From Candidatus Bathyarchaeota archaeon A05DMB-2 (GTDB lineage: Archaea > Thermoproteota > Bathyarchaeia > Bathyarchaeales > Bathycorpusculaceae), in assembly GCA_018475625.1 (NCBI GenBank), contig JAAKEZ010000001.1, forward strand, positions 62,001 to 126,000: DNA of 64,000 nt, in the 5' to 3' direction. The notes beneath the pieces were generated by a model. The model worked only from the letters and a program-made list of their open reading frames with translations. It searched no databases and was not told where the DNA came from. Shown in pieces: positions 1 to 64,000 of the stretch. Position numbers and translations under genes: made by a program. The first letter of the stretch is position 1, and the number at the start of each line of letters is the position of its first letter.

Positions 1-1765
1 GCGCAAACTCCAACGTCTTCTCCAAGATGCCCTTGTCAATCATGAACGTGTCGCTGACCAGCAAGCGGTCGTAGGGGCGCGGCAAAGTGCCCACAAAGTA
101 CGTGTGTAACTGCTGCAGCGCATTAGTGTTCAGGTAAGCAATTCGCTGAGTGGCTATGCAAACACCTAAGCCGTACTTGCGTCCCTGCCGAAGCAGCGTC
201 TCCACATGCGCAGAACATTTGCCGTCGATGCCGCCTTCCTTGCTGCTGATGAACTCCTGCGCCTCGTCGAACACCATGAGAATGTAAGGCTTAACAGTGA
301 AGCGGCGTTTCCTGCGCACCAGCAAGTCCTGAGTCAACGCGATGGCTAATTCCTTAATGGTGTACGGGTCGCTGATTGAGATTACGACGAGGCTGGTGTC
401 TTTGTCTTCGAGAAGATCACGGATGCCCTCAACCGTTAATCCTTCAGCGTCGCGGTCCTTCTTCTCACCGCGCTTCTTGAACAAGTCAGCTATGGTGCTT
501 CGTGTTGTAGCCCATGCGTACAACCCGCTTTTATCGTGGACTTTGAATTTTTCAACCGATGCTCTTGCAACTTCATCGAGGTATGGGACAAAGTCTTCAC
601 TGACTTCTTGATTCTCGCTTAATCCATGTTTCTCAACGTACTCCCGCACTGCATCATGAATTTCATCAATGGCATTAATGTAATGGCCTTTACCTGTTGA
701 TTCCTTGCGCTGGTCTTCAAGCTCCTCCATTATCTGGGCGTAAGTGGGAATTTTCTGTTTAGGCTTCGTATAATAAGATAGTTTACCTTGATCGATAACT
801 GCTTTCAACCCAGTCTTCGTGCGTAAATCGCTCTCATACTCCCGAGGCTTAACAACCGAGTTGAAAAACTGTTCAAGCGAGTCGATTCTGTGCTCGAGAA
901 TCAGTTTCGCCTTTACACGGGGATCAGCGAGTATGTCCAGCAGAAGAAAAGGGTATTCGCAGCTAATGTCGAAAATCACAATTTTCTTCTCATCCATGTG
1001 CAGCATTATACGCCTCAGCACGTTCGACATCAGGTTGCTTTTTCCGCCGCCGGTAAAAGCGAACACGCCGAAGTGGTATCGAATCAGCTTTTCGAAGTCA
1101 ACGTAGATGGGAATTTTCGTTTCGCTTGCTTCAAACATCTTAATCACGCCCAACCTTGGGTCAACGCGTGCGTCCTCAACCGTCTTTTGGGTGTCAACGC
1201 CCATTTTGGCTGCGATTTTCTGGTTGTACATGCGGTTAATCATCTGGCTGTTTAGGATATAGATTGGGCTACCGACAACGGGGTAAGAGAAGCCTTTGAC
1301 AAATTCGAAGGTGCAGTCAGCGCGGATGATTAAGTCGTAGTTGATGGGGATAGCGTCGATTTGAATCATCATCGTAGATTTGTCGTCTGTCTGCCAATCC
1401 TCCTCGCTCTGCTCGATTATTTCAAACTGCATCGGATAGTAACCGTGGTCGCTTAACCCTCTCAAGCCAAAATGTTCAGGCCAAACACGACTGATTTCCA
1501 TAAGCGTAAAACGCTCAGAAGCCTCGCCAACGTGCTTAAAATTCTTCACAGCCAGCAACATGCCTTCCTCAAGGAGCCCCATCAAGTCCTTCTGGTACTC
1601 AATCTTCACGCGGCACTGGTAGCGTGCGGTGGTTCCTGTGACTTTGGAGTCTCCGCCTTCGGCGCCAGCGTAACGGGGCATAACCGCTGCTAACCGCGCA
1701 TGGAACTTGCCTTCAAAATCGGTGAAACATTCTTTGTTAATGGCTTTCTCTTCTTGCCTGTTCAA
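1..1765 (-). CDS. herA: HerA-type DNA helicase/translocase ATPase (3' part cut by window edge)
   Basis: Open frame reading leftward off the window edge. HerA is a hexameric bidirectional DNA translocase that works with NurA to resect double-strand breaks for archaeal recombination. Seen: an N-terminal HAS-barrel-like region, a Walker A loop (FAFTGGGKSN) near window position 1050, a Walker B strand (ILMVFDEAQEF) near 270, then the conserved RQGRKYGLG...ATQR segment of the HerA/FtsK fold. No ATG lies near the start of the conserved region; a TTG at 1765 sits 29 nt inside nurA and follows a purine-rich GGGAGAGGCGAG tract, so translational coupling with nurA is likely. The C-terminus lies outside the window. 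Family assignment is firm; the exact start is inferred (the next ATG, at 1681, would drop about 28 residues). Confidence 0.9.
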   Translation of the reverse strand, partial: MNRQEEKAINKECFTDFEGKFHARLAAVMPRYAGAEGGDSKVTGTTARYQCRVKIEYQKDLMGLLEEGMLLAVKNFKHVGEASERFTLMEISRVWPEHFGLRGLSDHGYYPMQFEIIEQSEEDWQTDDKSTMMIQIDAIPINYDLIIRADCTFEFVKGFSYPVVGSPIYILNSQMINRMYNQKIAAKMGVDTQKTVEDARVDPRLGVIKMFEASETKIPIYVDFEKLIRYHFGVFAFTGGGKSNLMSNVLRRIMLHMDEKKIVIFDISCEYPFLLLDILADPRVKAKLILEHRIDSLEQFFNSVVKPREYESDLRTKTGLKAVIDQGKLSYYTKPKQKIPTYAQIMEELEDQRKESTGKGHYINAIDEIHDAVREYVEKHGLSENQEVSEDFVPYLDEVARASVEKFKVHDKSGLYAWATTRSTIADLFKKRGEKKDRDAEGLTVEGIRDLLEDKDTSLVVISISDPYTIKELAIALTQDLLVRRKRRFTVKPYILMVFDEAQEFISSKEGGIDGKCSAHVETLLRQGRKYGLGVCIATQRIAYLNTNALQQLHTYFVGTLPRPYDRLLVSDTFMIDKGILEKTLEFA

Positions 1766-3671
1766 AGTCTGCTCGCCTCTCCCTGAAAGTGCTCATGTAG
1801 AATATGAACTTCCGTAATTTATGATTATTCAAAATCCAAGTCGCCGTGGTGTCCACCACGCACTTGAACTGGCTGTAATTCCACTTCGCGATTTTATCCG
1901 CGATGAACAGCGCCTTATTATGCCCAAACGCCTCAGGAATGTTCGCGGGCGCCATAGCCACCAACACGCTCATCATCAGGTTCTGCATGCGGTTCGGCAC
2001 TGCCCTGTCCGCGTACAGGATGGTTTCAACGGGTTCTCTCGTGCCGTCGCTCAGCTCGTTCCAGAACAGCTTCAGGCTTTCAGGTTTACGGTCGAATTCT
2101 GCATAAGCTAAGCGATCAACGAGCAACACGTTGCTGCGCAAAAGCGGGTCCGTCCGTGCTTGGCTCAGCTGCACGTAGGTTTTCACGAATGCTTTTTCAA
2201 GGCTGATTTTGTTTCTGATGGCGCCTGAAACGTAGCCTGGGCGACCTTGCCGGTCGGGCAGCATGGTTCTGAACGCGCTGTCGTATTCGATGAGACTCCA
2301 CGGCGGCGTAATCTGATCCACGTTGAATATGCTGGCGGACTGGAGAATCATGCGGTCGGTGTTCGGAAGCGCCTGCAACGCCTCAAACTTCACGTCCGCC
2401 TTGAGCAAGCCTTCGCCGACCATTATTGGAACCAGTTGTCGTTTGAAATCGCGCGCCGCGGTGTCTTTTGTGACGCCGATGAGCAAGATGTGTTTTTTCC
2501 AGCACTCTTCCATAAGCATTTGCAACGTGAACAGCGTCAGAAAGGTGATGTCAAGCGTGGTCAACCAGTGCTCTTTGCCGCCTTTTACGATTTTCATGGA
2601 ACTCGACGTTTCCGTGTCTGGGATTTTTGTAAAGAAAAGCCTGTCGCCCACTTCCACTGTGATTCGTTTAATTCGCTCCCAGCTCTTCACATATTTCGGC
2701 TCCAGCGCATAAACGCCGTCTTCAACAACAAGAACTTTCTTATCGACCAAGCTTTTGAGGGCACATTCTATCCGACGAATCCTCTTTTCGTCAGCGGCGC
2801 CAAACGCCACGGCAATCTGGCTTGCAGTTAAGGCTTTGCTCTGTTCGAGCATACAGATTATTGCGGTGCGCAGGTAATCCGACCTCGGCGGAGGCAGTCC
2901 CAGCGCCGCGTTAGACACATGCTGCCTGGCGATGATGATGTCGTTCGCGTCTATGGGGCTGTCGTCTCCGCTGGCTTGGCAACCGACGAGCACAGTTTTT
3001 GCGTTCCAGAAGCTCGTTTTTCTGGTTTCGTAGAGGAGGCTTGCGCGTTCCGTGCTTAAGCTCCTGTCCAACAGGATGATGCCCATGTTCTCTGCGGGGT
3101 CTGCGGCGAGCTTGTACGCCAAGTAGTATTCACTGAACGTCATGATGGCGTTGGCTATGAGGCTGTTGTTCGCTATTTCCTCGTCCGTCATGGGCTTCGC
3201 GGGGCTCGTTGCGTCGGGCTGCTCCTGCGCAGCGTAAGAGTGGTCCACATCAGGGATTTCGTTGATGTATATGGGAACCACGCTGCTTATGCCCATGCTC
3301 TGCTGAAGCGTCCGCTCATCATAATCGACTTCAGGCGCCGTGGTCTCAGAAAACCGTATGGTACCAGTCGCCGCGTAAGCGCCCCCGAAAAAGATAACCA
3401 TGTCGAACAACGGTCGCGAGTACATGGTGCCATCGATACCAGCGAAGCGCACCTCTGTGCCCCCGAAGAATTCTCTGGCGGTCACGCATGCCTCTTTCGA
3501 GTCGAAGCCCGTGCGTATGAGGTTCACGAGCAGGTCGTCGTAGATGTTTTTGATACTGGAAAACCGCTGCTCGTAATCCGTGACCTGTTTGGTTGCGCCC
3601 TGCCTAAGCGTGTCACACGTACGCTTAATCGCGTGGCTCAAAGAGGGCGCCGTCACCTTTGTCACCTGCAA
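1737..3671 (-). CDS. nurA: NurA domain 5'-3' nuclease
   Basis: 644 residues, roughly twice as long as minimal NurA proteins. NurA is the nuclease partner of HerA in DNA-end resection. The NurA fold is recognisable from the first catalytic block AGIDGTMYS (Asp80) followed by the hydrophobic strand FDMVIFFGGAYAATG, and from a late block LLRSNVLLVDRLAYAEFD typical of the second metal-binding acidic residue. Between them, about residues 265-330, lies a winged-helix-like segment (LTASQIAVAFG...LVDKKVLVVEDGVYALE) that small NurA proteins lack. Its 3' end overlaps herA. No Mre11-Rad50 genes are in view, although in many archaea the four genes are adjacent. Start ATG at 3671 directly follows a non-coding gap. 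Confidence 0.88.
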   Translation of the reverse strand: MQVTKVTAPSLSHAIKRTCDTLRQGATKQVTDYEQRFSSIKNIYDDLLVNLIRTGFDSKEACVTAREFFGGTEVRFAGIDGTMYSRPLFDMVIFFGGAYAATGTIRFSETTAPEVDYDERTLQQSMGISSVVPIYINEIPDVDHSYAAQEQPDATSPAKPMTDEEIANNSLIANAIMTFSEYYLAYKLAADPAENMGIILLDRSLSTERASLLYETRKTSFWNAKTVLVGCQASGDDSPIDANDIIIARQHVSNAALGLPPPRSDYLRTAIICMLEQSKALTASQIAVAFGAADEKRIRRIECALKSLVDKKVLVVEDGVYALEPKYVKSWERIKRITVEVGDRLFFTKIPDTETSSSMKIVKGGKEHWLTTLDITFLTLFTLQMLMEECWKKHILLIGVTKDTAARDFKRQLVPIMVGEGLLKADVKFEALQALPNTDRMILQSASIFNVDQITPPWSLIEYDSAFRTMLPDRQGRPGYVSGAIRNKISLEKAFVKTYVQLSQARTDPLLRSNVLLVDRLAYAEFDRKPESLKLFWNELSDGTREPVETILYADRAVPNRMQNLMMSVLVAMAPANIPEAFGHNKALFIADKIAKWNYSQFKCVVDTTATWILNNHKLRKFIFYMSTFRERRADFEQARRESH

Positions 3672-3796
3672 CTGGAATCTTCAGGATTGGAGATAAAAAA
3701 GGATTGTTGACACATAAACGCTAAAACCGCCAAAGACTCAGCGGAGACTGGGCAAAGAATAAAAATGCGACACCGATAATGTCTTAGACGGTTCAG

Positions 3797-3880
3797 GCGG
3801 GATTGCCCTAGCCTGGTAGGGGGCAGGCCTGCTAAGTCTGTGGTCGAAAGGCCGCGTGGGTTCAAATCCCACATCCCGCG
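3797..3880 (+). tRNA. tRNA-Ser(GCT)
   Basis: 84 nt class II cloverleaf. Acceptor arms GCGGGAT/ATCCCGC pair fully; the anticodon stem CAGGC/GTCTG encloses a 7-nt loop CTGCTAA, giving anticodon GCT for Ser AGC/AGT codons. A long variable arm (GGTC-GAAA-GGCC) is as expected for serine, and the T arm is GTGGG TTCAAAT CCCAC. Discriminator is G. No intron and no encoded CCA. Confidence 0.96.
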
Positions 3881-4002
3881 CTCTTACTCAGAAATATGCG
3901 TCCATTTTGCTTGTTTTAGGCAAAAGCTTGCTAAATTAGCGTTTTTTGGTCGGCTGTCCTAACGCATTTAATTTCCATTTTTAAATTTACCGAGGCAAAA
4001 CG

Positions 4003-5268
4003 TTAATTCAACGCTTGGACTAAAGCTTTAGCGTCTCTTATCCATCCGTCAATGATTTTGAGGTTTTCTTCAAGTTTTTTCAGGTTTTTTTCAAAGCTTT
4101 TTAGTTGTTCTTGTTGATGCAGGTAGTAAGCAGCTAGCTGATTTAACGGTTTTATGAATTCCGTCGTTGGGGCACCAGTGTTTAGACTGTTTCCCAAAGC
4201 CTTCAGCGTCATCTGCATCTCATCAATGGTTATTCCAGTGTTCTTCTTAAAGTCTCTTGAAATCCACTGTCTCTCAAACAGGTTGCGTTTCTTCCATCCC
4301 TCAGACTGCTCAATATACGTCTTCATAACTGCTTCGTAAAGCTCAGACACGCTTCTGCTTTCGACTTGGTCACTTTCTTGAGATTGCTGCTCTTGGCTGG
4401 GCGTTGGCGTTTGCAATTCAGTTTCTTCTTCATTAGCGAAGGATATTTTCGCTTCTCTTAAAACTTGAATAGAACTTGTCTCTTGCCCATGGTACTTTTG
4501 AGCAAGGGCAATGGCTATGGCAAAGCCTGCACCAGCAGCTTCAGGAGATATCTGAGCATTCTTATTTAATTCAAACAATTCATCCAAACTCATTCCCATC
4601 AATGAAGCAACTTTGGCTCCGCCCTCCATGAATCCAGGGGTACGAGAAATTCCGGGACCAATAGTAAAAACGTATACTCCTGTGCCCTCTACTTCGGCGG
4701 CGATTGTGTTTGCTAATTCAACCTGGGCGGTTTTAAAAACTTCGTACGCTCCCATGAATGGGGCAGCACCCGAGGATGAAACACAAACGAAAGTGCCGTG
4801 CTTCCGCTCCATCATAAAGGGCAGAAACTTCCTTGCCAAAAGAACAGGACCTCGCAGGTTTACGCCGTAACTAAAATCCCATGAAGCAATTGGGGTGTCT
4901 TTAACGGCGCCCATTGGAAAGACGGTTGCGTTATTTAGAACTATGTCAACTTTACCGAATTTCTTGAAAACCACTGCAGCCATTTTGCCGATGTCTTTTT
5001 CATTGCCTACATCCGTTTTTACAAAAAGCGCTTTTCCGCCTCCAAACTCTTTGTTGATTTTTTCTTCAGCGATTTTGCCGTTTTTCTCGTTTACTTCTGC
5101 GATGACTACCTGTGCACCAAGCCAGACAAGGCTTCTCGCAGCTTCAAAGCCGATTCCTCGCCCGGCTCCAGTCACTATAGCGATTTCGCCTTTTAATGTA
5201 TCTTGATTGAAGTTACCTTTGCTGATTATCATTCTAGGCGCTCTCGGTGTTTGGTTGATTTTTACCAT
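4003..5268 (-). CDS. Short-chain dehydrogenase/reductase with C-terminal helical extension
   Basis: 421 residues; a classical SDR is about 250. The Rossmann part holds TGAGRGIG (33-40) for NAD(P) binding, NNA (112-114), the catalytic Ser cluster SSSG (164-167) and Tyr175-x3-Lys179 (YEVFK). It should be an NAD(P)-dependent oxidoreductase acting on an alcohol or carbonyl; the substrate cannot be read from sequence. From about residue 270 the protein leaves the SDR fold and continues with a Gln/Ser/Glu-rich linker, then helical, coiled-coil-like sequence (EQLKSFEKNLKKLEENLK). That tail is unusual for SDRs and could be an oligomerisation or docking module. Stands alone; no co-directional close neighbour. 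Confidence 0.85.
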   Translation of the reverse strand: MVKINQTPRAPRMIISKGNFNQDTLKGEIAIVTGAGRGIGFEAARSLVWLGAQVVIAEVNEKNGKIAEEKINKEFGGGKALFVKTDVGNEKDIGKMAAVVFKKFGKVDIVLNNATVFPMGAVKDTPIASWDFSYGVNLRGPVLLARKFLPFMMERKHGTFVCVSSSGAAPFMGAYEVFKTAQVELANTIAAEVEGTGVYVFTIGPGISRTPGFMEGGAKVASLMGMSLDELFELNKNAQISPEAAGAGFAIAIALAQKYHGQETSSIQVLREAKISFANEEETELQTPTPSQEQQSQESDQVESRSVSELYEAVMKTYIEQSEGWKKRNLFERQWISRDFKKNTGITIDEMQMTLKALGNSLNTGAPTTEFIKPLNQLAAYYLHQQEQLKSFEKNLKKLEENLKIIDGWIRDAKALVQALN

Positions 5269-5374
5269 ATGTTACACGTTTTAAAAACTTCCGCATCGGA
5301 TAAACTACGAAAAACAGTATTAAATTTGTCGCGTTATTGATTTTTCTACCCGCGTTTCCTGTTCAAATCAACGT

Positions 5375-6316
5375 TTAAATTTCATGTCGCAATGTTTTAA
5401 CATGATGTTTCTTGAAGTAAATCAACAAGCCGGCCATGACAGCAACGCTAATCACAGTTGTTGCAGCAACGAACGGCAAGAAAGGAAAGGGAATGCCTTC
5501 CTCCGATAAGACGCTGAAGACCAAGACGGCGCCGTGAACAAAAGATGATTCGGTCCCTCTGCAAAAAGTAATCACCCATAGCACATTATACGCAGTCAAA
5601 TTAGGGTTTAATGTGGTCAGCGTTCCTTGAGCGTCTACAGAGTAAACCTGCATTTGAGCGAGTGCAGTTCGGGATTCAATTTGAATTCTGTAATTGTTGG
5701 GAGGATGCCCGTACCAAGAATACAGAGGATACGAGATGTTGCTGCATCCATAGCGCCCATACAAAGGCAGTGTGACCGCGTAATTTCCAAGATGAGCATA
5801 CGTCTCTGTTATCTCTGGAATTGGCTGCTCATAATGAACTGCCACGACGAAGTCATCTGGAACCGGCGAAACAGTCCAATTAATTTCCGCTAAATCAGCA
5901 TCAAAGATATGGAAAAATCCGTGTGCATCCTGATGCACTTCAACTTCTTCGCCGTTCAAGCTTACAGAAATGTTTCTGGCATCAGGCGGAACTGGATAGT
6001 GGGCTTCCAAAACATCTTGCGTAACCGTGACCATCACATACGGAGAGTCTGGATGTAATACCAGCCCCATTCCATAGTTTTCTGCCAGATAACTGTCCCC
6101 ATACGCGTAGACTGCGTGCATAGTGTATTCTGCGTCAATTTTTGCCCAAAGGGTTCCGTTGACTTTGTAGATTGTTGCGTTAACGTTCATTTCTGGTACG
6201 TTGACCTTTGGTGGCATTTCCAAAATGGGATATGCCTTCGCGGAATTGGTGGTTTGAAGATATGTTATAGCAAGACAAATCGCGATTAGGCCTGCCGTAA
6301 TTGGTTTTTTCTTCAT
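5375..6316 (-). CDS. Secreted protein with signal peptide and C-terminal membrane anchor
   Basis: About 313 residues, not assigned to a family. The N-terminus is a signal peptide (lysines, then a hydrophobic run ending near NSAKA). The ectodomain is rich in aromatic residues and Pro with NxS/T sites, and has a pair of extended strands reminiscent of a beta-sandwich. The C-terminus has one transmembrane helix (FVAATTVISVAVMAGLLIYF) followed by basic residues, so the body faces outside. The ATG at 6316 is preferred over 6331 because GGTG precedes it by 6 nt. Function unknown; the architecture suggests a cell-surface protein. Confidence 0.7.
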   Translation of the reverse strand: MKKKPITAGLIAICLAITYLQTTNSAKAYPILEMPPKVNVPEMNVNATIYKVNGTLWAKIDAEYTMHAVYAYGDSYLAENYGMGLVLHPDSPYVMVTVTQDVLEAHYPVPPDARNISVSLNGEEVEVHQDAHGFFHIFDADLAEINWTVSPVPDDFVVAVHYEQPIPEITETYAHLGNYAVTLPLYGRYGCSNISYPLYSWYGHPPNNYRIQIESRTALAQMQVYSVDAQGTLTTLNPNLTAYNVLWVITFCRGTESSFVHGAVLVFSVLSEEGIPFPFLPFVAATTVISVAVMAGLLIYFKKHHVKTLRHEI

Positions 6317-6460
6317 TTTAGCACCAGTCATTACTCTATTTCATGCAAAAAAAGGTTTTTATCAAGGTTTGAACGAAACTGTTGGTGAAACGCAATGTAG
6401 ATAAGTAACTCTAGAAATGCGTGTTTTGAGCGCTGTTCACTATGTTTCCTTGCAGGAAAG

Positions 6461-6491
6461 TTTTATAGGTACTACGTATATTATGTAGTAC
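6461..6491 (+). promoter_or_regulatory. TATA box and palindromic operator of the AbrB/PIN pair
   Basis: TTTTATAGG (6461-6469) is a TATA-like element. It runs directly into a perfect inverted repeat, GTACTAC (6469-6475) and GTAGTAC (6485-6491), separated by 9 nt, ending 11 nt before the antitoxin ATG. Position and symmetry fit autorepression by the AbrB-type antitoxin, which binds palindromes as a dimer. The repeat is read directly; the regulator is inferred. Confidence 0.65.
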
Positions 6492-6502
6492 TTGATTGAA
6501 AT

Positions 6503-6733
6503 ATGGAAAATGAAGTGGTAGTAACCAGAAAAGGGCAAACAACTATTCCTGTCAAACTACGAAGAAAATACAATATTGAAGAAGGAACGCGGCTTGAAGT
6601 CGTAGATACGGAAGAAGGAATTCTACTCAAACCTGCGAAGTCGATCTTTGATCTAGCCGGTACAGGCTCAAAGTACGCCACGCCTGAAGAAATGAAGAAA
6701 CTTCTCGATGAACTAAGGGAAGAAGATGCCTAA
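6503..6733 (+). CDS. AbrB/MazE-type antitoxin (VapB-like)
   Basis: 76 residues with the SpoVT-AbrB swapped-hairpin signature in the first 45 (VTRKGQTTIPVKLRRKYNIEEG then TEEGILLKP). This fold both binds operator DNA and, through its C-terminal tail (EEMKKLLDELREED), neutralises the partner PIN toxin. The stop overlaps the toxin start by 8 nt, the usual coupling for such pairs. A perfect inverted repeat lies just upstream (6469-6491). Confidence 0.88.
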   Translation: MENEVVVTRKGQTTIPVKLRRKYNIEEGTRLEVVDTEEGILLKPAKSIFDLAGTGSKYATPEEMKKLLDELREEDA

Positions 6734-7112
6734 AGCAGTATACGATACAAGATTCTTTATTGAATATTTCTATTCTCAAGATGCCGCTGTCTTGCGGAAA
6801 GCAAAAGAGGTTATTCAAAAAGCTGGACAAGGTTTTATCTCGGCTATTGTAATCCATGAGGTTTATCAGCTTGTTCTGAAGAAGGAAGGACGCGAAACTG
6901 CGATTTTGAGAACAACCATCCTCGAAAAAGACTTCAAAATTGTAGACGTGAACAGCGAAATTGCCAAAAGCTCTGCGGAGCTAAGAAACAAGCATAAAAT
7001 GTCATTAGCAGATAGCATCATTGCAGCGACCGCCATGTCCATAAAAGCAACGTGCCTCACAGATGACCCCCATTTCAAAGCTGTCAGCGAAATCAAAACA
7101 GCATGGATTTAG
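6726..7112 (+). CDS. PIN-domain ribonuclease toxin (VapC-like)
   Basis: 128 residues, typical VapC length. PIN-domain acidic residues are visible: Asp in VYDTRFFIEYFY near the N-terminus, Glu in IHEVYQL, Asp in LADSIIAATA and Asp in LTDDPHF. It should be a Mg-dependent RNase that cleaves tRNA or other structured RNA when released from the AbrB-type antitoxin encoded just before it. The genes overlap by 8 nt. A dispersed repeat begins about 90 nt downstream. The target RNA is unknown. Confidence 0.87.
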   Translation: MPKAVYDTRFFIEYFYSQDAAVLRKAKEVIQKAGQGFISAIVIHEVYQLVLKKEGRETAILRTTILEKDFKIVDVNSEIAKSSAELRNKHKMSLADSIIAATAMSIKATCLTDDPHFKAVSEIKTAWI

Positions 7113-7200
7113 AAGCCCTAGTATATCCGAAGGGACATTTTGATAAACTCAAAAACGAAGTTCCAAAAAGGCTTCTGTGCCGTCCATGCCGTTGCCAATT

Positions 7201-7288
7201 ATATTTGGCGCCTAATAGAAATTCATTGCAGAAATCTATAGAGGGGCTATCCGTATTGGCGCAGAAAACAGCCAAACCATGTTGAAAT
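7201..7288 (+). repeat. Dispersed intergenic repeat, copy A
   Basis: One of four related segments (others at 24008-24112, 43183-43239, 56526-56648). Shared landmarks in order are ATATTTGGCGCCTAATAG, TTGCAGAAA, CTATAGAGGGGCTAT, TATTGGCGC, GCCAAACCATGTTGAAA. The TTGGC...GCCAA arms can form a short hairpin, and copies B and C preserve or nearly preserve that pairing with different loops. It lies in the gap between the PIN toxin and RNase HII. A 60-codon open frame across it is judged spurious. Confidence 0.75.
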
Positions 7289-7446
7289 TATACTCAATGG
7301 GCTAATAGACAAAAATCGTACGCTACCTCAACCCGCAACAAACTGCAACCGGCTGCAACCTCTTTTCGAGATACAGGGTGAAGGGTTTTAAAAAGCGTTA
7401 TTAGCTTAAATGGAAAAGTAAGCTTTGAAAAAGGGTGCTTTGCGCG

Positions 7447-8112
7447 ATGCTGGTTGCAGGTGTCGATGAGGCTGGTCGCGGCTGCGTTGTGGGTCCACTG
7501 GTCGTCGCAGGAGTGGTGCTGAAAGAGGAGAATCTGCACCTGCTGAAGGGTTTAGGCGTAAAAGATTCAAAGCTCCTGTCGCCAAAGAAACGTGAGACGT
7601 TGGCTGCGGAAATCACGCGGTTAGCCGAGAAACACATGATAGTTAAGCTGTCACCCATGGAAATCGACCAGGTAGTGGAATCTGGACGGAAACTGCATAA
7701 GCTGAACAGGCTGGAAGCCCGAACCATGACAAAAATCATAGAAACGTTGAAGCCAGACGTGGCTTACGTGGACGCCGCCGACGTGGTTGAAGACCGATTC
7801 AAGCACCACATCCAAGAAGGCTTACCCTTCAAAGTCAAAATCGTATCTGAACACAAGGCAGACAAGGTTTACCCAGTTGTTTCCGCCGCCTCCATCATAG
7901 CAAAAGTGGAGCGCGACAAAGCCATCGCAGCCTTGAAGCACGAATACGGAGACTTCGGAAGCGGATACCTCACAGACGAAAAAACCATGATTTTCCTGAA
8001 ACAGTGGTTGCAGGAGCACGGCGGCGACTATCCTGACTGCGTGAGGAAGTCGTGGAAGCCTGCGAAAAAAGCCAAAAATGAACTGGGCGCAACGCAGAAA
8101 AAGCTTGCCTAG
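7447..8112 (+). CDS. rnhB: Ribonuclease HII
   Basis: 221 residues. RNase HII nicks RNA-DNA hybrids at embedded ribonucleotides, for replication and repair. The diagnostic N-terminus VAGVDEAGRGCVVGPLVVAG carries the first catalytic Asp-Glu; the second Asp is in GVKDSKLLSPKKR, the third in VAYVDAADV, and the last in KADKVYPVVSAASIIAKVERD. The ATG at 7447 is chosen over a GTG at 7435 because AAGGGTG lies 8 nt before it. Ends convergently with the next gene; the two stop codons overlap. Confidence 0.95.
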   Translation: MLVAGVDEAGRGCVVGPLVVAGVVLKEENLHLLKGLGVKDSKLLSPKKRETLAAEITRLAEKHMIVKLSPMEIDQVVESGRKLHKLNRLEARTMTKIIETLKPDVAYVDAADVVEDRFKHHIQEGLPFKVKIVSEHKADKVYPVVSAASIIAKVERDKAIAALKHEYGDFGSGYLTDEKTMIFLKQWLQEHGGDYPDCVRKSWKPAKKAKNELGATQKKLA

Positions 8113-9056
8113 ACACTGGCGACAAGGTCTTCTGGAGTGCGCATAACGGCTAATTCGTCCATGCAGACGCATGAAATGTCTTTGCTAGGGGGCTGATGGT
8201 TTTCTGTGATAAGCACTGGGCGTGCATGAGCGACCTGGCAGAAGCTGATGGTTTCCTTCATTCTATAGTTCAGGTTTCTTTCGTCGTCAATGGCTACGCA
8301 GCCCACGATGACGCATCTGCTGCGTGGGACTTTCAATATGAAATCGAAAGGTGCCTTGTGTACGGGTGAAATGTCGCAGAAAGCGAACTTCCTGAAGATC
8401 TTTTGAAGAAGCGGAGCCTTTCCCGCGAACGCGTATCTGGCTTTCATCAGGAGACATTGGCGCTGCTTGCGTGCTGGTTCAAGAACATTTATGGGCTTCG
8501 CCACTGGAACGCCAAGTGTTTCCGCCAGCTTGTAGGCTGACGTGACTGACGCTCTGGTCATGCCTCTTTCGTAGCCGTAAAGGGTTCTGCGCGAGACACC
8601 AATTTTCTCTGCAAGTTTGCCCACTGACATGCCGAGCTCTTTTCTTCTTTTCTCGACGAGTTTACCGTCGATTTCCACTGTGTATCCTCCCGGACTCGCG
8701 TAAATCAGCGGGTTCGCTGTTTCCAAAGCGATGGCTTTCAGCGTTTTCTCGGTCACCACGAAAACGCCGTATCTTGAGTAAACCGTGTCATCTTGCAGGG
8801 GCTTGCCGTGCGTTTGCTGGCTGATCACCAGTGACGCGGCGGAAATGCTGCTTGCTATGGCACGGAGCTCCCGCGAGTCTTTGGGGTTGAAGGTGTCCAC
8901 GTCTGAATTAACCTTCACCAGCAAAGTTCTGCCGTTTTTTCCAGCTGCAAAGTCGAAGCAGCTTGGGCGCGAACAGCAGATCTGGGAAATTTGGAAACCC
9001 GCCTCTTTCAACGCGACTCCAAGCTGAACCGCGTTTTCCATTTCCCAGTGGTTCAT
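8109..9056 (-). CDS. Archaeal HTH-type transcriptional regulator (Cro/C1-like)
   Basis: 315 residues. A central Cro/C1-type helix-turn-helix occupies about 131-183 (MSVGKLAEKIGVSRRTLYGYERG). An N-terminal alpha/beta domain (about 1-115) with CCSRPSC and a C-terminal domain of about 120 residues flank it. This three-part architecture matches a widespread archaeal family of putative HTH regulators; the N-terminal part resembles a restriction-endonuclease-like fold but I see no convincing active site. Start ATG 9056 (MNHWEMENAV) is preferred because a TATA-like TTTATATT (rev. 9091-9098) lies about 39 nt upstream; an upstream in-frame ATG at 9125 would add an unrelated hydrophobic stretch. Target genes unknown. 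Confidence 0.82.
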   Translation of the reverse strand: MNHWEMENAVQLGVALKEAGFQISQICCSRPSCFDFAAGKNGRTLLVKVNSDVDTFNPKDSRELRAIASSISAASLVISQQTHGKPLQDDTVYSRYGVFVVTEKTLKAIALETANPLIYASPGGYTVEIDGKLVEKRRKELGMSVGKLAEKIGVSRRTLYGYERGMTRASVTSAYKLAETLGVPVAKPINVLEPARKQRQCLLMKARYAFAGKAPLLQKIFRKFAFCDISPVHKAPFDFILKVPRSRCVIVGCVAIDDERNLNYRMKETISFCQVAHARPVLITENHQPPSKDISCVCMDELAVMRTPEDLVASV

Positions 9057-9135
9057 TAAGCTGTCACAGGCAGATATAGCAGCAATGAAAAATATAAACG
9101 ATGCTATATAGGGAATATGTATCAATTTTCAAAAC

Positions 9136-9478
9136 CTACTTTACTGCCTTAATATAAACATAATGTAATGAAGACTGAAATGCATTTAAGGAAATAAAAG
9201 ATGACCACATTGTGGAGTTTTTGAAAGCACAAAAGAAAGGAACAGCCTCAACATACAAGTCTTTCATACAGCTCTGCATGGAATATACTCTGGAATTTTT
9301 CCTAAGTATGAAATTGTATTCCTGAGCAAGGTTGTTTCGCGGCATCTTGTGTTTCTCGATGAGAAGAGTTTTGAACCCTTCTTTTGCACTGAACCTTGCG
9401 GTTACTGAACCTGCAACTCCGCCTCCAACTAAGCACACATCATACTCTTCTATTATTCTCGCCTTTTTTACTATTCAT
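9136..9478 (-). pseudogene. Broken FAD-dependent geranylgeranyl-reductase-like gene
   Basis: The N-terminal FAD-binding motif of the geranylgeranyl reductase family is clear (VCLVGGGVAGSVTARFSA...LLIEKHKMPR), but the sequence turns unrelated after about 45 residues and stops. The natural ATG at 9478 is out of frame: removing one A from the A6 tract just after it (rev. 9464-9469) joins ATG to the FAD motif without a stop. So there is a frameshift plus loss of most of the protein. Intact members reduce archaeal lipid isoprenoid chains; this copy cannot. Confidence 0.7.
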
Positions 9479-9490
9479 TCTAGTGTTATG

Positions 9491-9964
9491 TTAGACTATG
9501 AGGCTCTTGGCCCATTCAGTGATTTTCTCTTCAGTTTTTTCTCTATCCTTTTTGGCGTTGCTTATTGTTATTTCTCCGACGAAACTGCTTCCAGGCATCA
9601 GTTCCTTTAGGGTTTTGAAGACCCGCTCTGACTCTGACCCGAGGCTTGTGCAAAAAAGGGCTACCCGTTTTCCCGAAAAATCGTTGCCTTTTAGATATGT
9701 TCTTACAGCAGGCGTAATTCTCTTGTTCCACATTGGGGTTCCCACGACGACAAGGTCATAGTCTTTTGGAGATCTCTTCATTGGCTCAATCTTGGTTCCT
9801 CTTCCTCTTGTCGCGTCGTAGCCGCTTAAAACAAATCCTAGAAGTCCTTTTCTTTTTTTCTTGTCGATTATCTCCTCGATATCCCCTCCAATTTCCTTAG
9901 CTATTTGCTCTGCTACGAACCGTGTATTGCCACTTCTTGAGTAGTAGACAACCAACGATTTCAT
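9491..9964 (-). CDS. Flavodoxin family protein
   Basis: 157 residues, the size of a short-chain flavodoxin. The FMN phosphate loop is VVYYSRSGNTRFVAEQIA (6-23), and the second flavin-contacting loop is VVVGTPMWNKRITPAVRTYL; the third (ALFCTSLGSES) follows. It should be a one- or two-electron carrier, or a flavodoxin-like protein in an oxidative-stress path, as in anaerobes with rubrerythrin and superoxide reductase (both elsewhere in this window). The broken reductase gene follows immediately downstream. Confidence 0.9.
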   Translation of the reverse strand: MKSLVVYYSRSGNTRFVAEQIAKEIGGDIEEIIDKKKRKGLLGFVLSGYDATRGRGTKIEPMKRSPKDYDLVVVGTPMWNKRITPAVRTYLKGNDFSGKRVALFCTSLGSESERVFKTLKELMPGSSFVGEITISNAKKDREKTEEKITEWAKSLIV

Positions 9965-10063
9965 TCAAGATCATTTCCATTTTTACTTGCCATGTCAAAG
10001 TTCATTTTATAACCTTAGTTTAATATATAAACTGTGAAGTAGAAAAAACTCCACTAAGCCTAG

Positions 10064-10330
10064 AGAGCTGCAAGCAATGCTAAAACATTATCAAGTATCC
10101 TGTCTGCCAATGAGAGCTTGCAGACTCAAGAAGCAAAACAGTTCCTAGATCACTAGGAGGCGCTCATCGACAAAAAGGAAATTCTAATCCTGCTTGGGCT
10201 TTAAACGAAGGATGGCATAGGTTTCAACAGAATTAGAGCCATACTGAAAGATGCGATGAGCTCCAAGACCATATCTGAGAAGCTGAAGAGATTGGAGCAA
10301 GAACATTGGCTAACCACGCACAATCCATAG
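10064..10330 (+). pseudogene. Decayed winged-helix regulator (HxlR/ArsR-like)
   Basis: One frame reads as a winged-helix protein but is broken by in-frame stops at 10154 and 10202. The recognisable stretch is KKEILILLGL, stop, then GIGFNRIRAIL and SSKTISEKLKRLEQ (recognition helix and wing start). No usable start codon. Likely the relic of a small regulator in an accessory patch. Confidence 0.55.
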
Positions 10331-10449
10331 TGATAGATCATTTCGTGTCTCATATTCATTGACTCTCATTGACCCCTCTTGGAAGAAAAATTGCGAATCT
10401 ATCATCGCAACGTAACCCTAGCCCTTGGCGGATAATAGGCGCTCTCTGA

Positions 10450-10552
10450 GGATGGATCCCCATTTAAAGATGAAGGGAAGCCGGCGCGTCAGCGGTGAGG
10501 AATGCTTATTTTGGAGACCCACAAATGAAGAATAAGCCGCATGCGTGAGTGC
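10450..10552 (+). mobile_element. Possible 3'-end relic of an IS200/IS605-type (TnpB) element
   Basis: The stretch around 10480-10500 (GGGAAGCC...CGTCA...GGTGAGGAA) resembles the structured right end of archaeal IS1341/IS605 elements, where the tnpB 3' end overlaps a guide RNA with a GTCA-loop hairpin. Here only the inner CGC-GTCA-GCG pairs well, and no tnpB coding sequence survives upstream. Recognition rests on memory of such ends, so this is a weak call. Confidence 0.28.
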
Positions 10553-10630
10553 GGGGCTGTCGGCTAGCTTGGTCTAGGCTTGTAGCCTCGGGCGCTATAG
10601 ACCCCGGTTCAAATCCGGGCAGCCCCACCA
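10553..10630 (+). tRNA. tRNA-Pro(CGG), CCA encoded
   Basis: Acceptor GGGGCTG/CAGCCCC, anticodon stem GTAGC/GCTAT, loop CTCGGGC giving anticodon CGG, T arm CCCGG TTCAAAT CCGGG, discriminator A, then encoded CCA (10628-10630). It differs from tRNA-Pro(TGG) at 57912-57986 at only three positions, all in the anticodon arm. A degenerate copy of its 3' half lies at 11271-11314. Confidence 0.95.
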
Positions 10631-10663
10631 TTTCTGTCCATTGGAAAAGCACATTGGTTAACT

Positions 10664-10822
10664 TTGGTTACTGAAAGTCATTGGAAATATTTTGGATACT
10701 TAAAGCTGGTTCCCAAACGCCGCGTCGATTTAACCGAGTGCTTTGATAAAGTGGATTTGGGAGTGGAATCCATCGGAAGTTGGAAACAATTCGAAAGAAG
10801 GTTCTATGAGGCAGAAAAATGA
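10664..10822 (+). CDS. Putative antitoxin of the downstream PIN protein
   Basis: A frame of 52 codons ends with the stop overlapping the PIN-protein ATG by 4 nt (ATGA). The sequence reads KLVPKRRVDLTECFDKVDLGV...WKQFERRFYEAEK; the acidic, aromatic C-terminal tail looks like small VapB-type antitoxins. There is no ATG or GTG; TTG at 10664 is the only plausible start seen, or the N-terminus has been lost. Coupling and position support an antitoxin; family is not recognised. Confidence 0.5.
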   Translation: MVTESHWKYFGYLKLVPKRRVDLTECFDKVDLGVESIGSWKQFERRFYEAEK

Positions 10823-11244
10823 GGTTCTTAGACGCTAACGTGTTCATATATGCCTATTATAAGCCCAAGAGACAGTTAACTTCCAAAGAAAAGCAGATGA
10901 AGGACGAGGCCAAGAACATAATAACGCGTGTTTCTCAGGGCAAAGAAGAAGTGGTTACAAGCGTCGTCCATGTGTCTGAAATTGTTAACATACTTAAGCA
11001 TGGCATGCCTCAAGACCAACTCACAGGCATCATCCGCGGGCTCTTTATGCTCGACAACGTGACGATAAATGAAGTAACGAGGGAAGCGTACTTCGCTGCA
11101 ACCGAACTAGGAGATGACATGAAACTCGAGGCTAACGATGCCCTAGCGGTCGATGTCCTGAAGACAAATGGCATTAGCGAAATTTACTCGTTCGATGAAC
11201 ACTTCGACAAAATTGAAGGAATAACAAGACTCCCATCAATATGA
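10819..11244 (+). CDS. PIN-domain protein (VapC-like toxin)
   Basis: 141 residues. The first PIN acidic residue is in MRFLDANVFIYAYY, the second (Glu) in VVHVSEIVNIL, the third in EANDALAVDVL and the last in YSFDEHFDKI. This is a different subfamily from the PIN protein at 6726-7112. It sits between tRNA-Pro(CGG) and a degenerate tRNA-Pro 3' half, so it may be cargo of an old tRNA-targeted insertion. As a toxin it would cleave RNA; here the antitoxin gene lacks a standard start. Confidence 0.82.
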   Translation: MRFLDANVFIYAYYKPKRQLTSKEKQMKDEAKNIITRVSQGKEEVVTSVVHVSEIVNILKHGMPQDQLTGIIRGLFMLDNVTINEVTREAYFAATELGDDMKLEANDALAVDVLKTNGISEIYSFDEHFDKIEGITRLPSI

Positions 11245-11270
11245 AAACGAAAAAATGGCACAATCAGCAA

Positions 11271-11314
11271 CCTAGTCGGGAACGCTATAGACCCCGTCAA
11301 ATCCAGGTAGCCCA
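11271..11314 (+). repeat. Degenerate tRNA-Pro 3'-half copy (att-like scar)
   Basis: Matches the anticodon-loop-to-3'-end half of tRNA-Pro(CGG) 640 nt upstream in the same orientation. The core CGCTATAGACCCCG is identical over 14 nt, followed by TCAAATCC and a weakened acceptor end. Such 3'-half duplications are what tRNA-targeting integrases leave at the far side of an insertion. Confidence 0.7.
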
Positions 11315-11457
11315 TATTAAGCTCTGGTTTTCGTTTTTAGTTTCGGACTGGCACAAGAAAAAAGATGTGCACAGTGGCAATCAAAAATCACTATATTAAT
11401 AAAACCATGAGACATTTAATCTATCTGACTGCCCATGTTTTTAGGGAGACAGGCGCA

Positions 11458-14190
11458 TTGACTCAGGAGAATATTTGGCATGCTCTAAGTGCTGAAGAGG
11501 TTTTCAAGCAGCTTAATACAACCGAAAGAGGATTGACAACCGCTGAAGTAGAGAAGAGACTACAGATATACGGCGCAAACGAGCTGGAAGAAGAGAAGAA
11601 AACACTCACATGGGCTATTCTCGCAAGCCAACTGAAAAGTCCTCTTGTCGGCGTCCTTGTCGCCGCAGCGCTGATTTCGTTATTTGTCGGAAAATACATC
11701 GACATGACAGTCATCGCCGTTGTCATAGCTTTGAACACCATCATAGGATTTTTCCAAGAATACAAGGCGGAAGCAGCCCTTGAGGCCCTAAAAACAATGG
11801 CGGCGCCAGAAGCAGAGGTGATTCGAGACTGCCCTGAAACGGGCGGTTGCGTTGAAATGCGGGTTAAGACAAGAGAGATAGTTCCAGGCGACGTAATAGA
11901 CTTGGACGCTGGAGATAAAGTTCCAGCTGATGCCCGCATTTTTGAGGTTGCGAATCTTGAAATAGACGAATCCATGTTAACGGGCGAATCAACACCAGTT
12001 AAAAAAGCGGTAGATGCCCTTAAGAAAGACTTGCCAGTTGCTGATAGGACGAACATGGCTTTTTCAGGCACGATAATAACGAGAGGAAGAGGAAAAGCTG
12101 TTGTTGTCTCCACGGGAATGAAAACCGAAATAGGAAAAATAGCTAAACTGATAAAAGAGACTGAAAAAGCCGCGACTCCCATTCAAAAGCAAACAGTAGA
12201 CCTCAGCAAAAAACTCGGATTGTTTGCACTGCTTACAAGCGGTTTAATATTAGTAATCAGTCTCCTCCGCGGATTTGAATTCCTCGAGGCATTCCTGTTC
12301 GTTCTGGCTGCAGCGGTCTCGGCTATCCCTGAAGGATTGCCAGTAGTGATTACGATAACCTTGGCAATTGGCGTACACAGAATGGCAAAACGAAATGCCA
12401 TAATCCGAAAATTACAGGCAGTTGACACTTTAGGCTCCGCCACAGCAATTTGCACAGACAAAACTGGAACGCTAACGACCAATCAGATGACCACCCAACA
12501 AATATTTGTAAACAACAAAATGGTTACGGTCACAGGCGCTGGATACGCTCCAGAAGGACATTTTGAAGTAGACGGCAAACCAGTAGAGGCAGCAAAGGAT
12601 GATTCACTTAGCTTCCTGCTCCAAATTGCTGCTCTCTGTAACGACGCCCGTCTGAGACGCCACAAGCTCGATGGAAAACAGCAATGGGAAATTTATGGTG
12701 ACCCGACGGAAGGCGCGTTGGTTGTTGCGGCTGCAAAAGCAGGTTTTCAGAAGGACACTTTAGAGGACAAGTATCCTCGTGTGGATGAAATTCCGTTTGA
12801 CCCAAAAGAAAGATACATGGTTACTTTCCACAAAATCTCCATGGAAAAGCTGCATGTCTACGTTAAGGGCGCACCGGAAACCATATTGGAAAGATGCTCC
12901 GACATTCTCGAAGACGGCAAAACAAAACGGCTAACCCCGCAAAATAAGGAAGCGCTTTTGAAAGTCAGCACCCAAATGGCTAGCGAAGCATTAAGAGTGC
13001 TCGCCATCGCTTATGAGCCAATAGACGCTAAAGAACTTTACGCCGTCAAGAGTAATATCCAACGAGGACGCGCCAAACTCATTTTCATCGGTCTTGCAGG
13101 AATGATTGACCCGCCTAGACCTGAAGCCAAGCCTGCAGTTCAGCTCTGCAAAAAAGCAGGAATCAAAGTGATAATGGCTACAGGTGATCACAAACTTACT
13201 GCGGAGGCTATCGCAAAAGAAATAGGCATCATAGACGCTGGCTCTAAGGTGCTCACAGGTGCCGACCTTGATGGCATGTCTGATGACGAATTGGACGCCG
13301 TGATAAGCGACGCTGCAGTGTTTGCCCGTGTGTCTCCGACGCACAAATATCGGGTTGTGGAGTCCCTGAGGCGTAATGGCCATATTGTGGCTATGACGGG
13401 TGACGGTGTCAATGATGCTCCAGCTTTGAAGGCGGCAGAAATTGGCGTTGCAATGGGCATTGCGGGAACCGATGTCACAAAAGAGACTGCTGACATGGTT
13501 TTGACTGACGACAATTTCGCAAGCATCGTCAACGCGGTGGAAGAAGGCCGCGTAGTGTTTGAAAATATCAGGAAAGTCGTCAAATATCTCATTTCAACTA
13601 ACATGGGCGAAATCATTACTATACTCGCTGCTCTAATTCTTTTGCCAGGCGTTCCCCTTATTTTCACTCCAGTTCAGATACTGTGGGTTAATCTAGTAAC
13701 CGACGGTTTGCTTGACAAATTCATAGCTATGGAGCCAAAAGAGAAAGGAGTCATGGACCAGCCACCGAGGAAACCTAAAGAGAGAATAATCAACCGAGAC
13801 ACGATGTTAAACATCATCTACGTAAGTGTCTTCATGGCTATTGGAACCCTGTGGCTTTTTACAAGCGGATACAGTAATGTAGGCATTCAAAGAGCTCAGA
13901 CTTTAGCCTTCACCACCATAGCCCTGTTCCAAGTGTTCAATGCATTGAACTGCAGGTCAAGAACAACATCAGTTTTCAAAATTGGCTTAACTACCAACAA
14001 GTACTTGCTAGTTGGTATTGCGACTTCTGTTTCATTGCAGGTGCTGGCGACTGTTTTGCCTCCGCTGCAAACAGCGTTAGGCACCACCCCGCTCTCAGTC
14101 TGGGACTGGTTGCTAATAGTTCTCGTTTCCAGTTCGGTCTTTATCGTCGATGAAATAAGAAAATTCATCAGAGGCAAAATGAAAAATTGA
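11458..14190 (+). CDS. P2-type cation-transporting ATPase (Ca2+-ATPase-like)
   Basis: About 910 residues, full length for the PMR1/SERCA-like group. In order: an N-terminal cation-ATPase domain (WHALSAEEVFKQL), TM1-2, actuator domain with TGEST, TM3-4 with AIPEGLP, phosphorylation site DKTGT (about residue 334), nucleotide-binding domain with KGAPE, hinge TGDGVNDAP, then C-terminal TM5-10 with WVNLVTDGL. AIPEGLP in TM4 and N...TD in TM6 favour Ca2+ (or Mn2+) export over H+ or Na+/K+. ATGs at 11365 and 11407 are in frame, but a TATA-like ACTATATTAAT sits at 11389-11399, so transcription probably starts after both; TTG at 11458 follows AGGGAGA and begins the conserved region. It has its own promoter; neighbours give no hint. 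Confidence 0.92.
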   Translation: MTQENIWHALSAEEVFKQLNTTERGLTTAEVEKRLQIYGANELEEEKKTLTWAILASQLKSPLVGVLVAAALISLFVGKYIDMTVIAVVIALNTIIGFFQEYKAEAALEALKTMAAPEAEVIRDCPETGGCVEMRVKTREIVPGDVIDLDAGDKVPADARIFEVANLEIDESMLTGESTPVKKAVDALKKDLPVADRTNMAFSGTIITRGRGKAVVVSTGMKTEIGKIAKLIKETEKAATPIQKQTVDLSKKLGLFALLTSGLILVISLLRGFEFLEAFLFVLAAAVSAIPEGLPVVITITLAIGVHRMAKRNAIIRKLQAVDTLGSATAICTDKTGTLTTNQMTTQQIFVNNKMVTVTGAGYAPEGHFEVDGKPVEAAKDDSLSFLLQIAALCNDARLRRHKLDGKQQWEIYGDPTEGALVVAAAKAGFQKDTLEDKYPRVDEIPFDPKERYMVTFHKISMEKLHVYVKGAPETILERCSDILEDGKTKRLTPQNKEALLKVSTQMASEALRVLAIAYEPIDAKELYAVKSNIQRGRAKLIFIGLAGMIDPPRPEAKPAVQLCKKAGIKVIMATGDHKLTAEAIAKEIGIIDAGSKVLTGADLDGMSDDELDAVISDAAVFARVSPTHKYRVVESLRRNGHIVAMTGDGVNDAPALKAAEIGVAMGIAGTDVTKETADMVLTDDNFASIVNAVEEGRVVFENIRKVVKYLISTNMGEIITILAALILLPGVPLIFTPVQILWVNLVTDGLLDKFIAMEPKEKGVMDQPPRKPKERIINRDTMLNIIYVSVFMAIGTLWLFTSGYSNVGIQRAQTLAFTTIALFQVFNALNCRSRTTSVFKIGLTTNKYLLVGIATSVSLQVLATVLPPLQTALGTTPLSVWDWLLIVLVSSSVFIVDEIRKFIRGKMKN

Positions 14191-14295
14191 ATGGCTGTCA
14201 AAATATGAAAGTTAAAGCCAAGACGACCACGGCGTTATCACATAGTTATTTAAGGTCACCGTGTACATTAATTAATCAACTAAGGCGCGGACACT

Positions 14296-15543
14296 ATGGC
14301 AACAGAAGATCTGCTTTCTTTGCTTTTAAAGTTTGTAAACACTAACTCAAACGTTGTCGACATTCAATGGGATCGAAGAATGAGTCCAAGGCTACTTTTG
14401 AACCCTTACTCCAAAAACCCCGAAGAAAGAAAGGTGGCGGCACACTACTTCCTGTTGGTGGCATCGGTACTTGAAGATGGGCTGATTGGCTTTTCTGAAA
14501 ACGCCAGAAGACTCCTCATATGCCTTCACAGGGCATTTAGCAACAGACTTTTCGAGATATACAAGCCTCACCTACTCGAAGAAAAAATTGTAAAATGCGG
14601 GTTTTACGATGCTCTTGGTCCCCACAAGCAACTGATTCCCGAAATCTTGACCAGTGTCAACACGTTCGTCAAGAATAAAGCGGAAAGAAACCTCATAAAA
14701 TATTCTCAAGAATTCAGCAAACCCAAAGATTTGGTTGAGGATCTCAGTCAAAATATTGAGAACATGAGGAGATTATACAAAAACAAAGCTTGGACTTACC
14801 TAAGATGGATGGTGAGACCCCACCCTGACCTGAGAATTCTTGAGCATTTTTCACCAGAAGACCTGTATGTCCCGTTAACCGTTGAGAACGCCCATGTTGC
14901 AATCAGCTTGGGTCTAATTAATTCACCCATACACTCCCTGTTTAGAGATGAAGACCGGACAATGCTGGCTACTGAAAGAATTACCAGCTTCGCTAAGAAA
15001 ATGTTCCCTCAAGACCCTGCAAAAGTGGACTATCCCTTTTTCTTGATAGGTAGGTGGCTGAAGCAAAAAAACTTGAACACAAACACGTTGAAAGAAGCAC
15101 TGCAGTTCTTTGACTATATGACCACTGTAACGGGGCATCCGCCGTCTCACTATCAAAAATTAAGCCGTTACAAGAGCGGCTGGGAGAAAGAAACCGCAAA
15201 AGTGCTTTCCAACCTGAGGATCCCATACAGCTACGAGGCAATCACTTTCCCGTTGCCCGGTGACAAGTACACGCCAGACTTCATTCTAGACAAGTCAGTG
15301 GAAGGGAGAAAAATTATCCTAGAGCCACATTTTGAAATGACCCCAAGACAGGCTCGCAAGTACGCGCTTTTCAAAAGAACGTATGGACACGAATTTCTGT
15401 TGATACTGCTGCTGAAAAACGACCTTATATCATACTATCATGAACGCAACGTACTTACCGATGACGTGGCTGACGATGTCTGGCCTATTGAGTTTGTCCA
15501 CTTGCTGGCGGAAAAAATTAAAAGAGGAACCTACGACAACTGA
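14296..15543 (+). CDS. Unknown protein with PD-(D/E)XK-like C-terminal segment
   Basis: 415 residues, family not recognised. The first about 300 residues are mostly helical and charged without clear motifs. Near residues 300-350 a segment reads IPYSYEAITFPL-PGDKYTPDFIL...KIILEPHFEM, the layout of a restriction-endonuclease-like core: basic/aromatic start, Asp in TPDF, hydrophobic strand, Glu in ILEPH. The canonical E-x-K is E-P-H here, so activity is uncertain. ATG at 14296 follows an AT-rich promoter-like stretch (CATTAATTAATC). A strong hairpin ends the unit at 15572. It might be a nuclease or a nucleic-acid-binding relic of one. Confidence 0.6.
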   Translation: MATEDLLSLLLKFVNTNSNVVDIQWDRRMSPRLLLNPYSKNPEERKVAAHYFLLVASVLEDGLIGFSENARRLLICLHRAFSNRLFEIYKPHLLEEKIVKCGFYDALGPHKQLIPEILTSVNTFVKNKAERNLIKYSQEFSKPKDLVEDLSQNIENMRRLYKNKAWTYLRWMVRPHPDLRILEHFSPEDLYVPLTVENAHVAISLGLINSPIHSLFRDEDRTMLATERITSFAKKMFPQDPAKVDYPFFLIGRWLKQKNLNTNTLKEALQFFDYMTTVTGHPPSHYQKLSRYKSGWEKETAKVLSNLRIPYSYEAITFPLPGDKYTPDFILDKSVEGRKIILEPHFEMTPRQARKYALFKRTYGHEFLLILLLKNDLISYYHERNVLTDDVADDVWPIEFVHLLAEKIKRGTYDN

Positions 15544-15571
15544 ACACAGACTGTTGGCTTCATCGTAGCAG

Positions 15572-15602
15572 AAAACAGTTCGCGTTTGAGTCGCGCTGTT
15601 TT
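15572..15602 (+). terminator. Stem-loop terminator
   Basis: AAAACAG (15572-15578) pairs perfectly with CTGTTTT (15596-15602), and an inner CGCG/CGCG pair stacks inside, with the 3' arm running into a T tract. It lies 29 nt past the stop of the preceding gene. Confidence 0.6.
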
Positions 15603-15702
15603 TGGACATCAGCACTTTTATAGCACGCGAGCGTTACTGGCTGCTTGAGGACTGTTTTCCAGGCTGCAGTTTGAATTCTAACTCTAGGCGTATTAGAAAA
15701 AA

Positions 15703-15876
15703 CTAGTGAAGTGCGTTTATACATTGCTCGTAAAGTCCTGTGTAACATTGCGTTTCTTCGTCCACTAGGTGGGCTGTGCCGTCTGGGCAGTAAACTTTTC
15801 CACCTTTACCGACTCTGCTGTAGCGTCTGCTGCAAGCTTTCTGTTGGGAGCAACCGTCGCAATCTCGTGATAGCAT
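15703..15876 (-). CDS. Small cysteine-rich protein
   Basis: 57 residues with seven cysteines: CDGCSQQKAC near the start, then three more spaced along YCPDG, QCYTG and QCIN. The pattern suggests a zinc- or cluster-binding mini-protein; no family recognised. Start at 15876 is favoured by an ideal GAGGTGA five nt upstream (a GTG three codons earlier is possible), and a TATA-like CTATATAG lies about 30 nt before that. Stands alone. Confidence 0.72.
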   Translation of the reverse strand: MLSRDCDGCSQQKACSRRYSRVGKGGKVYCPDGTAHLVDEETQCYTGLYEQCINALH

Positions 15877-16072
15877 TTCTTTCACCTCATAGTACTTTCG
15901 CTACTATATAGATGAGAAGATGCTTTAAGGCGTATTCAGCATAGTCTATATAGACCTATGAACACTCCAGCTTTTCACACCACATCCACATTTGGAAACA
16001 ACCCGAGACTCCAGTTAAACCTATATAAAGAAAGGCTACAGCCTTGTGTGAGCATAAGGAGAAGACCAAAAT

Positions 16073-16393
16073 ATGCGGTTGGAAGAGATGAAGAAGGAAA
16101 TCGAGAAACTAGTCGTTGAAAAAGGCTTCTACAACAAGCCTGAAGACATACCCAAGAAGCTTCTGTTCGCGTTCATCGAACTCGGCGAAGCCAGCGACGC
16201 ATGGAAGAAAGGCGAACCTGAAGAGAAAATAGCTGAAGAACTCGTGGATGTCATCTTTTACGTGTTGGATGCAAGCCGCTTGGCTTGTCCCAGCATAAAC
16301 ATGGACGCCACGTTCAGGAAGAAACTTGAAAAGAACCTGAGCAGACCTTACCAGTATGGTGAAGGACACCGAAACAACAAGCAGCACGCATAG
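16073..16393 (+). CDS. MazG-like nucleotide pyrophosphohydrolase
   Basis: 106 residues, single all-alpha NTP-PPase domain. The metal-binding pattern is present: FIELGEASDAWKKGEPEEKIAEELVDVIFYVLD, with ExxE-like first helix and ExxD in the second. These enzymes hydrolyse (often damaged or non-canonical) NTPs to NMP and PPi, cleaning the nucleotide pool. A TATA-like CCTATATAAAG lies at 16019-16029 and AAGGAG about 12 nt before ATG. Substrate not predictable. Confidence 0.85.
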   Translation: MRLEEMKKEIEKLVVEKGFYNKPEDIPKKLLFAFIELGEASDAWKKGEPEEKIAEELVDVIFYVLDASRLACPSINMDATFRKKLEKNLSRPYQYGEGHRNNKQHA

Positions 16394-16420
16394 CAGCTAA
16401 CTCTTGCCCATGTTTCGGTG

Positions 16421-16495
16421 TCAGCCGCAAGTGTGGCACTCAGCAGCCTTCTTCACGTCTATGTCTAATTTGCCGCTGCAAACAGGGCATTTCAC
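16421..16495 (-). CDS. 24-residue zinc-ribbon micro-protein
   Basis: A GTG-started frame encodes 24 residues with KCPVCSG near the start and ECHTCG at the end, i.e. a complete CxxC...CxxC zinc knuckle and almost nothing else. AAGGAG stands 8 nt before the GTG. The resemblance to one half of LysW-like or rubredoxin-like knuckles is superficial. It converges with the MazG-like gene. Small size keeps confidence moderate; the SD and intact Cys spacing argue against chance. Confidence 0.5.
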   Translation of the reverse strand: MKCPVCSGKLDIDVKKAAECHTCG

Positions 16496-16650
16496 ACATC
16501 GCCAACTCCTTTCTCCAAGCGAAAGAGCGCCTGCAGTTAATAATAGGTTATTCTGAACGTGAAAGCAATACCAAAAATGCCGTAACAGCCAACCTTATTA
16601 GATGCTTTTTACGTCAGTTACCAAACAGTAAATCAGCGGAACCTGAAGAA

Positions 16651-17091
16651 ATGGACTTTGACTATCCAACTGAGTTGCGTTTCAAATGCATAGAATGTGG
16701 GAAATGCTGCGGTGACACAACAGAAAAAACCCGGCACATTCTCCTCTTACGCAAAGAAGCGGAAAAAATTGCAGAGGCAATACAGCAGCCAGTCTCAATG
16801 TTTGCCGTCGCAATCGCGGATAAGGCTCCTTACACTTTCGAGTTGAGAAAAACTGTAAAAGATGGAAAATGCGTTTTTCTGGTGGACAACCGCTACTCGA
16901 TTTACGTGTTGAGACCGTTGATTTGCAGGTTTTACCCTTTTGAACTCAAGCCCAACGAAGCCAAGCGACACACGTTTTCCTACACGGATGACTGCTCAGG
17001 CGTGAACAGGGGCGAACAGTTAGATGAAGCATTTTTCAGGAAGTTATTCCAGCTTGCGTGCGACAAGTTAGGTGAACCAGAAAAAAGGTGA
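16651..17091 (+). CDS. YkgJ-type zinc/iron-chelating Cys-cluster protein
   Basis: 146 residues. The family hallmark FKCIECGKCC (Cys 13, 16, 19, 20) is followed by the distal RPLICRFYPF and DDCSG, which together hold one metal or Fe-S cluster. Members are soluble proteins of unproven role, often linked to metal handling. No operon partner; ATG 16651 begins directly before the conserved MDFDYPTEL segment. Confidence 0.85.
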   Translation: MDFDYPTELRFKCIECGKCCGDTTEKTRHILLLRKEAEKIAEAIQQPVSMFAVAIADKAPYTFELRKTVKDGKCVFLVDNRYSIYVLRPLICRFYPFELKPNEAKRHTFSYTDDCSGVNRGEQLDEAFFRKLFQLACDKLGEPEKR

Positions 17092-17137
17092 AGGGTGGAA
17101 AAAAGGTTACAGAAAAAGACAAAGGTGTGTTATCGCG

Positions 17138-17443
17138 CTACTTGCAGGGTTTAGGCATGCTGGACACCAGTGGTCTTTTTTGCGTGTATTTGTAGCCGCA
17201 TTCGCATCGGAAGCCGAAGATTTTGCCGCCTCTGCGGGAAATGGGCTGCCAGTGGTGGCCTGTGCAGTTGGAGCTGTTTTTATGGATTTTCCATAGTGTA
17301 TTGGCATCTTCGAGGGTTATGGTTACGTTACGTTTTGCTGATGTTACGTACCATATTAGGTAGCCTGCGAAAGATGCCCAGACGGTTGGGAGGATTATGG
17401 TTAGCACGTTTTTCACCCTTGTGTATTTGTGTTGTACGCCCAT
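17138..17443 (-). CDS. Membrane-anchored small protein with C-terminal metal-binding-like tail
   Basis: 101 residues. One hydrophobic helix (about 13-33, VLTIILPTVWASFAGYLIWYV) near the N-terminus, then a soluble tail with NCTGHHW and FRCECGYKYTQ, a Cys/His arrangement that could hold zinc. No family recognised. The start is well marked: a TATA box (rev. TTATAATATG) and a perfect palindrome (17446-17469) lie immediately upstream, implying a nearly leaderless transcript. Confidence 0.7.
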   Translation of the reverse strand: MGVQHKYTRVKNVLTIILPTVWASFAGYLIWYVTSAKRNVTITLEDANTLWKIHKNSSNCTGHHWQPISRRGGKIFGFRCECGYKYTQKRPLVSSMPKPCK

Positions 17444-17445
17444 AC

Positions 17446-17476
17446 AATATGTCTTTTTATGGACATATTATAAGAA
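17446..17476 (-). promoter_or_regulatory. TATA box with palindromic operator
   Basis: AATATGTC (17446-17453 on +) and GACATATT (17462-17469) form a perfect 8-bp inverted repeat with an 8-nt spacer, ending two nt before the ATG and overlapping the TATA element of the leftward gene. A repressor bound here would block initiation. Confidence 0.6.
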
Positions 17477-17540
17477 ATGAAATATTACATCTTACGATAT
17501 AAACATTATTGCCTATTCCGAACACGAACATCCGAACAGC

Positions 17541-18014
17541 CTACAACTGCTGTAGCACGTCCGCCTTCTCCAAAATGTACCCACAGTAATGACACTTCAG
17601 CACCAGCGGTTCATCGCTTTTCACGTAAAACTTGGAAGACACAGGCTCATCACTGTTGCTCACACAAGCAGGATTCACACAGCGAACAATGCCCTCAATA
17701 ACCTTGGGAAGCTTAACCTCCAACTTCTCCACAACCTTGTAGTCGCAGATGATGTTTATCGTGGCATGCGGTGCCACTAAAGCAATACGGTTAACCTCCT
17801 GTGAATTCAACGCTCGACCTTCAATCTTCACGATATCCTTGGCTTTGAACCGTTTGCTTGGAACGTTGATGGCTATGGTCATCACCCTTTTCTCGCGTCC
17901 AGTAATCCCCAAAATCTTGACGACATCCAAAGCGTATCCGCCACTTATGTGATCAATCACGGTGCCATCCTTGATTTTGGAAACGCGCAACTCCTTGTCG
18001 CTCACAACACTCAC
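17541..18014 (-). CDS. pyrI: Aspartate carbamoyltransferase regulatory subunit
   Basis: 157 residues, normal PyrI length. PyrI binds nucleotides in its N-terminal domain and docks to the catalytic PyrB trimers through a C-terminal zinc domain, giving feedback control of pyrimidine synthesis. Seen: the N-terminal VSKIKDGTVIDHI nucleotide site, ITGREKRVMTIAINVPS, and the four zinc ligands Cys112, Cys117, Cys141, Cys144. In most archaea pyrB sits just upstream; here no pyrB is within the window on either side. Ends with TAG. Confidence 0.95.
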   Translation of the reverse strand: MSVVSDKELRVSKIKDGTVIDHISGGYALDVVKILGITGREKRVMTIAINVPSKRFKAKDIVKIEGRALNSQEVNRIALVAPHATINIICDYKVVEKLEVKLPKVIEGIVRCVNPACVSNSDEPVSSKFYVKSDEPLVLKCHYCGYILEKADVLQQL

Positions 18015-18094
18015 CGTTAAGAGAGGTATGCGTTTAGGAGAAGATAAGATTTTATGTGTTGCAGGCGAACATTGGGAAAGCAGTTAAGCTGGTT

Positions 18095-18334
18095 TTAGTG
18101 TTTGGTGGCGTCGAGCACAATGTAGAGGATGTTGTTTCCGCGAAGCAGCACGTTGCCGTAGTTGGTAAGTGGCTGTTCATCTTTGGATTCGGTTGCTCCT
18201 TCAAGAAGTATGTTCATGTGCCCATCACACTTTATCATTTTTCCCTTATATTCGCAGCCGTTTTTGAGAACAACCTCGATGTTTCCGTGAAGCTGTTTAA
18301 TAAGGACGTTTAACGGTTTTTTGCTTGGTTCCAT
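18095..18334 (-). CDS. Sm-like RNA-binding protein (LSm)
   Basis: 79 residues. Archaeal LSm proteins form heptameric rings that bind U-rich RNA. Sm1 motif is seen as GNIEVVLKNGCEYKGKM plus CDGHMNILLEGA; Sm2 is GNVLLRGNNILYI, near-canonical with the RG pair. A short acidic loop (ESKDEQPLTN) joins them. Start chosen at the second of two adjacent ATGs, 5 nt after GGTG; an upstream in-frame ATG at 18379 would add residues unlike LSm proteins. TATA-like TTTATATAC lies about 65 nt upstream of the chosen start. Confidence 0.92.
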   Translation of the reverse strand: MEPSKKPLNVLIKQLHGNIEVVLKNGCEYKGKMIKCDGHMNILLEGATESKDEQPLTNYGNVLLRGNNILYIVLDATKH

Positions 18335-18379
18335 CATAGCACCGTGTCTCATTAGAGTCGATACATGCATAAGCACCAT

Positions 18380-18676
18380 GCATCGTATATAAAAGTTTTA
18401 TGAAAGCCATCACCGCAAACCTCGTAGCATCTCAAGCTTCAAGCATGACTTCCCAGCAAGCACGTCGAAACTGCACGGTTCACAATCGGCTAAAGAGTGT
18501 TTGCGGTTTTTGTTTATAGCCCCCTTCCAGAAGTGCCTTCAACCTGATTTGCTCAGCTTTTTTTATTATTATCTAAAAAGCAATACTCTGTTAAGCTCCA
18601 TTCGTGAGAAAAAGTTGTACACGAAGTTATTGTTTTCCAGCTTCGGAGTAAACTTAAATCAAGATAGCATAAGCGA
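18380..18676. other. Intergenic stretch without gene
   Basis: About 300 nt. Apart from the promoter of the LSm gene at its left edge (rev. TTTTATATAC, around 18387-18396) and an AT-rich TTTTTTATTATTATC tract near 18560, I see no open frame, RNA or repeat. Confidence 0.5.
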
Positions 18677-18859
18677 CTATTTTTCCTCGATTTCGCCGTT
18701 TGCCACTAAGCGGTCGTAGTAAACGCGGCAAGTGTTCAGGGAAACGCCGTGTCTCTGGCAGAATTTGGCGAGAACCTCCTCGACTGGTTCTTCCCGTTTT
18801 TTCTCTTTGACCATTTCTTTTAGTTCTTGGATGTGTTCTTTGTCCATTTTCTCAGTCAT
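18677..18859 (-). CDS. Small helix-turn-helix-like protein
   Basis: 60 residues, highly charged N-terminal helix (EHIQELKEMVKEKKREE) followed by FCQRHGVSLNTCRVYYDRLVANGEIEE, which has the look of a winged-helix recognition helix and wing. It may be a minimal DNA-binding protein. No family name known to me. The coding sequence has normal codon use and ends just before an AT-rich gap. The hemerythrin-like gene is divergent, 122 nt away. Confidence 0.65.
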   Translation of the reverse strand: MTEKMDKEHIQELKEMVKEKKREEPVEEVLAKFCQRHGVSLNTCRVYYDRLVANGEIEEK

Positions 18860-18981
18860 TTTCGTCGCACCTTCGTTAATGATATTTGTTTTGGTTTCTC
18901 TAAAGAGTTGTGCTTCTGCCAGCCGCGAATGTCAACTTTTATTAGCAAAAACGCCGCCTTATTTCTACAGGTGATCCTGAA

Positions 18982-19533
18982 TTGTTGCCCACAGACCTCC
19001 TTATGAGCGAGCACAGAACCATCGAACGCATGATAAACCCAATAAACAAGCAAAGCTCCACAATCGGCAGCGCCAACAAAGTCAACACAGAGTTCATCAG
19101 CGTCACCGTGGACTTCATCCGAACCTACGCCGACCACTGCCACCACGGCAAAGAAGAAGGCATACTCTTCCGCGAACTCTTCAAGAAAAAACTGTCACCA
19201 GAACACGACGCAACCATGAAAGAGCTAATCCAAGAGCACATTTACGCCCGAACCACCACCCGCAACCTAGAAGAAGCCATGAAAGACTACACCAACGGAA
19301 ACACAGAGGCACTAAACCAAGTCCGCAAGTTCCTGAACGACTTGGCTGTGTTCTACCCCAAGCACATAGAGAAAGAAGACACAACCTTCTTCCTCCCATC
19401 CATGCAATACTTCACGCCCGAGGAACAAGACGCCATGCTGAAAGAATTCTGGGATTTCGACAAAAACCTCATCCACCAAAAATACAGCAAAGTGGCGGAT
19501 AAGATGGAAAGTTTGATGTCAAGCCCACCTTAA
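18982..19533 (+). CDS. Hemerythrin-like (HHE) domain protein
   Basis: 183 residues. Four-helix HHE fold with iron ligands in order: His in MSEHRTIERM, His in YADHCHHGKEE with the following Glu, His in QEHIYARTTT, and HIEKED later. These proteins bind a di-iron site and sense or bind O2 or NO, fitting an oxygen-sensitive cell. The start is TTG at 18982 with GGTGAT 8 nt before; ATG at 19003 is an alternative that would lose seven residues. Confidence 0.88.
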   Translation: MLPTDLLMSEHRTIERMINPINKQSSTIGSANKVNTEFISVTVDFIRTYADHCHHGKEEGILFRELFKKKLSPEHDATMKELIQEHIYARTTTRNLEEAMKDYTNGNTEALNQVRKFLNDLAVFYPKHIEKEDTTFFLPSMQYFTPEEQDAMLKEFWDFDKNLIHQKYSKVADKMESLMSSPP

Positions 19534-19665
19534 CACAGCACCGCCGAAAAATTCAAATCCGCAGCTTGCGACTAGCAAACCTGCACTTTGAAAGTTGCAT
19601 CAACGCGCAAAATTTGTAGAAGGTTATTAAAAACTGGTATAGTTGTACCGAACACACCGAAAAAC

Positions 19666-19764
19666 ATGAAGATGTGCCTATGTGGCAAATGCGGTGTAAC
19701 GGCAAAGTACGGGCTAAATGGTGGCTTGTGGTGCGTTAAAGGCAAATCTGCTGACGCAAAATAA
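19666..19764 (+). CDS. 32-residue Cys-rich micro-protein
   Basis: ATG frame encoding 32 residues with MCLCGKCGV at the start and one further Cys (LWCVKG). CxCxxC spacing suggests metal binding. An AT-rich TTATTAAAAAC about 40 nt upstream could be a promoter; no clear SD. A 93-codon frame on the other strand is regarded as a shadow. Confidence 0.4.
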   Translation: MKMCLCGKCGVTAKYGLNGGLWCVKGKSADAK

Positions 19765-19900
19765 ACGTCAAACAAAACTTGCACACTTTTTTCTTTTTCG
19801 AACCTTACCGCCGAGTCTGGATGCTGAAAACTTGGCTCGGTCGGAAATAGCATAACTTCTACAACACGGCGCTCTTTCCAGTTACACGCCTTGCTTTTGT

Positions 19901-20011
19901 TTAGTGTTTGTGGACTTGGATTCTCTTCTTGGATAACGTGTATTCAAGAAAGGCAAGCGCCAAAGAGAACGCGCCTATTCCCGCCACGATCAACGTGCCG
20001 TAATCAAACAT
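19901..20011 (-). CDS. 36-residue single-pass membrane micro-protein
   Basis: ATG at 20011 preceded by GGTG 7 nt upstream. The product is one hydrophobic helix (TLIVAGIGAFSLALAFLEYT) ended by a basic tail (SKKRIQVHKH), the layout of a small inner-membrane subunit with cytoplasmic C-terminus. A second one of similar size lies 127 nt upstream on the same strand. Confidence 0.55.
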   Translation of the reverse strand: MFDYGTLIVAGIGAFSLALAFLEYTLSKKRIQVHKH

Positions 20012-20137
20012 TTGTGTGCACCGTTTCCTGTTTTTGTCGTAGTGGGCGATCTCTTGCTTTTAAGTGTTAAGGTGTACTCTAACCGGTTTAACGTTTAAAG
20101 TCAGACCTGCTTAACCTGAGCACTGGGCTCTCCGTTG

Positions 20138-20254
20138 CTATATTCGCTTTCGTTCGCGGCTCCAAAAATAGCTTTGAAGTATTATGAAGGCTATGGCTAC
20201 TCCGAAGAAGAGTATCAGCATTGCAGCCGCATCAGAGAACGCTCTTTCGAACAT
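20138..20254 (-). CDS. 38-residue single-pass membrane micro-protein
   Basis: ATG at 20254 with a very strong purine-rich GAGGAGAAAGGAG directly before it. One hydrophobic helix (AAAMLILFFGVAIAFIILQ) then a basic tail (SREREKR-like, SRERKRI). With the similar gene at 19901-20011 it forms a pair of tiny membrane proteins of unknown role; they may be accessory subunits or stress-induced peptides. Confidence 0.58.
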   Translation of the reverse strand: MFERAFSDAAAMLILFFGVAIAFIILQSYFWSRERKRI

Positions 20255-20620
20255 CTCCTTTCTCCTCAAATATGGCTAGGCGTTGTGAGCTAAAAAGGAA
20301 ATTTCAGAAACCGAAATGACCCCGCAAAAAGAAATATTGTCTGACAGGATATATGTCGGCGGCGACACAACGCTTTATAACCATTACAACATCATTTCTC
20401 ATCTCAGCCTAAAAGGGCGAAAGGAGAAGGCTTCCATCACACTTTTTGAGTGCTATCCGCGTGGTTTTTCCCTAAATTGTCTTTGCAGGAGGGCGGACGC
20501 GAGCGCTAATCGCCAGTTTTGGCTGGACTAGCCAACCAAACATTTAAATGAAGTTTCACCTAACAAAACTCGGTTGCCCAACCACAAAGTGACGCAGCAG
20601 TCAAGCGGGAGAAACGAAGG
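20255..20620. other. Intergenic region before the ApgM-CobD-CbiB group
   Basis: About 365 nt. A 71-codon frame at 20316-20531 lacks coding features and is not accepted. A small hairpin TTGGCT-GGACT-AGCCAA lies at 20519-20535. The TATA-like CATTTAAATG (20541-20550) is a plausible promoter for the rightward genes; SD-like GGGAG precedes the ATG at 20621. Confidence 0.45.
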
Positions 20621-21859
20621 ATGCGAATTATCTTGATTGTCGGTGATGGAATGGCTGATCGCCCCATCAGAGAACTTGGCTTCCAGACGCCGCTGCAGGC
20701 AGCTAACCCCGTAAACATGGATGCGTTGGCCTCAAGCGGCATCTCAGGTTTGCTCGACCCTGTTGCAGCGGGAACAGTTCCGGGAAGCGACGCGGCAAAC
20801 TTGGAGATTCTTGGCTACGACTCCTGTGCGCTTTGCGGTGGAAGAGGGCCGTTCGAGGCGGCTGGCGCCGGGATCAAGCTTGAACCGGGTGATGTGGCGT
20901 TCAGGTGTAACCTTGCAAGTGTGAACGATGACTTGGTCTTGGTTGACGCGAGAGCAGGCAGAATCGGAAATGAAGCCCGAGACCTTGCAAAGACGATTGA
21001 AGCGATGCGGTTGAGGGATAACTCGGATGTGCAGGTCTTATATCGGCAGACTCTTGGATTTAAAGGTGCTCTGGTGCTTCGAGGCGCGCAGCTCAGCGCC
21101 AACGTTTCTGCGACGATGCCGAATGTTGGAGAACAAGTTGGTTCAGTTCAGCCTTTAGACGAGTCCGTCGCGGCTAAACGGACAGCCAGCGTGTTGGAAG
21201 AGTTTATGTGCCTTTCACACAAACTTCTTGACTCGCACCCCATTAATGAGGAGCGACGAGCCGCGGGAAAACCTCCGGCAAACATGGTGGTCCCATGGAG
21301 CGGAGCCAAACCGCAACTCATCCCGCTTTTCAGTAAGAAGTACGGGCTGAATGCTGCGTGCGTGGCTGCCGTAAGCCTCATCAAGGGCATTGCCACGCTC
21401 AGCGGCATGGAAGTTATTGACGTCCCTGGTGCTACGGGTGATTTGGACACGGATACGATTGCAAAGGCTGATGCGGCGTTGGAGGCTGTTCAGCGATGTG
21501 ACTTTGTGTTGTTACATGTGGAAGGCCCTGACGAGGCAAGCCATGACGGCAATGTACAGGGCAAAATCGCAATCATAAGGAAGATTGATGCTATGGTAGG
21601 TAAAATATTGAGCCACGTTGACCTGAATGAGGTGGGTGTCGTGTTGCTTGCGGACCATGCCACCTCTTCGATAAGCAGGGAGCACACGGCTGACCCTGTT
21701 CCAGTCGCTATCGCAAGCGCTCATGTGATTAAAGATGGCGTCTCTCAATACAATGAGCGTGCAGCTTGTAGGGGCGGTTTAAACTGCATACAGGGAAAAG
21801 ATGTGATGCCGTTGCTGCTAAAACTGATAGGCAGGCAAAGAGGATTGGACGGTGATTAA
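20621..21859 (+). CDS. ApgM-family phosphoglycerate mutase / proposed homoserine-kinase-like enzyme
   Basis: 412 residues, alkaline-phosphatase superfamily. N-terminus IILIVGDGMADRPI gives the metal Asp; GTVPGSDAANLEILGYD holds the phospho-Ser region; late metal ligands appear in LLHVEGPDEASHDGN and VLLADHATSSISREHT. Archaeal ApgM interconverts 3- and 2-phosphoglycerate without bisphosphoglycerate. However, a sister group of this family was proposed to act as homoserine kinase, and here the gene ends one base before the start of a threonine-phosphate decarboxylase-like gene. So glycolysis is the default call, with a phospho-threonine or cobalamin-phosphate role possible. Confidence 0.88.
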   Translation: MRIILIVGDGMADRPIRELGFQTPLQAANPVNMDALASSGISGLLDPVAAGTVPGSDAANLEILGYDSCALCGGRGPFEAAGAGIKLEPGDVAFRCNLASVNDDLVLVDARAGRIGNEARDLAKTIEAMRLRDNSDVQVLYRQTLGFKGALVLRGAQLSANVSATMPNVGEQVGSVQPLDESVAAKRTASVLEEFMCLSHKLLDSHPINEERRAAGKPPANMVVPWSGAKPQLIPLFSKKYGLNAACVAAVSLIKGIATLSGMEVIDVPGATGDLDTDTIAKADAALEAVQRCDFVLLHVEGPDEASHDGNVQGKIAIIRKIDAMVGKILSHVDLNEVGVVLLADHATSSISREHTADPVPVAIASAHVIKDGVSQYNERAACRGGLNCIQGKDVMPLLLKLIGRQRGLDGD

Positions 21860-22978
21860 ATGAAAATTCTAAAGAAACTTGACCTAAAGCCTTGCGTTCA
21901 CGGCGGCGAGGTTTGGGAGATTTCAAAGAAGACAGGTCTCAGAAGAGAAGACATAATAGATTTCAGTTCAAGCGTCAACCCACTGGGTCCTTCCCAGAAA
22001 GCGCTGGAAGCAATAAAGGACAGTCTATCTCAGATACCGGTTTATCCTGACTCGAATTCTACGCTTTTGCGGAAGGCAATCGCCAGTCGCTATGAAGGCG
22101 TTACAGAGGATAACGTGGTTGTGGGCAATGGCTCCACTGAACTCATCTACCTGTTCGCCGAGGCGTTTTTGGAAGATGGCGACGTTGCGGTTGTGCCTGC
22201 GCCTACATTCGGCGAGTACGAGCGTGCGGTTAGGAGAATGGGAAAGGCGGTTAATCACGTATATCTGAATGAGGATTTTCATGTTGAAGTGGACGCTTTT
22301 CTGCATGAGATGGCCGGCGCGAAGGTTCTGTTTTTCTGCAACCCAAACAACCCGGCAAGCCTTCTAACACCAAAAGACGATTTAATTGCGATAGTTGAAA
22401 GAGCGCTGGAGCAAGGCGTTCTGGTTTTCTTAGACGAGGATTTCCTCGAATTCGTTGAAGGAGAAAAACACTTGTCCCTGATTGGCAAAATAGCGGAGTA
22501 CCCTAATCTGTTTGTTTTGAGGTCGTTCACGAAGATTTACGGGTTAACTGGGCTCAGAGTTGGCTACGGAATTGCCTCAAAAGAGATAATCCAAACGTTA
22601 ACGAACGCCAAAACCCCGTGGAATGTCAACTGCTTAGCACAGGTCGCAGCAATCGCAGCCTTGGACGATGAAGAACATTTAGAGAAAACACGCGAACTCG
22701 TTAGAAATGAAAAAGCATTTTTGATGGATGGTCTCCGGAGAATTGCAGCTTTCAAGGTGTATCCTGCGGACGCTAACTTTATTTTCATGGATGTCAGGAA
22801 GTCGGGGTTCACCGCGGCTCAGCTTAAGTCGAAACTGCTAAATTTTGGCTTGCTGATACGGGACTGCAGTTCATTCCATGGATTGGACGAGTACTATGTG
22901 CGAGTGGCGGTTAAAACAAGGCGGGAAAACGAGCGGCTACTGGAAGCTTTCAAAAAGACAGTGGAAGACTATGCTTAG
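21860..22978 (+). CDS. cobD: L-threonine-O-3-phosphate decarboxylase (CobD, HisC-like)
   Basis: 372 residues, PLP-dependent class I/II aminotransferase fold. CobD makes (R)-1-aminopropan-2-ol phosphate for the cobalamin lower-axial linker. Supporting features: the early VHGGEVWEISKK (HGG is usual in CobD), FSSSVNPLGPS, the FCNPNNPASLLT block, and the PLP lysine in LRSFTKIYGLTGLRVGYG. HisC is the close alternative, but the following cbiB and the HGG motif favour CobD. Start follows the previous stop directly (TAAATG), so the genes are coupled. Ends with TAG. Confidence 0.86.
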   Translation: MKILKKLDLKPCVHGGEVWEISKKTGLRREDIIDFSSSVNPLGPSQKALEAIKDSLSQIPVYPDSNSTLLRKAIASRYEGVTEDNVVVGNGSTELIYLFAEAFLEDGDVAVVPAPTFGEYERAVRRMGKAVNHVYLNEDFHVEVDAFLHEMAGAKVLFFCNPNNPASLLTPKDDLIAIVERALEQGVLVFLDEDFLEFVEGEKHLSLIGKIAEYPNLFVLRSFTKIYGLTGLRVGYGIASKEIIQTLTNAKTPWNVNCLAQVAAIAALDDEEHLEKTRELVRNEKAFLMDGLRRIAAFKVYPADANFIFMDVRKSGFTAAQLKSKLLNFGLLIRDCSSFHGLDEYYVRVAVKTRRENERLLEAFKKTVEDYA

Positions 22979-23032
22979 CCGCCTTACGTCTTACAATCTG
23001 TTCTCTCGCATAAGCAGTTTCAACTCGGAGGC

Positions 23033-24001
23033 ATGGTCCTCATAAATATCTTGTTTCTCATGGATTCCCTGCTGATTCTACTTTTGGCCTTCGTTATTGA
23101 CTTGATTTTCGGCGAGTTTCCAGATCGCGTCCACCCTACAGTGTGGATGGGCAATGTCATCGCTTATCTTAAACCCAAAACCAGAAGCATCAACCCATTA
23201 ACTGAGAAGAGGAATGGTGTCTTCCTTTGCGTAGGTGTCATCACGCTTTTCACGGTTCCCGCATTCTTCCTACTGTGGGCGATTCGGCTAATTCCGGTTT
23301 GGGGCTGGCTGCTTTACGTTGTCGCATCCGCCGTGCTACTGAAGACCACAATAGCCATCAAATGCATGAAGCATTATACAGCTCCGATAGCTAAAGCACT
23401 TAAAAATGGAGATGTTGACGAGGCAAGGCGCTGGCTACATTTCATCGTCAGGCGTGACCCAGCAACCCTCGACGAGCGTCACATAATATCCGCGGCAGTC
23501 GAGTCCATAGCAGAAAGCACCACCGACGGCGTAACATCCCCGCTATTCTTCTTTGCCCTGTTCGGCGTTCCAGGCGCCTTCGCCTTCAGGGTAATCAACA
23601 CTCTGGACTCGATGGTAGGTTACAGGGACACTGAAAACGTGAACATCGGCTGGTTCTCGGCTAAAATGGACACTATAGCCAACTATGCTCCAGCAAGGCT
23701 AACCGCGTTTTTGATGGTTGTTTCGGCGATGCTGATGGGTGCGGATTGGAGAAATTCCCTGCGTATCCTGCAGAGAGACAAGAACAAAACCGCCAGCCTC
23801 AACGCTGGATGGACGATTTCAGCCATGGCTGGAGCGTTGAACACGCAGCTTGAGAAGCAGGGATATTACGCTTTAGGCGACGGTGAAGACATCTCACCCG
23901 AAGATGTTGGAAAAGCTTGGAGAATAATGCTGTTAACCGCCGTCTTATTCAGCGTGGCGGTGGTGGCGCCGGTTTTAGCGTTGAAAGCGCTGTTGCTCTG
24001 A
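23033..24001 (+). CDS. cbiB: Adenosylcobinamide-phosphate synthase, membrane protein (CbiB/CobD family)
   Basis: 322 residues with four to five membrane helices. CbiB joins aminopropanol phosphate to adenosylcobyric acid. Signatures: DLIFGEFPDRVHPTVWMGNVI near the N-terminus, ARRWLHFIVRRDPATLDE, AVESIAESTTDGVTSPLFFFALFG and INTLDSMVGYRDTENVNIGWFSAKMD. With CobD it forms the aminopropanol branch. GGAGG lies just one base before the ATG at 23033, so translation may start a few codons downstream (TTG at 23051 or ATG at 23060). Spacing of 55 nt from cobD fits an operon. Confidence 0.93.
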   Translation: MVLINILFLMDSLLILLLAFVIDLIFGEFPDRVHPTVWMGNVIAYLKPKTRSINPLTEKRNGVFLCVGVITLFTVPAFFLLWAIRLIPVWGWLLYVVASAVLLKTTIAIKCMKHYTAPIAKALKNGDVDEARRWLHFIVRRDPATLDERHIISAAVESIAESTTDGVTSPLFFFALFGVPGAFAFRVINTLDSMVGYRDTENVNIGWFSAKMDTIANYAPARLTAFLMVVSAMLMGADWRNSLRILQRDKNKTASLNAGWTISAMAGALNTQLEKQGYYALGDGEDISPEDVGKAWRIMLLTAVLFSVAVVAPVLALKALLL

Positions 24002-24007
24002 ATGTGA

Positions 24008-24112
24008 CCCTCTCCCCTCTGCTGTTTCAGCATAGTTTGCGCGTTTTCGGCGTCAATAGCGATAGCCCCTCTATAGTTTTCTGCAACAAACCACCAATAG
24101 GCTTCGATTAGG
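24008..24112 (-). repeat. Dispersed intergenic repeat, copy C
   Basis: Reading leftward: CCTATTGGTGG, GTTGCAGAAAAC, CTATAGAGGGGCTATCGC, TATTGACGCCGAAAACG, CAAACTATGCTGAAACAG, then GAGGGGAGAGGG. It starts seven bases after the cbiB stop. The purine-rich 3' part is shared with copy B, so the element is longer than copy A shows. Confidence 0.75.
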
Positions 24113-24204
24113 TTGGACTCAATTAAGCAGTAAGTAGTACGTTCGTTTACAAATAGTGTTAAAAACTGGAAGCACCCAAAATGCTTACGTGAAGGCTGAG
24201 TCCG

Positions 24205-24906
24205 TTGAGTTTGAAGCGCGCGGTCACCGTGTTCGTGTTAGCGGCAATCATTTTAGGATCTTTTGCAGCGCTCTTGTATCATCAGAAAAACTTTACGTTC
24301 AGCGTCTCCGAACAGTCGCCTTGCCTAGTCCACGTTTACTCGGGCATTCCCAGTTTGCGGTCCATTCAGCCTGACAATTTCTGTTTGCTGGCGGTTCCAG
24401 TGCCCGCCACCGCCTTCAGCAATACTGAGCAGCTGCCAGTCAACTCCACCCGCGCAGACATTTACACTTATATCAAGTATAACCCTGGTGTCCAGTTCAG
24501 GGGAATCTGCTCTGACTTAGGAATTTCCGTTGGCTTGGCACAGTATCACCTAGGCGTTCTCGTTAAGTCGGGTCTTGTGTCGTTCATTCGGGACGGACGC
24601 TACAAAAGGTTCTTTGCATCCAAGAAATTTTCGCAGAAGGAAATGCTGATGATTTCCCTGTTGCGGCATAAAACAGCTCGAAAGATCTTGGAAACGTTAT
24701 TGAACAAGAAGCGGTTGTCGCATGGCGAGTTGGCAGGTGAGGTTGCGATAACGTCGCAAGCGTTGACGTGGCAGATGCATACGCTTGAGAAGACTGAACT
24801 TGTTCAGCAAGTTAATGAAGGAATGAAGACTGTTTACTGGCTTGATGAAGCTGCTCTGCCGATACTGAAACAGTGCTTGACGCTTACTGCGGAGAATTCA
24901 ACTTAG
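24205..24906 (+). CDS. Membrane-tethered tandem winged-helix regulator
   Basis: 233 residues. An N-terminal transmembrane helix (VTVFVLAAIILGSFAALLY) is followed by about 60 residues and then two winged-helix domains: about 90-150 (TYIKYNPGVQFRGICSDLGISVGLAQYHLGVLV) and 155-225 (RKILETLLNKKRLSHGELAGEVAITSQALTWQMHTL). The second helices are typical MarR/ArsR-like recognition helices. Such anchored DNA-binding proteins occur in archaea and may pass a surface signal to transcription; topology would keep the HTH part inside. TTG start at 24205; the next promising in-frame ATG lies far inside. Confidence 0.75.
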   Translation: MSLKRAVTVFVLAAIILGSFAALLYHQKNFTFSVSEQSPCLVHVYSGIPSLRSIQPDNFCLLAVPVPATAFSNTEQLPVNSTRADIYTYIKYNPGVQFRGICSDLGISVGLAQYHLGVLVKSGLVSFIRDGRYKRFFASKKFSQKEMLMISLLRHKTARKILETLLNKKRLSHGELAGEVAITSQALTWQMHTLEKTELVQQVNEGMKTVYWLDEAALPILKQCLTLTAENST

Positions 24907-24952
24907 AGCCGCGCTCGCATCCTTTTAAACCTCGAAGTCTATTTTATCCTTG

Positions 24953-25609
24953 ATGAAGCTGTATTTTCTCGGCGGCGAAAACATAATCAAAAGAAGCTGC
25001 AGAAACGTAAATATGCGCGCTTTCCTTGACGCTGGAGGAGCGCCAAGCGTCTTGGTGCTCCCTTGGGCTCGAGCCTCGTTCGACAGGTCGTATCGGCGCA
25101 GGAAACAAGTGCTCGACTACTTCAGAAGCCTCGGCGCAAGCAACGTTGAATTCGCTGACTACTCTGCGACAACCGAGGAGATTTCCCGAAAAATCGGTTG
25201 CTCCGACCTTCTGTACCTCACGGGCGGTCTTACTACCGCGCTGGTGAAGCGACTTAGAAACAAGGGCGTTGCCCCCATGCTCCGCCGATACGACCGAGTT
25301 GTTGTGGGTAGAAGCGCTGGCGCCTTAGCACTTTGCAAGAAGTGCATAACCACAAACAGAAACAGAAAAGCAACCATGGTTATTGATGGGCTTGGGCTGG
25401 TGGACATCACCCTTAAAGTCCACTACAAACCCTCGAAAGACACCGAGTTGAAAAGATTATCAGAGGAGGACAGGATATTCGCCCTTCCATCGGGTTCGGC
25501 GCTTGTCTACGACGGCGGCGCCCTATCAACCATGGGCGACGTGTACCTGTTCCAAGACGGAGAAAAAGTGACCGCAAAGTTTCCGATAGCGCTAGTTAGG
25601 AAGCACTGA
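24953..25609 (+). CDS. Peptidase S51-like (dipeptidase E / cyanophycinase family)
   Basis: 218 residues, Rossmann-like serine hydrolase. The nucleophile elbow is VVGRSAGALAL, preceded by the family LLYLTGGLTTALVKRL segment. These enzymes cleave Asp-X dipeptides or cyanophycin; the exact substrate here is unknown. ATG at 24953 is preferred to a TTG one codon earlier; CTATTTTATCC about 14 nt before could be a TATA box. Monocistronic. Confidence 0.82.
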   Translation: MKLYFLGGENIIKRSCRNVNMRAFLDAGGAPSVLVLPWARASFDRSYRRRKQVLDYFRSLGASNVEFADYSATTEEISRKIGCSDLLYLTGGLTTALVKRLRNKGVAPMLRRYDRVVVGRSAGALALCKKCITTNRNRKATMVIDGLGLVDITLKVHYKPSKDTELKRLSEEDRIFALPSGSALVYDGGALSTMGDVYLFQDGEKVTAKFPIALVRKH

Positions 25610-25666
25610 GTCAAGGATTCCTTGAAACTGCAAAAGTTATAACCTCAAAAAGCAGCTTGTTCTCTG

Positions 25667-26647
25667 ATGCATATGGTCACGGAGAAAGTTACACTTGAAG
25701 ACGTGTACGAAGCCCGAAAAGTCGTTAGGCGGTACCTGCCGCGAACGCCTCTGGTTCATTCGCCAGCGCTCTGCCAGAAACTTGGCTTCGACGCGTACGT
25801 TAAATGTGATAATACGTTGCCGACGGGCGCGTTTAAGGTCAGAGGCGGAGTGAACCTGATTTCCCGGCTGTCGGAAAAAGAGAAGCGGAGAGGTGTCATT
25901 GCCGCGTCCACGGGGAACCACGCGCAGTCAGTAGCTTACGCCGCGTGCCTCTTCGGCGCCGAAGCCATCATCGGCATGCCTGAAGGCGCGAACCCTGCTA
26001 AGGTTGAAGCCACCAGATGTTACGGCGCCAAAGTGGAGTTCCACGGCAAGGACTATGACGAAGCCCGAAACTGGGTTGAGGAAGAAGCCCGAAAGAAAGG
26101 CTACAGGTACATCCACTCAGCCAACGAGCCCCTGCTCATCGCGGGAGTGGGAACGCTGTATCTGGAGATTATCGAGGAGCTGCCAGATGTTGACGTCATA
26201 TTTGCACCCATCGGCGGCGGAACCGGAGCCGCAGCCGCATGCATAATCGCCAAAGCCTTAAACCCAAAAATAAAGGTAATCGGTGTCCAAGCGGAAAACG
26301 CTCCAGCCGTCTACCTTTCGTGGAAAACTGGGCAACTGATGCAAACTGAGTCCTCTGACACCTTCGCAGAGGGCTTAGCCACCCGGGTCACCTTCACCTT
26401 GACGTTCGGCATTCTCTGCAAGATGATAGACCAGATTGTCCTAGTGAGCGAGATGGAAATGAAAAAAGCCATCGTGACGCTCTTGGAGACCACGCACCAG
26501 CTTGCGGAAGGCGCGGGCGCCGCCTCAACAGCAGCTGCGTTCCAGTTGCGCAAACAGCTTCAGGGCAAGAAGGTAGCGTTACCTCTGACCGGTGGCAACC
26601 TGACTTTGGAAAGCCTAAGCGCCATATTCAAGGAACTCGAGATCTAA
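25667..26647 (+). CDS. Threonine dehydratase / serine-threonine ammonia-lyase family (PLP fold II)
   Basis: 326 residues with no ACT regulatory domain, i.e. catabolic-length. PLP lysine in PTGAFKVRGG, STGNHAQ substrate loop, and a glycine-rich phosphate loop IGGGTGAAAAC. The enzyme removes ammonia from threonine (or serine) to give 2-oxobutyrate; serine/threonine racemase is the main alternative in this family. Start ATG 25667 (another at 25673). Stands between S51 and rubrerythrin with separate promoters likely. Confidence 0.87.
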   Translation: MHMVTEKVTLEDVYEARKVVRRYLPRTPLVHSPALCQKLGFDAYVKCDNTLPTGAFKVRGGVNLISRLSEKEKRRGVIAASTGNHAQSVAYAACLFGAEAIIGMPEGANPAKVEATRCYGAKVEFHGKDYDEARNWVEEEARKKGYRYIHSANEPLLIAGVGTLYLEIIEELPDVDVIFAPIGGGTGAAAACIIAKALNPKIKVIGVQAENAPAVYLSWKTGQLMQTESSDTFAEGLATRVTFTLTFGILCKMIDQIVLVSEMEMKKAIVTLLETTHQLAEGAGAASTAAAFQLRKQLQGKKVALPLTGGNLTLESLSAIFKELEI

Positions 26648-26821
26648 ACGCTTTCGGATGCTGAGCACAAGTTTATGTTTGCGTGCAGTACTAGTTTATA
26701 GTTGGTTTTATGAACAGGAAAGCATTGTTTTTGCAGCGGTTTTTTCGTCTGGGAGGCGCAGCAGTGCAAGGAACCCTTTTATTATTCGATTTAAAATAAT
26801 ATGTCAAAGGAGAATCTTGTT

Positions 26822-27394
26822 ATGGATTTTAAAGGCAGCCGAACAGAGAAAAACCTATTAGCTGCGTTCGCAGGCGAATCCCAAGCCAGAACCCGATACA
26901 CTTTCTTCGCTAGTCAAGCCAGAAAAGAAGGATACGAACAGATATCAGCCATCTTCCAGGAGACATCAGACAATGAAAAGGAGCACGCTAAGCTGTTTTT
27001 CAAGCATCTTCAAGGCGGAACGACGGAAATAACCGCGATGTACCCTGCAGGCGTTATAGGGTCAACACCTGAAAACCTGAAAGCGGCAGCTGAAGGCGAA
27101 AAACTGGAATGGGGAACACTATACCCCAACTTCGCAGACGTAGCCGAAGAAGAAGGCTTCCCCGCAGTAGCACAAACGTTCCGCATGGTCGCCAAAGTCG
27201 AAGCCTACCATGAACGACGCTACCTGAAGCTAATGGACAACGTAAACCAAGGCAAAGTCTTCAAGAAAGACACGGTAATTAGGTGGAAATGCAGAAACTG
27301 TGGGTACGTTCATGAAGGCAGCGAAGCGCCGGTGCAGTGCCCGGTGTGCAGTCACCCGCGTAGTTTTTTTGAAGTTTGGGTTGAAAACTACTAA
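26822..27394 (+). CDS. Rubrerythrin
   Basis: 190 residues. N-terminal ferritin-like di-iron domain (FAGESQARTRY, DNEKEHAK, EAYHERRY) and C-terminal rubredoxin-type domain with CRNCGYVHEG...CPVCSHP. Rubrerythrin reduces hydrogen peroxide with electrons from rubredoxin or flavoprotein partners in anaerobes. An upstream ATG at 26801 is in frame, but AAAGGAG lies 9 nt before 26822, and the family begins at MDFKGSRTEKNLL. A TATA-like ATTTAAAATAAT is at 26789-26800. A T-rich tract follows the stop. Confidence 0.96.
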   Translation: MDFKGSRTEKNLLAAFAGESQARTRYTFFASQARKEGYEQISAIFQETSDNEKEHAKLFFKHLQGGTTEITAMYPAGVIGSTPENLKAAAEGEKLEWGTLYPNFADVAEEEGFPAVAQTFRMVAKVEAYHERRYLKLMDNVNQGKVFKKDTVIRWKCRNCGYVHEGSEAPVQCPVCSHPRSFFEVWVENY

Positions 27395-27407
27395 CGCTAA
27401 CGCAGCA

Positions 27408-27432
27408 GGTTTAACCTCTTTTCTTTTTTCCT
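27408..27432 (+). terminator. T-rich archaeal terminator after rubrerythrin
   Basis: A pyrimidine tract CCTCTTTTCTTTTTTCC follows the stop by about 20 nt; intrinsic archaeal termination needs little more than such a T run. Confidence 0.5.
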
Positions 27433-27438
27433 TCAGAG

Positions 27439-28563
27439 TCACGGAACAGTCTCGTTCCAGAAGTACAGTTTACCATAACGGTTTTGAATTGCGATGAATG
27501 TCTCTGGGTCGTCGTAGACGATGTCCAAGCGGGAACCGAACTGCGCTACCAGCGTGTTTGCGTCATTCCAGATTTTTGCGGAGAAGTCATCTGCGTTGAA
27601 CAGCCCCCAAATCGTGTCAGTGGCACCGCGGAAACCAAATCCGTAATCCTCAGGAAGCACATAAGCTGCCTCCGCCCTGTCAACTCCGCCGCTGCGCGGA
27701 TTGCCGTGAACGTAATCCCAGAACCGCTTCAACGCGTCAAAATGTTTCTCAGTCAGTACTCCATATTCTTCGATTTTTGGGTAGTTGAAAACAACCGCGT
27801 ACTTCGCTCCCGCAGCATACGCCAACCGCAAGTCGCTGTAAAGCTCATCCTCGGATTCGATGTAGGGCTTGTCAGTGTATGTCCACGTGATTATGGCGCC
27901 CCAGTCTCTATTGAACGCGTTGGCGGCACCTCTGCAAAGCGCCGTCTGTAAACCGCGGCTGTGGTTCCACCCGAACTCGGCGAAAACTGTGGTGTAATCT
28001 GCTTTGTAATCAAACCAGTAGAGCCCGTAGTCCGCGGTGAACACCCGATCTGTGTAGTTTAGGTAGTAGTCTAGGATGATTTTCAGCGTGCCCGTGTAGT
28101 TCGCAGCCACGTCAGCGTAGCTTGCGCCTTCCTTAATCAGCATGGCAGCGCCCTTATCCAGCTGGTTTCCTCCAGGCTCGTCATAACGGTAGATGCCGAG
28201 GAACTTGTCGCCGTACTTCTGTTTCGCCTGTTCCACCCATTCAAAGTGGCAGTAACTGTAAAGTTCGGTGTCTGTAATCAGAACAATCAAGTTAAGCCCG
28301 CTACTGATTACGTAGTCGCATGCCTCGTCTAGCGCGGTCTTGTTGAAGGTTATCTCAATCGAGCCTATAACGAACAGGTTGGTGTAGTCCTTCACATTAT
28401 CCACGAGAGCCTTCAAATCATTTATGCTGTCGCTATAGGCAAACTCGACGCCCACGTAAAAATCTGGGTCTTCGGGGTCGCTGAACAGCTTGATGGTTAC
28501 GAAGAGGGACGCGGAGATAACTGCCACGAAGAAGATTACCAGAGCAACCGTTCGTCTATTCAA
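27439..28563 (-). CDS. Extracytoplasmic TIM-barrel glycosidase-like protein
   Basis: 374 residues with an N-terminal signal anchor (TVALVIFFVAVISASLFVTI). The ectodomain has alternating strands and helices with many aromatic residues; blocks such as FLGIYRYDEPGG, VFTADYGLYWFDY and YAVVFNYPKIEEYG recall glycoside-hydrolase-like barrels with acidic residues at strand ends. NxT/S sites indicate surface glycosylation. I cannot place it in a numbered GH family. Likely acts on or near the cell surface. Confidence 0.6.
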   Translation of the reverse strand: MNRRTVALVIFFVAVISASLFVTIKLFSDPEDPDFYVGVEFAYSDSINDLKALVDNVKDYTNLFVIGSIEITFNKTALDEACDYVISSGLNLIVLITDTELYSYCHFEWVEQAKQKYGDKFLGIYRYDEPGGNQLDKGAAMLIKEGASYADVAANYTGTLKIILDYYLNYTDRVFTADYGLYWFDYKADYTTVFAEFGWNHSRGLQTALCRGAANAFNRDWGAIITWTYTDKPYIESEDELYSDLRLAYAAGAKYAVVFNYPKIEEYGVLTEKHFDALKRFWDYVHGNPRSGGVDRAEAAYVLPEDYGFGFRGATDTIWGLFNADDFSAKIWNDANTLVAQFGSRLDIVYDDPETFIAIQNRYGKLYFWNETVP

Positions 28564-28718
28564 CGCTTATCCAACCGCCCCTCAAGTCGAATAGTGGGAC
28601 CCACTGTTAATAATGCTTATCAATTCTCTGGCAGCAGAGAACGGCATCATATGCAGAGCTGTTTGGGTTCTACATATAACTCGTAATATGTGTCGTTTCC
28701 AACTCCAAAGCAACGGCG

Positions 28719-29162
28719 TCAGCGTGACCTGCGGTAGCGCCCAACAATCTCGCCCTTGGCAAGTATATGTCCCTGCATGGCTTTCTCCACATCATTCTTA
28801 TCTGCATCTGGCTTCAACTCAAGTTCAGCGTCTAGGGCGTAGACTTTGAAGAAGTACCGGTGTGTGCCCCACGGCGGGCAGGGTCCAGCGTAAGAGTGCT
28901 TTCTGGCGCTGTTTCTCCCCTCAATGCCAGGGACGCTGTTTTCCTCGATTTTGTCTGTGGGCGGGATATTCCAGACGACCCAGTGGTCCCATGTGCCCAT
29001 AGGCGCGTCAGGATCATCGATGATGAGGACGAGGCTTCGCGTCTCCTCTGTGGCGCCTTCGATGGTTAAGGGCGGGTTCACGTTGTCTCCATCGCATGTG
29101 TACTTTACTGGGATAAGCTGGTTGTTTTCAAACGCAGAACTCTTCACAACAAGTTCCTTCAT
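28719..29162 (-). CDS. YbhB/YbcL family PEBP-like protein
   Basis: 147 residues, standard size. Signature blocks: VKYTCDGDNVNPPLTI, LVLIIDDPDAPMGTWDHWVVWNIPP and the GPCPPWGTHRYFFKVYALD segment that forms the phospholipid/phosphate pocket. Function of prokaryotic members is uncertain. Start ATG at 29162 follows GTGAGG by about 10 nt; the open frame continues upstream to 29411 but that part is unrelated to the family. Confidence 0.9.
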   Translation of the reverse strand: MKELVVKSSAFENNQLIPVKYTCDGDNVNPPLTIEGATEETRSLVLIIDDPDAPMGTWDHWVVWNIPPTDKIEENSVPGIEGRNSARKHSYAGPCPPWGTHRYFFKVYALDAELELKPDADKNDVEKAMQGHILAKGEIVGRYRRSR

Positions 29163-29307
29163 AAAATGAAACCTCACAGAAGTGCTGGTAAAAATAGTAG
29201 AGTTCGACAGATAAAAAGCTGTCGACCCCGCTTCGCGTTGGAAAGGCGCGACTGCATTAAAGGCTATTAGTGAGCGAACACAGATTATTTCAGAGGAGGC
29301 AACGAGA

Positions 29308-30099
29308 ATGTGCGGCATATTTGGTTTTATAACGAAACAGCCTTTATCCATAACTAAAGTTTTCAACGTTCTCCAGAAGCTTGAGGTCAGCAAGTACTCG
29401 AACGAAAACAAGCCCGTGGGCGGCTACGGCGCTGGAGTCGCTGTCCTGTTGGATGACGGCAACGTTTTCCTAGAAAAGGTAGGTAAAACATCCGATTCTC
29501 CAGCGTCCCAGCTATCGGAGATTGTAAAGCCGTAGCTGGCAGAAGCCAAAGTGCTGCTTGGGCACGTTCGGTTTCCAAGCGGAGAATTTCTTGCCACCGC
29601 CAAGTTTAAGGAGGCGGCTCAGCCCTACATCGGAGCATTCGAGCGCGAGTTGACGGTTGTATCGGTTCATAACGGGAGATTGGGAAACTACAAGGAGCTG
29701 GCGGAGAGGTTGAAGGGGCATGTCTTCGAAAGCGCCAAAGTTGGAGTGATTGACTCAGAGATTATTCCACACCTCTTCAGCGAGATAATCAACGAAGGAC
29801 AAGACGCGGGTGAAGCCGCAGACACGCTTCTCTGCAGTTTGAAGGGCAAGACGGTTGGTTCCATTGCGTTACTGCACCTTGACAGCGAAAACGCACTGCT
29901 GCACATATTACACAAGGGCTGGAGCCGAGGTTTAACCGTCTGGGCGAACGAGACAGGCGAGGTCATTTTCTGCAGCCGACCCGAACCCGTGCTTGAAGAA
30001 CTGAAAGAAACCCTTGCTAAGGGCAAATTCAAAGAGAAGGTCGCGATAGCACCGCGCGAGGACGCCGGTGTCCGGCTTTCTGCATCCCTACCTGAATAG
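29308..30099 (+). pseudogene. Class II glutamine amidotransferase-like gene interrupted by an in-frame TAG
   Basis: Starts MCGIFGFIT, the Cys2 nucleophile signature of Ntn-type amidotransferases (PurF/GlmS/AsnB group), and continues in one frame to 30099, about 263 codons, except for a TAG at 29533-29535 between EIVKP and LAEAKVLLGHVRFPSG. The region after TAG carries the family block GHVRFPSG...VVSVHNGRLGNYKELAERL. Frame and codon use continue smoothly on both sides. A single base change (for example AAG to TAG) explains it. Readthrough or sequencing error are alternatives; TAG is a normal stop for many neighbours, so amber recoding is unlikely. Confidence 0.75.
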
Positions 30100-30117
30100 A
30101 TGCGGGCTTGCCAATTG

Positions 30118-30594
30118 CTACTCTAGTCGGAAAACAACAGCGACCTTCTTTTCGTTTAGGTCCTCAATCACTTGAAACCACGCGCTTGGTATTTCCCTAG
30201 CTTCGTCGCCAGTCAGTTTTCGCGCTGTCAAATCAGCGTTGACGTAGAAGGGACGTTTGCACACCTTACAGTTTTGGTACGGAAAGACGCCTGCAATCGG
30301 CTGGGTTATTGTCTGTTTTGCGCCGCAGTTGGGGCACTGCTGGACTTTGCGCTTATGCTTATCCGACGCCGCTTGGGATATTACTATCACGTTTGATTCC
30401 AGCTGCTCCCAAGAAGAGTATATGCGGCGCAGTGTAGGGTTGCCATCCAGCCACATCTCTCTCAGCATGCTCAAGATTTCTTTTTTCTCCCGTTTTACGC
30501 TCGTTGGAAACCACCAGATGCGCCCACGCTGATGCAGCAGGGTTCCGCCGAGAACCATATGGTCAGTTTTGACTAATAATTTTTTGCTGCTCAT
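30118..30594 (-). CDS. Zinc-ribbon-containing protein of unknown function
   Basis: 158 residues. First half has strands ending in GRIWWFPTSVKREKKEILSMLREMW; the second half holds CPNCGAKQ...QNCKVCKRPF, a two-knuckle zinc ribbon, then basic/acidic tail. Start set at ATG 30594 because a TATA-like ATTATAAAC lies about 25 nt upstream, suggesting a short leader; the longer frame begins at 30672. May bind nucleic acid or protein. Convergent with the broken amidotransferase gene. Confidence 0.65.
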   Translation of the reverse strand: MSSKKLLVKTDHMVLGGTLLHQRGRIWWFPTSVKREKKEILSMLREMWLDGNPTLRRIYSSWEQLESNVIVISQAASDKHKRKVQQCPNCGAKQTITQPIAGVFPYQNCKVCKRPFYVNADLTARKLTGDEAREIPSAWFQVIEDLNEKKVAVVFRLE

Positions 30595-30660
30595 CTGCAG
30601 TGCCTTGGCATAGTTTATAATAGGTTCTTTGAGACTAATACAGTATACGGGGATAGAAGG

Positions 30661-31020
30661 GTGAAACTGCAACCAGGTGAAGAGATTCTCATAAAAGAGG
30701 GAAGAACAGGGTGGGGAAACATCTTGGCCGTGACAAACAAGCGCTTGCTGATTTTAGACAGGGACAAGATAGTGGGCGAGACGCCGATTGAAAACGTCGC
30801 TGGAGCCTATGCAGAGACGCATATTCTCACAGGACTGACCCAGTTGAAAATCAAGTTGAAGGACGGCAGGGAAATGCCCGTGATTTTCAGAAGCAGCGCC
30901 AACGGTTTCCTGTACGGCGGCTCCGAAAGCGCAGGAGCGGATCTGCTGAACCTGACCAACAGGTATGTCGAAGCAATTAACAGGGCTGTAAGCGAACAAC
31001 TGCCAGCTAAAGAGGTGTAG
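30661..31020 (+). CDS. PH-like (bPH-type) domain protein
   Basis: 119 residues. The fold is suggested by GEEILIKEGRTGWGNILAVTNKRLLILDRDKIVGETPIENV, the typical opening of bacterial/archaeal PH domains (strand, TNKRLLI, short loop, strand), followed by KIKLKDGREMPVIF. Role unknown, perhaps protein or lipid docking. GTG start at 30661; divergent from the zinc-ribbon gene with overlapping upstream frames. Confidence 0.68.
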   Translation: MKLQPGEEILIKEGRTGWGNILAVTNKRLLILDRDKIVGETPIENVAGAYAETHILTGLTQLKIKLKDGREMPVIFRSSANGFLYGGSESAGADLLNLTNRYVEAINRAVSEQLPAKEV

Positions 31021-31272
31021 CTTAAAGACTGCTCTCACATGCGTTGACGCTGCAGGATTAAGACATGATTCCAACCCTCAACCGTCCTGCATGACCAATT
31101 AAATCCTATTTTCTCTTTATAGTAGGAAATATCGCCGCAACAGCCATCAAAACCACGCAAAAATGCTCTCAGACGACCTTTTTAATGTTGCCGTGAAATC
31201 TTTAAAACATTTCTGTATTACAAACTTGCACAAGAACTTCATGTAAAAGCAGTTTCACAAGGTTTAGTTTAG

Positions 31273-31347
31273 TGGACGGGGCGGGATTTGAACCCGCGGC
31301 CTCCACGATGCCAACGTGGCGATCATACCAGACTGATCTACCCGCCC
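31273..31347 (-). tRNA. tRNA-Ala(GGC)
   Basis: Acceptor GGGCGGG/CCCGTCC contains the G3-U70 pair that marks tRNA-Ala. Anticodon stem CCACG/CGTGG encloses TTGGCAT, anticodon GGC. T arm GCGGG TTCAAAT CCCGC, discriminator A, no encoded CCA. 75 nt, no intron. Confidence 0.95.
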
Positions 31348-31600
31348 GAAGAGTGGCTCGCTCAAACTTAACCCGCAACAATAGCCTATAAGCGTTTTCT
31401 TTGCGCTTGAACCGAAAGCTTAGTTTTCTATTTAATTTCTTTCAGATGGGAAGAGGGTAGTCAACTTAGAGTAGCTATTTCTAAGACAGTGAACATTCAG
31501 TTGAAGCTGTTTTCAGACGGCTATGGGCAATTTTCAGGCGTTAGTTCAGGCTATTTGTAGTTGTGTTGTTTATGTCTACAAGTTGAATTTTGAATACAGA

Positions 31601-31771
31601 ATGTTTATTTGGGTTCAACCCAGAGATACTGGTTACGTGAATTATGTGTCTAAGAAAGCGAAGCGTCTCTTCAGGCAGCTACTTCTCAGCCATGGCTATT
31701 CGGAAAGAGTTGCAGAGGAGCTTTGGAAATGGTACGATTTTTCAGAGAAAAAAGGCGTGGCAAGCTACTGA
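31601..31771 (+). CDS. Small conserved-looking basic protein
   Basis: 56 residues, MFIWVQPRDTGYVNYVSKKAKRLFRQLLLSHGYSERV...; two amphipathic helices and a WKWYDFSEKK block. Upstream in-frame codons (to 31523) look non-coding. No family name known. Could be a nucleic-acid-associated mini-protein. Confidence 0.6.
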   Translation: MFIWVQPRDTGYVNYVSKKAKRLFRQLLLSHGYSERVAEELWKWYDFSEKKGVASY

Positions 31772-31879
31772 CAGCACCTGCATTCTTGTAAACGTTCTCT
31801 GAGAAACGACGTTTTCCGCATAGTTTAAATCTTCAGCAAAATACTATTATGGCTATATAATCGAGGAGACCCTGAAAAG

Positions 31880-34108
31880 ATGCCTTCTCGCTCTGCCGTC
31901 ACAAAGCTGAAAGCAATCCTCATAATCGACTTGATAATAGTGGCTGCAGCCGCTGGAACCTACTTATATCTTCAAAATCAGGGCTTGATAGCAACTGCAG
32001 CCCGAGAAGCTGAATTCGTGGTGACAGACCTAACCATTACTCCTTCTGAGGCGGAAGAAGCCGAGCCTGTTCAGATTACAGCCAACATAACAAACATCGG
32101 CGATTTGGAAGGCACCTACGACGCGAACCTTACGATAAACGGCGTACTGACGCAAAACCAAACCCTCGTGGTTCCAGGCAACAACACGTCCGTCATAGCC
32201 GAGTTCACGGTCATCGAGGAAACCATCGGAACTTACACTGTGGAGCTAGGCGGATTAACTGGCTCATTCACAATCAAGCCAGCACCCCCAACCTCCAGCA
32301 ACATACGCCTTTCAAACCCTGTGGTTAAACCCTATGAAAGCTGGGTTGGCGACCCTGTAACCGTTACAGTCACTGCAAACAACCCCAGCGGCGAAACCGA
32401 CACCCTCACAATTAAATTCTGGGTTGACGAAGAATTCGTAGAAAGCAGAAAAATCGAGTTGGCTGCGGGAGAAACCATAGAAGTGGCATTCACCGTTAAC
32501 GCCACCTCCGAAGGAAAGCATTTCTTCAAAGTGAATAGCCTAACAGGAACATTCACAGTTGTCAAGACAGGTTATCACACCCTCACCGTCAACAGGTCCG
32601 GTGGCGGCTCCACACCTTTACCGTTCACGCTGAACGGAGAAAGCCACAACACTCCGTACACGGCGCTTCTGCCCGTTGGAAAATACACCATTTCGGTGCC
32701 CACGCCATTTACAACCGCGACGGCTGTGCTTGAGTTCGCGTATTGGAGCAACGGCGACAGAACTCCGACCATAACCATAGACCTGCAGGACCGCACCATA
32801 ATCGTTGTCACTTACAATCTTATCAGCGGATATGCATCATGTCCTTCCCTGTTCTACTGGAACGGAACAGACTATGTCTACGTTACTGAAGTCGCAAACG
32901 CGGGCTGGCTGGGCTACATGGATTACATCAATGAAAACGGCGACATCGTGTATAGCGGAGGAAACCCATGGGACTACATCAAACTAGACAACACTCAACT
33001 AACGCCGAAGAACGGCTATTACGACCTTGTCCTCTTCCAGCAATGGGACGAAATCTTCTACCTGGACGCCGCTTACATGGTGGTCGTTGACCACCCAGCG
33101 AACGTCGATGTCTACTCAACCATGAGCAACTACATCAACCAAGCCTTTAACGGTCAAATCTACACCGTAAGCAAAAATACCCTCTTAACACCAGTCTCCG
33201 CCATTAACGAAAAAGGAGAAGACGTACGCTCTCAAATCTCCAAATTAGACGGCGTTTTCACACCAGGCAACAACGGACTCGAAAGCCCCGCATGGAACAA
33301 CATCACATTGAACCAACTGACCTTGGACCTCGGAGACTTATCTAATGCACAACAGATAAAGCTCGTGATCAACGGAATGGTGGACTGGGGAGATCCTGGA
33401 CCCTACTACACTTGGGTAGACGGCATCCTCACCGCGTTCGAGCAGGGACTGGCGCCAAGCGGCACACAGATTTACCCAGCTCCTTACATGGAAATCAAAG
33501 ACGCCAACGGGGAATGGGCCCGCGTTCCGCAAAGCAGGCAGATGCCAACACCTTCAGACTACGTTCCAAGAAGCTTCGTCGTTGACTTGACAGGGCTGTT
33601 TCCCGATGGCATTACCGACTACCAAATCAGGATTACTAACTTCTTCAATGTAACCTTCGACTACATCGCAGTGGACATAACTCCGCAGGAAGACATAGCT
33701 GTCTACAGAATCAACGCCATCGCTACTCTGCAACCAGTAGAATTCGGCATCACGACCTCAACCGCTTCAGGAAGCTTCACAAGGTACGGCGACGTGACAC
33801 CACTGCTCCTCGAGGGTGATGATATGTACGTCATCGGAAGGCAAGGCGACCAAGTCTCACTCCAATTCCCAACAGCCAACCTGCCACCCCTCGCAGAAGG
33901 CATGGAAAGAGACTACTTCCTGTTTGTAGCCTGCTGGTTCAAAGACCCACCGGGAAACTGGGGCTACGGATTTACCTTCACAACTGACCCGTTGCCATTC
34001 ATCAACATGAGCGGCTTCCCATACCCAGCAACAGAAAGTTACCCCTATGACGCCGTGCACCTACAATACATTCAAGAATACAATACAAGAATAATAAACC
34101 CAAAATAA
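31880..34108 (+). CDS. Large surface protein with CARDB/Ig-like and PEGA-like domains
   Basis: 742 residues. N-terminal signal anchor (AILIIDLIIVAAAAGTYLYL) followed by two CARDB-type beta-sandwich repeats (about 48-130 and 137-232; each has VTVTA/ITANITN... and GTFTV strands) and a PEGA-like strand pair near 236-310. The remainder (about 320-740) is rich in Tyr/Trp and NxT sites and contains LFYWNGTDYVYVTEVA and FNVTFDYIAVDI. No membrane helix at the C-terminus. It should be secreted or anchored outside, possibly in surface adhesion or as an envelope component. Confidence 0.75.
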   Translation: MPSRSAVTKLKAILIIDLIIVAAAAGTYLYLQNQGLIATAAREAEFVVTDLTITPSEAEEAEPVQITANITNIGDLEGTYDANLTINGVLTQNQTLVVPGNNTSVIAEFTVIEETIGTYTVELGGLTGSFTIKPAPPTSSNIRLSNPVVKPYESWVGDPVTVTVTANNPSGETDTLTIKFWVDEEFVESRKIELAAGETIEVAFTVNATSEGKHFFKVNSLTGTFTVVKTGYHTLTVNRSGGGSTPLPFTLNGESHNTPYTALLPVGKYTISVPTPFTTATAVLEFAYWSNGDRTPTITIDLQDRTIIVVTYNLISGYASCPSLFYWNGTDYVYVTEVANAGWLGYMDYINENGDIVYSGGNPWDYIKLDNTQLTPKNGYYDLVLFQQWDEIFYLDAAYMVVVDHPANVDVYSTMSNYINQAFNGQIYTVSKNTLLTPVSAINEKGEDVRSQISKLDGVFTPGNNGLESPAWNNITLNQLTLDLGDLSNAQQIKLVINGMVDWGDPGPYYTWVDGILTAFEQGLAPSGTQIYPAPYMEIKDANGEWARVPQSRQMPTPSDYVPRSFVVDLTGLFPDGITDYQIRITNFFNVTFDYIAVDITPQEDIAVYRINAIATLQPVEFGITTSTASGSFTRYGDVTPLLLEGDDMYVIGRQGDQVSLQFPTANLPPLAEGMERDYFLFVACWFKDPPGNWGYGFTFTTDPLPFINMSGFPYPATESYPYDAVHLQYIQEYNTRIINPK

Positions 34109-34187
34109 AAACCGCTGCAGCACCAATCCTTTTTTTCCCTTTCTCCAACTTTAACTCTGATGACTCCTTTACCTGTGTAAGTTTTAG

Positions 34188-34421
34188 ATCAAGGAAAAGT
34201 TCAATTTCCACGCTTTCTCGCTCGGCTTAAGCAGAGGACTGGTTATATGCCTGCCATTACTGTTTTTCCTCGTCACGTACTCGGCTGCTGGCACAGTGCC
34301 GCTTGACAACTTCGCTATAGCGTTGTTGTTCGAGATAGGTACGGCGCTCTCGCCAATACTACTGCTGGGCGGAATAACAGGCTGGCTTCTCACCAAAGCG
34401 CCCCGTAGCTTAGCCGTTTAG
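34188..34421 (+). other. Start-less membrane-protein frame (fragment or gene with rare start)
   Basis: 77 codons open from a TAG at 34185 to a TAG at 34419. Two strongly hydrophobic helices (GLVICLPLLFFLVTYSAAG and ALSPILLLGGITGWLLT) separated by a short loop, with a basic end. No ATG, GTG or TTG precedes the first helix, so it is either a truncated membrane gene or uses an unusual start. Compositionally it looks coding. Confidence 0.4.
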
Positions 34422-34666
34422 GCAAAGGTTGAGGGAACAAAAAACAGCTTATTTGCGAGGTTTGCTTGTTGGACTGAAAAATGTGTAAAGCTTAAATGTT
34501 CTTTTCCTATATTTGCTGTATCTAAAATTGCCCCATGTGAAGTTAAACATGACGTTAACGCTTAAAATTCAGAATCCACGCATTAAAGTGTTCGCTGTTA
34601 GATCGCTATCTAAGCTAGAAGTTTGCTTAACACTTCGTTCCCAAAATTTTGTGAAGGAAGTAGTAA
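34422..34666. other. Promoter region of the dehydratase-like operon
   Basis: About 245 nt, AT-rich, with CCTATATTTGC near 34507 and TTTTGTGAAGGAAG close to the ATG at 34667 (GAAGGAAG about 8 nt before). Nothing else is seen. Confidence 0.45.
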
Positions 34667-35647
34667 ATGGTCATAGAAATTTTAGGTGAAGCACTAAAAC
34701 TAATGGTGCTTGCGGGGCTAACGATTGCGGGAATACTGGTTATTCTTATATGGAAGAAAGGTCTCGCCACGAGAGTAACTTATCTGCGATTCGTTATTCA
34801 AGCAGCAGCTTTGGCCACGTTCTTCTACATATTCACGTACCCCATATGGCTCCTCATCATGCTAATCGTCATCTTAGCCATGTCCATTGTTTTCGGACGG
34901 TTTTTCTGCGGCTGGCTCTGTCCATTCGGTTTATACATGGACTTGATAACGGTTGCGCGGAAGGCTCTCAAAATACGGCATAGAGACCTTCCCGACAGGC
35001 TGAACAAGTTCCTGCATAATCTCAGGTACGTGTTGCTGCTCGTGTTTCTGCTCCTGCCCGCTGTCCTGCTTCTGATGGATCCGCTTCCATCGGTGCAGTT
35101 GGGGATTGTTCTGGCAGAAGTTTTGGGCGGTCCCTTCAAACCCATGAACATCCTGCTTGGTCCAATAATTCCGTTGATTGTGCCGTGGGCTGGACCGCTT
35201 GTCATCGGTGATGTGAATTTCAGTTATCCCTATGTTCAGGATATAATCGGCTACACGAACGGAATTTATGCCACAATCTTCCCATTAATTTTCGTTGTGT
35301 TAACGGTTGTAGGCTCATTTGCGATAAGGCGCGTTTGGTGCCGGTTCTGCCCGACTGGGGCGTCGCTTGCAGTTGTGAACAGGTTCAAAGGTTTTAAGTG
35401 GGCGCCCGCGCTGCACTTGGAGAAGGACGAGGAAAAATGCACCAAGTGTGGAATATGCAAAAGAGTCTGCTCCGTGCAGGTCACTGACGTTTATGAGCAG
35501 AAGGGAGGAAAGATAGATACTTCAATGTGCATGCTGTGTCTCCGATGCGTGGAGATGTGTCCGTACGAAGGATGCCTAAAATTGAAGATAGGTGGAAAAA
35601 CCATTTTCAAATCCCGAAACTGGTTGAAGCCATCAGATAGTGATTGA
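34667..35647 (+). CDS. NapH/CcoG-like polytopic ferredoxin-type membrane protein
   Basis: 326 residues with about five membrane helices. Two cytoplasmic CxxxCP motifs, FFCGWLCPFG and RVWCRFCPTG, are the NapH/NosR-type signature. A C-terminal ferredoxin domain has CTKCGICKRVC and MCLRCVEMCPYEGC. Such proteins accept electrons from the membrane and pass them to a soluble partner. Here the stop overlaps the next frame, and the downstream genes are a dehydratase-like enzyme, its activases and a ferredoxin, so it probably feeds them with low-potential electrons. Confidence 0.86.
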   Translation: MVIEILGEALKLMVLAGLTIAGILVILIWKKGLATRVTYLRFVIQAAALATFFYIFTYPIWLLIMLIVILAMSIVFGRFFCGWLCPFGLYMDLITVARKALKIRHRDLPDRLNKFLHNLRYVLLLVFLLLPAVLLLMDPLPSVQLGIVLAEVLGGPFKPMNILLGPIIPLIVPWAGPLVIGDVNFSYPYVQDIIGYTNGIYATIFPLIFVVLTVVGSFAIRRVWCRFCPTGASLAVVNRFKGFKWAPALHLEKDEEKCTKCGICKRVCSVQVTDVYEQKGGKIDTSMCMLCLRCVEMCPYEGCLKLKIGGKTIFKSRNWLKPSDSD

Positions 35648-35658
35648 GGAATCTAAAA

Positions 35659-36984
35659 ATGATAAGCCAACAGAAAAAGTACATGATTGAAATCTCTCAG
35701 AAAGAAATCGAAGAGCTTAGAAACTCGGTTAAAGCCACTTCACGGAAAGTGATGGCGGAAAACATCGCGCGCATGAAAAAGACATCAAAGAATCGACCTA
35801 AAGCTATGGAGTATTTTGATGAGGTCGCCGACCTTTTTGGAAAACGCGAAAAAGAAATTCAAGCGGCGAAAGAAAGCGGCAAGAAAGTCATCGGTTACAT
35901 GTGCTTGTTTGCGCCGACAGAGATGATTCTGGCTGCTGACGCCATACCTGTCCGCGTTAACTCAGGCTGGTATGACACGTCGAAACTCGGAGACCGCGTT
36001 GTGCCTGTTGAAGTTTGTCCAGTTATTCGGTCAACCATAGGTGCGAAGATGATTGGGTTGTCGCCCTACTTAGAGTTAAGCGATGCGTTGATTAGCGTGT
36101 TGACTTGCGACGGCATGACGAAGCTGGGCGAAATCCTGAGCGATTATAAACCTGTTTGGGCGATGCCTATTCCGAGGGTTAAGGATTTGCCGCAGTCTCT
36201 GCGGTTCTGGAGAGAGGGACTACTGACTGTGAAGGGGCAGATTGAGGCGTTGACGGGCAACAAGATAACTAGGAAGAAGTTGAAATCAGCGATAGAGAAA
36301 ACGCAGAAGGCAACGAAGGCTTTTCGTCGACTACAGGAGTTGCGTAAAGGCAACCCAGTCATCATGGGAAGAGACGCTATGCTGGTTAATCAAACTTACA
36401 TGTGGGACGACATAACGCGTTGGACAGAGAAAACCGAGGCGCTGTGCGACGAGCTTGAAGAAAAGGTTCGCCGAAAAGAGTGGTCGTGCTCCTTGGATGC
36501 GCCGCGGGTGATGGTTACGGGCACACCCATGATTTGGCCTGACAACTGGAAGCTACCCACGCTGGTTGAGGAGGGCACACCTCAGGGCGTCCTTGTTGCA
36601 GATGAGCTCTGTTCCAGCGAGAGGCTGCTTTATGACCCTGTGGGTGTGGATGAGTGGACGATGGATGACATGCTCAACGCCATCGGCGAACGATACTTGA
36701 TGGCGTCTACATGCCCGTGCTTCACGTCCAAAGACGGGAACGCAGACCGTATCAACTGGATGCTGAACAAGATTAAGGAGTGGAATGTTCAAGGCGTAAT
36801 TTACTATGTGGTTCGCGGCTGCATGTCCTACGCCATGGAATACACACGTATCAAGAAGGTTTTGGACGGTATAAACATACCCGTCTACTACTTGGATACT
36901 GAGTACACGCGGGAGGATGTTGGCCAGATGAAGACGAGAGTTGAAGCGTTCTTGGAGATGCTGACCGCGCGGATTGACATTTAG
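35659..36984 (+). CDS. 2-hydroxyacyl-CoA dehydratase / benzoyl-CoA reductase family subunit (possible double-cubane protein)
   Basis: 441 residues, HgdB/BcrB/BcrC fold family. Cysteines stand at the family positions: Cys82 in GYMCLFAPTEM, Cys120 in VEVCPVIRS, Cys150 in LTCDGMTKL, Cys352 and Cys354 in STCPCFTSKD, Cys388 in VRGCMSYAME, six in all. Family enzymes carry [4Fe-4S] or double-cubane [8Fe-9S] clusters and need ATP-driven activases. Only one large subunit is encoded, unlike the two of classic dehydratases, which recalls homodimeric double-cubane cluster proteins. ATG 35659 with GAGG 9 nt before; a TTG at 35644 is upstream. Ends with TAG. Confidence 0.82.
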   Translation: MISQQKKYMIEISQKEIEELRNSVKATSRKVMAENIARMKKTSKNRPKAMEYFDEVADLFGKREKEIQAAKESGKKVIGYMCLFAPTEMILAADAIPVRVNSGWYDTSKLGDRVVPVEVCPVIRSTIGAKMIGLSPYLELSDALISVLTCDGMTKLGEILSDYKPVWAMPIPRVKDLPQSLRFWREGLLTVKGQIEALTGNKITRKKLKSAIEKTQKATKAFRRLQELRKGNPVIMGRDAMLVNQTYMWDDITRWTEKTEALCDELEEKVRRKEWSCSLDAPRVMVTGTPMIWPDNWKLPTLVEEGTPQGVLVADELCSSERLLYDPVGVDEWTMDDMLNAIGERYLMASTCPCFTSKDGNADRINWMLNKIKEWNVQGVIYYVVRGCMSYAMEYTRIKKVLDGINIPVYYLDTEYTREDVGQMKTRVEAFLEMLTARIDI

Positions 36985-36996
36985 AGGCGATACAGA

Positions 36997-37782
36997 GTGA
37001 TTACTGCTGGAGTAGATTTGGGAACGCAAAGCGTGAAAGTAATAATACTGAAAGATGGCGCTGTAATAGGACGGGGCAAGGCGTTTTCGGGGTTTGACCC
37101 CGCAAAAGCCGCAGAACAAGCCATGGACGAAGCATTAACGAGGGCGAACCTGTCGTTGGGTGATTTGAGCCACGTTACTGCCACTGGCGCAAGCATGGCG
37201 TTGGCGCCTAAAGCCGACAGCACCGTAAGCATGATGGGCGCCGACGCAAAGGCAGGGGTTTTCCTGTTTCCCAAAGCCCGAACAATCATCGACGTCGGCG
37301 CGGAAGAAGCCAGAGCAGTGAGGTGCGACGACCGGGGTGTCATGGTGGAGTTTGTGGTTAACGAACGGTGCGCTGCAGGTGCCGGTGCTTTTATCGAAGC
37401 CATGGCGAGGGCGTTGGAGGTGAAACTGGAGGAGATGGGTCCACTTTCGCTTAAGGCGGAACGCGCAAGCCCAATAAACGCGAGCTGCGTCATATTCGGC
37501 GAGTCCGACGTAGTCACGTTGATTCATCGGCAGGAGTCGAAGCCTGAGATTGCACGGGCGGTTTTTGACGCTATGGCTGACCGAATATCATCGATGGTGC
37601 ATCGATTGGGCGTGAACCCAGATGTGGTTCTACTCGGCGGCGTGGCTAAGGATGCGGGTTTTGTCGCATCGTTAAAAAGGAAGCTTGACATTGATGTACT
37701 CATACCGGAGTTTCCCGAGTTTGCTGGCGCGTTGGGCGCGGCGCTTATCGCTGCCAGCAAAGCTGAGAGGTCGCAGAAATGA
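36997..37782 (+). CDS. BcrA/BadF-type ATPase activase, first copy
   Basis: 261 residues, ASKHA ATPase fold. Phosphate-1 motif GVDLGTQSVKVIIL; the cluster-binding cysteines lie in ERCAAGAGAFIEAMA and NASCVIFGESDVV; the adenosine motif is DVVLLGGVAKDAG. As a dimer the protein would hold one [4Fe-4S] cluster and push electrons to the dehydratase-like subunit upon ATP hydrolysis. It has CAAGAG rather than CAAGTG, a small departure. GTG start 12 nt after the previous stop; overlaps the next gene by 4 nt. Confidence 0.87.
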   Translation: MITAGVDLGTQSVKVIILKDGAVIGRGKAFSGFDPAKAAEQAMDEALTRANLSLGDLSHVTATGASMALAPKADSTVSMMGADAKAGVFLFPKARTIIDVGAEEARAVRCDDRGVMVEFVVNERCAAGAGAFIEAMARALEVKLEEMGPLSLKAERASPINASCVIFGESDVVTLIHRQESKPEIARAVFDAMADRISSMVHRLGVNPDVVLLGGVAKDAGFVASLKRKLDIDVLIPEFPEFAGALGAALIAASKAERSQK

Positions 37783-38687
37783 GTGATGTGGCGCAGAAAG
37801 AAGATGTGGACTACTGGCGTTGGCAGGAGTATCATAGGGTCTTTTCCAATAAAAAATGGAAAAGCAAAGATATCATCACCGCAGGCGTGGATGTCGGCTC
37901 AGTTGGCTCCAAAGCAGCCATAATGGTAGACGGCGAAGTCTACTCCTGGGGAGTAATGCGGACAGGCTCCAACAGCCCGGAAAGCGCCAAGAAAGCATTG
38001 GACTGGGCTATGGAAGGCACCGGGCTCAGGCTGAACGACCTCAAATACATCGTCGGCACCGGCTACGGACGAGTTAACGTGCCAATGGCGAACAAAGCTA
38101 TCACAGAGATTGCCTGCCACGCGAAAGGCGCAAACTACATCTGGGGTTCAAGCGTCCGAACCGTGCTTGACGTGGGCGGACAAGATATCAAAGCGATTCG
38201 CTGCGACGAAACCGGGAGGGTCACATCGTTCCTAATGAATGATAAATGCGCAGCGGGCACCGGCAGAGGCATGGAAGTGTTCGCCGACCTACTCAAAATT
38301 CCCATCGAAGACATAGGAAAAGTCTCTTTGAGCGTTGAAGAGGAACCGCCGCCTGTAAGCTGCACCTGTGTGGCGTTTGCAAAAACCGAGGCTGTCGGAC
38401 TGCTGCGCAAGGGATGGTCGAAAGAAAAGGTGTTGGCGGCGTACACGCGCGCGATGGCGGTCAGGATGAGCAACCTTATCAGCAGAGTAGGTTTGGAACG
38501 CGAGTTTGTCATCACAGGCGGCCAATCCAAGAACATTGGCATAGTCACGAGAATAGAAAATATCCTCGGCGTAAAATGTTTACCAACGCCGAACTGGCGG
38601 GAGAATGGGTTAGACCCCATGGTGGCTGGGGCCATCGGCGCCGCACTCTTCGCCAAAGCCTTGTACGAGAAAGAGCAGAAACAATAG
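37779..38687 (+). CDS. BcrD/HgdC-type ATPase activase, second copy
   Basis: 302 residues, homologous to the previous gene but with a 30-residue N-terminal addition (YWRWQEYHRVF). Motifs: GVDVGSVGSKAAIMVDG, LDVGGQDIKAIRCDE, DKCAAGTGRGMEVFADLL, PVSCTCVAFAKTEAVG, and EFVITGGQSKN. Cys in CAAGTG and in SCTCVAF supply cluster ligands. Two activase subunits in tandem are typical of heteromeric BcrAD-type activators, while dehydratases with homodimeric activases need only one. Coupled by ATGA overlap with the first copy. Confidence 0.88.
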   Translation: MSDVAQKEDVDYWRWQEYHRVFSNKKWKSKDIITAGVDVGSVGSKAAIMVDGEVYSWGVMRTGSNSPESAKKALDWAMEGTGLRLNDLKYIVGTGYGRVNVPMANKAITEIACHAKGANYIWGSSVRTVLDVGGQDIKAIRCDETGRVTSFLMNDKCAAGTGRGMEVFADLLKIPIEDIGKVSLSVEEEPPPVSCTCVAFAKTEAVGLLRKGWSKEKVLAAYTRAMAVRMSNLISRVGLEREFVITGGQSKNIGIVTRIENILGVKCLPTPNWRENGLDPMVAGAIGAALFAKALYEKEQKQ

Positions 38688-38700
38688 CACAAGAGGCGGA

Positions 38701-38994
38701 TGAAGTATTATAACACATTACGGCTACAGCGACGGGTCAGGCGACTACTACATCGTCATAGACACCGACAAATGTACCGGTTGCGGCAAATGCGTGAAAG
38801 CTTGTCCCCAATCTGCGCTGGAGCTCGTGACCATGATGATTGACTTGGACGACAAGACCGTGGTGGCGGTGACGGAGCAGCAACGCAAAAACATCAAGTA
38901 CACCTGTTCCTCATGCAGGCCTGAAACAGGCAAAGCACCATGCGTGTTAGCTTGCATGGAAAACGCGATTAAGTGCGTCTGGAACCCACGCTAA
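38701..38994 (+). CDS. Two-cluster ferredoxin, apparent one-base frameshift at its start
   Basis: The coding frame runs to 38994 and contains IDTDKCTGCGKCVKACP (one [4Fe-4S]) and later CSSCRPETGKAPCVLAC (second cluster with unusual spacing). In that frame there is no ATG: it opens after TGA at 38701 and its first candidates are ATT 38707 or ATA 38710. An ATG at 38700-38702, with GAGG just upstream, is out of frame by one base: dropping one T from TATTAT (38706-38711) would give MKYITHYGYSDGSGDYYIV and continue. Product would carry electrons to the activases of this operon. Confidence 0.75.
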
Positions 38995-39091
38995 AAACGG
39001 CTTTTATTTCTATGTCAGCCAATTTCTGAAAAAATAAAGTTGAGATTTGCCCGCAATTCTTACTTTCTCAAAAATCAAAACGGTTGGGTCT

Positions 39092-39796
39092 TTATCCTAC
39101 ACGCTTCAGGTTTACGTACACATCGTTGTCCCTTTGTCTGAAGGCTTCCTCGGAAATTAGAGGCTGAGCCACTGTCTCAAGCAAATTTTTGGACATAAAT
39201 CCGTCTTTCGCAAGCTGAAAGCCTGCTTGTTTGGCTGCCTCCAAGATTTCTTTCTTCTTCTCCTCGTTCTTGGCCAAGAGTTGCACATGAGGACGGAGCA
39301 ATGCTCCCGCAAACTCGATGTTTACATCTCTCGCAAACTCCTCAGCAATGCGGAGAACAGTTAAAAAATTCCCTTTTTCCCACCAACCGCATGCGGAAAC
39401 CAACGCGATCTTTTTGATTCTGATGGTACCGTGGAATTTGGCTCGTGTGCGACCATTGCGTTTACTCAGGATTGGTTCGATGAGCGGGCAGAGCCTGTTG
39501 AGGAAGTTTTGCATCTCACCCGGCAAGGGAATATAGACGGGTGTTGCCAACACGAACACGTCAGCCTCACGCAGTCTAGGATAAACAAGTTGCATGCTAT
39601 CGCGTATGTAGCACTCGCCTGGCTTCTCGTACCAGCAATAGAATTCGCCAGTGCATGGGTTGACGTTAAGTCGCCTGGCATAGAACAATTCAACCTGTGC
39701 TCCTGCTTCCTTCATGCCCTCCAGAAAGGGAGCCAGCAACATCGCAGTGTAGCCATTCTCCATTCTGGCGCTTCCGTTTACCGCTAACACATTCAT
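39092..39796 (-). CDS. NADPH-dependent FMN reductase / iron-sulfur flavoprotein-like
   Basis: 234 residues. The flavodoxin-like fold begins NVLAVNGSARMENGYTAMLL (phosphate loop) with LATPVYIPLPGEMQNFLNRL as the flavin contact. Between them lie Cys in NPCTGEFYCWYEKPGECYIRD, the Isf-type segment that binds a [4Fe-4S] cluster in iron-sulfur flavoproteins. It may shuttle electrons near the operon to its left, but it is on the opposite strand with its own promoter. ATG 39796 is the family start. Confidence 0.85.
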   Translation of the reverse strand: MNVLAVNGSARMENGYTAMLLAPFLEGMKEAGAQVELFYARRLNVNPCTGEFYCWYEKPGECYIRDSMQLVYPRLREADVFVLATPVYIPLPGEMQNFLNRLCPLIEPILSKRNGRTRAKFHGTIRIKKIALVSACGWWEKGNFLTVLRIAEEFARDVNIEFAGALLRPHVQLLAKNEEKKKEILEAAKQAGFQLAKDGFMSKNLLETVAQPLISEEAFRQRDNDVYVNLKRVG

Positions 39797-40046
39797 TAGA
39801 ATTTGCCTCAAAAATACCATAGATTCCAAGTCTTATTTAACATTTGACAAATATTTTTAATTTAATTTTTTATGACGATCAAAAATCCACAAACTAAGCC
39901 GTTAATACTGGAAATCACATGTCAGTTTAGCCCATGACTACCATTAAAACTTGCAGCCCCAAAAAACCGCGTCAACTGCAAAGCTTAACCCACTCCGCAA
40001 CACCTAAAAACCCCAAACGAAAAATACTCCTAAACGGCGAACCCAC

Positions 40047-40466
40047 ATGTACGACAACTCATGCATCTTCTGCAAAATTGCGCAGAAAAAAGCCCCAGCT
40101 AGCACAATCTACGAAGACGACGATGTCATGGCTTTCTTGGACATAAATCCCCTCACCAGAGGACACACCCTCATCATCCCCAAAAAACACTACAAAGACA
40201 TCTTCGACACCCCGCCAGAACTCCTCGCCAAAATTCACAAAACCACCCAACAAACAGCCACCGCCGTCCAAAAAGCCACCAATGCAGACGGAATCAGCAT
40301 ATTCCAGCAAAACGGTGCCGCAGCCGGACAAGAAATATTCCACATACACGTCCACGTTGTACCCCGCCACGAAGGACAAAAACTGGGTCGCTTCGGAAAC
40401 ACACATGCCAACAGACAAGAACTTGACCAAACCGCAGCCGAAATAAAACGCCAACTGACACAGTAA
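40047..40466 (+). CDS. HIT family hydrolase
   Basis: 139 residues. The histidine triad HIHVHV (His99, His101, His103) follows NGAAAGQEIF; Cys6, Cys9 and His48 (CIFC...PKKHY) look like the zinc site of the HINT/Fhit-like branch. Such enzymes hydrolyse nucleoside phosphoramidates, AMP-lysine or dinucleotides. ATG 40047; a purine-rich tract precedes it. Convergent with a long Glu/Thr/Pro-rich gene. Confidence 0.93.
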   Translation: MYDNSCIFCKIAQKKAPASTIYEDDDVMAFLDINPLTRGHTLIIPKKHYKDIFDTPPELLAKIHKTTQQTATAVQKATNADGISIFQQNGAAAGQEIFHIHVHVVPRHEGQKLGRFGNTHANRQELDQTAAEIKRQLTQ

Positions 40467-40498
40467 ACAAAAGAAAAAAAGAGAAAAAAACCGCTAAC
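40467..40498. terminator. Bidirectional A/T-rich terminator between convergent genes
   Basis: The 32 nt between the two stop codons are almost all A with few G on the + strand (T run on the opposite strand), with no stable hairpin. It suits archaeal intrinsic termination for the leftward gene, less so for the rightward. Confidence 0.4.
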
Positions 40499-41665
40499 TC
40501 AAACTTCCTGCTCCTGGTTTCCGACGCTTTCCTCGCTTGTTTCCTCGTCGCCGCACTGCGCGTTCTCCGCTATAGGTTCGGCGATTGCCTCCTGTTGCGC
40601 CTCCACGGGCGCTTTCTGAGGGTGGGCTTCTTGGGGTGTCTCCTCCGTTTGCGTTGCCTCTTCCTTGAAGAGTTGCGTTTGCTCTTCAACGATTTCCTCC
40701 ACGACCGGGGCTGGGTCGCAGATTGGTTCTGTTGGCTCCGGAATGATTGTTGGTGCGGGGTTTTCGAGGGTTTGTTGTGGGTTTTCCAAGATTATTTGTG
40801 GTGAGTTTTCAGCGGCTTGCTGGAGTTTCTCGACGACTTGCGGGATTTCATCCGTGGGCTGTGCTGCTTCAGCCTCTTCTGCAAGAGGGGTTTCTGTAAT
40901 GGGGATTTCTGCTGGTTCTGGTGTTGGTTCCGCTATCTCCGTTGACGCGGTTGCTTCGGCTACTTCGGCTGGTTCAGCGGCTTCTGCGTTTTGCACGTTT
41001 TCAACAGCGGGCTGTTCTGGAACTGCCGCAATCTCCTCGATTACTGCTGGTTCTTGAATTACTGTTTCTGGTTCTGCCGTGATTGGTTCAGTTGCTACCG
41101 CTACTTCATCGAGGGTGGTGAGGTTTTCCGAGGTGTTCTCTGCGGCGGTTTCGGTGAGTACTCCAGTTGAGACAACAGTTTCTTCTGGTGGGGTTTGGGC
41201 GGGTGCGATTTCCTGTTTTGTTTCTGGAACTTCTGGTATTGGTGGCGCTGACGGAGCTTCGGCGACACGTGGACAGAGTTGGTTTATTGCTTCTTTGATT
41301 ATGTCTAGTTCGTGCTTGGCGGATTCGAGTCCTGTGGTGAGGAGGGTTATTTCGCGTTGGTAAACTTCCTCGTCGATTTCTCCGATTACGTGTTGTATTT
41401 CGTAGTTAGCAAGAATGGACTCTAACGTTTTTATTTGCTCTTCAAACTCGTGTGTTTTGTTTCGCATTTTCTCTAGGAGGGCTTGCTGCTGTTTCTCGAT
41501 TTCAGCGATGGCTGCATTTATGTCACTGCTGAAGGAATCGCGTGTAGCCTGCGAAATCCTGCCTGATTCGTATAAGCTGTCTAAGGCTTGCTTCTTTTTC
41601 TTGGCTATCTCGTATTCTTCGTTTAATCGTTTAAAGGAGTATTTCCACGAAATCAAATTATGCAC
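40499..41665 (-). CDS. Coiled-coil protein with acidic Thr/Pro-rich tail (possible CdvA-like)
   Basis: 388 residues. N-terminal 140 residues are coiled-coil helices (EYEIAKKKKQALDSLYESGRISQATRDS..., EKQQQALLEKMRNKTHEFEEQIKTLESIL, GEIDEEVYQREITLL). The remainder is low-complexity Glu/Pro/Thr/Ala/Val sequence ending in an acidic tail. The helical region is reminiscent of CdvA-like division proteins, but a PRC-like N-terminal domain is absent, so this is a weak comparison. It may act in cell division, membrane remodelling or as a scaffold. Confidence 0.6.
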   Translation of the reverse strand: MHNLISWKYSFKRLNEEYEIAKKKKQALDSLYESGRISQATRDSFSSDINAAIAEIEKQQQALLEKMRNKTHEFEEQIKTLESILANYEIQHVIGEIDEEVYQREITLLTTGLESAKHELDIIKEAINQLCPRVAEAPSAPPIPEVPETKQEIAPAQTPPEETVVSTGVLTETAAENTSENLTTLDEVAVATEPITAEPETVIQEPAVIEEIAAVPEQPAVENVQNAEAAEPAEVAEATASTEIAEPTPEPAEIPITETPLAEEAEAAQPTDEIPQVVEKLQQAAENSPQIILENPQQTLENPAPTIIPEPTEPICDPAPVVEEIVEEQTQLFKEEATQTEETPQEAHPQKAPVEAQQEAIAEPIAENAQCGDEETSEESVGNQEQEV

Positions 41666-41953
41666 CGTGCCTTTTTCTAAGCGTTAAAGAGGAAATAACC
41701 TTTGTTAACATGCACATATATCGCTGGCTAGTAGAAACAACCGCTTTTATCATTAAAATGGAAATAATGAGCTTAAAATTTTAGCTATTTAACGTGGTTT
41801 ATATCATTAAAAATGTGAAAGTTTCTCCATTCAGAGTCCACAAGGAACATGTATTTGCAAATGTTCATTTGCCTCTGTTTTTCTGTGTATTGTAACTTTT
41901 TGCTATTATGCATGTTGAAATTGCAGGTATCTTGGTGGAACGATGTCTTGGAA

Positions 41954-42100
41954 TTAGTCGTATTTTTTTAGTTTTATCATTTTTCTGTAGTTTTTAAGAT
42001 CTTGTGAGACGCTTTTAAGGAGGTGAAGGTCTTCCATTGTTTTTTCGAATTTGGCTATTTGTTCGTAGGCTTGTTGTTGTAGTGTTTTTTCTTTTTCCAT
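41954..42100 (-). CDS. Small helical charged protein
   Basis: 48 residues, MEKEKTLQQQAYEQIAKFEKTMEDLHLLKSVSQ..., nearly all helix-forming and ending with basic residues (KLKKYD). Lies in an otherwise empty gap. No clear SD or TATA element, but even charge and codon pattern favour a real gene. It may pair with the coiled-coil proteins on either side. Confidence 0.45.
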   Translation of the reverse strand: MEKEKTLQQQAYEQIAKFEKTMEDLHLLKSVSQDLKNYRKMIKLKKYD

Positions 42101-42341
42101 GGAGGGTCAACTGCGTGTTTGGGTGGTTTTTGTGTGGAGGGTTTGTCATTGTTTGTTGGCTATCCAAGTGCCAATCCGTCATCGAGGAGAAAGGAGAAGG
42201 CTTCGAAAACGGAAAAATTCAATTGGCTTGTTGGTGTAGCCTTCAACCTCAAGGTTGCCCTCCATCACATCATAAGACTTAAGATATAATACGCTTATAA
42301 AAATATTATGCATCACAAATAAACTAAAACCCGCACAGCGT

Positions 42342-42938
42342 TCAGCCTATAGCCAAAACGCCTTCCAAAATTTTCTTCTCAGGAACCTCTAGTTGCCGAG
42401 CCAACCACATCTTCAAAAGCGACGCAACTTTCGGCAGTTCACCACTGTACGTGACAATCTGATTCCCCCTCAGCGCGTCAGCCTGGAACGATTTCTCTGC
42501 CTCTTTAACCATAAAAGACAGCGTCTGAGCCTGAAAAGCCAATGTCTGAAAGTCTTCCCACTGCTTGCATCTTAGGATTACGGGTGGACCGAGCATAACG
42601 CCGGCTAATACCGGCGGGACTTCTGCTGATTGGGGTTGTGGTTTGGTGATTGGTGCTGGAGTTTCTCCTTTTGGCGATGCAGCTAAGTAGTTGACGAGGT
42701 TGTTGATTTCTTTTTGTAGGCTGGTGATTCTATCTTCTACTTTCTCGACTTTGACACTTAGTTCGCCTGTTTCGCCAAGCTGTTCCGTGACGGTGCCGAG
42801 TTCGTTGATGAGTTTGTCCAAGTCTTTTTCGTGTTCTTTGAGCACGTTGACGATGAAGTCCAGGGCTTCTAATGCTTCGTCTTTTGACTGCGGCTTCTTC
42901 GACATCGGTTCCATCCCTATCTTTTCAGGTTTATTCAA
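42342..42938 (-). CDS. Coiled-coil protein of unknown function
   Basis: 198 residues. Helix 1 EALEALDFIVNVLKEHEKDLDKLINELG, helix 2 KVEKVEDRITSLQKEINNLVNYL, a Pro-rich linker (KPQPQSAEVPPV), then a C-terminal domain (VILRCKQWEDFQTLAFQAQTLSFMVKEAEKSF...PKVASLLKMWLARQLEV). No family recognised. ATG 42938, with further in-frame ATGs 8 and 11 codons in. Confidence 0.65.
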   Translation of the reverse strand: MNKPEKIGMEPMSKKPQSKDEALEALDFIVNVLKEHEKDLDKLINELGTVTEQLGETGELSVKVEKVEDRITSLQKEINNLVNYLAASPKGETPAPITKPQPQSAEVPPVLAGVMLGPPVILRCKQWEDFQTLAFQAQTLSFMVKEAEKSFQADALRGNQIVTYSGELPKVASLLKMWLARQLEVPEKKILEGVLAIG

Positions 42939-43182
42939 TGCGGTCTACCATAAATAAACGTAGCGAATCCTTAAGACATATCCACGTGAAGATACAGCCA
43001 TACTTATTCGGGATATGCACAACGCTTCTACTACAACAACTGCTGATATTGCTTTTTATAAACTGGGTCTTTTTGGTTGCAATCAGTTACCGCTGGTGCT
43101 AGCTGTGGACTGAACTGGTGTTGCGTTTTTTCTTTAGCCCCCTCATTTAAAGGCGCTTCGTGCAGCACTGATCTTTTACAGA

Positions 43183-43239
43183 GGTAGTCCCTTTCCCTCT
43201 CCGGTTTTCTGCAACTAACCACTAATAGGCGCCAAATAT
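43183..43239 (-). repeat. Dispersed intergenic repeat, copy D (internally shortened)
   Basis: Reading leftward: ATATTTGGCGCCTATTAG, GTTAGTTGCAGAAAAC, then directly GGAGAGGGAAAGGGACTACC. Compared with copy B it keeps the two outer blocks and lacks the central hairpin block, as if the middle had been deleted. Confidence 0.65.
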
Positions 43240-43243
43240 GCAT

Positions 43244-43740
43244 TGTAAAAACATAGTGTTAAGTAACTAAGTCACACTTAGCAAATCTGTAAAAAATACG
43301 AGAGTGTCTCCTGTGAGCAAACAAAAATAATCCTTGAAATAATATCCGCCTCTATGATAGCTGTAGCAAGCTACCCCTGTTTCCGCAAAGAACCCCCGTG
43401 AAGTAGCATGATCCCCCTTATTGTAAACCCCTGTGAGAGCGGAACCTCAATCCTTACATTAATCATATTGGAAGCTGCCGAGGTGGAATGTGTTCCATCT
43501 TCGCAGGTGGGTAACTTAGCAAACAGGCTTAGCGGAGCAACTTTTTTATTTGGAAAATAATTTACAATTAAATCTTAGAGTGACCTGCACTTTTTCCTTT
43601 AAGACGTTACTAACCCGCAAGAATTTTATGGTTAATATATGACTGATTTATTAAATTTAAGCTCATAACATAGAGGATTCTTCACAGGAACATCAACAAA
43701 AATGTTAAAGAACCAATCACCATATAACTGATGAAGGCTA
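43244..43740. other. 500-nt leader upstream of the giant helicase gene
   Basis: No open frame of note. Contains several loosely similar C-rich patches (CTCCTGTGAGC 43308, CCCCTGTTTCC 43375, CCCCCGTGAAG 43403, CCCCTGTGAGAG 43434) and an AT-rich stretch near 43545-43580 and 43640-43665 with TTTTATGGTTAATATATG that could be the promoter. An unannotated small RNA is possible but I see no clear structure. Confidence 0.35.
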
Positions 43741-46700
43741 ATGCAGAATCGTGATTTAATGTCTGATGACTACGCTTCGTTTCAGAAGAACTATGTTCCA
43801 CTAATGACGCGCCGCATTGAAGATTGGAAATCAAGACTCATAGACCTTTCTCGCCGAAACAACTTGTTGTATTTTAAGCCCAGCAAAAGAGGAAGCCTTT
43901 TCATATCCCGCCCAAACGCGGACACAATTTTCAACAGGCTAGTCGTAAGAAGACGTCGCTTGAGGTTTTGGTACCCCCCAGAGGAACAGAAGAACCTTGA
44001 TGTGCGATTGCAACCTGACTTGAACGGTTCAGCTGTTGTTGACAAGGATGGTTCCGCGTCAAACAGGCTGGTTTGTGAGGGAGTCAGCCGAGTTGACCTT
44101 GAAAGGACGCTTAAGAACCTCAACAGGCGGTCGCTCTCAGACTACAGAGAACGAGGCGTACGCATCCTTCAAGCTCACTTTGGAATGTTAGTTTGGAAGG
44201 ACAGGGAAACATCCGAGGAAGTCCGCTCGCCACTTGTTCTCGTGCCAATTGAGTTAACTCGTAAGTCGTTCCGTGAACCCTTTGCTATATCGGTTCCACC
44301 AGTGGAAGAGGAGGCAGTTCTTAATCCTGCTTTACAGGTGCGGCTAAAGAGCGACTTCAAAATCGACCTTCCGTTACTGCCCGAAGATTGGGAAGCTAAA
44401 ACCCTAAGCGAATACTTTGATGAAGTGAGGCGAGCCGTCGAAGAACTCGGATGGACTTTAGAAACCACGGTTGGCATAGGACTTTTCTCATTCCACAAAC
44501 TGGTCATCTACAACGACCTCGACGCCAACGCCAATTTAATCAAGCAGCATCCCATAATCCGTGCAATAGCCGGAATCAAGGAAGAAGAGCAACTCGTCAG
44601 GGAATCGTTGCCGGAAGAGAAGGACGTAGATAGGATAGAGCCACCTCAAAAAACGTTCCAAGTCTTGGACGCGGACAGCAGCCAGAGAATTTCCATCGAA
44701 TATGCTTTGCGTGGACAGAGCTTTGTGATGCAAGGTCCACCAGGCACGGGAAAAAGCCAAACAATCGCCAACATCATAGCCGAATGCATAGCTCAAGGAA
44801 AATCTGTGCTCTTCGTCAGCGACAAAATGGCCGCTCTTGAAGTGGTTTACAAAAGACTTCGCGATGTTGGGCTGGCCCATTTCTGTTTAGAACTTCACAG
44901 TAGCAAAGCCAACAAGCAAGAAGTTGTCGCAGAGCTTAAACGCTGTCTAGACGAACAGCTTGTTCCACGAAAGCTACCGTCAGAGCACGACTTCGAAAAA
45001 CTCACAGCGCTCAGAGACAATTTAAGCAATTACGTGGTGTCGCTCCATCAGAAACGGCCCAACCTGCAAAAGAGTGCATTTGAGGTACTGGGGCAAATTT
45101 CCAGCCTTGAAAATGTTCCCTTCGTTCCAGTTGAATTGCCAAACCCTGGAAGCCTCACTCCTCAACGAATGACCGAGTTAGAGGGTCTCATGTCTCAGTT
45201 GAAGAATGTTTGGAAAGTGGCAGAAGAAAAAGACTTTCCTTGGCGGGGCTACCGAGGCGACAAGTACAATTTAGAAATCCGTTCAGAGTTAACGTTGACG
45301 CTGGATTATCTAACTTCGACCGTTGACCAGCTCATAGCCGAATCAGCCAAATTCGCCAACCAACTCGGTTTAGAAGCCCCACCAACATTCGAGAGCGTGA
45401 AGTGGCTGATTGAAATCAGCAAGCAGTTGATGGAAAGCCCTCGGCCAGAAGTCAGTTGGGTGACGCAGCCCAGTCTTGGCCAGCTCATGCTCGAAGCTGA
45501 GGAGTATAAGGCAACATCTGAATGGTGCAAAGCAACGCGTAGTCGTCTGCTGGAACGCTACGACCCAACGTTTTTCACCTTGGCACTAAGCGAATCTGAA
45601 GAGATTGAAGATGCGCTCTCGGCAGCAAACACTTTGATTCTCAACTCTAACATAAAGGAGAGCGAGCTTCTTCAAAAAAGAGAAAAACTCTGGAGTTTCA
45701 TCAGCGATGCCCAGATTTTCACGAAAGAGTGGGATGAGAACGCAAAGAAGCTTGCCCAAACACTGGACTTAACCGTTGAAAATCTGACACTTGACAGCGT
45801 GCGACTGCTGGCGCGCATTGCGCTTTTCTGTTTTTCAGACGACAAGCCGGAACCGCGATGGTTCAACCCAGATTATCTGCAGCAGGTAAAAGAAATTGTG
45901 GTGAAATCAAAGAAGGTTTACCAAGAACATAACGCACTGCGGATGAAACTGGAGCAAAAATACGACGCAGATAAATTTGTGCAGCTAGACCTAGACGAAC
46001 TCTTAAGGCGCTTCAGGGACAAGTACCAAAGTAGCCTCAAGCTGCTTCGTCCCAGCTTCTACCGCGACCAGAGGGAAATAGCTAACCTCACTCATGAAGG
46101 CAGAGTCCCAGATACTATCCTGCAGGATTTAGCGGACGCACGCAGACTGAAGGCTTTGAAGACCGAGATTCAAGTTTCAGCCGAGCAGGTCCGCGAGGTG
46201 CTTGGCCACTTCTATCGGGGATACGATACAGATTTCAGCCGCGTAGAACAAGCTATCGAGTTCACTTCGGAAATACTCAAGCGGTCGGGCACAGAACCAA
46301 TAACCAAGTATTTCTCGCAGGGTTCAGAGCCGCCATTCGAAGTCAAGCAAATCGGTAGCCAACTGCAACAATCCTTAGCCAAGTGGGACCAGCATGTCAA
46401 CGAACTGGGGTCCTTGCTGCCTGCGGATTGCCTGCCTAACTCGGGCTTGTCAATTCACGAGACGCCGCTGATTCTGCTTAGGGATTGGGCAAACGCTGTT
46501 GAAAGGCAACTTCGTGTGCTTTGTGAGATAACATCTGAAGCCTTGAAGGCCTGCAAGGGCGAAGAGCCTGAGAACTACAAGCAACTGATTGCCGATTTGA
46601 AAGACGCTGAAAGGGTTAGGAAGACAGAGGCGGCGATTCTTGAGGAGAAGCCGCTGCTGCAAAAGAAGTTTGGGCGACGCTTCTCAGACCTTGACACGCG

Positions 46701-49392
46701 CTGGGAAGAAATATTAGCCGTTCTTGACTGGACCAGTAAATTCCAAACGTTGTTCGGCTCATCCAACGTACCTGCCGCTCTCGCAGAAATAGTCGCAGGT
46801 GGAGCTGACTCTGCGCCGTCGGACAGCGAACTTGTCAGAACCTTGGATGCTGCGCTGGGGTCTTTGGCGGCTTTTGAGTCTCGTTTTGAAACCCCGCCGA
46901 CGTATCAGGGCAAGAAGCTTCTAGAAATGAGCCTCAAAGCCCTCCGCGACAGAATGGTGTGTCTTCGGGAAAAAGTTGACGACCTGCAGGTTTGGATAGA
47001 CTTCAAAGTCCTCAAAAACCAGTTTTCACTGAGAGGGTTAGAAGCGTTTTTTGAACGCATCACCACGAATCCGCCGCCAGCGGCTGACCTTGTGGATATA
47101 TTCCGTAAAGGTGCATACCAAGAATGGATTAACAACCTGTACAATGAAGACCCGAACCTGGGCAAGTTTCGAAGAGAAAATCATGAACACCTTATTGAAG
47201 AGTTCAAGAAACTTGACCAGGAACTGATTAGCTTGGCGCCGAACCGCGTGATAGAGGCGGCGAACGCCAGAAAACCCCAAGACATACTAATCCAAGCAAA
47301 CAATTCGGAAGTGAACACGCTGCTAAGAGAGGCGGCGAAAAAAAGGCGGTTAATGCCAATTCGCGTGCTACTGCAGAAAATCCCAAACCTCCTTTTCCGC
47401 ATTAAGCCATGCCTGCTCATGAGTCCAATATCCGTGAGCCAGTTTCTCCCGCCTAACTTGATGCAGTTCGACCTAATCCTCTTCGACGAGGCATCGCAGA
47501 TTGTTCCTGAAGACGCCATCGGACCGATTTACCGTGGAAAAACCATAGTCGTCGCTGGAGACAATAAGCAGCTGCCTCCCACGAGTTTCTTCCAGAAATC
47601 GATGATTGAGGAAATCGATTGGGACGAAATCAGCGACGAAGACGCAGAGGTTTTCGACAGCATACTGGAAGAGTGTATGGGAATCGGGTTGCCCGTGAAG
47701 ACCCTCCGCTGGCACTACCGAAGCAAACACGAGGAACTTATCGCATTCTCCAACAACCGCTTCTACAGCGGCACACTGATTACTTTCCCCTCGCCCATGT
47801 CGAAAACCGACGCCCTAGGCGTGAAAATGGTCTACGTGCCAGACGGCGTCTACGACAGAGGCGGCAAAAGAAACAACATCCGCGAGGCAGAAGTCGTGGC
47901 AGACCTAGTTTTCGAACATTTTAGGCTGTACCCAAAGAAAACTCTTGGAGTGGTGACGTTCAGCATAGCTCAGATGGAGGCTGTGGAAGACGCAATCGAC
48001 CGGCGCCGCAGATTGCACCCCGAGTTTGAGCATTTTTTCAAGGAGGACAGGTTAGGCGGTTTCTTCGTCAAGAACCTGGAGAATGTTCAGGGCGACGAGC
48101 GGGATGTGATGATAATCAGCGTGGGGTATGGCTACGACCATCTAGGCCAGATTACCATGAATTTTGGTCCTGTGAACAAGCCTGGCGGCGAGCGTCGGTT
48201 GAATGTGGTGATTACAAGAGCAAGGGAGAAGACGGTGCTTGTCACCTCGATTAAAGCCGAAGACATCAAGGTGGACGCAACCAGCACAGAAGGCGTGATG
48301 ATTCTGCATGACTATCTTGAATATGCTGAGGGGGGTCCTGAAGCATTAAAGCTATCTCATGTAAGGGCAGGCAAGCTTGAGTCCCCCTTCGAAGAGGACG
48401 TGGCGATGGTGATTCAACGTGCAGGCTACAAGGTAATCCCCAAAGTAGGATGGAGCGGCTGCCCAATCGACATCGGAGTGACTGACCCGCAACTTCCAGG
48501 ATGCTACCTCTTGGGCGTCGAATTCGACGGCTCAACATACCAATCCATTAACAGCGCAAGAGACAGAGACCGACTGCGAGAGCAAGTACTTCGGCAACTC
48601 GGATGGAGGATTCACCGCATTTGGGCGCCAGCGTGGGTTGCTAGGCGGGAATCTGAAATTAGACGGTTAACGGAGGCTTTGGAGGCAGCGCACAGGGCTC
48701 AACTGGAAAAGGAAGCGCTAATCGAGGAAACCGTTACTCAGGAGCAGTTAGAGAATTCTTCACAGGAGATGGATGTTCAAAAGGTCGATTTTGCAGGTCG
48801 GGAAAAAATTGGTGTTCCTTACCGAGTGTATCCGCTTAAGGCAAGGTTCAATCAATTCGACGCAACCGAGTTTCACTCCCCAGAAAATCGGAGAATGCAA
48901 AGCATCCTCTTGGAAGAGCTTGTCAACGTAGAGGGCCCAGTTCACTTCGACTATGCAGTTCAGAGGTTAGCGTCTCTGTGGGGGCTGAAACGGACGGGAC
49001 CGAAAGTCGTCCAAGCTGTGAGAGAAGCGCTTAACACGCTGCTTCAAAACCGAAAGGTGCAGGTTAAAGGCAGCTTTCTCTGGCCTAAAGAACTCAATGA
49101 TGTTCCCGTGCGCGTTCCAGTTCCAGACGTCCCCGAATCAAAGCGGGTGCCGGAGCATATTCCGGCGGAGGAGATTGAGAAAGCCCTGATATTCATCGCC
49201 AAATACGCTTTAGGTATAAGCTCAGAATCGTTGGCAACTGAGACTGCGAGAGTATTCGGGTTTAGCCGCATGGGTGTTAGGGTTAAGGAAAGAATCAACG
49301 AAGTGTACAAGAGACTTCTATGGGAGAGGAAGCTCATCTGCGTTAACGATGTTGTCACCGTGCCTCAGTCAAACGTGCAGAATAATCATTAA
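43741..49392 (+). CDS. Giant DUF4011-SF1 helicase-REase fusion (putative defence protein)
   Basis: 1883 residues. N-terminal DUF4011-type region (RIEDWKSRLIDLSRRNNLLYFKPSKRG). Walker A GPPGTGKSQT near residue 331; long helical insert (about 450-1200); Walker B LILFDEASQIV near 1245, GDNKQLPP near 1270, and later NVVITRARE, the SF1 motif VI. A vsr/MTES_1575-like nuclease module follows near 1550-1660 (PIDIGVTD...LGVEFDG...REQVLRQLGWRIHRIWAP). The end (about 1710-1875) matches DUF3320-like winged repeats. Proteins of this build are found in defence islands. No partner gene is adjacent, so it may act alone. Confidence 0.85.
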   Translation: MQNRDLMSDDYASFQKNYVPLMTRRIEDWKSRLIDLSRRNNLLYFKPSKRGSLFISRPNADTIFNRLVVRRRRLRFWYPPEEQKNLDVRLQPDLNGSAVVDKDGSASNRLVCEGVSRVDLERTLKNLNRRSLSDYRERGVRILQAHFGMLVWKDRETSEEVRSPLVLVPIELTRKSFREPFAISVPPVEEEAVLNPALQVRLKSDFKIDLPLLPEDWEAKTLSEYFDEVRRAVEELGWTLETTVGIGLFSFHKLVIYNDLDANANLIKQHPIIRAIAGIKEEEQLVRESLPEEKDVDRIEPPQKTFQVLDADSSQRISIEYALRGQSFVMQGPPGTGKSQTIANIIAECIAQGKSVLFVSDKMAALEVVYKRLRDVGLAHFCLELHSSKANKQEVVAELKRCLDEQLVPRKLPSEHDFEKLTALRDNLSNYVVSLHQKRPNLQKSAFEVLGQISSLENVPFVPVELPNPGSLTPQRMTELEGLMSQLKNVWKVAEEKDFPWRGYRGDKYNLEIRSELTLTLDYLTSTVDQLIAESAKFANQLGLEAPPTFESVKWLIEISKQLMESPRPEVSWVTQPSLGQLMLEAEEYKATSEWCKATRSRLLERYDPTFFTLALSESEEIEDALSAANTLILNSNIKESELLQKREKLWSFISDAQIFTKEWDENAKKLAQTLDLTVENLTLDSVRLLARIALFCFSDDKPEPRWFNPDYLQQVKEIVVKSKKVYQEHNALRMKLEQKYDADKFVQLDLDELLRRFRDKYQSSLKLLRPSFYRDQREIANLTHEGRVPDTILQDLADARRLKALKTEIQVSAEQVREVLGHFYRGYDTDFSRVEQAIEFTSEILKRSGTEPITKYFSQGSEPPFEVKQIGSQLQQSLAKWDQHVNELGSLLPADCLPNSGLSIHETPLILLRDWANAVERQLRVLCEITSEALKACKGEEPENYKQLIADLKDAERVRKTEAAILEEKPLLQKKFGRRFSDLDTRWEEILAVLDWTSKFQTLFGSSNVPAALAEIVAGGADSAPSDSELVRTLDAALGSLAAFESRFETPPTYQGKKLLEMSLKALRDRMVCLREKVDDLQVWIDFKVLKNQFSLRGLEAFFERITTNPPPAADLVDIFRKGAYQEWINNLYNEDPNLGKFRRENHEHLIEEFKKLDQELISLAPNRVIEAANARKPQDILIQANNSEVNTLLREAAKKRRLMPIRVLLQKIPNLLFRIKPCLLMSPISVSQFLPPNLMQFDLILFDEASQIVPEDAIGPIYRGKTIVVAGDNKQLPPTSFFQKSMIEEIDWDEISDEDAEVFDSILEECMGIGLPVKTLRWHYRSKHEELIAFSNNRFYSGTLITFPSPMSKTDALGVKMVYVPDGVYDRGGKRNNIREAEVVADLVFEHFRLYPKKTLGVVTFSIAQMEAVEDAIDRRRRLHPEFEHFFKEDRLGGFFVKNLENVQGDERDVMIISVGYGYDHLGQITMNFGPVNKPGGERRLNVVITRAREKTVLVTSIKAEDIKVDATSTEGVMILHDYLEYAEGGPEALKLSHVRAGKLESPFEEDVAMVIQRAGYKVIPKVGWSGCPIDIGVTDPQLPGCYLLGVEFDGSTYQSINSARDRDRLREQVLRQLGWRIHRIWAPAWVARRESEIRRLTEALEAAHRAQLEKEALIEETVTQEQLENSSQEMDVQKVDFAGREKIGVPYRVYPLKARFNQFDATEFHSPENRRMQSILLEELVNVEGPVHFDYAVQRLASLWGLKRTGPKVVQAVREALNTLLQNRKVQVKGSFLWPKELNDVPVRVPVPDVPESKRVPEHIPAEEIEKALIFIAKYALGISSESLATETARVFGFSRMGVRVKERINEVYKRLLWERKLICVNDVVTVPQSNVQNNH

Positions 49393-49423
49393 AAATAGCC
49401 CTGCTACCAATGGCCTGGTGTAA

Positions 49424-50197
49424 TTAGAATAGTGTGCCTATGACGTTAACTGGCTTGTTGACAGTGCGTTTAAGGTCAGCCACCTTAGAATCGGGCAGAC
49501 TTGCGAGAATCACAGTGGCAGGACCTGCTGATTCCGTTACTTTGATTTCATGCTGCTCCGCGAGTTTAAACGTGAGCTTGGAATCATGCGCAAGCGTTTC
49601 GATTTCGTGGATTATTCCTGTGGAGCCGACTGGAATCACCTCATGAATGAACGATAAGTTCTGGAGCTTGGGAATGTCTGTTACATCCGTGATTTTGCTT
49701 TCTTTTTCTGCCGATACCACTTCGTTTCCAACGCATGGAATCCCCAGAGCCACGACGGTGTCGTTTGGCAGGGAAGTTCCGATTCGCAGTGCACTTCGTT
49801 TGCATGTTCCGATGACGGTTACGCCGATTCCTGTCTGTTCCACCTCGAAGTTCTTCTCTGTGCTTCCAGTCACTGCCCATTTCGGGTCTAAACCGGCTTT
49901 TTCCGCCTCAGCTCTTATGCCCCTGATGATTTCGCTACCTGTTGGTTCAGGTTCCACGCTGAGGGTGTCAACAACACAGACGGGTTTTGCGCCCACCGCC
50001 AAGACTTCCATCAGCGCTGCGCGTGCCGTGAATTTGCCGAGAGTGTACCCGTTGACTTTGATTTTGTCCAGCGGTTTTGGTCCTACGCCGCCTGAAGAGT
50101 CGCATCCGACGACCATGATTTCGCTGTTGGCTAATTCAAAAAGGAGGACATCCCGGCGTGTTGCAACGGCAAAAGGAAGAAGCGGTTTCGGGGTCAA
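49424..50197 (-). CDS. PurM-like kinase family (CblS-like, proposed alpha-ribazole kinase)
   Basis: 257 residues, AIR-synthase-related ATP-binding fold. Motifs: VVGCDSSGGVGPKPLDKIKVNGYTLGKFTARAALMEVLAVGAKPVCVV, EPEPTGSEIIRGIRAEAEKAGL, then TGIGVTVIGTC and SAGPATVILASL. In Firmicutes, CblS phosphorylates alpha-ribazole and is encoded beside the ECF-type importer CblT. Here the same pair exists: the membrane gene 50194-50739 overlaps this start by 4 nt. The opening CDSSGG is close to what I recall for CblS; biochemical identity is inferred. Confidence 0.72.
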   Translation of the reverse strand: MTPKPLLPFAVATRRDVLLFELANSEIMVVGCDSSGGVGPKPLDKIKVNGYTLGKFTARAALMEVLAVGAKPVCVVDTLSVEPEPTGSEIIRGIRAEAEKAGLDPKWAVTGSTEKNFEVEQTGIGVTVIGTCKRSALRIGTSLPNDTVVALGIPCVGNEVVSAEKESKITDVTDIPKLQNLSFIHEVIPVGSTGIIHEIETLAHDSKLTFKLAEQHEIKVTESAGPATVILASLPDSKVADLKRTVNKPVNVIGTLF

Positions 50198-50739
50198 ACG
50201 TGAAGCTTCCCTCTAACGCCGACGTAAGCCGATGCCGCCACTGCCATGTTCAAGATGGAACCAACTAGCAGGAACGGCGCAAACCCGATCGCGATAAGCC
50301 ATCCCACGCTGGCGTCCGCATCCAGCAGAGGCGCCATTGGGAAAACCATGAGCGTGTTAATCGCCACGCCGACGATTATGGCTGGTATAAAGCCCCATTG
50401 CCTGTTGACCTTGTTCACGAGTCCTACTGCGGCACCTGCCAATGCCATACCGAAAGCGATCATAATGTGCAGAAAACCGAGTGGGAACCCGCTTACAGAG
50501 GCTGTGGCTAAATGTCCGATTCCGCACACCGCGGCGCCTTCAAGTGGTCCGAAGAACAGCGCTACAAAGAAGCCGGGGCTTGAATCGAATGCCACTGAAC
50601 CTATTGGGCTTGGAATTTTAATTAGTGAGCCGACAGCGCTTAGCGCAGTGAAGATAGCTAGTCTTGCGCCGCGCCAGCTTGCAGATTTGCTCATTATAGC
50701 CCTGTTTATGTTGGTGTTTTTCTGTTCCATGGCTTTCAT
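50194..50739 (-). CDS. ECF transporter S-component-like membrane protein (CblT-like)
   Basis: 181 residues with five to six membrane helices. Conserved opening ARLAIFTALSAVGSLIKIPSPIGSVAFDSSPGFFVALFFGPLEGAAVCGIGHLATASVSGFPLGFLHIMIAFGMALAG is typical of small-molecule-binding S-components. CblT imports alpha-ribazole in Firmicutes. No ECF ATPases or T-component are in the window, so they would have to be shared or solitary function assumed. First gene of a leftward unit with the CblS-like gene, divergent from the RHH-PurM fusion gene. Confidence 0.75.
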   Translation of the reverse strand: MKAMEQKNTNINRAIMSKSASWRGARLAIFTALSAVGSLIKIPSPIGSVAFDSSPGFFVALFFGPLEGAAVCGIGHLATASVSGFPLGFLHIMIAFGMALAGAAVGLVNKVNRQWGFIPAIIVGVAINTLMVFPMAPLLDADASVGWLIAIGFAPFLLVGSILNMAVAASAYVGVRGKLHV

Positions 50740-50788
50740 CCTGTTGACTAAAGCAAAGGTTAAATGATAAAAGCGTTACCATGCGTAT

Positions 50789-50798
50789 TACATATGTA
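50789..50798. promoter_or_regulatory. Perfect palindrome between divergent genes (candidate operator)
   Basis: TACATATGTA, a perfect 10-bp inverted repeat, lies 19 nt before the start of the rightward RHH-PurM gene and 50 nt before the leftward membrane gene. Ribbon-helix-helix proteins commonly bind short palindromes of this type. Confidence 0.5.
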
Positions 50799-50816
50799 GT
50801 GTGTTGTTGAACGGAT

Positions 50817-51746
50817 ATGAAGGTCACAAACGTCAGATTAACTGACAAAATCGTCCAAAGCATAGATAAACTCGCCAGAAAACACGACCTCACACGTTCA
50901 GAAGTCATCCGCCAAGCACTCATCGTCTACCTGCATTTAGTGGAGAACGTTGGCACCATGCTGAGACCCGTAGCATTCCAGGTTAAGCCCGCCCAAATAA
51001 TCTACACTCGAAGAGGAGACGTAACGATTCTTGGCGTTCCCACGGGACATTCTATAGTGGTTGGCTCAACCTCGTCAGGCGCGGTAGGTCCGAAACCGAT
51101 GGATGAAGTAAAAGTGGACGGGCGCGTTCTGGGCAAATTCATGGCTCGAGTCGCGCTAATGGATGTTGCAGCCACAGGCGCGTTTCCTATCCTCCTGTCT
51201 GTCACGCTGGGTGTAGAGAAAGAGCCGACTGGCAAGCAGATTCTGGAGGGCATAAGAGGCGAAGCCAGAGTCGTCGGACTTGACCCCAACCAAGTTTTGA
51301 TGGAGAACACTGAAGACAACTTTGAGACCGTTCAGACAGGCGCAGGATTGACGGTGGTCGGCTTCGTTAACACGGATGAGCTTAGACTGGGAAAAACAAG
51401 CCCGGGCGATTTGATAGTTGCTGTCGGCAAACCAAAGGTTGGAGATGAGGTGCTGCCTGCTGAAGCACGGGGCGAGATTGCCGACCTCAGAAACGTGATT
51501 TCTTTATCCCAAAAGAAGTACGTGCACGACATCGCGCCCGTGGGAACATTAGGAATTGCCTATGAAGCCCGCATGATGGCGCACGCCGTGGGCAAGCAGC
51601 TAAAACTGGAGGAGGTGCAGGGTTTAGATCTTAACAAGTCCGCTGGACCCGCAACAGTCATCCTCGCCACCATCAACCGTGAAAAGCTTGACGAGTTAAC
51701 CATGCTCCTCAACAAACCAGTCACAGTAATTGGAGAAATACTCTGA
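50817..51746 (+). CDS. Ribbon-helix-helix / PurM-like (CblS-like) fusion protein
   Basis: 309 residues. Residues 1-45 are a CopG/MetJ-type RHH DNA-binding domain (NVRLTDKIVQSIDKLARKHDLTRSEVIRQALIVYL). From about 60 the protein is a PurM-like domain paralogous to 49424-50197: SIVVGSTSSGAVGPKPMDEVKVDGRVLGKFMARVALMDV, EKEPTGKQILEGIRGEARVVGL, TGAGLTVVGFV, SAGPATVILATI. The Cys-Asp of the active paralogue is Gly-Ser here (VVGSTSSG), which may mean a catalytically altered sensor domain. Likely a self-regulator that senses an alpha-ribazole-type ligand. Confidence 0.78.
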   Translation: MKVTNVRLTDKIVQSIDKLARKHDLTRSEVIRQALIVYLHLVENVGTMLRPVAFQVKPAQIIYTRRGDVTILGVPTGHSIVVGSTSSGAVGPKPMDEVKVDGRVLGKFMARVALMDVAATGAFPILLSVTLGVEKEPTGKQILEGIRGEARVVGLDPNQVLMENTEDNFETVQTGAGLTVVGFVNTDELRLGKTSPGDLIVAVGKPKVGDEVLPAEARGEIADLRNVISLSQKKYVHDIAPVGTLGIAYEARMMAHAVGKQLKLEEVQGLDLNKSAGPATVILATINREKLDELTMLLNKPVTVIGEIL

Positions 51747-51755
51747 AGCACTTGA

Positions 51756-51932
51756 CTATTCGAATTGGGTTTCAATGTACTCCTTCAAAGCTGCAGCGCT
51801 GTTGAGCATTTCTTCTTTAGACCCGAAAACAAACGTCACCGTGCCATTTCTGCATTCTCGAGCTAAATCAGCCACCAAACCGCGTTTGGCTTCCAATTCC
51901 TTCCAGCAGCGCACCTTAAACTCGTTCCCTTC
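51756..51932 (-). pseudogene. C-terminal remnant of a DUF488 protein
   Basis: Frame without a start: EGNEFKVRCWKELEAKRGLVADLARECRNG then TVTFVFGSKEEMLNSAAALKEYIE, the C-terminal half of DUF488-type proteins (ending in the Asn-Ala-x-x-Leu-Lys-Glu block). The upstream half is gone behind TGA at 51933-51935. Confidence 0.55.
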
Positions 51933-52037
51933 TCAGAGTCATACTATGCTATTTCCTCAACTCAGCGCTCGGAGCCACATTCTTTAACCACAAGGCTACC
52001 TTCGCCTGCTTTTTCCTCAAACTTGTTCTTATTTTCT

Positions 52038-55000
52038 TTATTGCACGTTAACGGTAGAGGTAGCATCATTTTCTTTCATCCTGCTTAAGCGTTTTATTGC
52101 GCTGTACCAATTCCATTTTCCAAGTGCTGACATCACTGCAGGCACAAAGTACGTGCGCACCACCAAGGCGTCTATGAGTATAGAGAACAAGAAGGCGAAA
52201 CCCATTTCCTTGAGCAACAGGTTGCTTGAAAGCATCAATGCACCTAGTGAACCTGCGAGGATTATAGCTGCGGCAGTGATTATTCCTCCTGTTTGTTCAA
52301 TTGCGTGGACTATGGCTTCATTGAGTTTCTTGCCTTTAACGGCTTCTTCACGTATTCGTGTCAGGATGAAAATGTTGTAGTCCATGCCTAAGCCCAAGAG
52401 AAGTACGAAGAGTATGAGGGGTGTTATGAATAGCAAGCCGTAGTTGAAGGCGGATTGGAACACTATCGCTGTTGCCGCTAAAGTCCAAACAATGCTCATT
52501 AAGACTGAGACGACTGCAAATAGTGGTAGGAATAGTGAGCCAAGAACTATGAAAAGTACGATGCCGACGCCCACTGCGACGATGGGTAGGATTATGTTGA
52601 ATTGGTCCGCAAAGAGGTTTTTAGTGTCTAAGGTTTCGCCGGTTGTTCCGCCAAAGTAGATTCCTGTGATGCCACCAGTGTTGTCATAGTTTTGGTGCAG
52701 ACTAGTTCTGATGTCTTGAGCATCGTTCATAGCTTGAGTGGAGTATGGATCAACTTTGAATCTTAAGGTAATTAACGCTGATTTGTTGTCCGAGCCTATA
52801 TTTTGCATTATGGAGTTGAATGTTGCCGCATCAGATGTTGCATTTATGTTTTCATATGCTATGGGTGACGAATAGGGCATGGTTGGTCCTGTGACTTCCT
52901 GAACGTCCTCATGACCTACCAGTTGGCTGCAAATCGCTTTTAACGCAGACATTTCTGTCATGTTAAAAACGCCAGCATTTACCAGAGGTTGCGCAAAAGT
53001 GACAACAACGTATGAGGGAAAGAGTTTTCCTCCGCCGAAAGAGTCAGTTAACGTTTGCGAAGCGCTGATTGACTCTAAATTCTTTGACGCGCCTCCGAGA
53101 AAGTCGTAGGTTGGCGTAGTTGTAGCGTAGACGTAAAATGTTGGTACCGTTATTATTATCGCAACAAGAACCACGACTTTTGCATGTTTAACTGAGAAGC
53201 TTCCGCTCCTTGCAAAGTACCCGTTTTTCTTCTGTGACTTTTTGCGTGTTGATTCAGCATATCTTTGAAATCTCTCACCTGTATTTGGCCAGAATATCCT
53301 ATCGCCTAGTACGGCAGTCAAGGCTGGTGCGAACGTTAAGGACACGATAAGTACCACTATTACGCCTAAGCCGACAACTAATCCTAAGGTTTGAAGTAGA
53401 ATAATTGATGTTGCCGCAAGTGCGAGGAAAGAGATTATGACTGTTGCTCCGCTGGTGACGATGCTTTCTCCTGCCCAAGTTACTGACTTTATTATCGCCT
53501 CACGCAGTGGCAGTCCGTTAACTCTTTCTTCTCTGTGACGTGCGATTATAAAGATGCTGTAATCTGTGCCGACCCCTATTAGCACTGTTAGCAGGATTGT
53601 TGGCACCATGAAGTCGACTTCGTTGATGTAGGTTCCGACTAAGTAGGGGAATATTTGTGAGATTCCAAGACCGACACCGATGGTGCCTAAGGTGACAATG
53701 GGTGTTACAATTGATTTGAAGAAGAGTCCTGTGGCAACGAGGAGTAGGACGATGGTTACTGGCAGGATTAGTTCTAGGTCTTGCGCGGTTGATCGGCTAA
53801 AATCATAGTTCAATGCGTCGGAACCTGTTACGAGAGCGAAGTTTATTCCTTGACTTTCTGCTAATTTGGCATCGATAATGTCTCGGATGGCTATGAGGTT
53901 TTCGTAGCTGGATTTAACCAAGTTTACTGAAACTATTGTGACATCTTTTGAGGGTGAAACGAACGACGTTATTAGCGTGTTGAATCCTTGCCCGATATTG
54001 TATGCTTGTGGGTTCCAAACGATGCTGCCAGCGAGCCTTCTTAAAGCGTTCAGGTCTGGGTTTTTGCCCATGTTATAGGTAGCATTTACCAGTTCAAGTG
54101 AAAGGCCTGATGAATTAGATAGGTAGGAGAGCGCAAAGTCAAGTAGTTCAACGTTGCTTCGTGTCTGGTTGTTGTTTAGAAAATCATTGAGCGTGAAAGT
54201 CTTTGACAGCGCAGTGGCGAAGTCTTTGGCGGTATCGTTGTTGCCTAAGAAGCTGTTGATGTATTGTGGGATTGCTTGGTCTGTCACGACTATGGCGCGA
54301 TAAGTGGGTGTGTACAGATATGTTGCTAGATTTTGGCAGCTTATCGACCAATAAGCATTGAAGGTGTCAAGTAAGTGGCAAGTATAATGATTAAAGGACG
54401 ATAAGTCAGTTTCTCTAAGCAGTTTGGCGCTTTCATCATAGGCGATCTCATTGAGCAGGGGGATGAATTCTTGCCCCATGTTGTAGGTTTCTGGGTGCCA
54501 AATTATGTTTATAGCCAATGTCTTTAACGCGCTTGAACTTGGGTTTCTACCCAAGTCGTATGCAGCTTCAACAAATTCGAGAGATACATCTGATGTTGAA
54601 TTGGCCACGTATTCAACTGAGAAGTCTCGTAGTTTAGCAGTGTTTTGTGCTTCGCTGTTTGTTAAGAAGTCTTCAAGTTTAAAGGTGCTTGTCAACGCAG
54701 TAGCAAAGTTCTTCTCAGTTTCGTTGCCAGCTAAGAAATTGTTGATGTATAGTTGGTTTGTTTGGTCTGCTGCAAATGAAGCTCGTTGGATTGGTGTCCA
54801 CGTTGCTGTTGTGGGGTCTAGGAAACTTAGCGACCATGTAGCGTTGAATGCGTCAAGTAACGGTGACATATAGAGATTGAATGATGCTGGGTCAGCTAAG
54901 TATAGTATCACTGAGGTCTGATTGTAAGCGATTTCATTTGACAAGGACACGTTCAAGGTTAAACTGTAAGCTTCCGACCAAGCGTTTAGGTACGTTGCTG

Positions 55001-55595
55001 GGACAGCATATAGCATGTTGTAAGTCATGTTTGCATTATCGAAAGTTAAGTAAACTCCGTGGTTGGTTTCGTTAAGTCCCGAAATTAAAGAGGCTTGGGT
55101 TTCGTTATAGGCTGCCTCCCAGACATTAAAGTACATTGTTGGAACGCCATATAGCATGTTGTAAGTCATGTTTGCATTATCATAAATTATGTAGGCTGCG
55201 TCGTTCGTTTGGTTTAACGCTGGAATCAGAAGTGAGTATACGTCAGAAACATTCTCTACGCCACTTATGCTGGAGTTTGATTTTATTTCTTTGGTTAATT
55301 GTTCGATAAACTGTTGAGTTTGAATTGAGGAAGCGTTATTTGTTGAAATAACAATAACAAGCGAGTTGTTAGCTACTGATGACGAAAACTGCTCGCTAAT
55401 AATGTTGCTTGCTTTAACGGATTCCAAATTTTCGTCGGACGCAGAGCCCATTTGAAGAGAAATTACGCTTGCTGAGCTAAGCGCAAACGGAAGAGTAGTC
55501 ACTAGCAGAAGTAGCCAAGCAAAAATAATACTGTACTTCCGTTTTATGATTAGCTTTCCTATTTTTCCGAATGAATTTACCTTTTTGGTTTCCAT
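52038..55595 (-). CDS. MMPL/RND family exporter with repeated ectodomain
   Basis: 1185 residues. N-terminal helix (SIIFAWLLLLVTTLPFALSS), then a first ectodomain of about 530 residues, a helix bundle (about 600-760) with VDFMVPTILLTVLIGVGTDYSIFIIARHREE, a second shorter ectodomain (about 810-970), then a second bundle ending VVRTYFVPAVMSALGKWNW. The duplicated GTDYSIF and GMDYNIFI motifs hold the proton-relay Asp pair. Exports lipids, peptides or drugs. The first ectodomain contains repeats: residues 137-165 match 184-212, and 221-384 match 383-548. NxT/S sites are frequent. A Bat-type regulator is divergent. Confidence 0.88.
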   Translation of the reverse strand: METKKVNSFGKIGKLIIKRKYSIIFAWLLLLVTTLPFALSSASVISLQMGSASDENLESVKASNIISEQFSSSVANNSLVIVISTNNASSIQTQQFIEQLTKEIKSNSSISGVENVSDVYSLLIPALNQTNDAAYIIYDNANMTYNMLYGVPTMYFNVWEAAYNETQASLISGLNETNHGVYLTFDNANMTYNMLYAVPATYLNAWSEAYSLTLNVSLSNEIAYNQTSVILYLADPASFNLYMSPLLDAFNATWSLSFLDPTTATWTPIQRASFAADQTNQLYINNFLAGNETEKNFATALTSTFKLEDFLTNSEAQNTAKLRDFSVEYVANSTSDVSLEFVEAAYDLGRNPSSSALKTLAINIIWHPETYNMGQEFIPLLNEIAYDESAKLLRETDLSSFNHYTCHLLDTFNAYWSISCQNLATYLYTPTYRAIVVTDQAIPQYINSFLGNNDTAKDFATALSKTFTLNDFLNNNQTRSNVELLDFALSYLSNSSGLSLELVNATYNMGKNPDLNALRRLAGSIVWNPQAYNIGQGFNTLITSFVSPSKDVTIVSVNLVKSSYENLIAIRDIIDAKLAESQGINFALVTGSDALNYDFSRSTAQDLELILPVTIVLLLVATGLFFKSIVTPIVTLGTIGVGLGISQIFPYLVGTYINEVDFMVPTILLTVLIGVGTDYSIFIIARHREERVNGLPLREAIIKSVTWAGESIVTSGATVIISFLALAATSIILLQTLGLVVGLGVIVVLIVSLTFAPALTAVLGDRIFWPNTGERFQRYAESTRKKSQKKNGYFARSGSFSVKHAKVVVLVAIIITVPTFYVYATTTPTYDFLGGASKNLESISASQTLTDSFGGGKLFPSYVVVTFAQPLVNAGVFNMTEMSALKAICSQLVGHEDVQEVTGPTMPYSSPIAYENINATSDAATFNSIMQNIGSDNKSALITLRFKVDPYSTQAMNDAQDIRTSLHQNYDNTGGITGIYFGGTTGETLDTKNLFADQFNIILPIVAVGVGIVLFIVLGSLFLPLFAVVSVLMSIVWTLAATAIVFQSAFNYGLLFITPLILFVLLLGLGMDYNIFILTRIREEAVKGKKLNEAIVHAIEQTGGIITAAAIILAGSLGALMLSSNLLLKEMGFAFLFSILIDALVVRTYFVPAVMSALGKWNWYSAIKRLSRMKENDATSTVNVQ

Positions 55596-55674
55596 AGAGT
55601 ATTAGTCTCCTTGTTAATTGGTGTACGTGGTAATTTCAGATTCAGTAAGCAATCACCTGCTTTCGGATTAAGAT

Positions 55675-55687
55675 TATACCGCGTATA
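55675..55687. promoter_or_regulatory. Inverted repeat in the MMPL/Bat intergenic region
   Basis: TATAC (55675-55679) and GTATA (55683-55687) form an inverted repeat with a 3-nt spacer CGC. It lies 48 nt before the Bat-type gene and about 80 nt before the exporter start. Possible operator for the divergent pair; a TATA-like CATATATCC (55704-55712) is between it and the rightward start. Confidence 0.45.
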
Positions 55688-55734
55688 CTCGGATTTCAAA
55701 AAACATATATCCTAAAACAAGTAAGTCCTCCTTT

Positions 55735-56382
55735 ATGCGCCGCGTAATCCTTGAAGTTTCCGAGAAAGAATTAACTAAAATAGGCATTGAAATGCCTCAA
55801 TTTAAAAAAATAAAGTCACTGGAACTCCTGTATTTCTTAAGGCAGGATCAAGAAGAATTCGCTGCTATTTCACGAGTGGAATTCAAGGACCAAACCACTA
55901 AAGTTGAAGACCTGCTCACAAACGGCTTTCTGTTTGAAGCACAGGTTCTTGAGCAACAAGAAAATTGCGCGTACATTGTTTTTATACGTGGAGGCCCAAG
56001 TTTATCATCGGTTTTAAATTCTATTGGCGTGAAAAATGGCTACTTGTTTCCTCCAGTCGGAATTAGAGATGGCAAAATTAAAATTTCGTTTCTCGGAAGC
56101 GAAAGCCAGGTTCGAGAGTTTTTGGAAAAAGTTGACGCATCTGGAATCCGCTACAGGATTGTCATGCTTACAGACGCAGAGTTCTCGCCAATTTCACCGC
56201 TTAACCAATTAACAGAGAAGCAACGGGAAATACTAACTACAGCCTACAAACTGGGATATTATGATATTCCAAGGAAAATAAATTCTGAGCAGCTAGCTAA
56301 GAAACTAAACATTGGAGATTCGACATTGGTGGAGCATCTACGCAAAGCAGAGCGCCGTTTACTTGCTAGCATATTAACGTAG
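55735..56382 (+). CDS. Bat-type HTH_10 transcriptional regulator
   Basis: 215 residues. The C-terminal 55 residues are the HTH_10 (bacterio-opsin activator) domain: LTEKQREILTTAYKLGYYDIPRKINSEQLAKKLNIGDSTLVEHLRKAERRLL. The N-terminal 150 residues form a sensor-like domain with no named match (ISRVEFKDQTTKVEDLLTNG, CAYIVFIRGG). In archaea this family often regulates membrane or stress genes; position opposite the exporter suggests that gene as target. Ends with TAG. Confidence 0.88.
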   Translation: MRRVILEVSEKELTKIGIEMPQFKKIKSLELLYFLRQDQEEFAAISRVEFKDQTTKVEDLLTNGFLFEAQVLEQQENCAYIVFIRGGPSLSSVLNSIGVKNGYLFPPVGIRDGKIKISFLGSESQVREFLEKVDASGIRYRIVMLTDAEFSPISPLNQLTEKQREILTTAYKLGYYDIPRKINSEQLAKKLNIGDSTLVEHLRKAERRLLASILT

Positions 56383-56525
56383 AGAAACAATTTCTAATTT
56401 GAGGGTCAAACTTATAAGTAATGATTATTGGCGAGATCCATCCTTTATAAAGAGTAAAAAAAGTTTGTGGCTCAATCTCTAAGGCGTTTTGAGCTTCTGT
56501 TTGTTACAAGAACAGTTAAAGGAAC

Positions 56526-56648
56526 ATATTTGTCGCCTACTAGAATTAACATGCAGAAACCTATAGAGGGCCTATCGCTATTGGCGCCGAAACACGCCAA
56601 ACCATGTTGAAAACAGGAGAGGGGAGGGGACTATCCACTGGGTAGTCC
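56526..56648 (+). repeat. Dispersed intergenic repeat, copy B, with strong 3' hairpin
   Basis: Longest copy: ATATTTGTCGCCTACTAG, ATGCAGAAAC, CTATAGAGGGCCTATCGC, TATTGGCGCC, GAAACACGCCAAACC, ATGTTGAAAACAG, GAGGGGAGGGG. TTGGCG/CGCCAA form a perfect hairpin. Directly after the purine tract, GGACTATCC (56628-56636) and GGGTAGTCC (56640-56648) pair over nine bases (one G-T) around a 3-nt loop. It lies between the Bat-type gene and the superoxide reductase gene. Confidence 0.75.
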
Positions 56649-56710
56649 GCGTATGGGGGTCGAAACGCATAAATTCTCTTTCTCAAGTGGTATTGTAGGA
56701 GTGATTGTTT

Positions 56711-57106
56711 TTGAAGAAAATTGGAGAACTATTTCAGGAAGCCGATTGGAAGATGGAGAAGCATGTGCCGGTCATTGAATGCGCGGACGCGGTGAAGGCT
56801 GACGAGTTTTTCGAGGTCAAAGTCACCATTGGCAAGGAGATTGCCCACCCGAACACAACAGAGCACCACATCAGCTGGATAGCACTATTTTTCATGCCTG
56901 ATGGAGAAAAATTCCCGTATCAGATTGCACGGTGCGAGTTCGCAGCTCACGGCGCTTCGGTTCAGGGACCAAACACGAGCACGGTGTACACGCATCACGC
57001 GGTGACGGGCTGGATGAAGACGGGAAAGCCGGGAACTCTCATTGCGTCTTCGTACTGTAACATTCACGGCTTGTGGCAGTCTTCGAAAGAAATTAAGCTT
57101 AAGTAA
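56711..57106 (+). CDS. Superoxide reductase, class II (neelaredoxin-like, SORL domain)
   Basis: 131 residues, single SORL domain. Iron ligands are seen as His in EKHVPVIE, His in AHPNTTEHHISW and Cys/His in SSYCNIHGLW. It reduces superoxide to peroxide without making O2, complementing rubrerythrin in anaerobes. The start is TTG at 56711, with GGAG 9 nt upstream, rather than the earlier TTG at 56705. A T-rich tract (57127-57145) ends the transcript. Confidence 0.93.
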   Translation: MKKIGELFQEADWKMEKHVPVIECADAVKADEFFEVKVTIGKEIAHPNTTEHHISWIALFFMPDGEKFPYQIARCEFAAHGASVQGPNTSTVYTHHAVTGWMKTGKPGTLIASSYCNIHGLWQSSKEIKLK

Positions 57107-57126
57107 AACCAGTTTTTGGCGAAAAT

Positions 57127-57146
57127 TCTCCTTTTTTCTTTTTTGC
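57127..57146 (+). terminator. T-rich archaeal terminator after superoxide reductase
   Basis: CTCCTTTTTTCTTTTTT follows the stop by about 20 nt, on the coding strand of the superoxide reductase gene. Confidence 0.5.
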
Positions 57147-57234
57147 GCCTATACGGGCAAGCTACTCTGAAAGGTGCTAAAACAAATTCTCGCGGCCAGA
57201 GTAGATAAAAAAAGGAGGTGTCCCCATGTGCAAC

Positions 57235-57789
57235 CTATTTAATTTGGACTTGCCTCTTCTTTTTCGGCACTTTCTTCGGCAGAACCAGTTCGAGTATGCC
57301 GTTTTGCAAGTTTGCCTGCGCCTCGTCAACTTTGACTTCTTCGGGCAGCGTTATCTGCCTGTAGAATGATTCAGCTGAGCGTTCTCGGCGCACGTAGCCT
57401 CTTCTTTCTTCTCCGCGTTTGGTTTCTTTGGTTCCGCAGATTTCCACCTGACCATCCCACACATTGACTTCTATCTCGTCTTTTTTGAACCCTGGAACAT
57501 CTGCAGTTAGGAGGTACCTTTCGCCTTGGTCTTCAAGGTCGATAGCGGGCATGCGGGTTTCAAGTTCGCGCATCATCAGAGGAAACTCGCGTTCCATGGC
57601 GCCCTCTGAAGGCCAGAGCATGTTTTCGAAGTCTCTTCTGAACCTCTCAAATGCTCTGTCGAATTCCATCCACATATCCGAGGGCTTATAAGGCTCAATC
57701 ATTGAAGGCGGTCTACGCCGTGGTATTATCGCGACAGGCTCTTTCTTCTCCGGGGCGGCTTCTTTTTTTCGCGGTTTTTCCTGTGTCAA
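57235..57789 (-). CDS. Small heat-shock protein, Hsp20 family
   Basis: 184 residues. Alpha-crystallin domain about 75-180: RMPAIDLEDQGERYLLTADVPGFKKDEIEVNVWDGQVEICGTKE, then RSAESFYRQITLPEEVKVDEAQANLQNGILELVLPK with the C-terminal KKRQVQIK. Holds denaturing proteins in folding-competent state. A long in-frame extension to 57951 runs into the tRNA-Pro gene and is not coding. TTG at 57789 is preferred: GGTGAT lies 6 nt before. Basic/Pro-rich N-terminal 40 residues (IIPRRRPPSMIEP) are typical variable tails. Confidence 0.9.
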   Translation of the reverse strand: MTQEKPRKKEAAPEKKEPVAIIPRRRPPSMIEPYKPSDMWMEFDRAFERFRRDFENMLWPSEGAMEREFPLMMRELETRMPAIDLEDQGERYLLTADVPGFKKDEIEVNVWDGQVEICGTKETKRGEERRGYVRRERSAESFYRQITLPEEVKVDEAQANLQNGILELVLPKKVPKKKRQVQIK

Positions 57790-57911
57790 AACAATATCAC
57801 CGGTGAAAGTGTTATTGGCGGAGACGTTTAAGAATTTGTGACTGCTTCGTGACAACAACAGACTAAGCTCGATGACTAAAAAGACCAAGAACCTGAACCC
57901 AGAGTCTTGTA

Positions 57912-57986
57912 TGGGGCTGCCCGGATTTGAACCGGGGTCTATAGAGCCCAAGTCTACAAGCCTAGACCAAGCTAGCCGACAGCCCC
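57912..57986 (-). tRNA. tRNA-Pro(TGG)
   Basis: Same body as tRNA-Pro(CGG): acceptor GGGGCTG/CAGCCCC; anticodon stem GTAGA/TCTAT; loop CTTGGGC, anticodon TGG; T arm CCCGG TTCAAAT CCGGG; discriminator A; no encoded CCA. Differences from the CGG gene: base 34 and the compensatory pair at the base of the anticodon loop. Confidence 0.95.
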
Positions 57987-58164
57987 GTATGGTTTGCCGC
58001 TGACGCAGATGGCAGAGAAAGATAATTTCTTATGCGCCATAAAAACCTTAGCCACACTTCAAGACTTTACATCGTTTGGAGATGGATATCCACTCCATGT
58101 CTGTATGGAGCTTTAAGTCTAAAGATTTAAAAGTTAAGGATGAGAAGCATTTTGGGGTTTATTT

Positions 58165-58677
58165 ATGGATGTTTTGGATGCCATCAGGGCAAGGAAAAGC
58201 GTGCGCAAATATTTGAGCAAGGCAGTTGAGGAGGAGAAGTTGAGGGCGGTCTTGGAGGCTGGGCGGCTTGCTCCTTCTGCTTCTAACCGTCAAGAATGGC
58301 GATTTATTATTGTCAGAGATGGCGAGACGAGGAGAAGACTTGCGGAGGCAGCGAACAATCAGGCTTTTGTCGGCGAGGCTCCCATCGTGATTGTTGCGTG
58401 CGCTGAAACAGACGGGCATGTTATGCAGTGTGGGCAAGCGTGTTACCCAATAGATGTGGCAATTGCGCTTGACCATTTGACGTTGGCTGCTGTGGAGTTG
58501 GGGTTGGGCACCTGCTGGATTGGCGCGTTTGATGAGAGCAGAGTAAAGCAGATTTTGAGTGTTCCAGCGGAGGTTCGCGTGGTCGCTCTTATGCCTCTGG
58601 GTTACCCGTCTGACTCTTCAGTGGCAAAAAAGAAGCGTTTGCCGTTCGATGAGATTGTGAAATACGAGCGTTGGTGA
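58165..58677 (+). CDS. Nitroreductase-family FMN oxidoreductase
   Basis: 170 residues, short NfsA/FRP-like fold. FMN contacts: RARKSVRKY (8-16), RLAPSASNRQEWRF and the C-terminal GLGTCWIGAFDESRVKQIL with MPLGYPSD. Reduces a nitro, quinone or flavin substrate with NAD(P)H. The substrate is unknown. ATG at 58165. Confidence 0.9.
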   Translation: MDVLDAIRARKSVRKYLSKAVEEEKLRAVLEAGRLAPSASNRQEWRFIIVRDGETRRRLAEAANNQAFVGEAPIVIVACAETDGHVMQCGQACYPIDVAIALDHLTLAAVELGLGTCWIGAFDESRVKQILSVPAEVRVVALMPLGYPSDSSVAKKKRLPFDEIVKYERW

Positions 58678-58802
58678 CATTTGCCTAAAGCAGGCGCTAG
58701 GGTATTAAGCGTGTGACTGGACCACTACCGCAACATTAAAGGCTGAATGGAAATCAGCGAGTTTTTAGGCTTTGCACGTTTGATTATTCAGAATTTTGAT
58801 TG

Positions 58803-58879
58803 TGGAGCCTCCGCTGGGATTCGAACCCAGGACCTTCAGCTTACAAGGCTAACGCCCTAGCCAGCTAGGCTACGGAGGC
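58803..58879 (-). tRNA. tRNA-Thr(TGT), CCA encoded
   Basis: Acceptor GCCTCCG/CGGAGGC, anticodon stem TTAGC/GCTGA (with one G-T), loop CTTGTAA giving anticodon TGT, T arm CTGGG TTCGAAT CCCAG, discriminator T followed by encoded CCA (58803-58805). A degenerate 3' half of this gene lies at 61171-61225. Confidence 0.95.
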
Positions 58880-59006
58880 TTAGGTATCAATAGCCGTTTT
58901 CTCTGAATTAATTGTTTTCGGATTAACAAAACGTTTTTGATTATTAAGCTACTGGTGGGTGACTTTGCTATTAATTTTTGGTAGTATTGGTTGCGATTGG
59001 TTGCGG

Positions 59007-59249
59007 TTACTCTTCAGGGACTTCGAGTTCTTCCTCGTCTTCTTTGGCTTTCAGGTTTAGTTTGTCTGGGCAGAGCTTGTATTTGCGGGCGTTGGTGTCG
59101 ACCATTTCGTTCTCGAAAAGTTTGCGCAGGGACCTGAAAACTTTCTTGGGCGGCAACCCTGTTTTCTCCGCGATTTCTTGGAGAGTTAATTCTTTTCCCT
59201 CTTTCAACGCTACTATAATTTGCTCGTCAACTTTGTTCAGTTTAACCAT
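59007..59249 (-). CDS. Small winged-helix DNA-binding protein
   Basis: 80 residues. LTLQEIAEKTGLPPKKVFRSLRKLFENEMVDTNARKYKL is a compact winged helix with clear wing; acidic tail EDEEELEVPEE. Might be a minimal regulator or chromatin protein. ATG 59249; no obvious target. Confidence 0.75.
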   Translation of the reverse strand: MVKLNKVDEQIIVALKEGKELTLQEIAEKTGLPPKKVFRSLRKLFENEMVDTNARKYKLCPDKLNLKAKEDEEELEVPEE

Positions 59250-59388
59250 GCCTAATCCGTCTCCTCAGTTCAGTTTTAGCTTGTATCTTGTGCAGGTTGG
59301 ATTTTTCAATTTTGCGGTACGCGCAAGCGGAATGGACATGGCTCATGCGCCGATTACCATTTAAGGTACAAACGCGAACCGTGTAATC

Positions 59389-59946
59389 ATGCCACGAGAG
59401 TTCATTCTCTTCTCACGCCAAGGCAGAACAGACCCCGCATTCACCAACTTACACGACGCCGGGCGACTAGACATAGTCCACGAATGCGTGGTTGCAGGGA
59501 TCTTTCTATCCCACGGCATCCGCAGAAACACTACATTCCACGCCGTCCTCAATGGACCCCCCAACCCGCCGTTGCGCATAGAAATCAGGGGCGAAAGCCT
59601 CTACGACGCTCGAACAGACATAGACACCTGGCAAAGCATCCTCAAAAAAGCCATAGCAGGCAAGCAGCACCCTGGCATAGCCGTGGACAAAACAGGCTTT
59701 GAAGCACTTGTAAAAGCTAAAGCGCAAAACAGCCGCGTCTACGTGCTTGAAGAAGGCGGAAAAAACGTGGCAGACATTGACCTTGCGGAGCCAGCCGTGT
59801 TCATCCTCGGCGACCAAGTCGGCTTGCCCAGAAAAGCTGAAGTTTATGCGCTGCGGTACGGCGAGAAAATCAGCCTCGGAAAACAACCTTACCTCGCCGC
59901 CCATTGTATAACCATACTCAACTACCTGCTCGACCGCCAGCCCTAA
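59389..59946 (+). CDS. trmY: tRNA (pseudouridine(54)-N1)-methyltransferase
   Basis: 185 residues, archaeal SPOUT methyltransferase. Markers: MPREFILFSRQGRTDPAF, DIVHECVVAGIFLSHGIRRNTTFHAVLNGPPNPP, and the SAM-binding knot FILGDQVGLPRKAE...YLAAHCITILNYLLDR. Converts pseudouridine 54 to N1-methylpseudouridine in tRNA T arms. Its stop overlaps the convergent thiL stop by 4 nt. Confidence 0.94.
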   Translation: MPREFILFSRQGRTDPAFTNLHDAGRLDIVHECVVAGIFLSHGIRRNTTFHAVLNGPPNPPLRIEIRGESLYDARTDIDTWQSILKKAIAGKQHPGIAVDKTGFEALVKAKAQNSRVYVLEEGGKNVADIDLAEPAVFILGDQVGLPRKAEVYALRYGEKISLGKQPYLAAHCITILNYLLDRQP

Positions 59947-60971
59947 ACCCGACTTTTGAAGTGCTCCCAGCCGCGAGCCTCAACCATCCGCTTCTCTCCG
60001 CCCATGTCCAGTAGCACCTGCAGGTCCCGCGTCGCCTTCCCAACAGGCAGCAAGCAGCCTCCTGCGGCTTCCACGGCTGTTTCCGCCTCAACCCATCGTT
60101 TAGGCTTAACTGTGACCACAAGTTCATACTCTTCGCCGCCGTAAAGCGCCAGCTCCATCGCGTCCAGTCCGTTAAATTCGGCGAAGCACTTCACTTCATG
60201 GGCAATCGGCAGGCTGTTAACCAGAAATCCCACTCCGCTCATTCTCGACAACTCATGCAGGCTCCACGCAAGTCCGTCGCTGCTGTCGATGGAAGCGGAA
60301 ACCGCGCCAGAACCACCCAAAGCCAAGCCCTCTTTCAACCTTGCTGTGGGCATGCAAACTGCTCTCAACAGCACTTCACGCAGTTCCCTCGAAGCCGCGT
60401 AACCATCCAGTAGCAGCCGCAGCCCCGCAGCCGTCTTGCCGAAAAAACCAGTAACCGCCACGATGTCGCCTGGCTTGGCGCCGCTCCGCAGCATCAACGC
60501 CTTCTTCTGCGCTGTGCCAAAAAGTGAAATCGAAATGACTAGGTCGGAGGCTTCGCTGGTGTCGCCGCCGATTATGTACGTGCCGTGTTCCCGTGCGCCA
60601 GAGTTGAGTCCCCGCGCGATTTCCTCCACATCTCTCCGCATGAAGCCTCTGGGCAACCCAAGCGAGACTAGCGCAGCCACAGGTTTAGCGCCTTTGGCGG
60701 CAAAGTCGCTGATGTTCATAACCACGGCTTTCCGCGCAGCTTGCCACAAGCTCATACCGCGAGGCACATCCGTCTTGCCTATAAGCATGTCCGTTTTCAA
60801 CACGGCAACCTGCCCGCCGCCCAAGTTAACCGCGGAAACGTCATCCCCGAACGGCACAGGTGCGTCGGGCATGGCGTCTAAACGGGCGCGGATGAGCTGG
60901 ATTATTTTGTGTTCACCCAGTTCTTGGCTTGCGTCTTCTGGGCTGGTTTTTTCAGGCTTTAGTTTTCGCAA
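59943..60971 (-). CDS. thiL: Thiamine-monophosphate kinase
   Basis: 342 residues. PurM-like kinase that forms thiamine diphosphate from thiamine monophosphate. Motifs: ELGEHKIIQLIRARL, PFGDDVSAVNLGGGQVAVLKTDMLIGKTDVPRGMSLWQAARKAVVMNISDFAAKGAKPVAALVSLGLP; later IIGGDTSEASDLVIS, IDSSDGLAWSLHELS and YGGEEYELVVTV. TTG at 60971 with GGAGG 9 nt before is preferred over the ATG at 61007, whose extra residues are basic and not family-like. The fold is related to the CblS-like proteins at 49-51 kb. Confidence 0.93.
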   Translation of the reverse strand: MRKLKPEKTSPEDASQELGEHKIIQLIRARLDAMPDAPVPFGDDVSAVNLGGGQVAVLKTDMLIGKTDVPRGMSLWQAARKAVVMNISDFAAKGAKPVAALVSLGLPRGFMRRDVEEIARGLNSGAREHGTYIIGGDTSEASDLVISISLFGTAQKKALMLRSGAKPGDIVAVTGFFGKTAAGLRLLLDGYAASRELREVLLRAVCMPTARLKEGLALGGSGAVSASIDSSDGLAWSLHELSRMSGVGFLVNSLPIAHEVKCFAEFNGLDAMELALYGGEEYELVVTVKPKRWVEAETAVEAAGGCLLPVGKATRDLQVLLDMGGEKRMVEARGWEHFKSRV

Positions 60972-61170
60972 CGTTGCAATCCTCCAGCGAAAAAACTCGA
61001 TAAGCAACCTGCTGCTATTTTTAGGCGAGATGCGCCTTTTAAGATTGACGCTACAGGGGCTAATTTGGGTTCCGAGGGTATGGAAATGGATTTTGCGTCA
61101 TTGATTTGTTGGACATACGCCTCGATATCTCAGCCCCGGTGACTGGCTTATCTATAAAGTTGATTTTTGT

Positions 61171-61225
61171 GAAGCCCGGTGGGATTCGAACTCAAGACCT
61201 TCAGCTTACAAGGCTAACGTCCTAT
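61171..61225 (-). repeat. Degenerate tRNA-Thr 3'-half copy (att-like scar)
   Basis: Same orientation as tRNA-Thr(TGT) 2.3 kb to the left. It keeps GTTAGCCTTGTAAGCTGAAGG (anticodon arm) and GTTCGAATCCCA (T loop); the acceptor arm is mutated and the D half is missing. Resembles the tRNA-Pro scar at 11271. Confidence 0.68.
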
Positions 61226-61255
61226 TCAAGCATTCCCTTTTTCTTCCAGTAACAA

Positions 61256-62470
61256 TTAATTTATCTTTTGGATAAGAGACTCGATGAGCTCAGCGCCTTT
61301 TGCGGCTCCATCTGTGCGGATGGGTTCCCAGTCGACTTCTTTGCCTATGTTTGCCTTTATTGTTTGGGCAAGAGCTTCAGGTGTTGTTCGGAAGTAAGTC
61401 ATCTTGATGCCTGCTCCGAGTCGGGTTAGACGCGAAGTCACGTAAAGTTGTTGGTCAAATTGATTTTCTAATGGAAAATAGACGAAGGGGCGGCGTAAAA
61501 CGGTTAGTTCAATTGTCGTTGTCATTCCTCCGACCACGACTGCCATGTCACACGCTGCGTAATGCTCATAGAGGTTGGGGATTAAGCTCTGAACTTCTAC
61601 TTCTGGAGGAAGTTCTGGTGGTTTTCTTCCATACAGTTCTCCACAAACGCATAGCATTCGTAAATTGGGGATTTCTTTTTTGAGGAGAATGTATGCTTTT
61701 CCACATTTCTCCAGCATTTCCATGCCCGCTGATGTTCCGCCTGTGGCGCAGACAACGAGAGGCTCATTCCCATAGCCCAGTTTGGTCCTAATTCTGGCTT
61801 TATCAGCGTACTCAGCGGGGTCAAAGCGGACGATGTAGCCCAAGAAGTGATAGTGCTGCCTAGCGAATTCGCGTTGGTTCGGCAAAAGGAAGCCGAAGTT
61901 TTTGTTTGGTATGTCTTCGGCTTTTCCGACGTAGGCGTAGGTTATGCCTGAATCTGATGAGCGGGACATGCGATTGACCTTGCGTCTGTTCAATCGATGT
62001 GCCCCTATCTTTTCAAGCGGATTATTGGATAAGCTCGCCATGGCTATGAAGTCTTCAATCATAATCATTGGGCACTTTAGCTTGAAATTCAGGTCTGACA
62101 GGGCCATGACGATTTCAAAGGATTCATCGCCTACGACCAAGTCGAAATCGTACTTTGATGCCACTTCTCTAAAGAATAGTCCAGCGTTGTGTTTGAACAT
62201 TTTGTTAGAGAGCTTTACGAATTTCATCAGGTTTAGTTTAAATCCTATTATTGCTTGTGCAGCAGCCTCGTTGTAGTCGGCGCTTAGTCGGGACTCAGGT
62301 AAAAGCGTCTCTCCAGCGTCTTCAATTAGTTTGGATGCTAAGGGATGAGCCAGCCACTGCACTTTGACTTTGGGGTTTTGCTTGCGGAGTTCCTTGACGA
62401 TGGCTAAGTCTCTTGTAACGTGTCCTAAGCCGCCCTGCCAACTCACGAAAAGAATGTTCTTTCCAGTCAA
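61256..62470 (-). CDS. GT-B glycosyltransferase (MurG/MGT-like)
   Basis: 404 residues. N-terminal GLGHVTRDLAIVKEL loop is typical of GT28/MGT-like enzymes; the C-terminal nucleotide-sugar site is VVCATGGTSAGMEML, then EVQSLIPNLYEHYAACDMAVVVGGMTTTIELTVLRRPFVYFPLENQFDQQLYV, the GGMTT loop plus the acidic EL and Q-rich end. Transfers a sugar from a UDP- or similar donor; acceptor unknown. Stop/start overlap of 4 nt with the upstream sensor-like gene shows an operon. Confidence 0.85.
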   Translation of the reverse strand: MTGKNILFVSWQGGLGHVTRDLAIVKELRKQNPKVKVQWLAHPLASKLIEDAGETLLPESRLSADYNEAAAQAIIGFKLNLMKFVKLSNKMFKHNAGLFFREVASKYDFDLVVGDESFEIVMALSDLNFKLKCPMIMIEDFIAMASLSNNPLEKIGAHRLNRRKVNRMSRSSDSGITYAYVGKAEDIPNKNFGFLLPNQREFARQHYHFLGYIVRFDPAEYADKARIRTKLGYGNEPLVVCATGGTSAGMEMLEKCGKAYILLKKEIPNLRMLCVCGELYGRKPPELPPEVEVQSLIPNLYEHYAACDMAVVVGGMTTTIELTVLRRPFVYFPLENQFDQQLYVTSRLTRLGAGIKMTYFRTTPEALAQTIKANIGKEVDWEPIRTDGAAKGAELIESLIQKIN

Positions 62471-64000
62471 TTTTTGGTTTCCTTCTTTTCAGGTTCTGGA
62501 GGAGTAGTTATCATAATGCAGTCAGTGGTTAGGGCTCCGTCGACCGCTGGTCCCGCGTACTTCCATGACGGATTCACAAAGGTTGCGAACGCTTGGCATT
62601 CATTGCTTCTAGCAGATGTCCGATAGCCAGATGGCCAATTCACGGTGTATTTGCAAAGTTTTGGGCTGCCGTGTCCTTCAAGCATAATGCTCGACGGCGG
62701 CAACGTATATGGAAGCGGAAGAAGCGGTATCGGCACCGTCCAACCAGCGAACAGGTTACTGCCTTGGCTCCAAATTTCGAGTTCATCTTCAGCAACTGTT
62801 TTAATGTTTTCGCCTGCAGGGAGCCCTGAAAACACCGCTTTATGAAGCAGCTCAGTTCGGGGGTTGTCTTGGACAATGGCTACGGGAACGAAGATATTGC
62901 CTTTTGAAGTTTGAAGCAACAAGTTGACTATCATGTTGTCTCCTTTTTCGGCGAAATTAGATTGCTCAATGCGAAATACTTGAATCAAAATTGGAGGTAT
63001 GTTGAGGTCAATTGGTGGGTGAATAATTGCCTGTCCCCAGATGGCGCGTGCAATGTTAATACCTTTTTCATACGATTCTGTTTTGTCCTTTTTGGCTCGA
63101 ATCAGTTCGTCAACATTTGCCTCTTTTGTCAAAGACAAGAGGGGGCCCTCGCTTTCAGTTACGCTGGTGCTAACAAGCAGGTTTTTTTCTCTCAGCATCT
63201 TCAAGGCATTCTCAACTGAACTTTGAGAGCCACTCACGGATGTCGACGGCTTGGCTAATGGCGATAGCGGGGCGGCTGATATGGCGGAAGCACCTTTCCA
63301 TAAGTTGTTTAGCACCCTTTTTGTCTTCTCTACGAAATCTGGGTCACTTGTATAAAAGGCACTTTCAAAATGTGGCGCTTCTTGCTGCTTCTCTGGAGGG
63401 GTCTTAAACTGGAAAAGGTGTTGACCGTCAACGATTGTTGTTTCCATGTAAGTAAGCGGGACATGCCTTACCTCGAAGTGTTTTGAGAGTTGGTGGGCTG
63501 CTTCCACGTTCTCGCTGGTTATTGGAGCCATTATCTTGATGGATACGCCCCTTTCAGCCCACTCCTTTAGTGATGACAGGGCTTTCCACGATGTTACGAG
63601 TCCTCTTGAGGAGGTTACAATCATGATTTCCTCCTTAGCTGAAAGCATAATTCCGTCATAAGTTTTCTTGGCTGTTTCTGCCACATCGATATAGAAGGTT
63701 TTCTGCGGTGCTTTGCCTGTTTCGATCTCCGAAATCGTTTGTCTTATGTCCGTTGCGTTACGCCAATAATCTTCGAAGACTTCTGTGAATGCTTGGACGA
63801 GGTCTTTGCAGTTCGTCCAGAGACAAACGTCGTCTTGTTCTGTGGCGGATAAATCGGTTCTAGATTTGATGAAGAATAAGATTTCATCTTTGTCGCGTAT
63901 AACCATACGAGGAAAGAGTCTTAATCCCAAATCGGGGTTTCTTCCTTCAAAATTAAGGTTCGCTTCAGCTATTTCCGTGAGAAGCGTCTTCATCGCAGGC
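62467..64000 (-). CDS. Unknown protein with TrmB/PLD-like sensor region (possibly N-terminally cut)
   Basis: At least 508 residues from an ATG at 63993; the frame may continue beyond the window, so the true start is unsure. Residues about 110-250 read as a phospholipase-D-like, TrmB-type sensor (AKEEIMIVTSSRGLVTSWKALSSLKEWAERGVSIKIMAPIT...FEVRHVPLTYMETTIVDGQHLFQF). The C-terminal half (about 340-500) has beta-rich, Pro/Trp-containing sequence. No winged helix is visible in this part, although classical TrmB proteins start with one. Co-transcribed with the glycosyltransferase gene downstream, perhaps sensing sugars. Confidence 0.55.
   Translation of the reverse strand, partial: PAMKTLLTEIAEANLNFEGRNPDLGLRLFPRMVIRDKDEILFFIKSRTDLSATEQDDVCLWTNCKDLVQAFTEVFEDYWRNATDIRQTISEIETGKAPQKTFYIDVAETAKKTYDGIMLSAKEEIMIVTSSRGLVTSWKALSSLKEWAERGVSIKIMAPITSENVEAAHQLSKHFEVRHVPLTYMETTIVDGQHLFQFKTPPEKQQEAPHFESAFYTSDPDFVEKTKRVLNNLWKGASAISAAPLSPLAKPSTSVSGSQSSVENALKMLREKNLLVSTSVTESEGPLLSLTKEANVDELIRAKKDKTESYEKGINIARAIWGQAIIHPPIDLNIPPILIQVFRIEQSNFAEKGDNMIVNLLLQTSKGNIFVPVAIVQDNPRTELLHKAVFSGLPAGENIKTVAEDELEIWSQGSNLFAGWTVPIPLLPLPYTLPPSSIMLEGHGSPKLCKYTVNWPSGYRTSARSNECQAFATFVNPSWKYAGPAVDGALTTDCIMITTPPEPEKKETKN

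Follow-up and report, generated by a model that had tools for sequence, protein, structure and literature searches.

The locus lies in a window of 64,000 nt, the whole stretch of DNA analysed here, from the genome of Candidatus Bathyarchaeota archaeon A05DMB-2. It comprises a cblS-like and a cblT-like gene on one strand and, facing away from them, a gene whose product joins a ribbon-helix-helix (RHH) domain to a PurM-like domain and which is termed the RHH-PurM fusion below (Table 1). The genes of the ECF transporter S-component and the PurM-like protein overlap by 4 nt (50194-50197, from the ORF coordinates), as an earlier note on this DNA had observed. CobD and CbiB, which the same note had placed elsewhere in the window, are both recovered there; their genes are located approximately 27 kb from the RHH/cblTS module and carry no operator match.

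Table 1 Features of the locus and associated features (window positions unless a locus is named)
Feature	Position	Strand	Description
cblS-like gene	49424..50197	-	TTG start; predicted PurM-superfamily kinase, 257 aa; Pfam AIRS 36.9 bits, over cut-off
cblT-like gene	50194..50739	-	ECF transporter S-component, 181 aa; Pfam ECF_trnsprt 48.8 bits, over cut-off
Putative regulator gene (RHH-PurM fusion)	50817..51746	+	RHH domain (aa 4-39), helical linker, degenerate CblS domain (aa ~62-309)
Candidate operator	50784..50803		CGTATTAC-ATAT-GTAGTGTG, 8-4-8 inverted repeat; core TACATATGTA at 50789-50798
TATA-like element	50766..50774		GCTTTTATC towards cblT, GATAAAAGC towards regulator gene
CobD	21860-22978		NCBIfam, over cut-off
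CbiB	23033-24001		NCBIfam, over cut-off
Soluble ~180-aa protein, copies in related genomes	L132 6680-7225; L133 6566-7123; L134 5317-5889; L170 5127-5687; L172 6679-7218; L174 4765-5421

The neighbor of the module (window 43741-49392) encodes an 1883-aa DUF4011/AAA helicase with an MTES_1575 restriction-nuclease-like domain and is possibly a defence gene. At 35644-38687, two BadF/BcrA-type activase genes come after a gene for a 2-hydroxyglutaryl-CoA dehydratase/benzoyl-CoA-reductase-type D component; the second activase gene was assigned by sequence resemblance alone.

Judged by its sequence and genomic context, the ECF S-component and PurM-like pair is an archaeal CblT/CblS. Roughly twelve Bacillota loci have a cobalamin riboswitch (RF00174) directly upstream of the pair. 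Methanomethylicota and one bathyarchaeote have cobY, cobS, cbiZ, cbiB, cobD or apgM next to it, and in Methanomethylicota its relatives are found beside cobY-cobS-cbiZ-cbiB-cobD; loci with such cobamide neighbors are L060, L061, L063 and L057. In a maximum-likelihood tree, the archaeal, Bacillota, Listeria and Lactiplantibacillus CblS sequences share one clade (branch support 100/99) that is separate from ThiL, HypE, SelD and other PurM-like proteins. The PurM-like proteins thus group with CblS, and membership in the ThiL, SelD or HypE families was ruled out. The genes after the Listeria homolog read as cobU, cobS and cobC (sequence and order only), and the homolog on the Lactiplantibacillus plasmid pMF1298-5 is the CblS of the CblT-CblS-CobS-CobC operon described for that plasmid (PMC6722938). 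The product at L085 reads as a CobU-CblS fusion. A suspected ECF-PurM fusion at L104 was dropped, its N-terminus not being a membrane protein.

The distribution of CobT is in line with this assignment. CobT is absent from seven of the eight archaeal genomes that carry the pair without the fusion and present in 21 of the 22 genomes with the fusion, which supports a replacement of cobT by cblT/cblS in the pair-only archaea. These archaea parallel Lactobacillus coryniformis, where cblTS is present and cobT absent (PMC6167548). Read by eye, the L. coryniformis cblS primer from that publication seems to code for the family motif SVGVTVI, a reading that carries no weight in the assignment. The window's genome itself carries two CobT genes besides the cblTS pair. 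Each lies in a btuF-like/ABC-transporter/cobT locus, and one of these two loci also holds cobS and a cobY-like gene. With cobS, the cobY-like gene, cobD, cbiB and ECF T components all encoded, alpha-ribazole phosphate should be usable in this organism, and its CbiQ-type T components provide an ECF module for the CblT-like S-component. The CblT-like protein would transport alpha-ribazole or a related precursor, and the product of the cblS-like gene is predicted to be an alpha-ribazole kinase.

As no significant PDB relative was obtained by sequence search, a fold search was used instead. The AlphaFold model of the stand-alone CblS-like protein (pLDDT 94.4) retrieved the SelD/ThiL/HypE/PurM fold with Foldseek. 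The protein retains R15, D16, C32, D33, D44 and E64 in the alignment and thereby the CD motif of the PurM-fold metal/nucleotide loop, which is invariant in 35 enzymes. The bacterial relatives were gathered with a CDS-motif pattern and motif conservation among those rows partly reflects this selection; the archaeal, Listeria and Lactiplantibacillus enzymes, gathered by other routes, also have CD.

The N-terminal RHH domain that had been proposed for the divergent PurM paralog is borne out by an RHH_1 match of 32.2 bits (cut-off 20.5), alongside an AIRS match of 26.3 bits. Structure prediction agrees, in that the PurM-fold domain is modelled with confidence and the N-terminus is RHH-like (helices H10-22 and H27-53), and the fold search again returned SelD, ThiL, HypE and PurM. 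The PurM-like domains of enzyme and fusion differ at the catalytic loop, which reads GCDSSGG in the enzyme and GSTSSG in the fusion, the catalytic-loop Asp being replaced by Thr. The earlier note had seen this difference correctly, but its label 'P-loop-like' was wrong: in the PurM/ThiL fold this motif forms the metal/nucleotide loop. R15, C32, D33 and E64 are invariant in the 35 enzymes, including the Listeria homolog, and replaced in all 18 fusions that were compared (R15 by G, C32 by S, D33 by T or S, E64 by D); D33 aligns with an invariant Asp of ThiL. About 16 positions are invariant across the enzymes. Besides the four replaced ones, S192 varies in the fusions, while D16, D44, G39, E198 and the other structural positions are retained almost throughout. 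Mean column identity is higher among the fusions than among the enzymes (74% vs 49%), partly because the fusions are closer relatives. These data support a CblS paralog that has lost catalytic-loop residues and turned regulator. Very probably, the RHH-PurM protein is an enzyme-derived transcription factor for the uptake of cobamide lower-ligand precursors.

The upstream regions of the fusion genes share a 20-bp operator, YRYAYTAC-N4-GTARTRYR. Its core is the perfect 10-nt palindrome that the earlier note had located in the shared promoter. The palindrome is there and unique within the window, but alone it is not significant, because the window holds 52 perfect 10-nt palindromes. The operator without mismatch occurs once in the entire genome, namely in the promoter shared by the fusion gene and cblT. 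It is kept before the fusion orthologs and before targets in related genomes; degenerate own-promoter sites are found at loci L044, L045 and L049 of fusion genomes. At cblT, the operator is located upstream of the TATA-like element, and the ATG follows this element at a distance of 27 nt, so the cblT mRNA is probably leaderless. The same order of operator, 9-bp spacer and CTTTTAT-like box is found in 16 target promoters from 15 genomes, and the ecf2 promoter of G018 has a weaker copy of it.

For pattern searches, the operator and its distance to the TATA-like box were combined into a composite site, TACNNNNGTA-N14-GCTTTTAT. Eleven sites without mismatch were found in the 22 fusion genomes, all of them before cblT, ecf2, cobT, a NicO-type Ni/Co transporter gene or the fusion, and none in the 30 relatives that lack the fusion. 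Sites with one mismatch in G000 (C78), G001 and G286 (C4:367899, C10) were discounted on inspection, being probably chance matches. In the window's genome, neither apgM-cobD-cbiB nor the two btuF-like/ABC/cobT loci have a good operator site. The proposal that the regulator controls the whole B12 cluster therefore finds no support in this genome, where the sole perfect site is the shared fusion/cblT promoter, while the underlying idea of an enzyme paralog turned regulator is supported at the sequence level by the RHH fusion, the residue loss and the conserved operator.

The fusion is found in about 20 genomes of the same family and order as the window's bathyarchaeote, G001 being the nearest relative. 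A divergent fusion from elsewhere in the phylum (G163, RHH domain 23.8 bits) also faces an ECF gene. At this locus (L066 1813-3286), the half-sites of the palindrome differ (GTAACAC-ATTT-GTGTCAC). The ECF-PurM pair is more widespread than the fusion and is present on its own in Bacillota, Methanomethylicota and other Bathyarchaeia. Many fusion genomes have lost it from a locus that otherwise retains its flanking genes (L040 compared with L043). The separate kinase is gone in half of the fusion genomes, so the ligand of the regulator need not be the kinase substrate.

Targets beyond those of the earlier note, namely a second transporter gene (ecf2), cobT and a NicO gene, were identified in related genomes. 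ecf2 is present in 12 of the 22 fusion genomes and in none of the 30 without it (Fisher p = 3e-6); many of the compared genomes are draft assemblies from one family, and the counts and statistics are not phylogenetically independent. An operator site precedes all 12 ecf2 genes or the cobT-ecf2 operons containing them. cblT and ecf2 are nearly mutually exclusive (eight genomes with cblT only, eleven with ecf2 only, one with both and two, G145 and G363, with neither; the weak ECF match of G249 is left out of this tally). The ecf2 product has no Pfam match and is called an ECF-like transporter from its hydropathy and a weak similarity to another ECF-S protein. In several genomes ecf2 is followed, probably in the same operon, by a gene for a soluble protein of about 180 aa (Table 1), the L132 copy of which has no Pfam or NCBIfam match. 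The co-occurrence of B12 genes that had been suggested as a check is seen both in the cobamide genes adjoining the pair in relatives and in G277, where the fusion is divergent from cobT-ecf2-cobD-cbiB, under the operator.

Some further neighbors were noted. In G402, a NicO-type nickel/cobalt transporter with a His-rich loop (L046 6645-7397) is divergent from the fusion gene and has the operator in common with it. In G232, two B12-binding radical-SAM-like genes (L055 9950-12853) run divergently from the fusion gene; their best matches are BchE-type models below cut-off. In G145, a perfect operator (L130 5720-5739; G145:C54:10719) precedes alcohol-dehydrogenase-like and anthranilate-phosphoribosyltransferase-like genes as a possible extra target. 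The best extra operator sites of G145 precede unrelated-looking genes, which counts against the proposed model, as do the lack of either transporter in G145 and G363 and the degenerate own-promoter sites.

Family membership, residue loss, operator and regulon were all demonstrated computationally, and we consider it likely that the locus serves the regulated salvage of a cobamide lower-ligand nucleoside, with an RHH sensor made from a duplicated kinase. The CblT-like S-component, with the shared ECF module, would import alpha-ribazole or a related precursor, and the CblS-like kinase would convert alpha-ribazole to alpha-ribazole phosphate for use by CobS in nucleotide-loop assembly. The regulator gene may have arisen when a duplicate of the kinase gene was fused to the RHH DNA-binding domain; its product would have lost the catalytic residues and kept the fold as a ligand sensor. 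It would bind the 20-bp palindrome as a dimer or larger oligomer. The ligand that we expect, with moderate confidence, is alpha-ribazole or its phosphate. In related genomes, the same regulator would control ecf2, sometimes together with cobT, cobD and cbiB.

The direction of control may differ between the two sides of the promoter. The TATA-like element could also serve transcription towards the fusion, which would place the transcript start inside the operator; with the operator overlapping the predicted start of the regulator's own transcript, autorepression is likely. The earlier proposal, in which the regulator simply represses cblTS until the ligand releases it, is plausible but not our preferred reading. 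Autoregulated divergent promoters of this type are often repressed, and the operator adjoins the BRE/TATA region, from where it could hinder TFB or TBP. Its position, however, leaves the TATA-like box and start site of the target uncovered, and a spacing as rigid as the 9 bp in the 16 promoters is seen more typically with activators than with roadblocks. Activation thus fits the targets at least as well, and given that the operator immediately precedes the TATA-like box with a constant spacer, an activator of the transporter operon is slightly favored over a repressor.

A bifunctional protein that acts as regulator and active alpha-ribazole kinase has a precedent in RbkR, a riboflavin kinase and regulator (PMC8305020), and could supply kinase activity in the many fusion genomes without a separate CblS. 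It is nevertheless improbable here, given that the four enzyme-invariant residues are gone in every fusion and that nearly all genomes without a separate CblS have CobT and no need of the kinase. Service to another vitamin (thiamine, folate, riboflavin or pantothenate) is very unlikely, since the weak ECF-S profile matches to riboflavin and folate families, and the CoA operon with its own ECF-S that nine loci place tail-to-tail with the fusion, are outweighed by the riboswitches, synteny, CobT replacement and tree, all of which point to cobamides, as does cobT-cobD-cbiB under the operator in G277; the CoA operon (PPAT, pantoate kinase, ECF-S) is convergent, does not share the operator promoter and was ruled out as a target. 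Equally unlikely is an antitoxin-like or DNA-tethered enzyme with an incidental palindrome: antitoxins commonly have RHH domains (weak NCBIfam matches), but no toxin partner is nearby, and the operator is kept before orthologs and distant targets at fixed spacing, its composite form without mismatch being confined to genomes with the fusion in this comparison.

The salvage module with its enzyme-derived regulator resembles several known systems. As in the CblT/CblS systems of Listeria innocua, Geobacillus and Lactobacillales, an ECF-S protein is paired with a PurM-like kinase of the same protein family in a B12 gene context. The pair described here is archaeal, has no riboswitch and is linked to a regulatory protein derived from the kinase itself. 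The cobalamin riboswitch RF00174 that precedes Bacillota cblTS homologs is an RNA element sensing cobalamin, whereas in the present locus the sensor is probably a protein that responds to the lower-ligand precursor. RbkR likewise joins the kinase domain of an archaeal vitamin pathway to a DNA-binding domain; it keeps its kinase activity and uses an HTH domain, in contrast to the PurM fold, lost catalytic residues and RHH domain of the present regulator. ThiR, the archaeal thiamine regulator, consists of a ThiN-like domain and an HTH domain. It is similar in that an enzyme domain is recast as a ligand sensor for pathway transporters and enzymes, and differs in vitamin, fold, DNA-binding domain and operator. 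Provisionally, RHH and PurM form a new domain pair under a principle related to that of RbkR and ThiR. No archaeal protein regulator of cobamide salvage was found in the literature searched; most subscription journals were outside its scope and the novelty is provisional.

Which forms of B12 are usable by a cell is determined by the lower ligands of cobamides, and alpha-ribazole is among the metabolites that microbes exchange. We moderately favor the view that the fusions form a family of archaeal transcription factors not described before, whose PurM-fold pseudo-kinase senses alpha-ribazole or its phosphate and matches the import of lower-ligand precursors to need. On this view, the family kept its regulatory role as the transporter under its control changed from CblT to the unrelated-looking ecf2 product. 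If true, the pseudo-CblS sensor would be a PurM-superfamily domain acting as a transcriptional ligand sensor, and the operator would offer a ready marker for finding further lower-ligand transporters such as ecf2.
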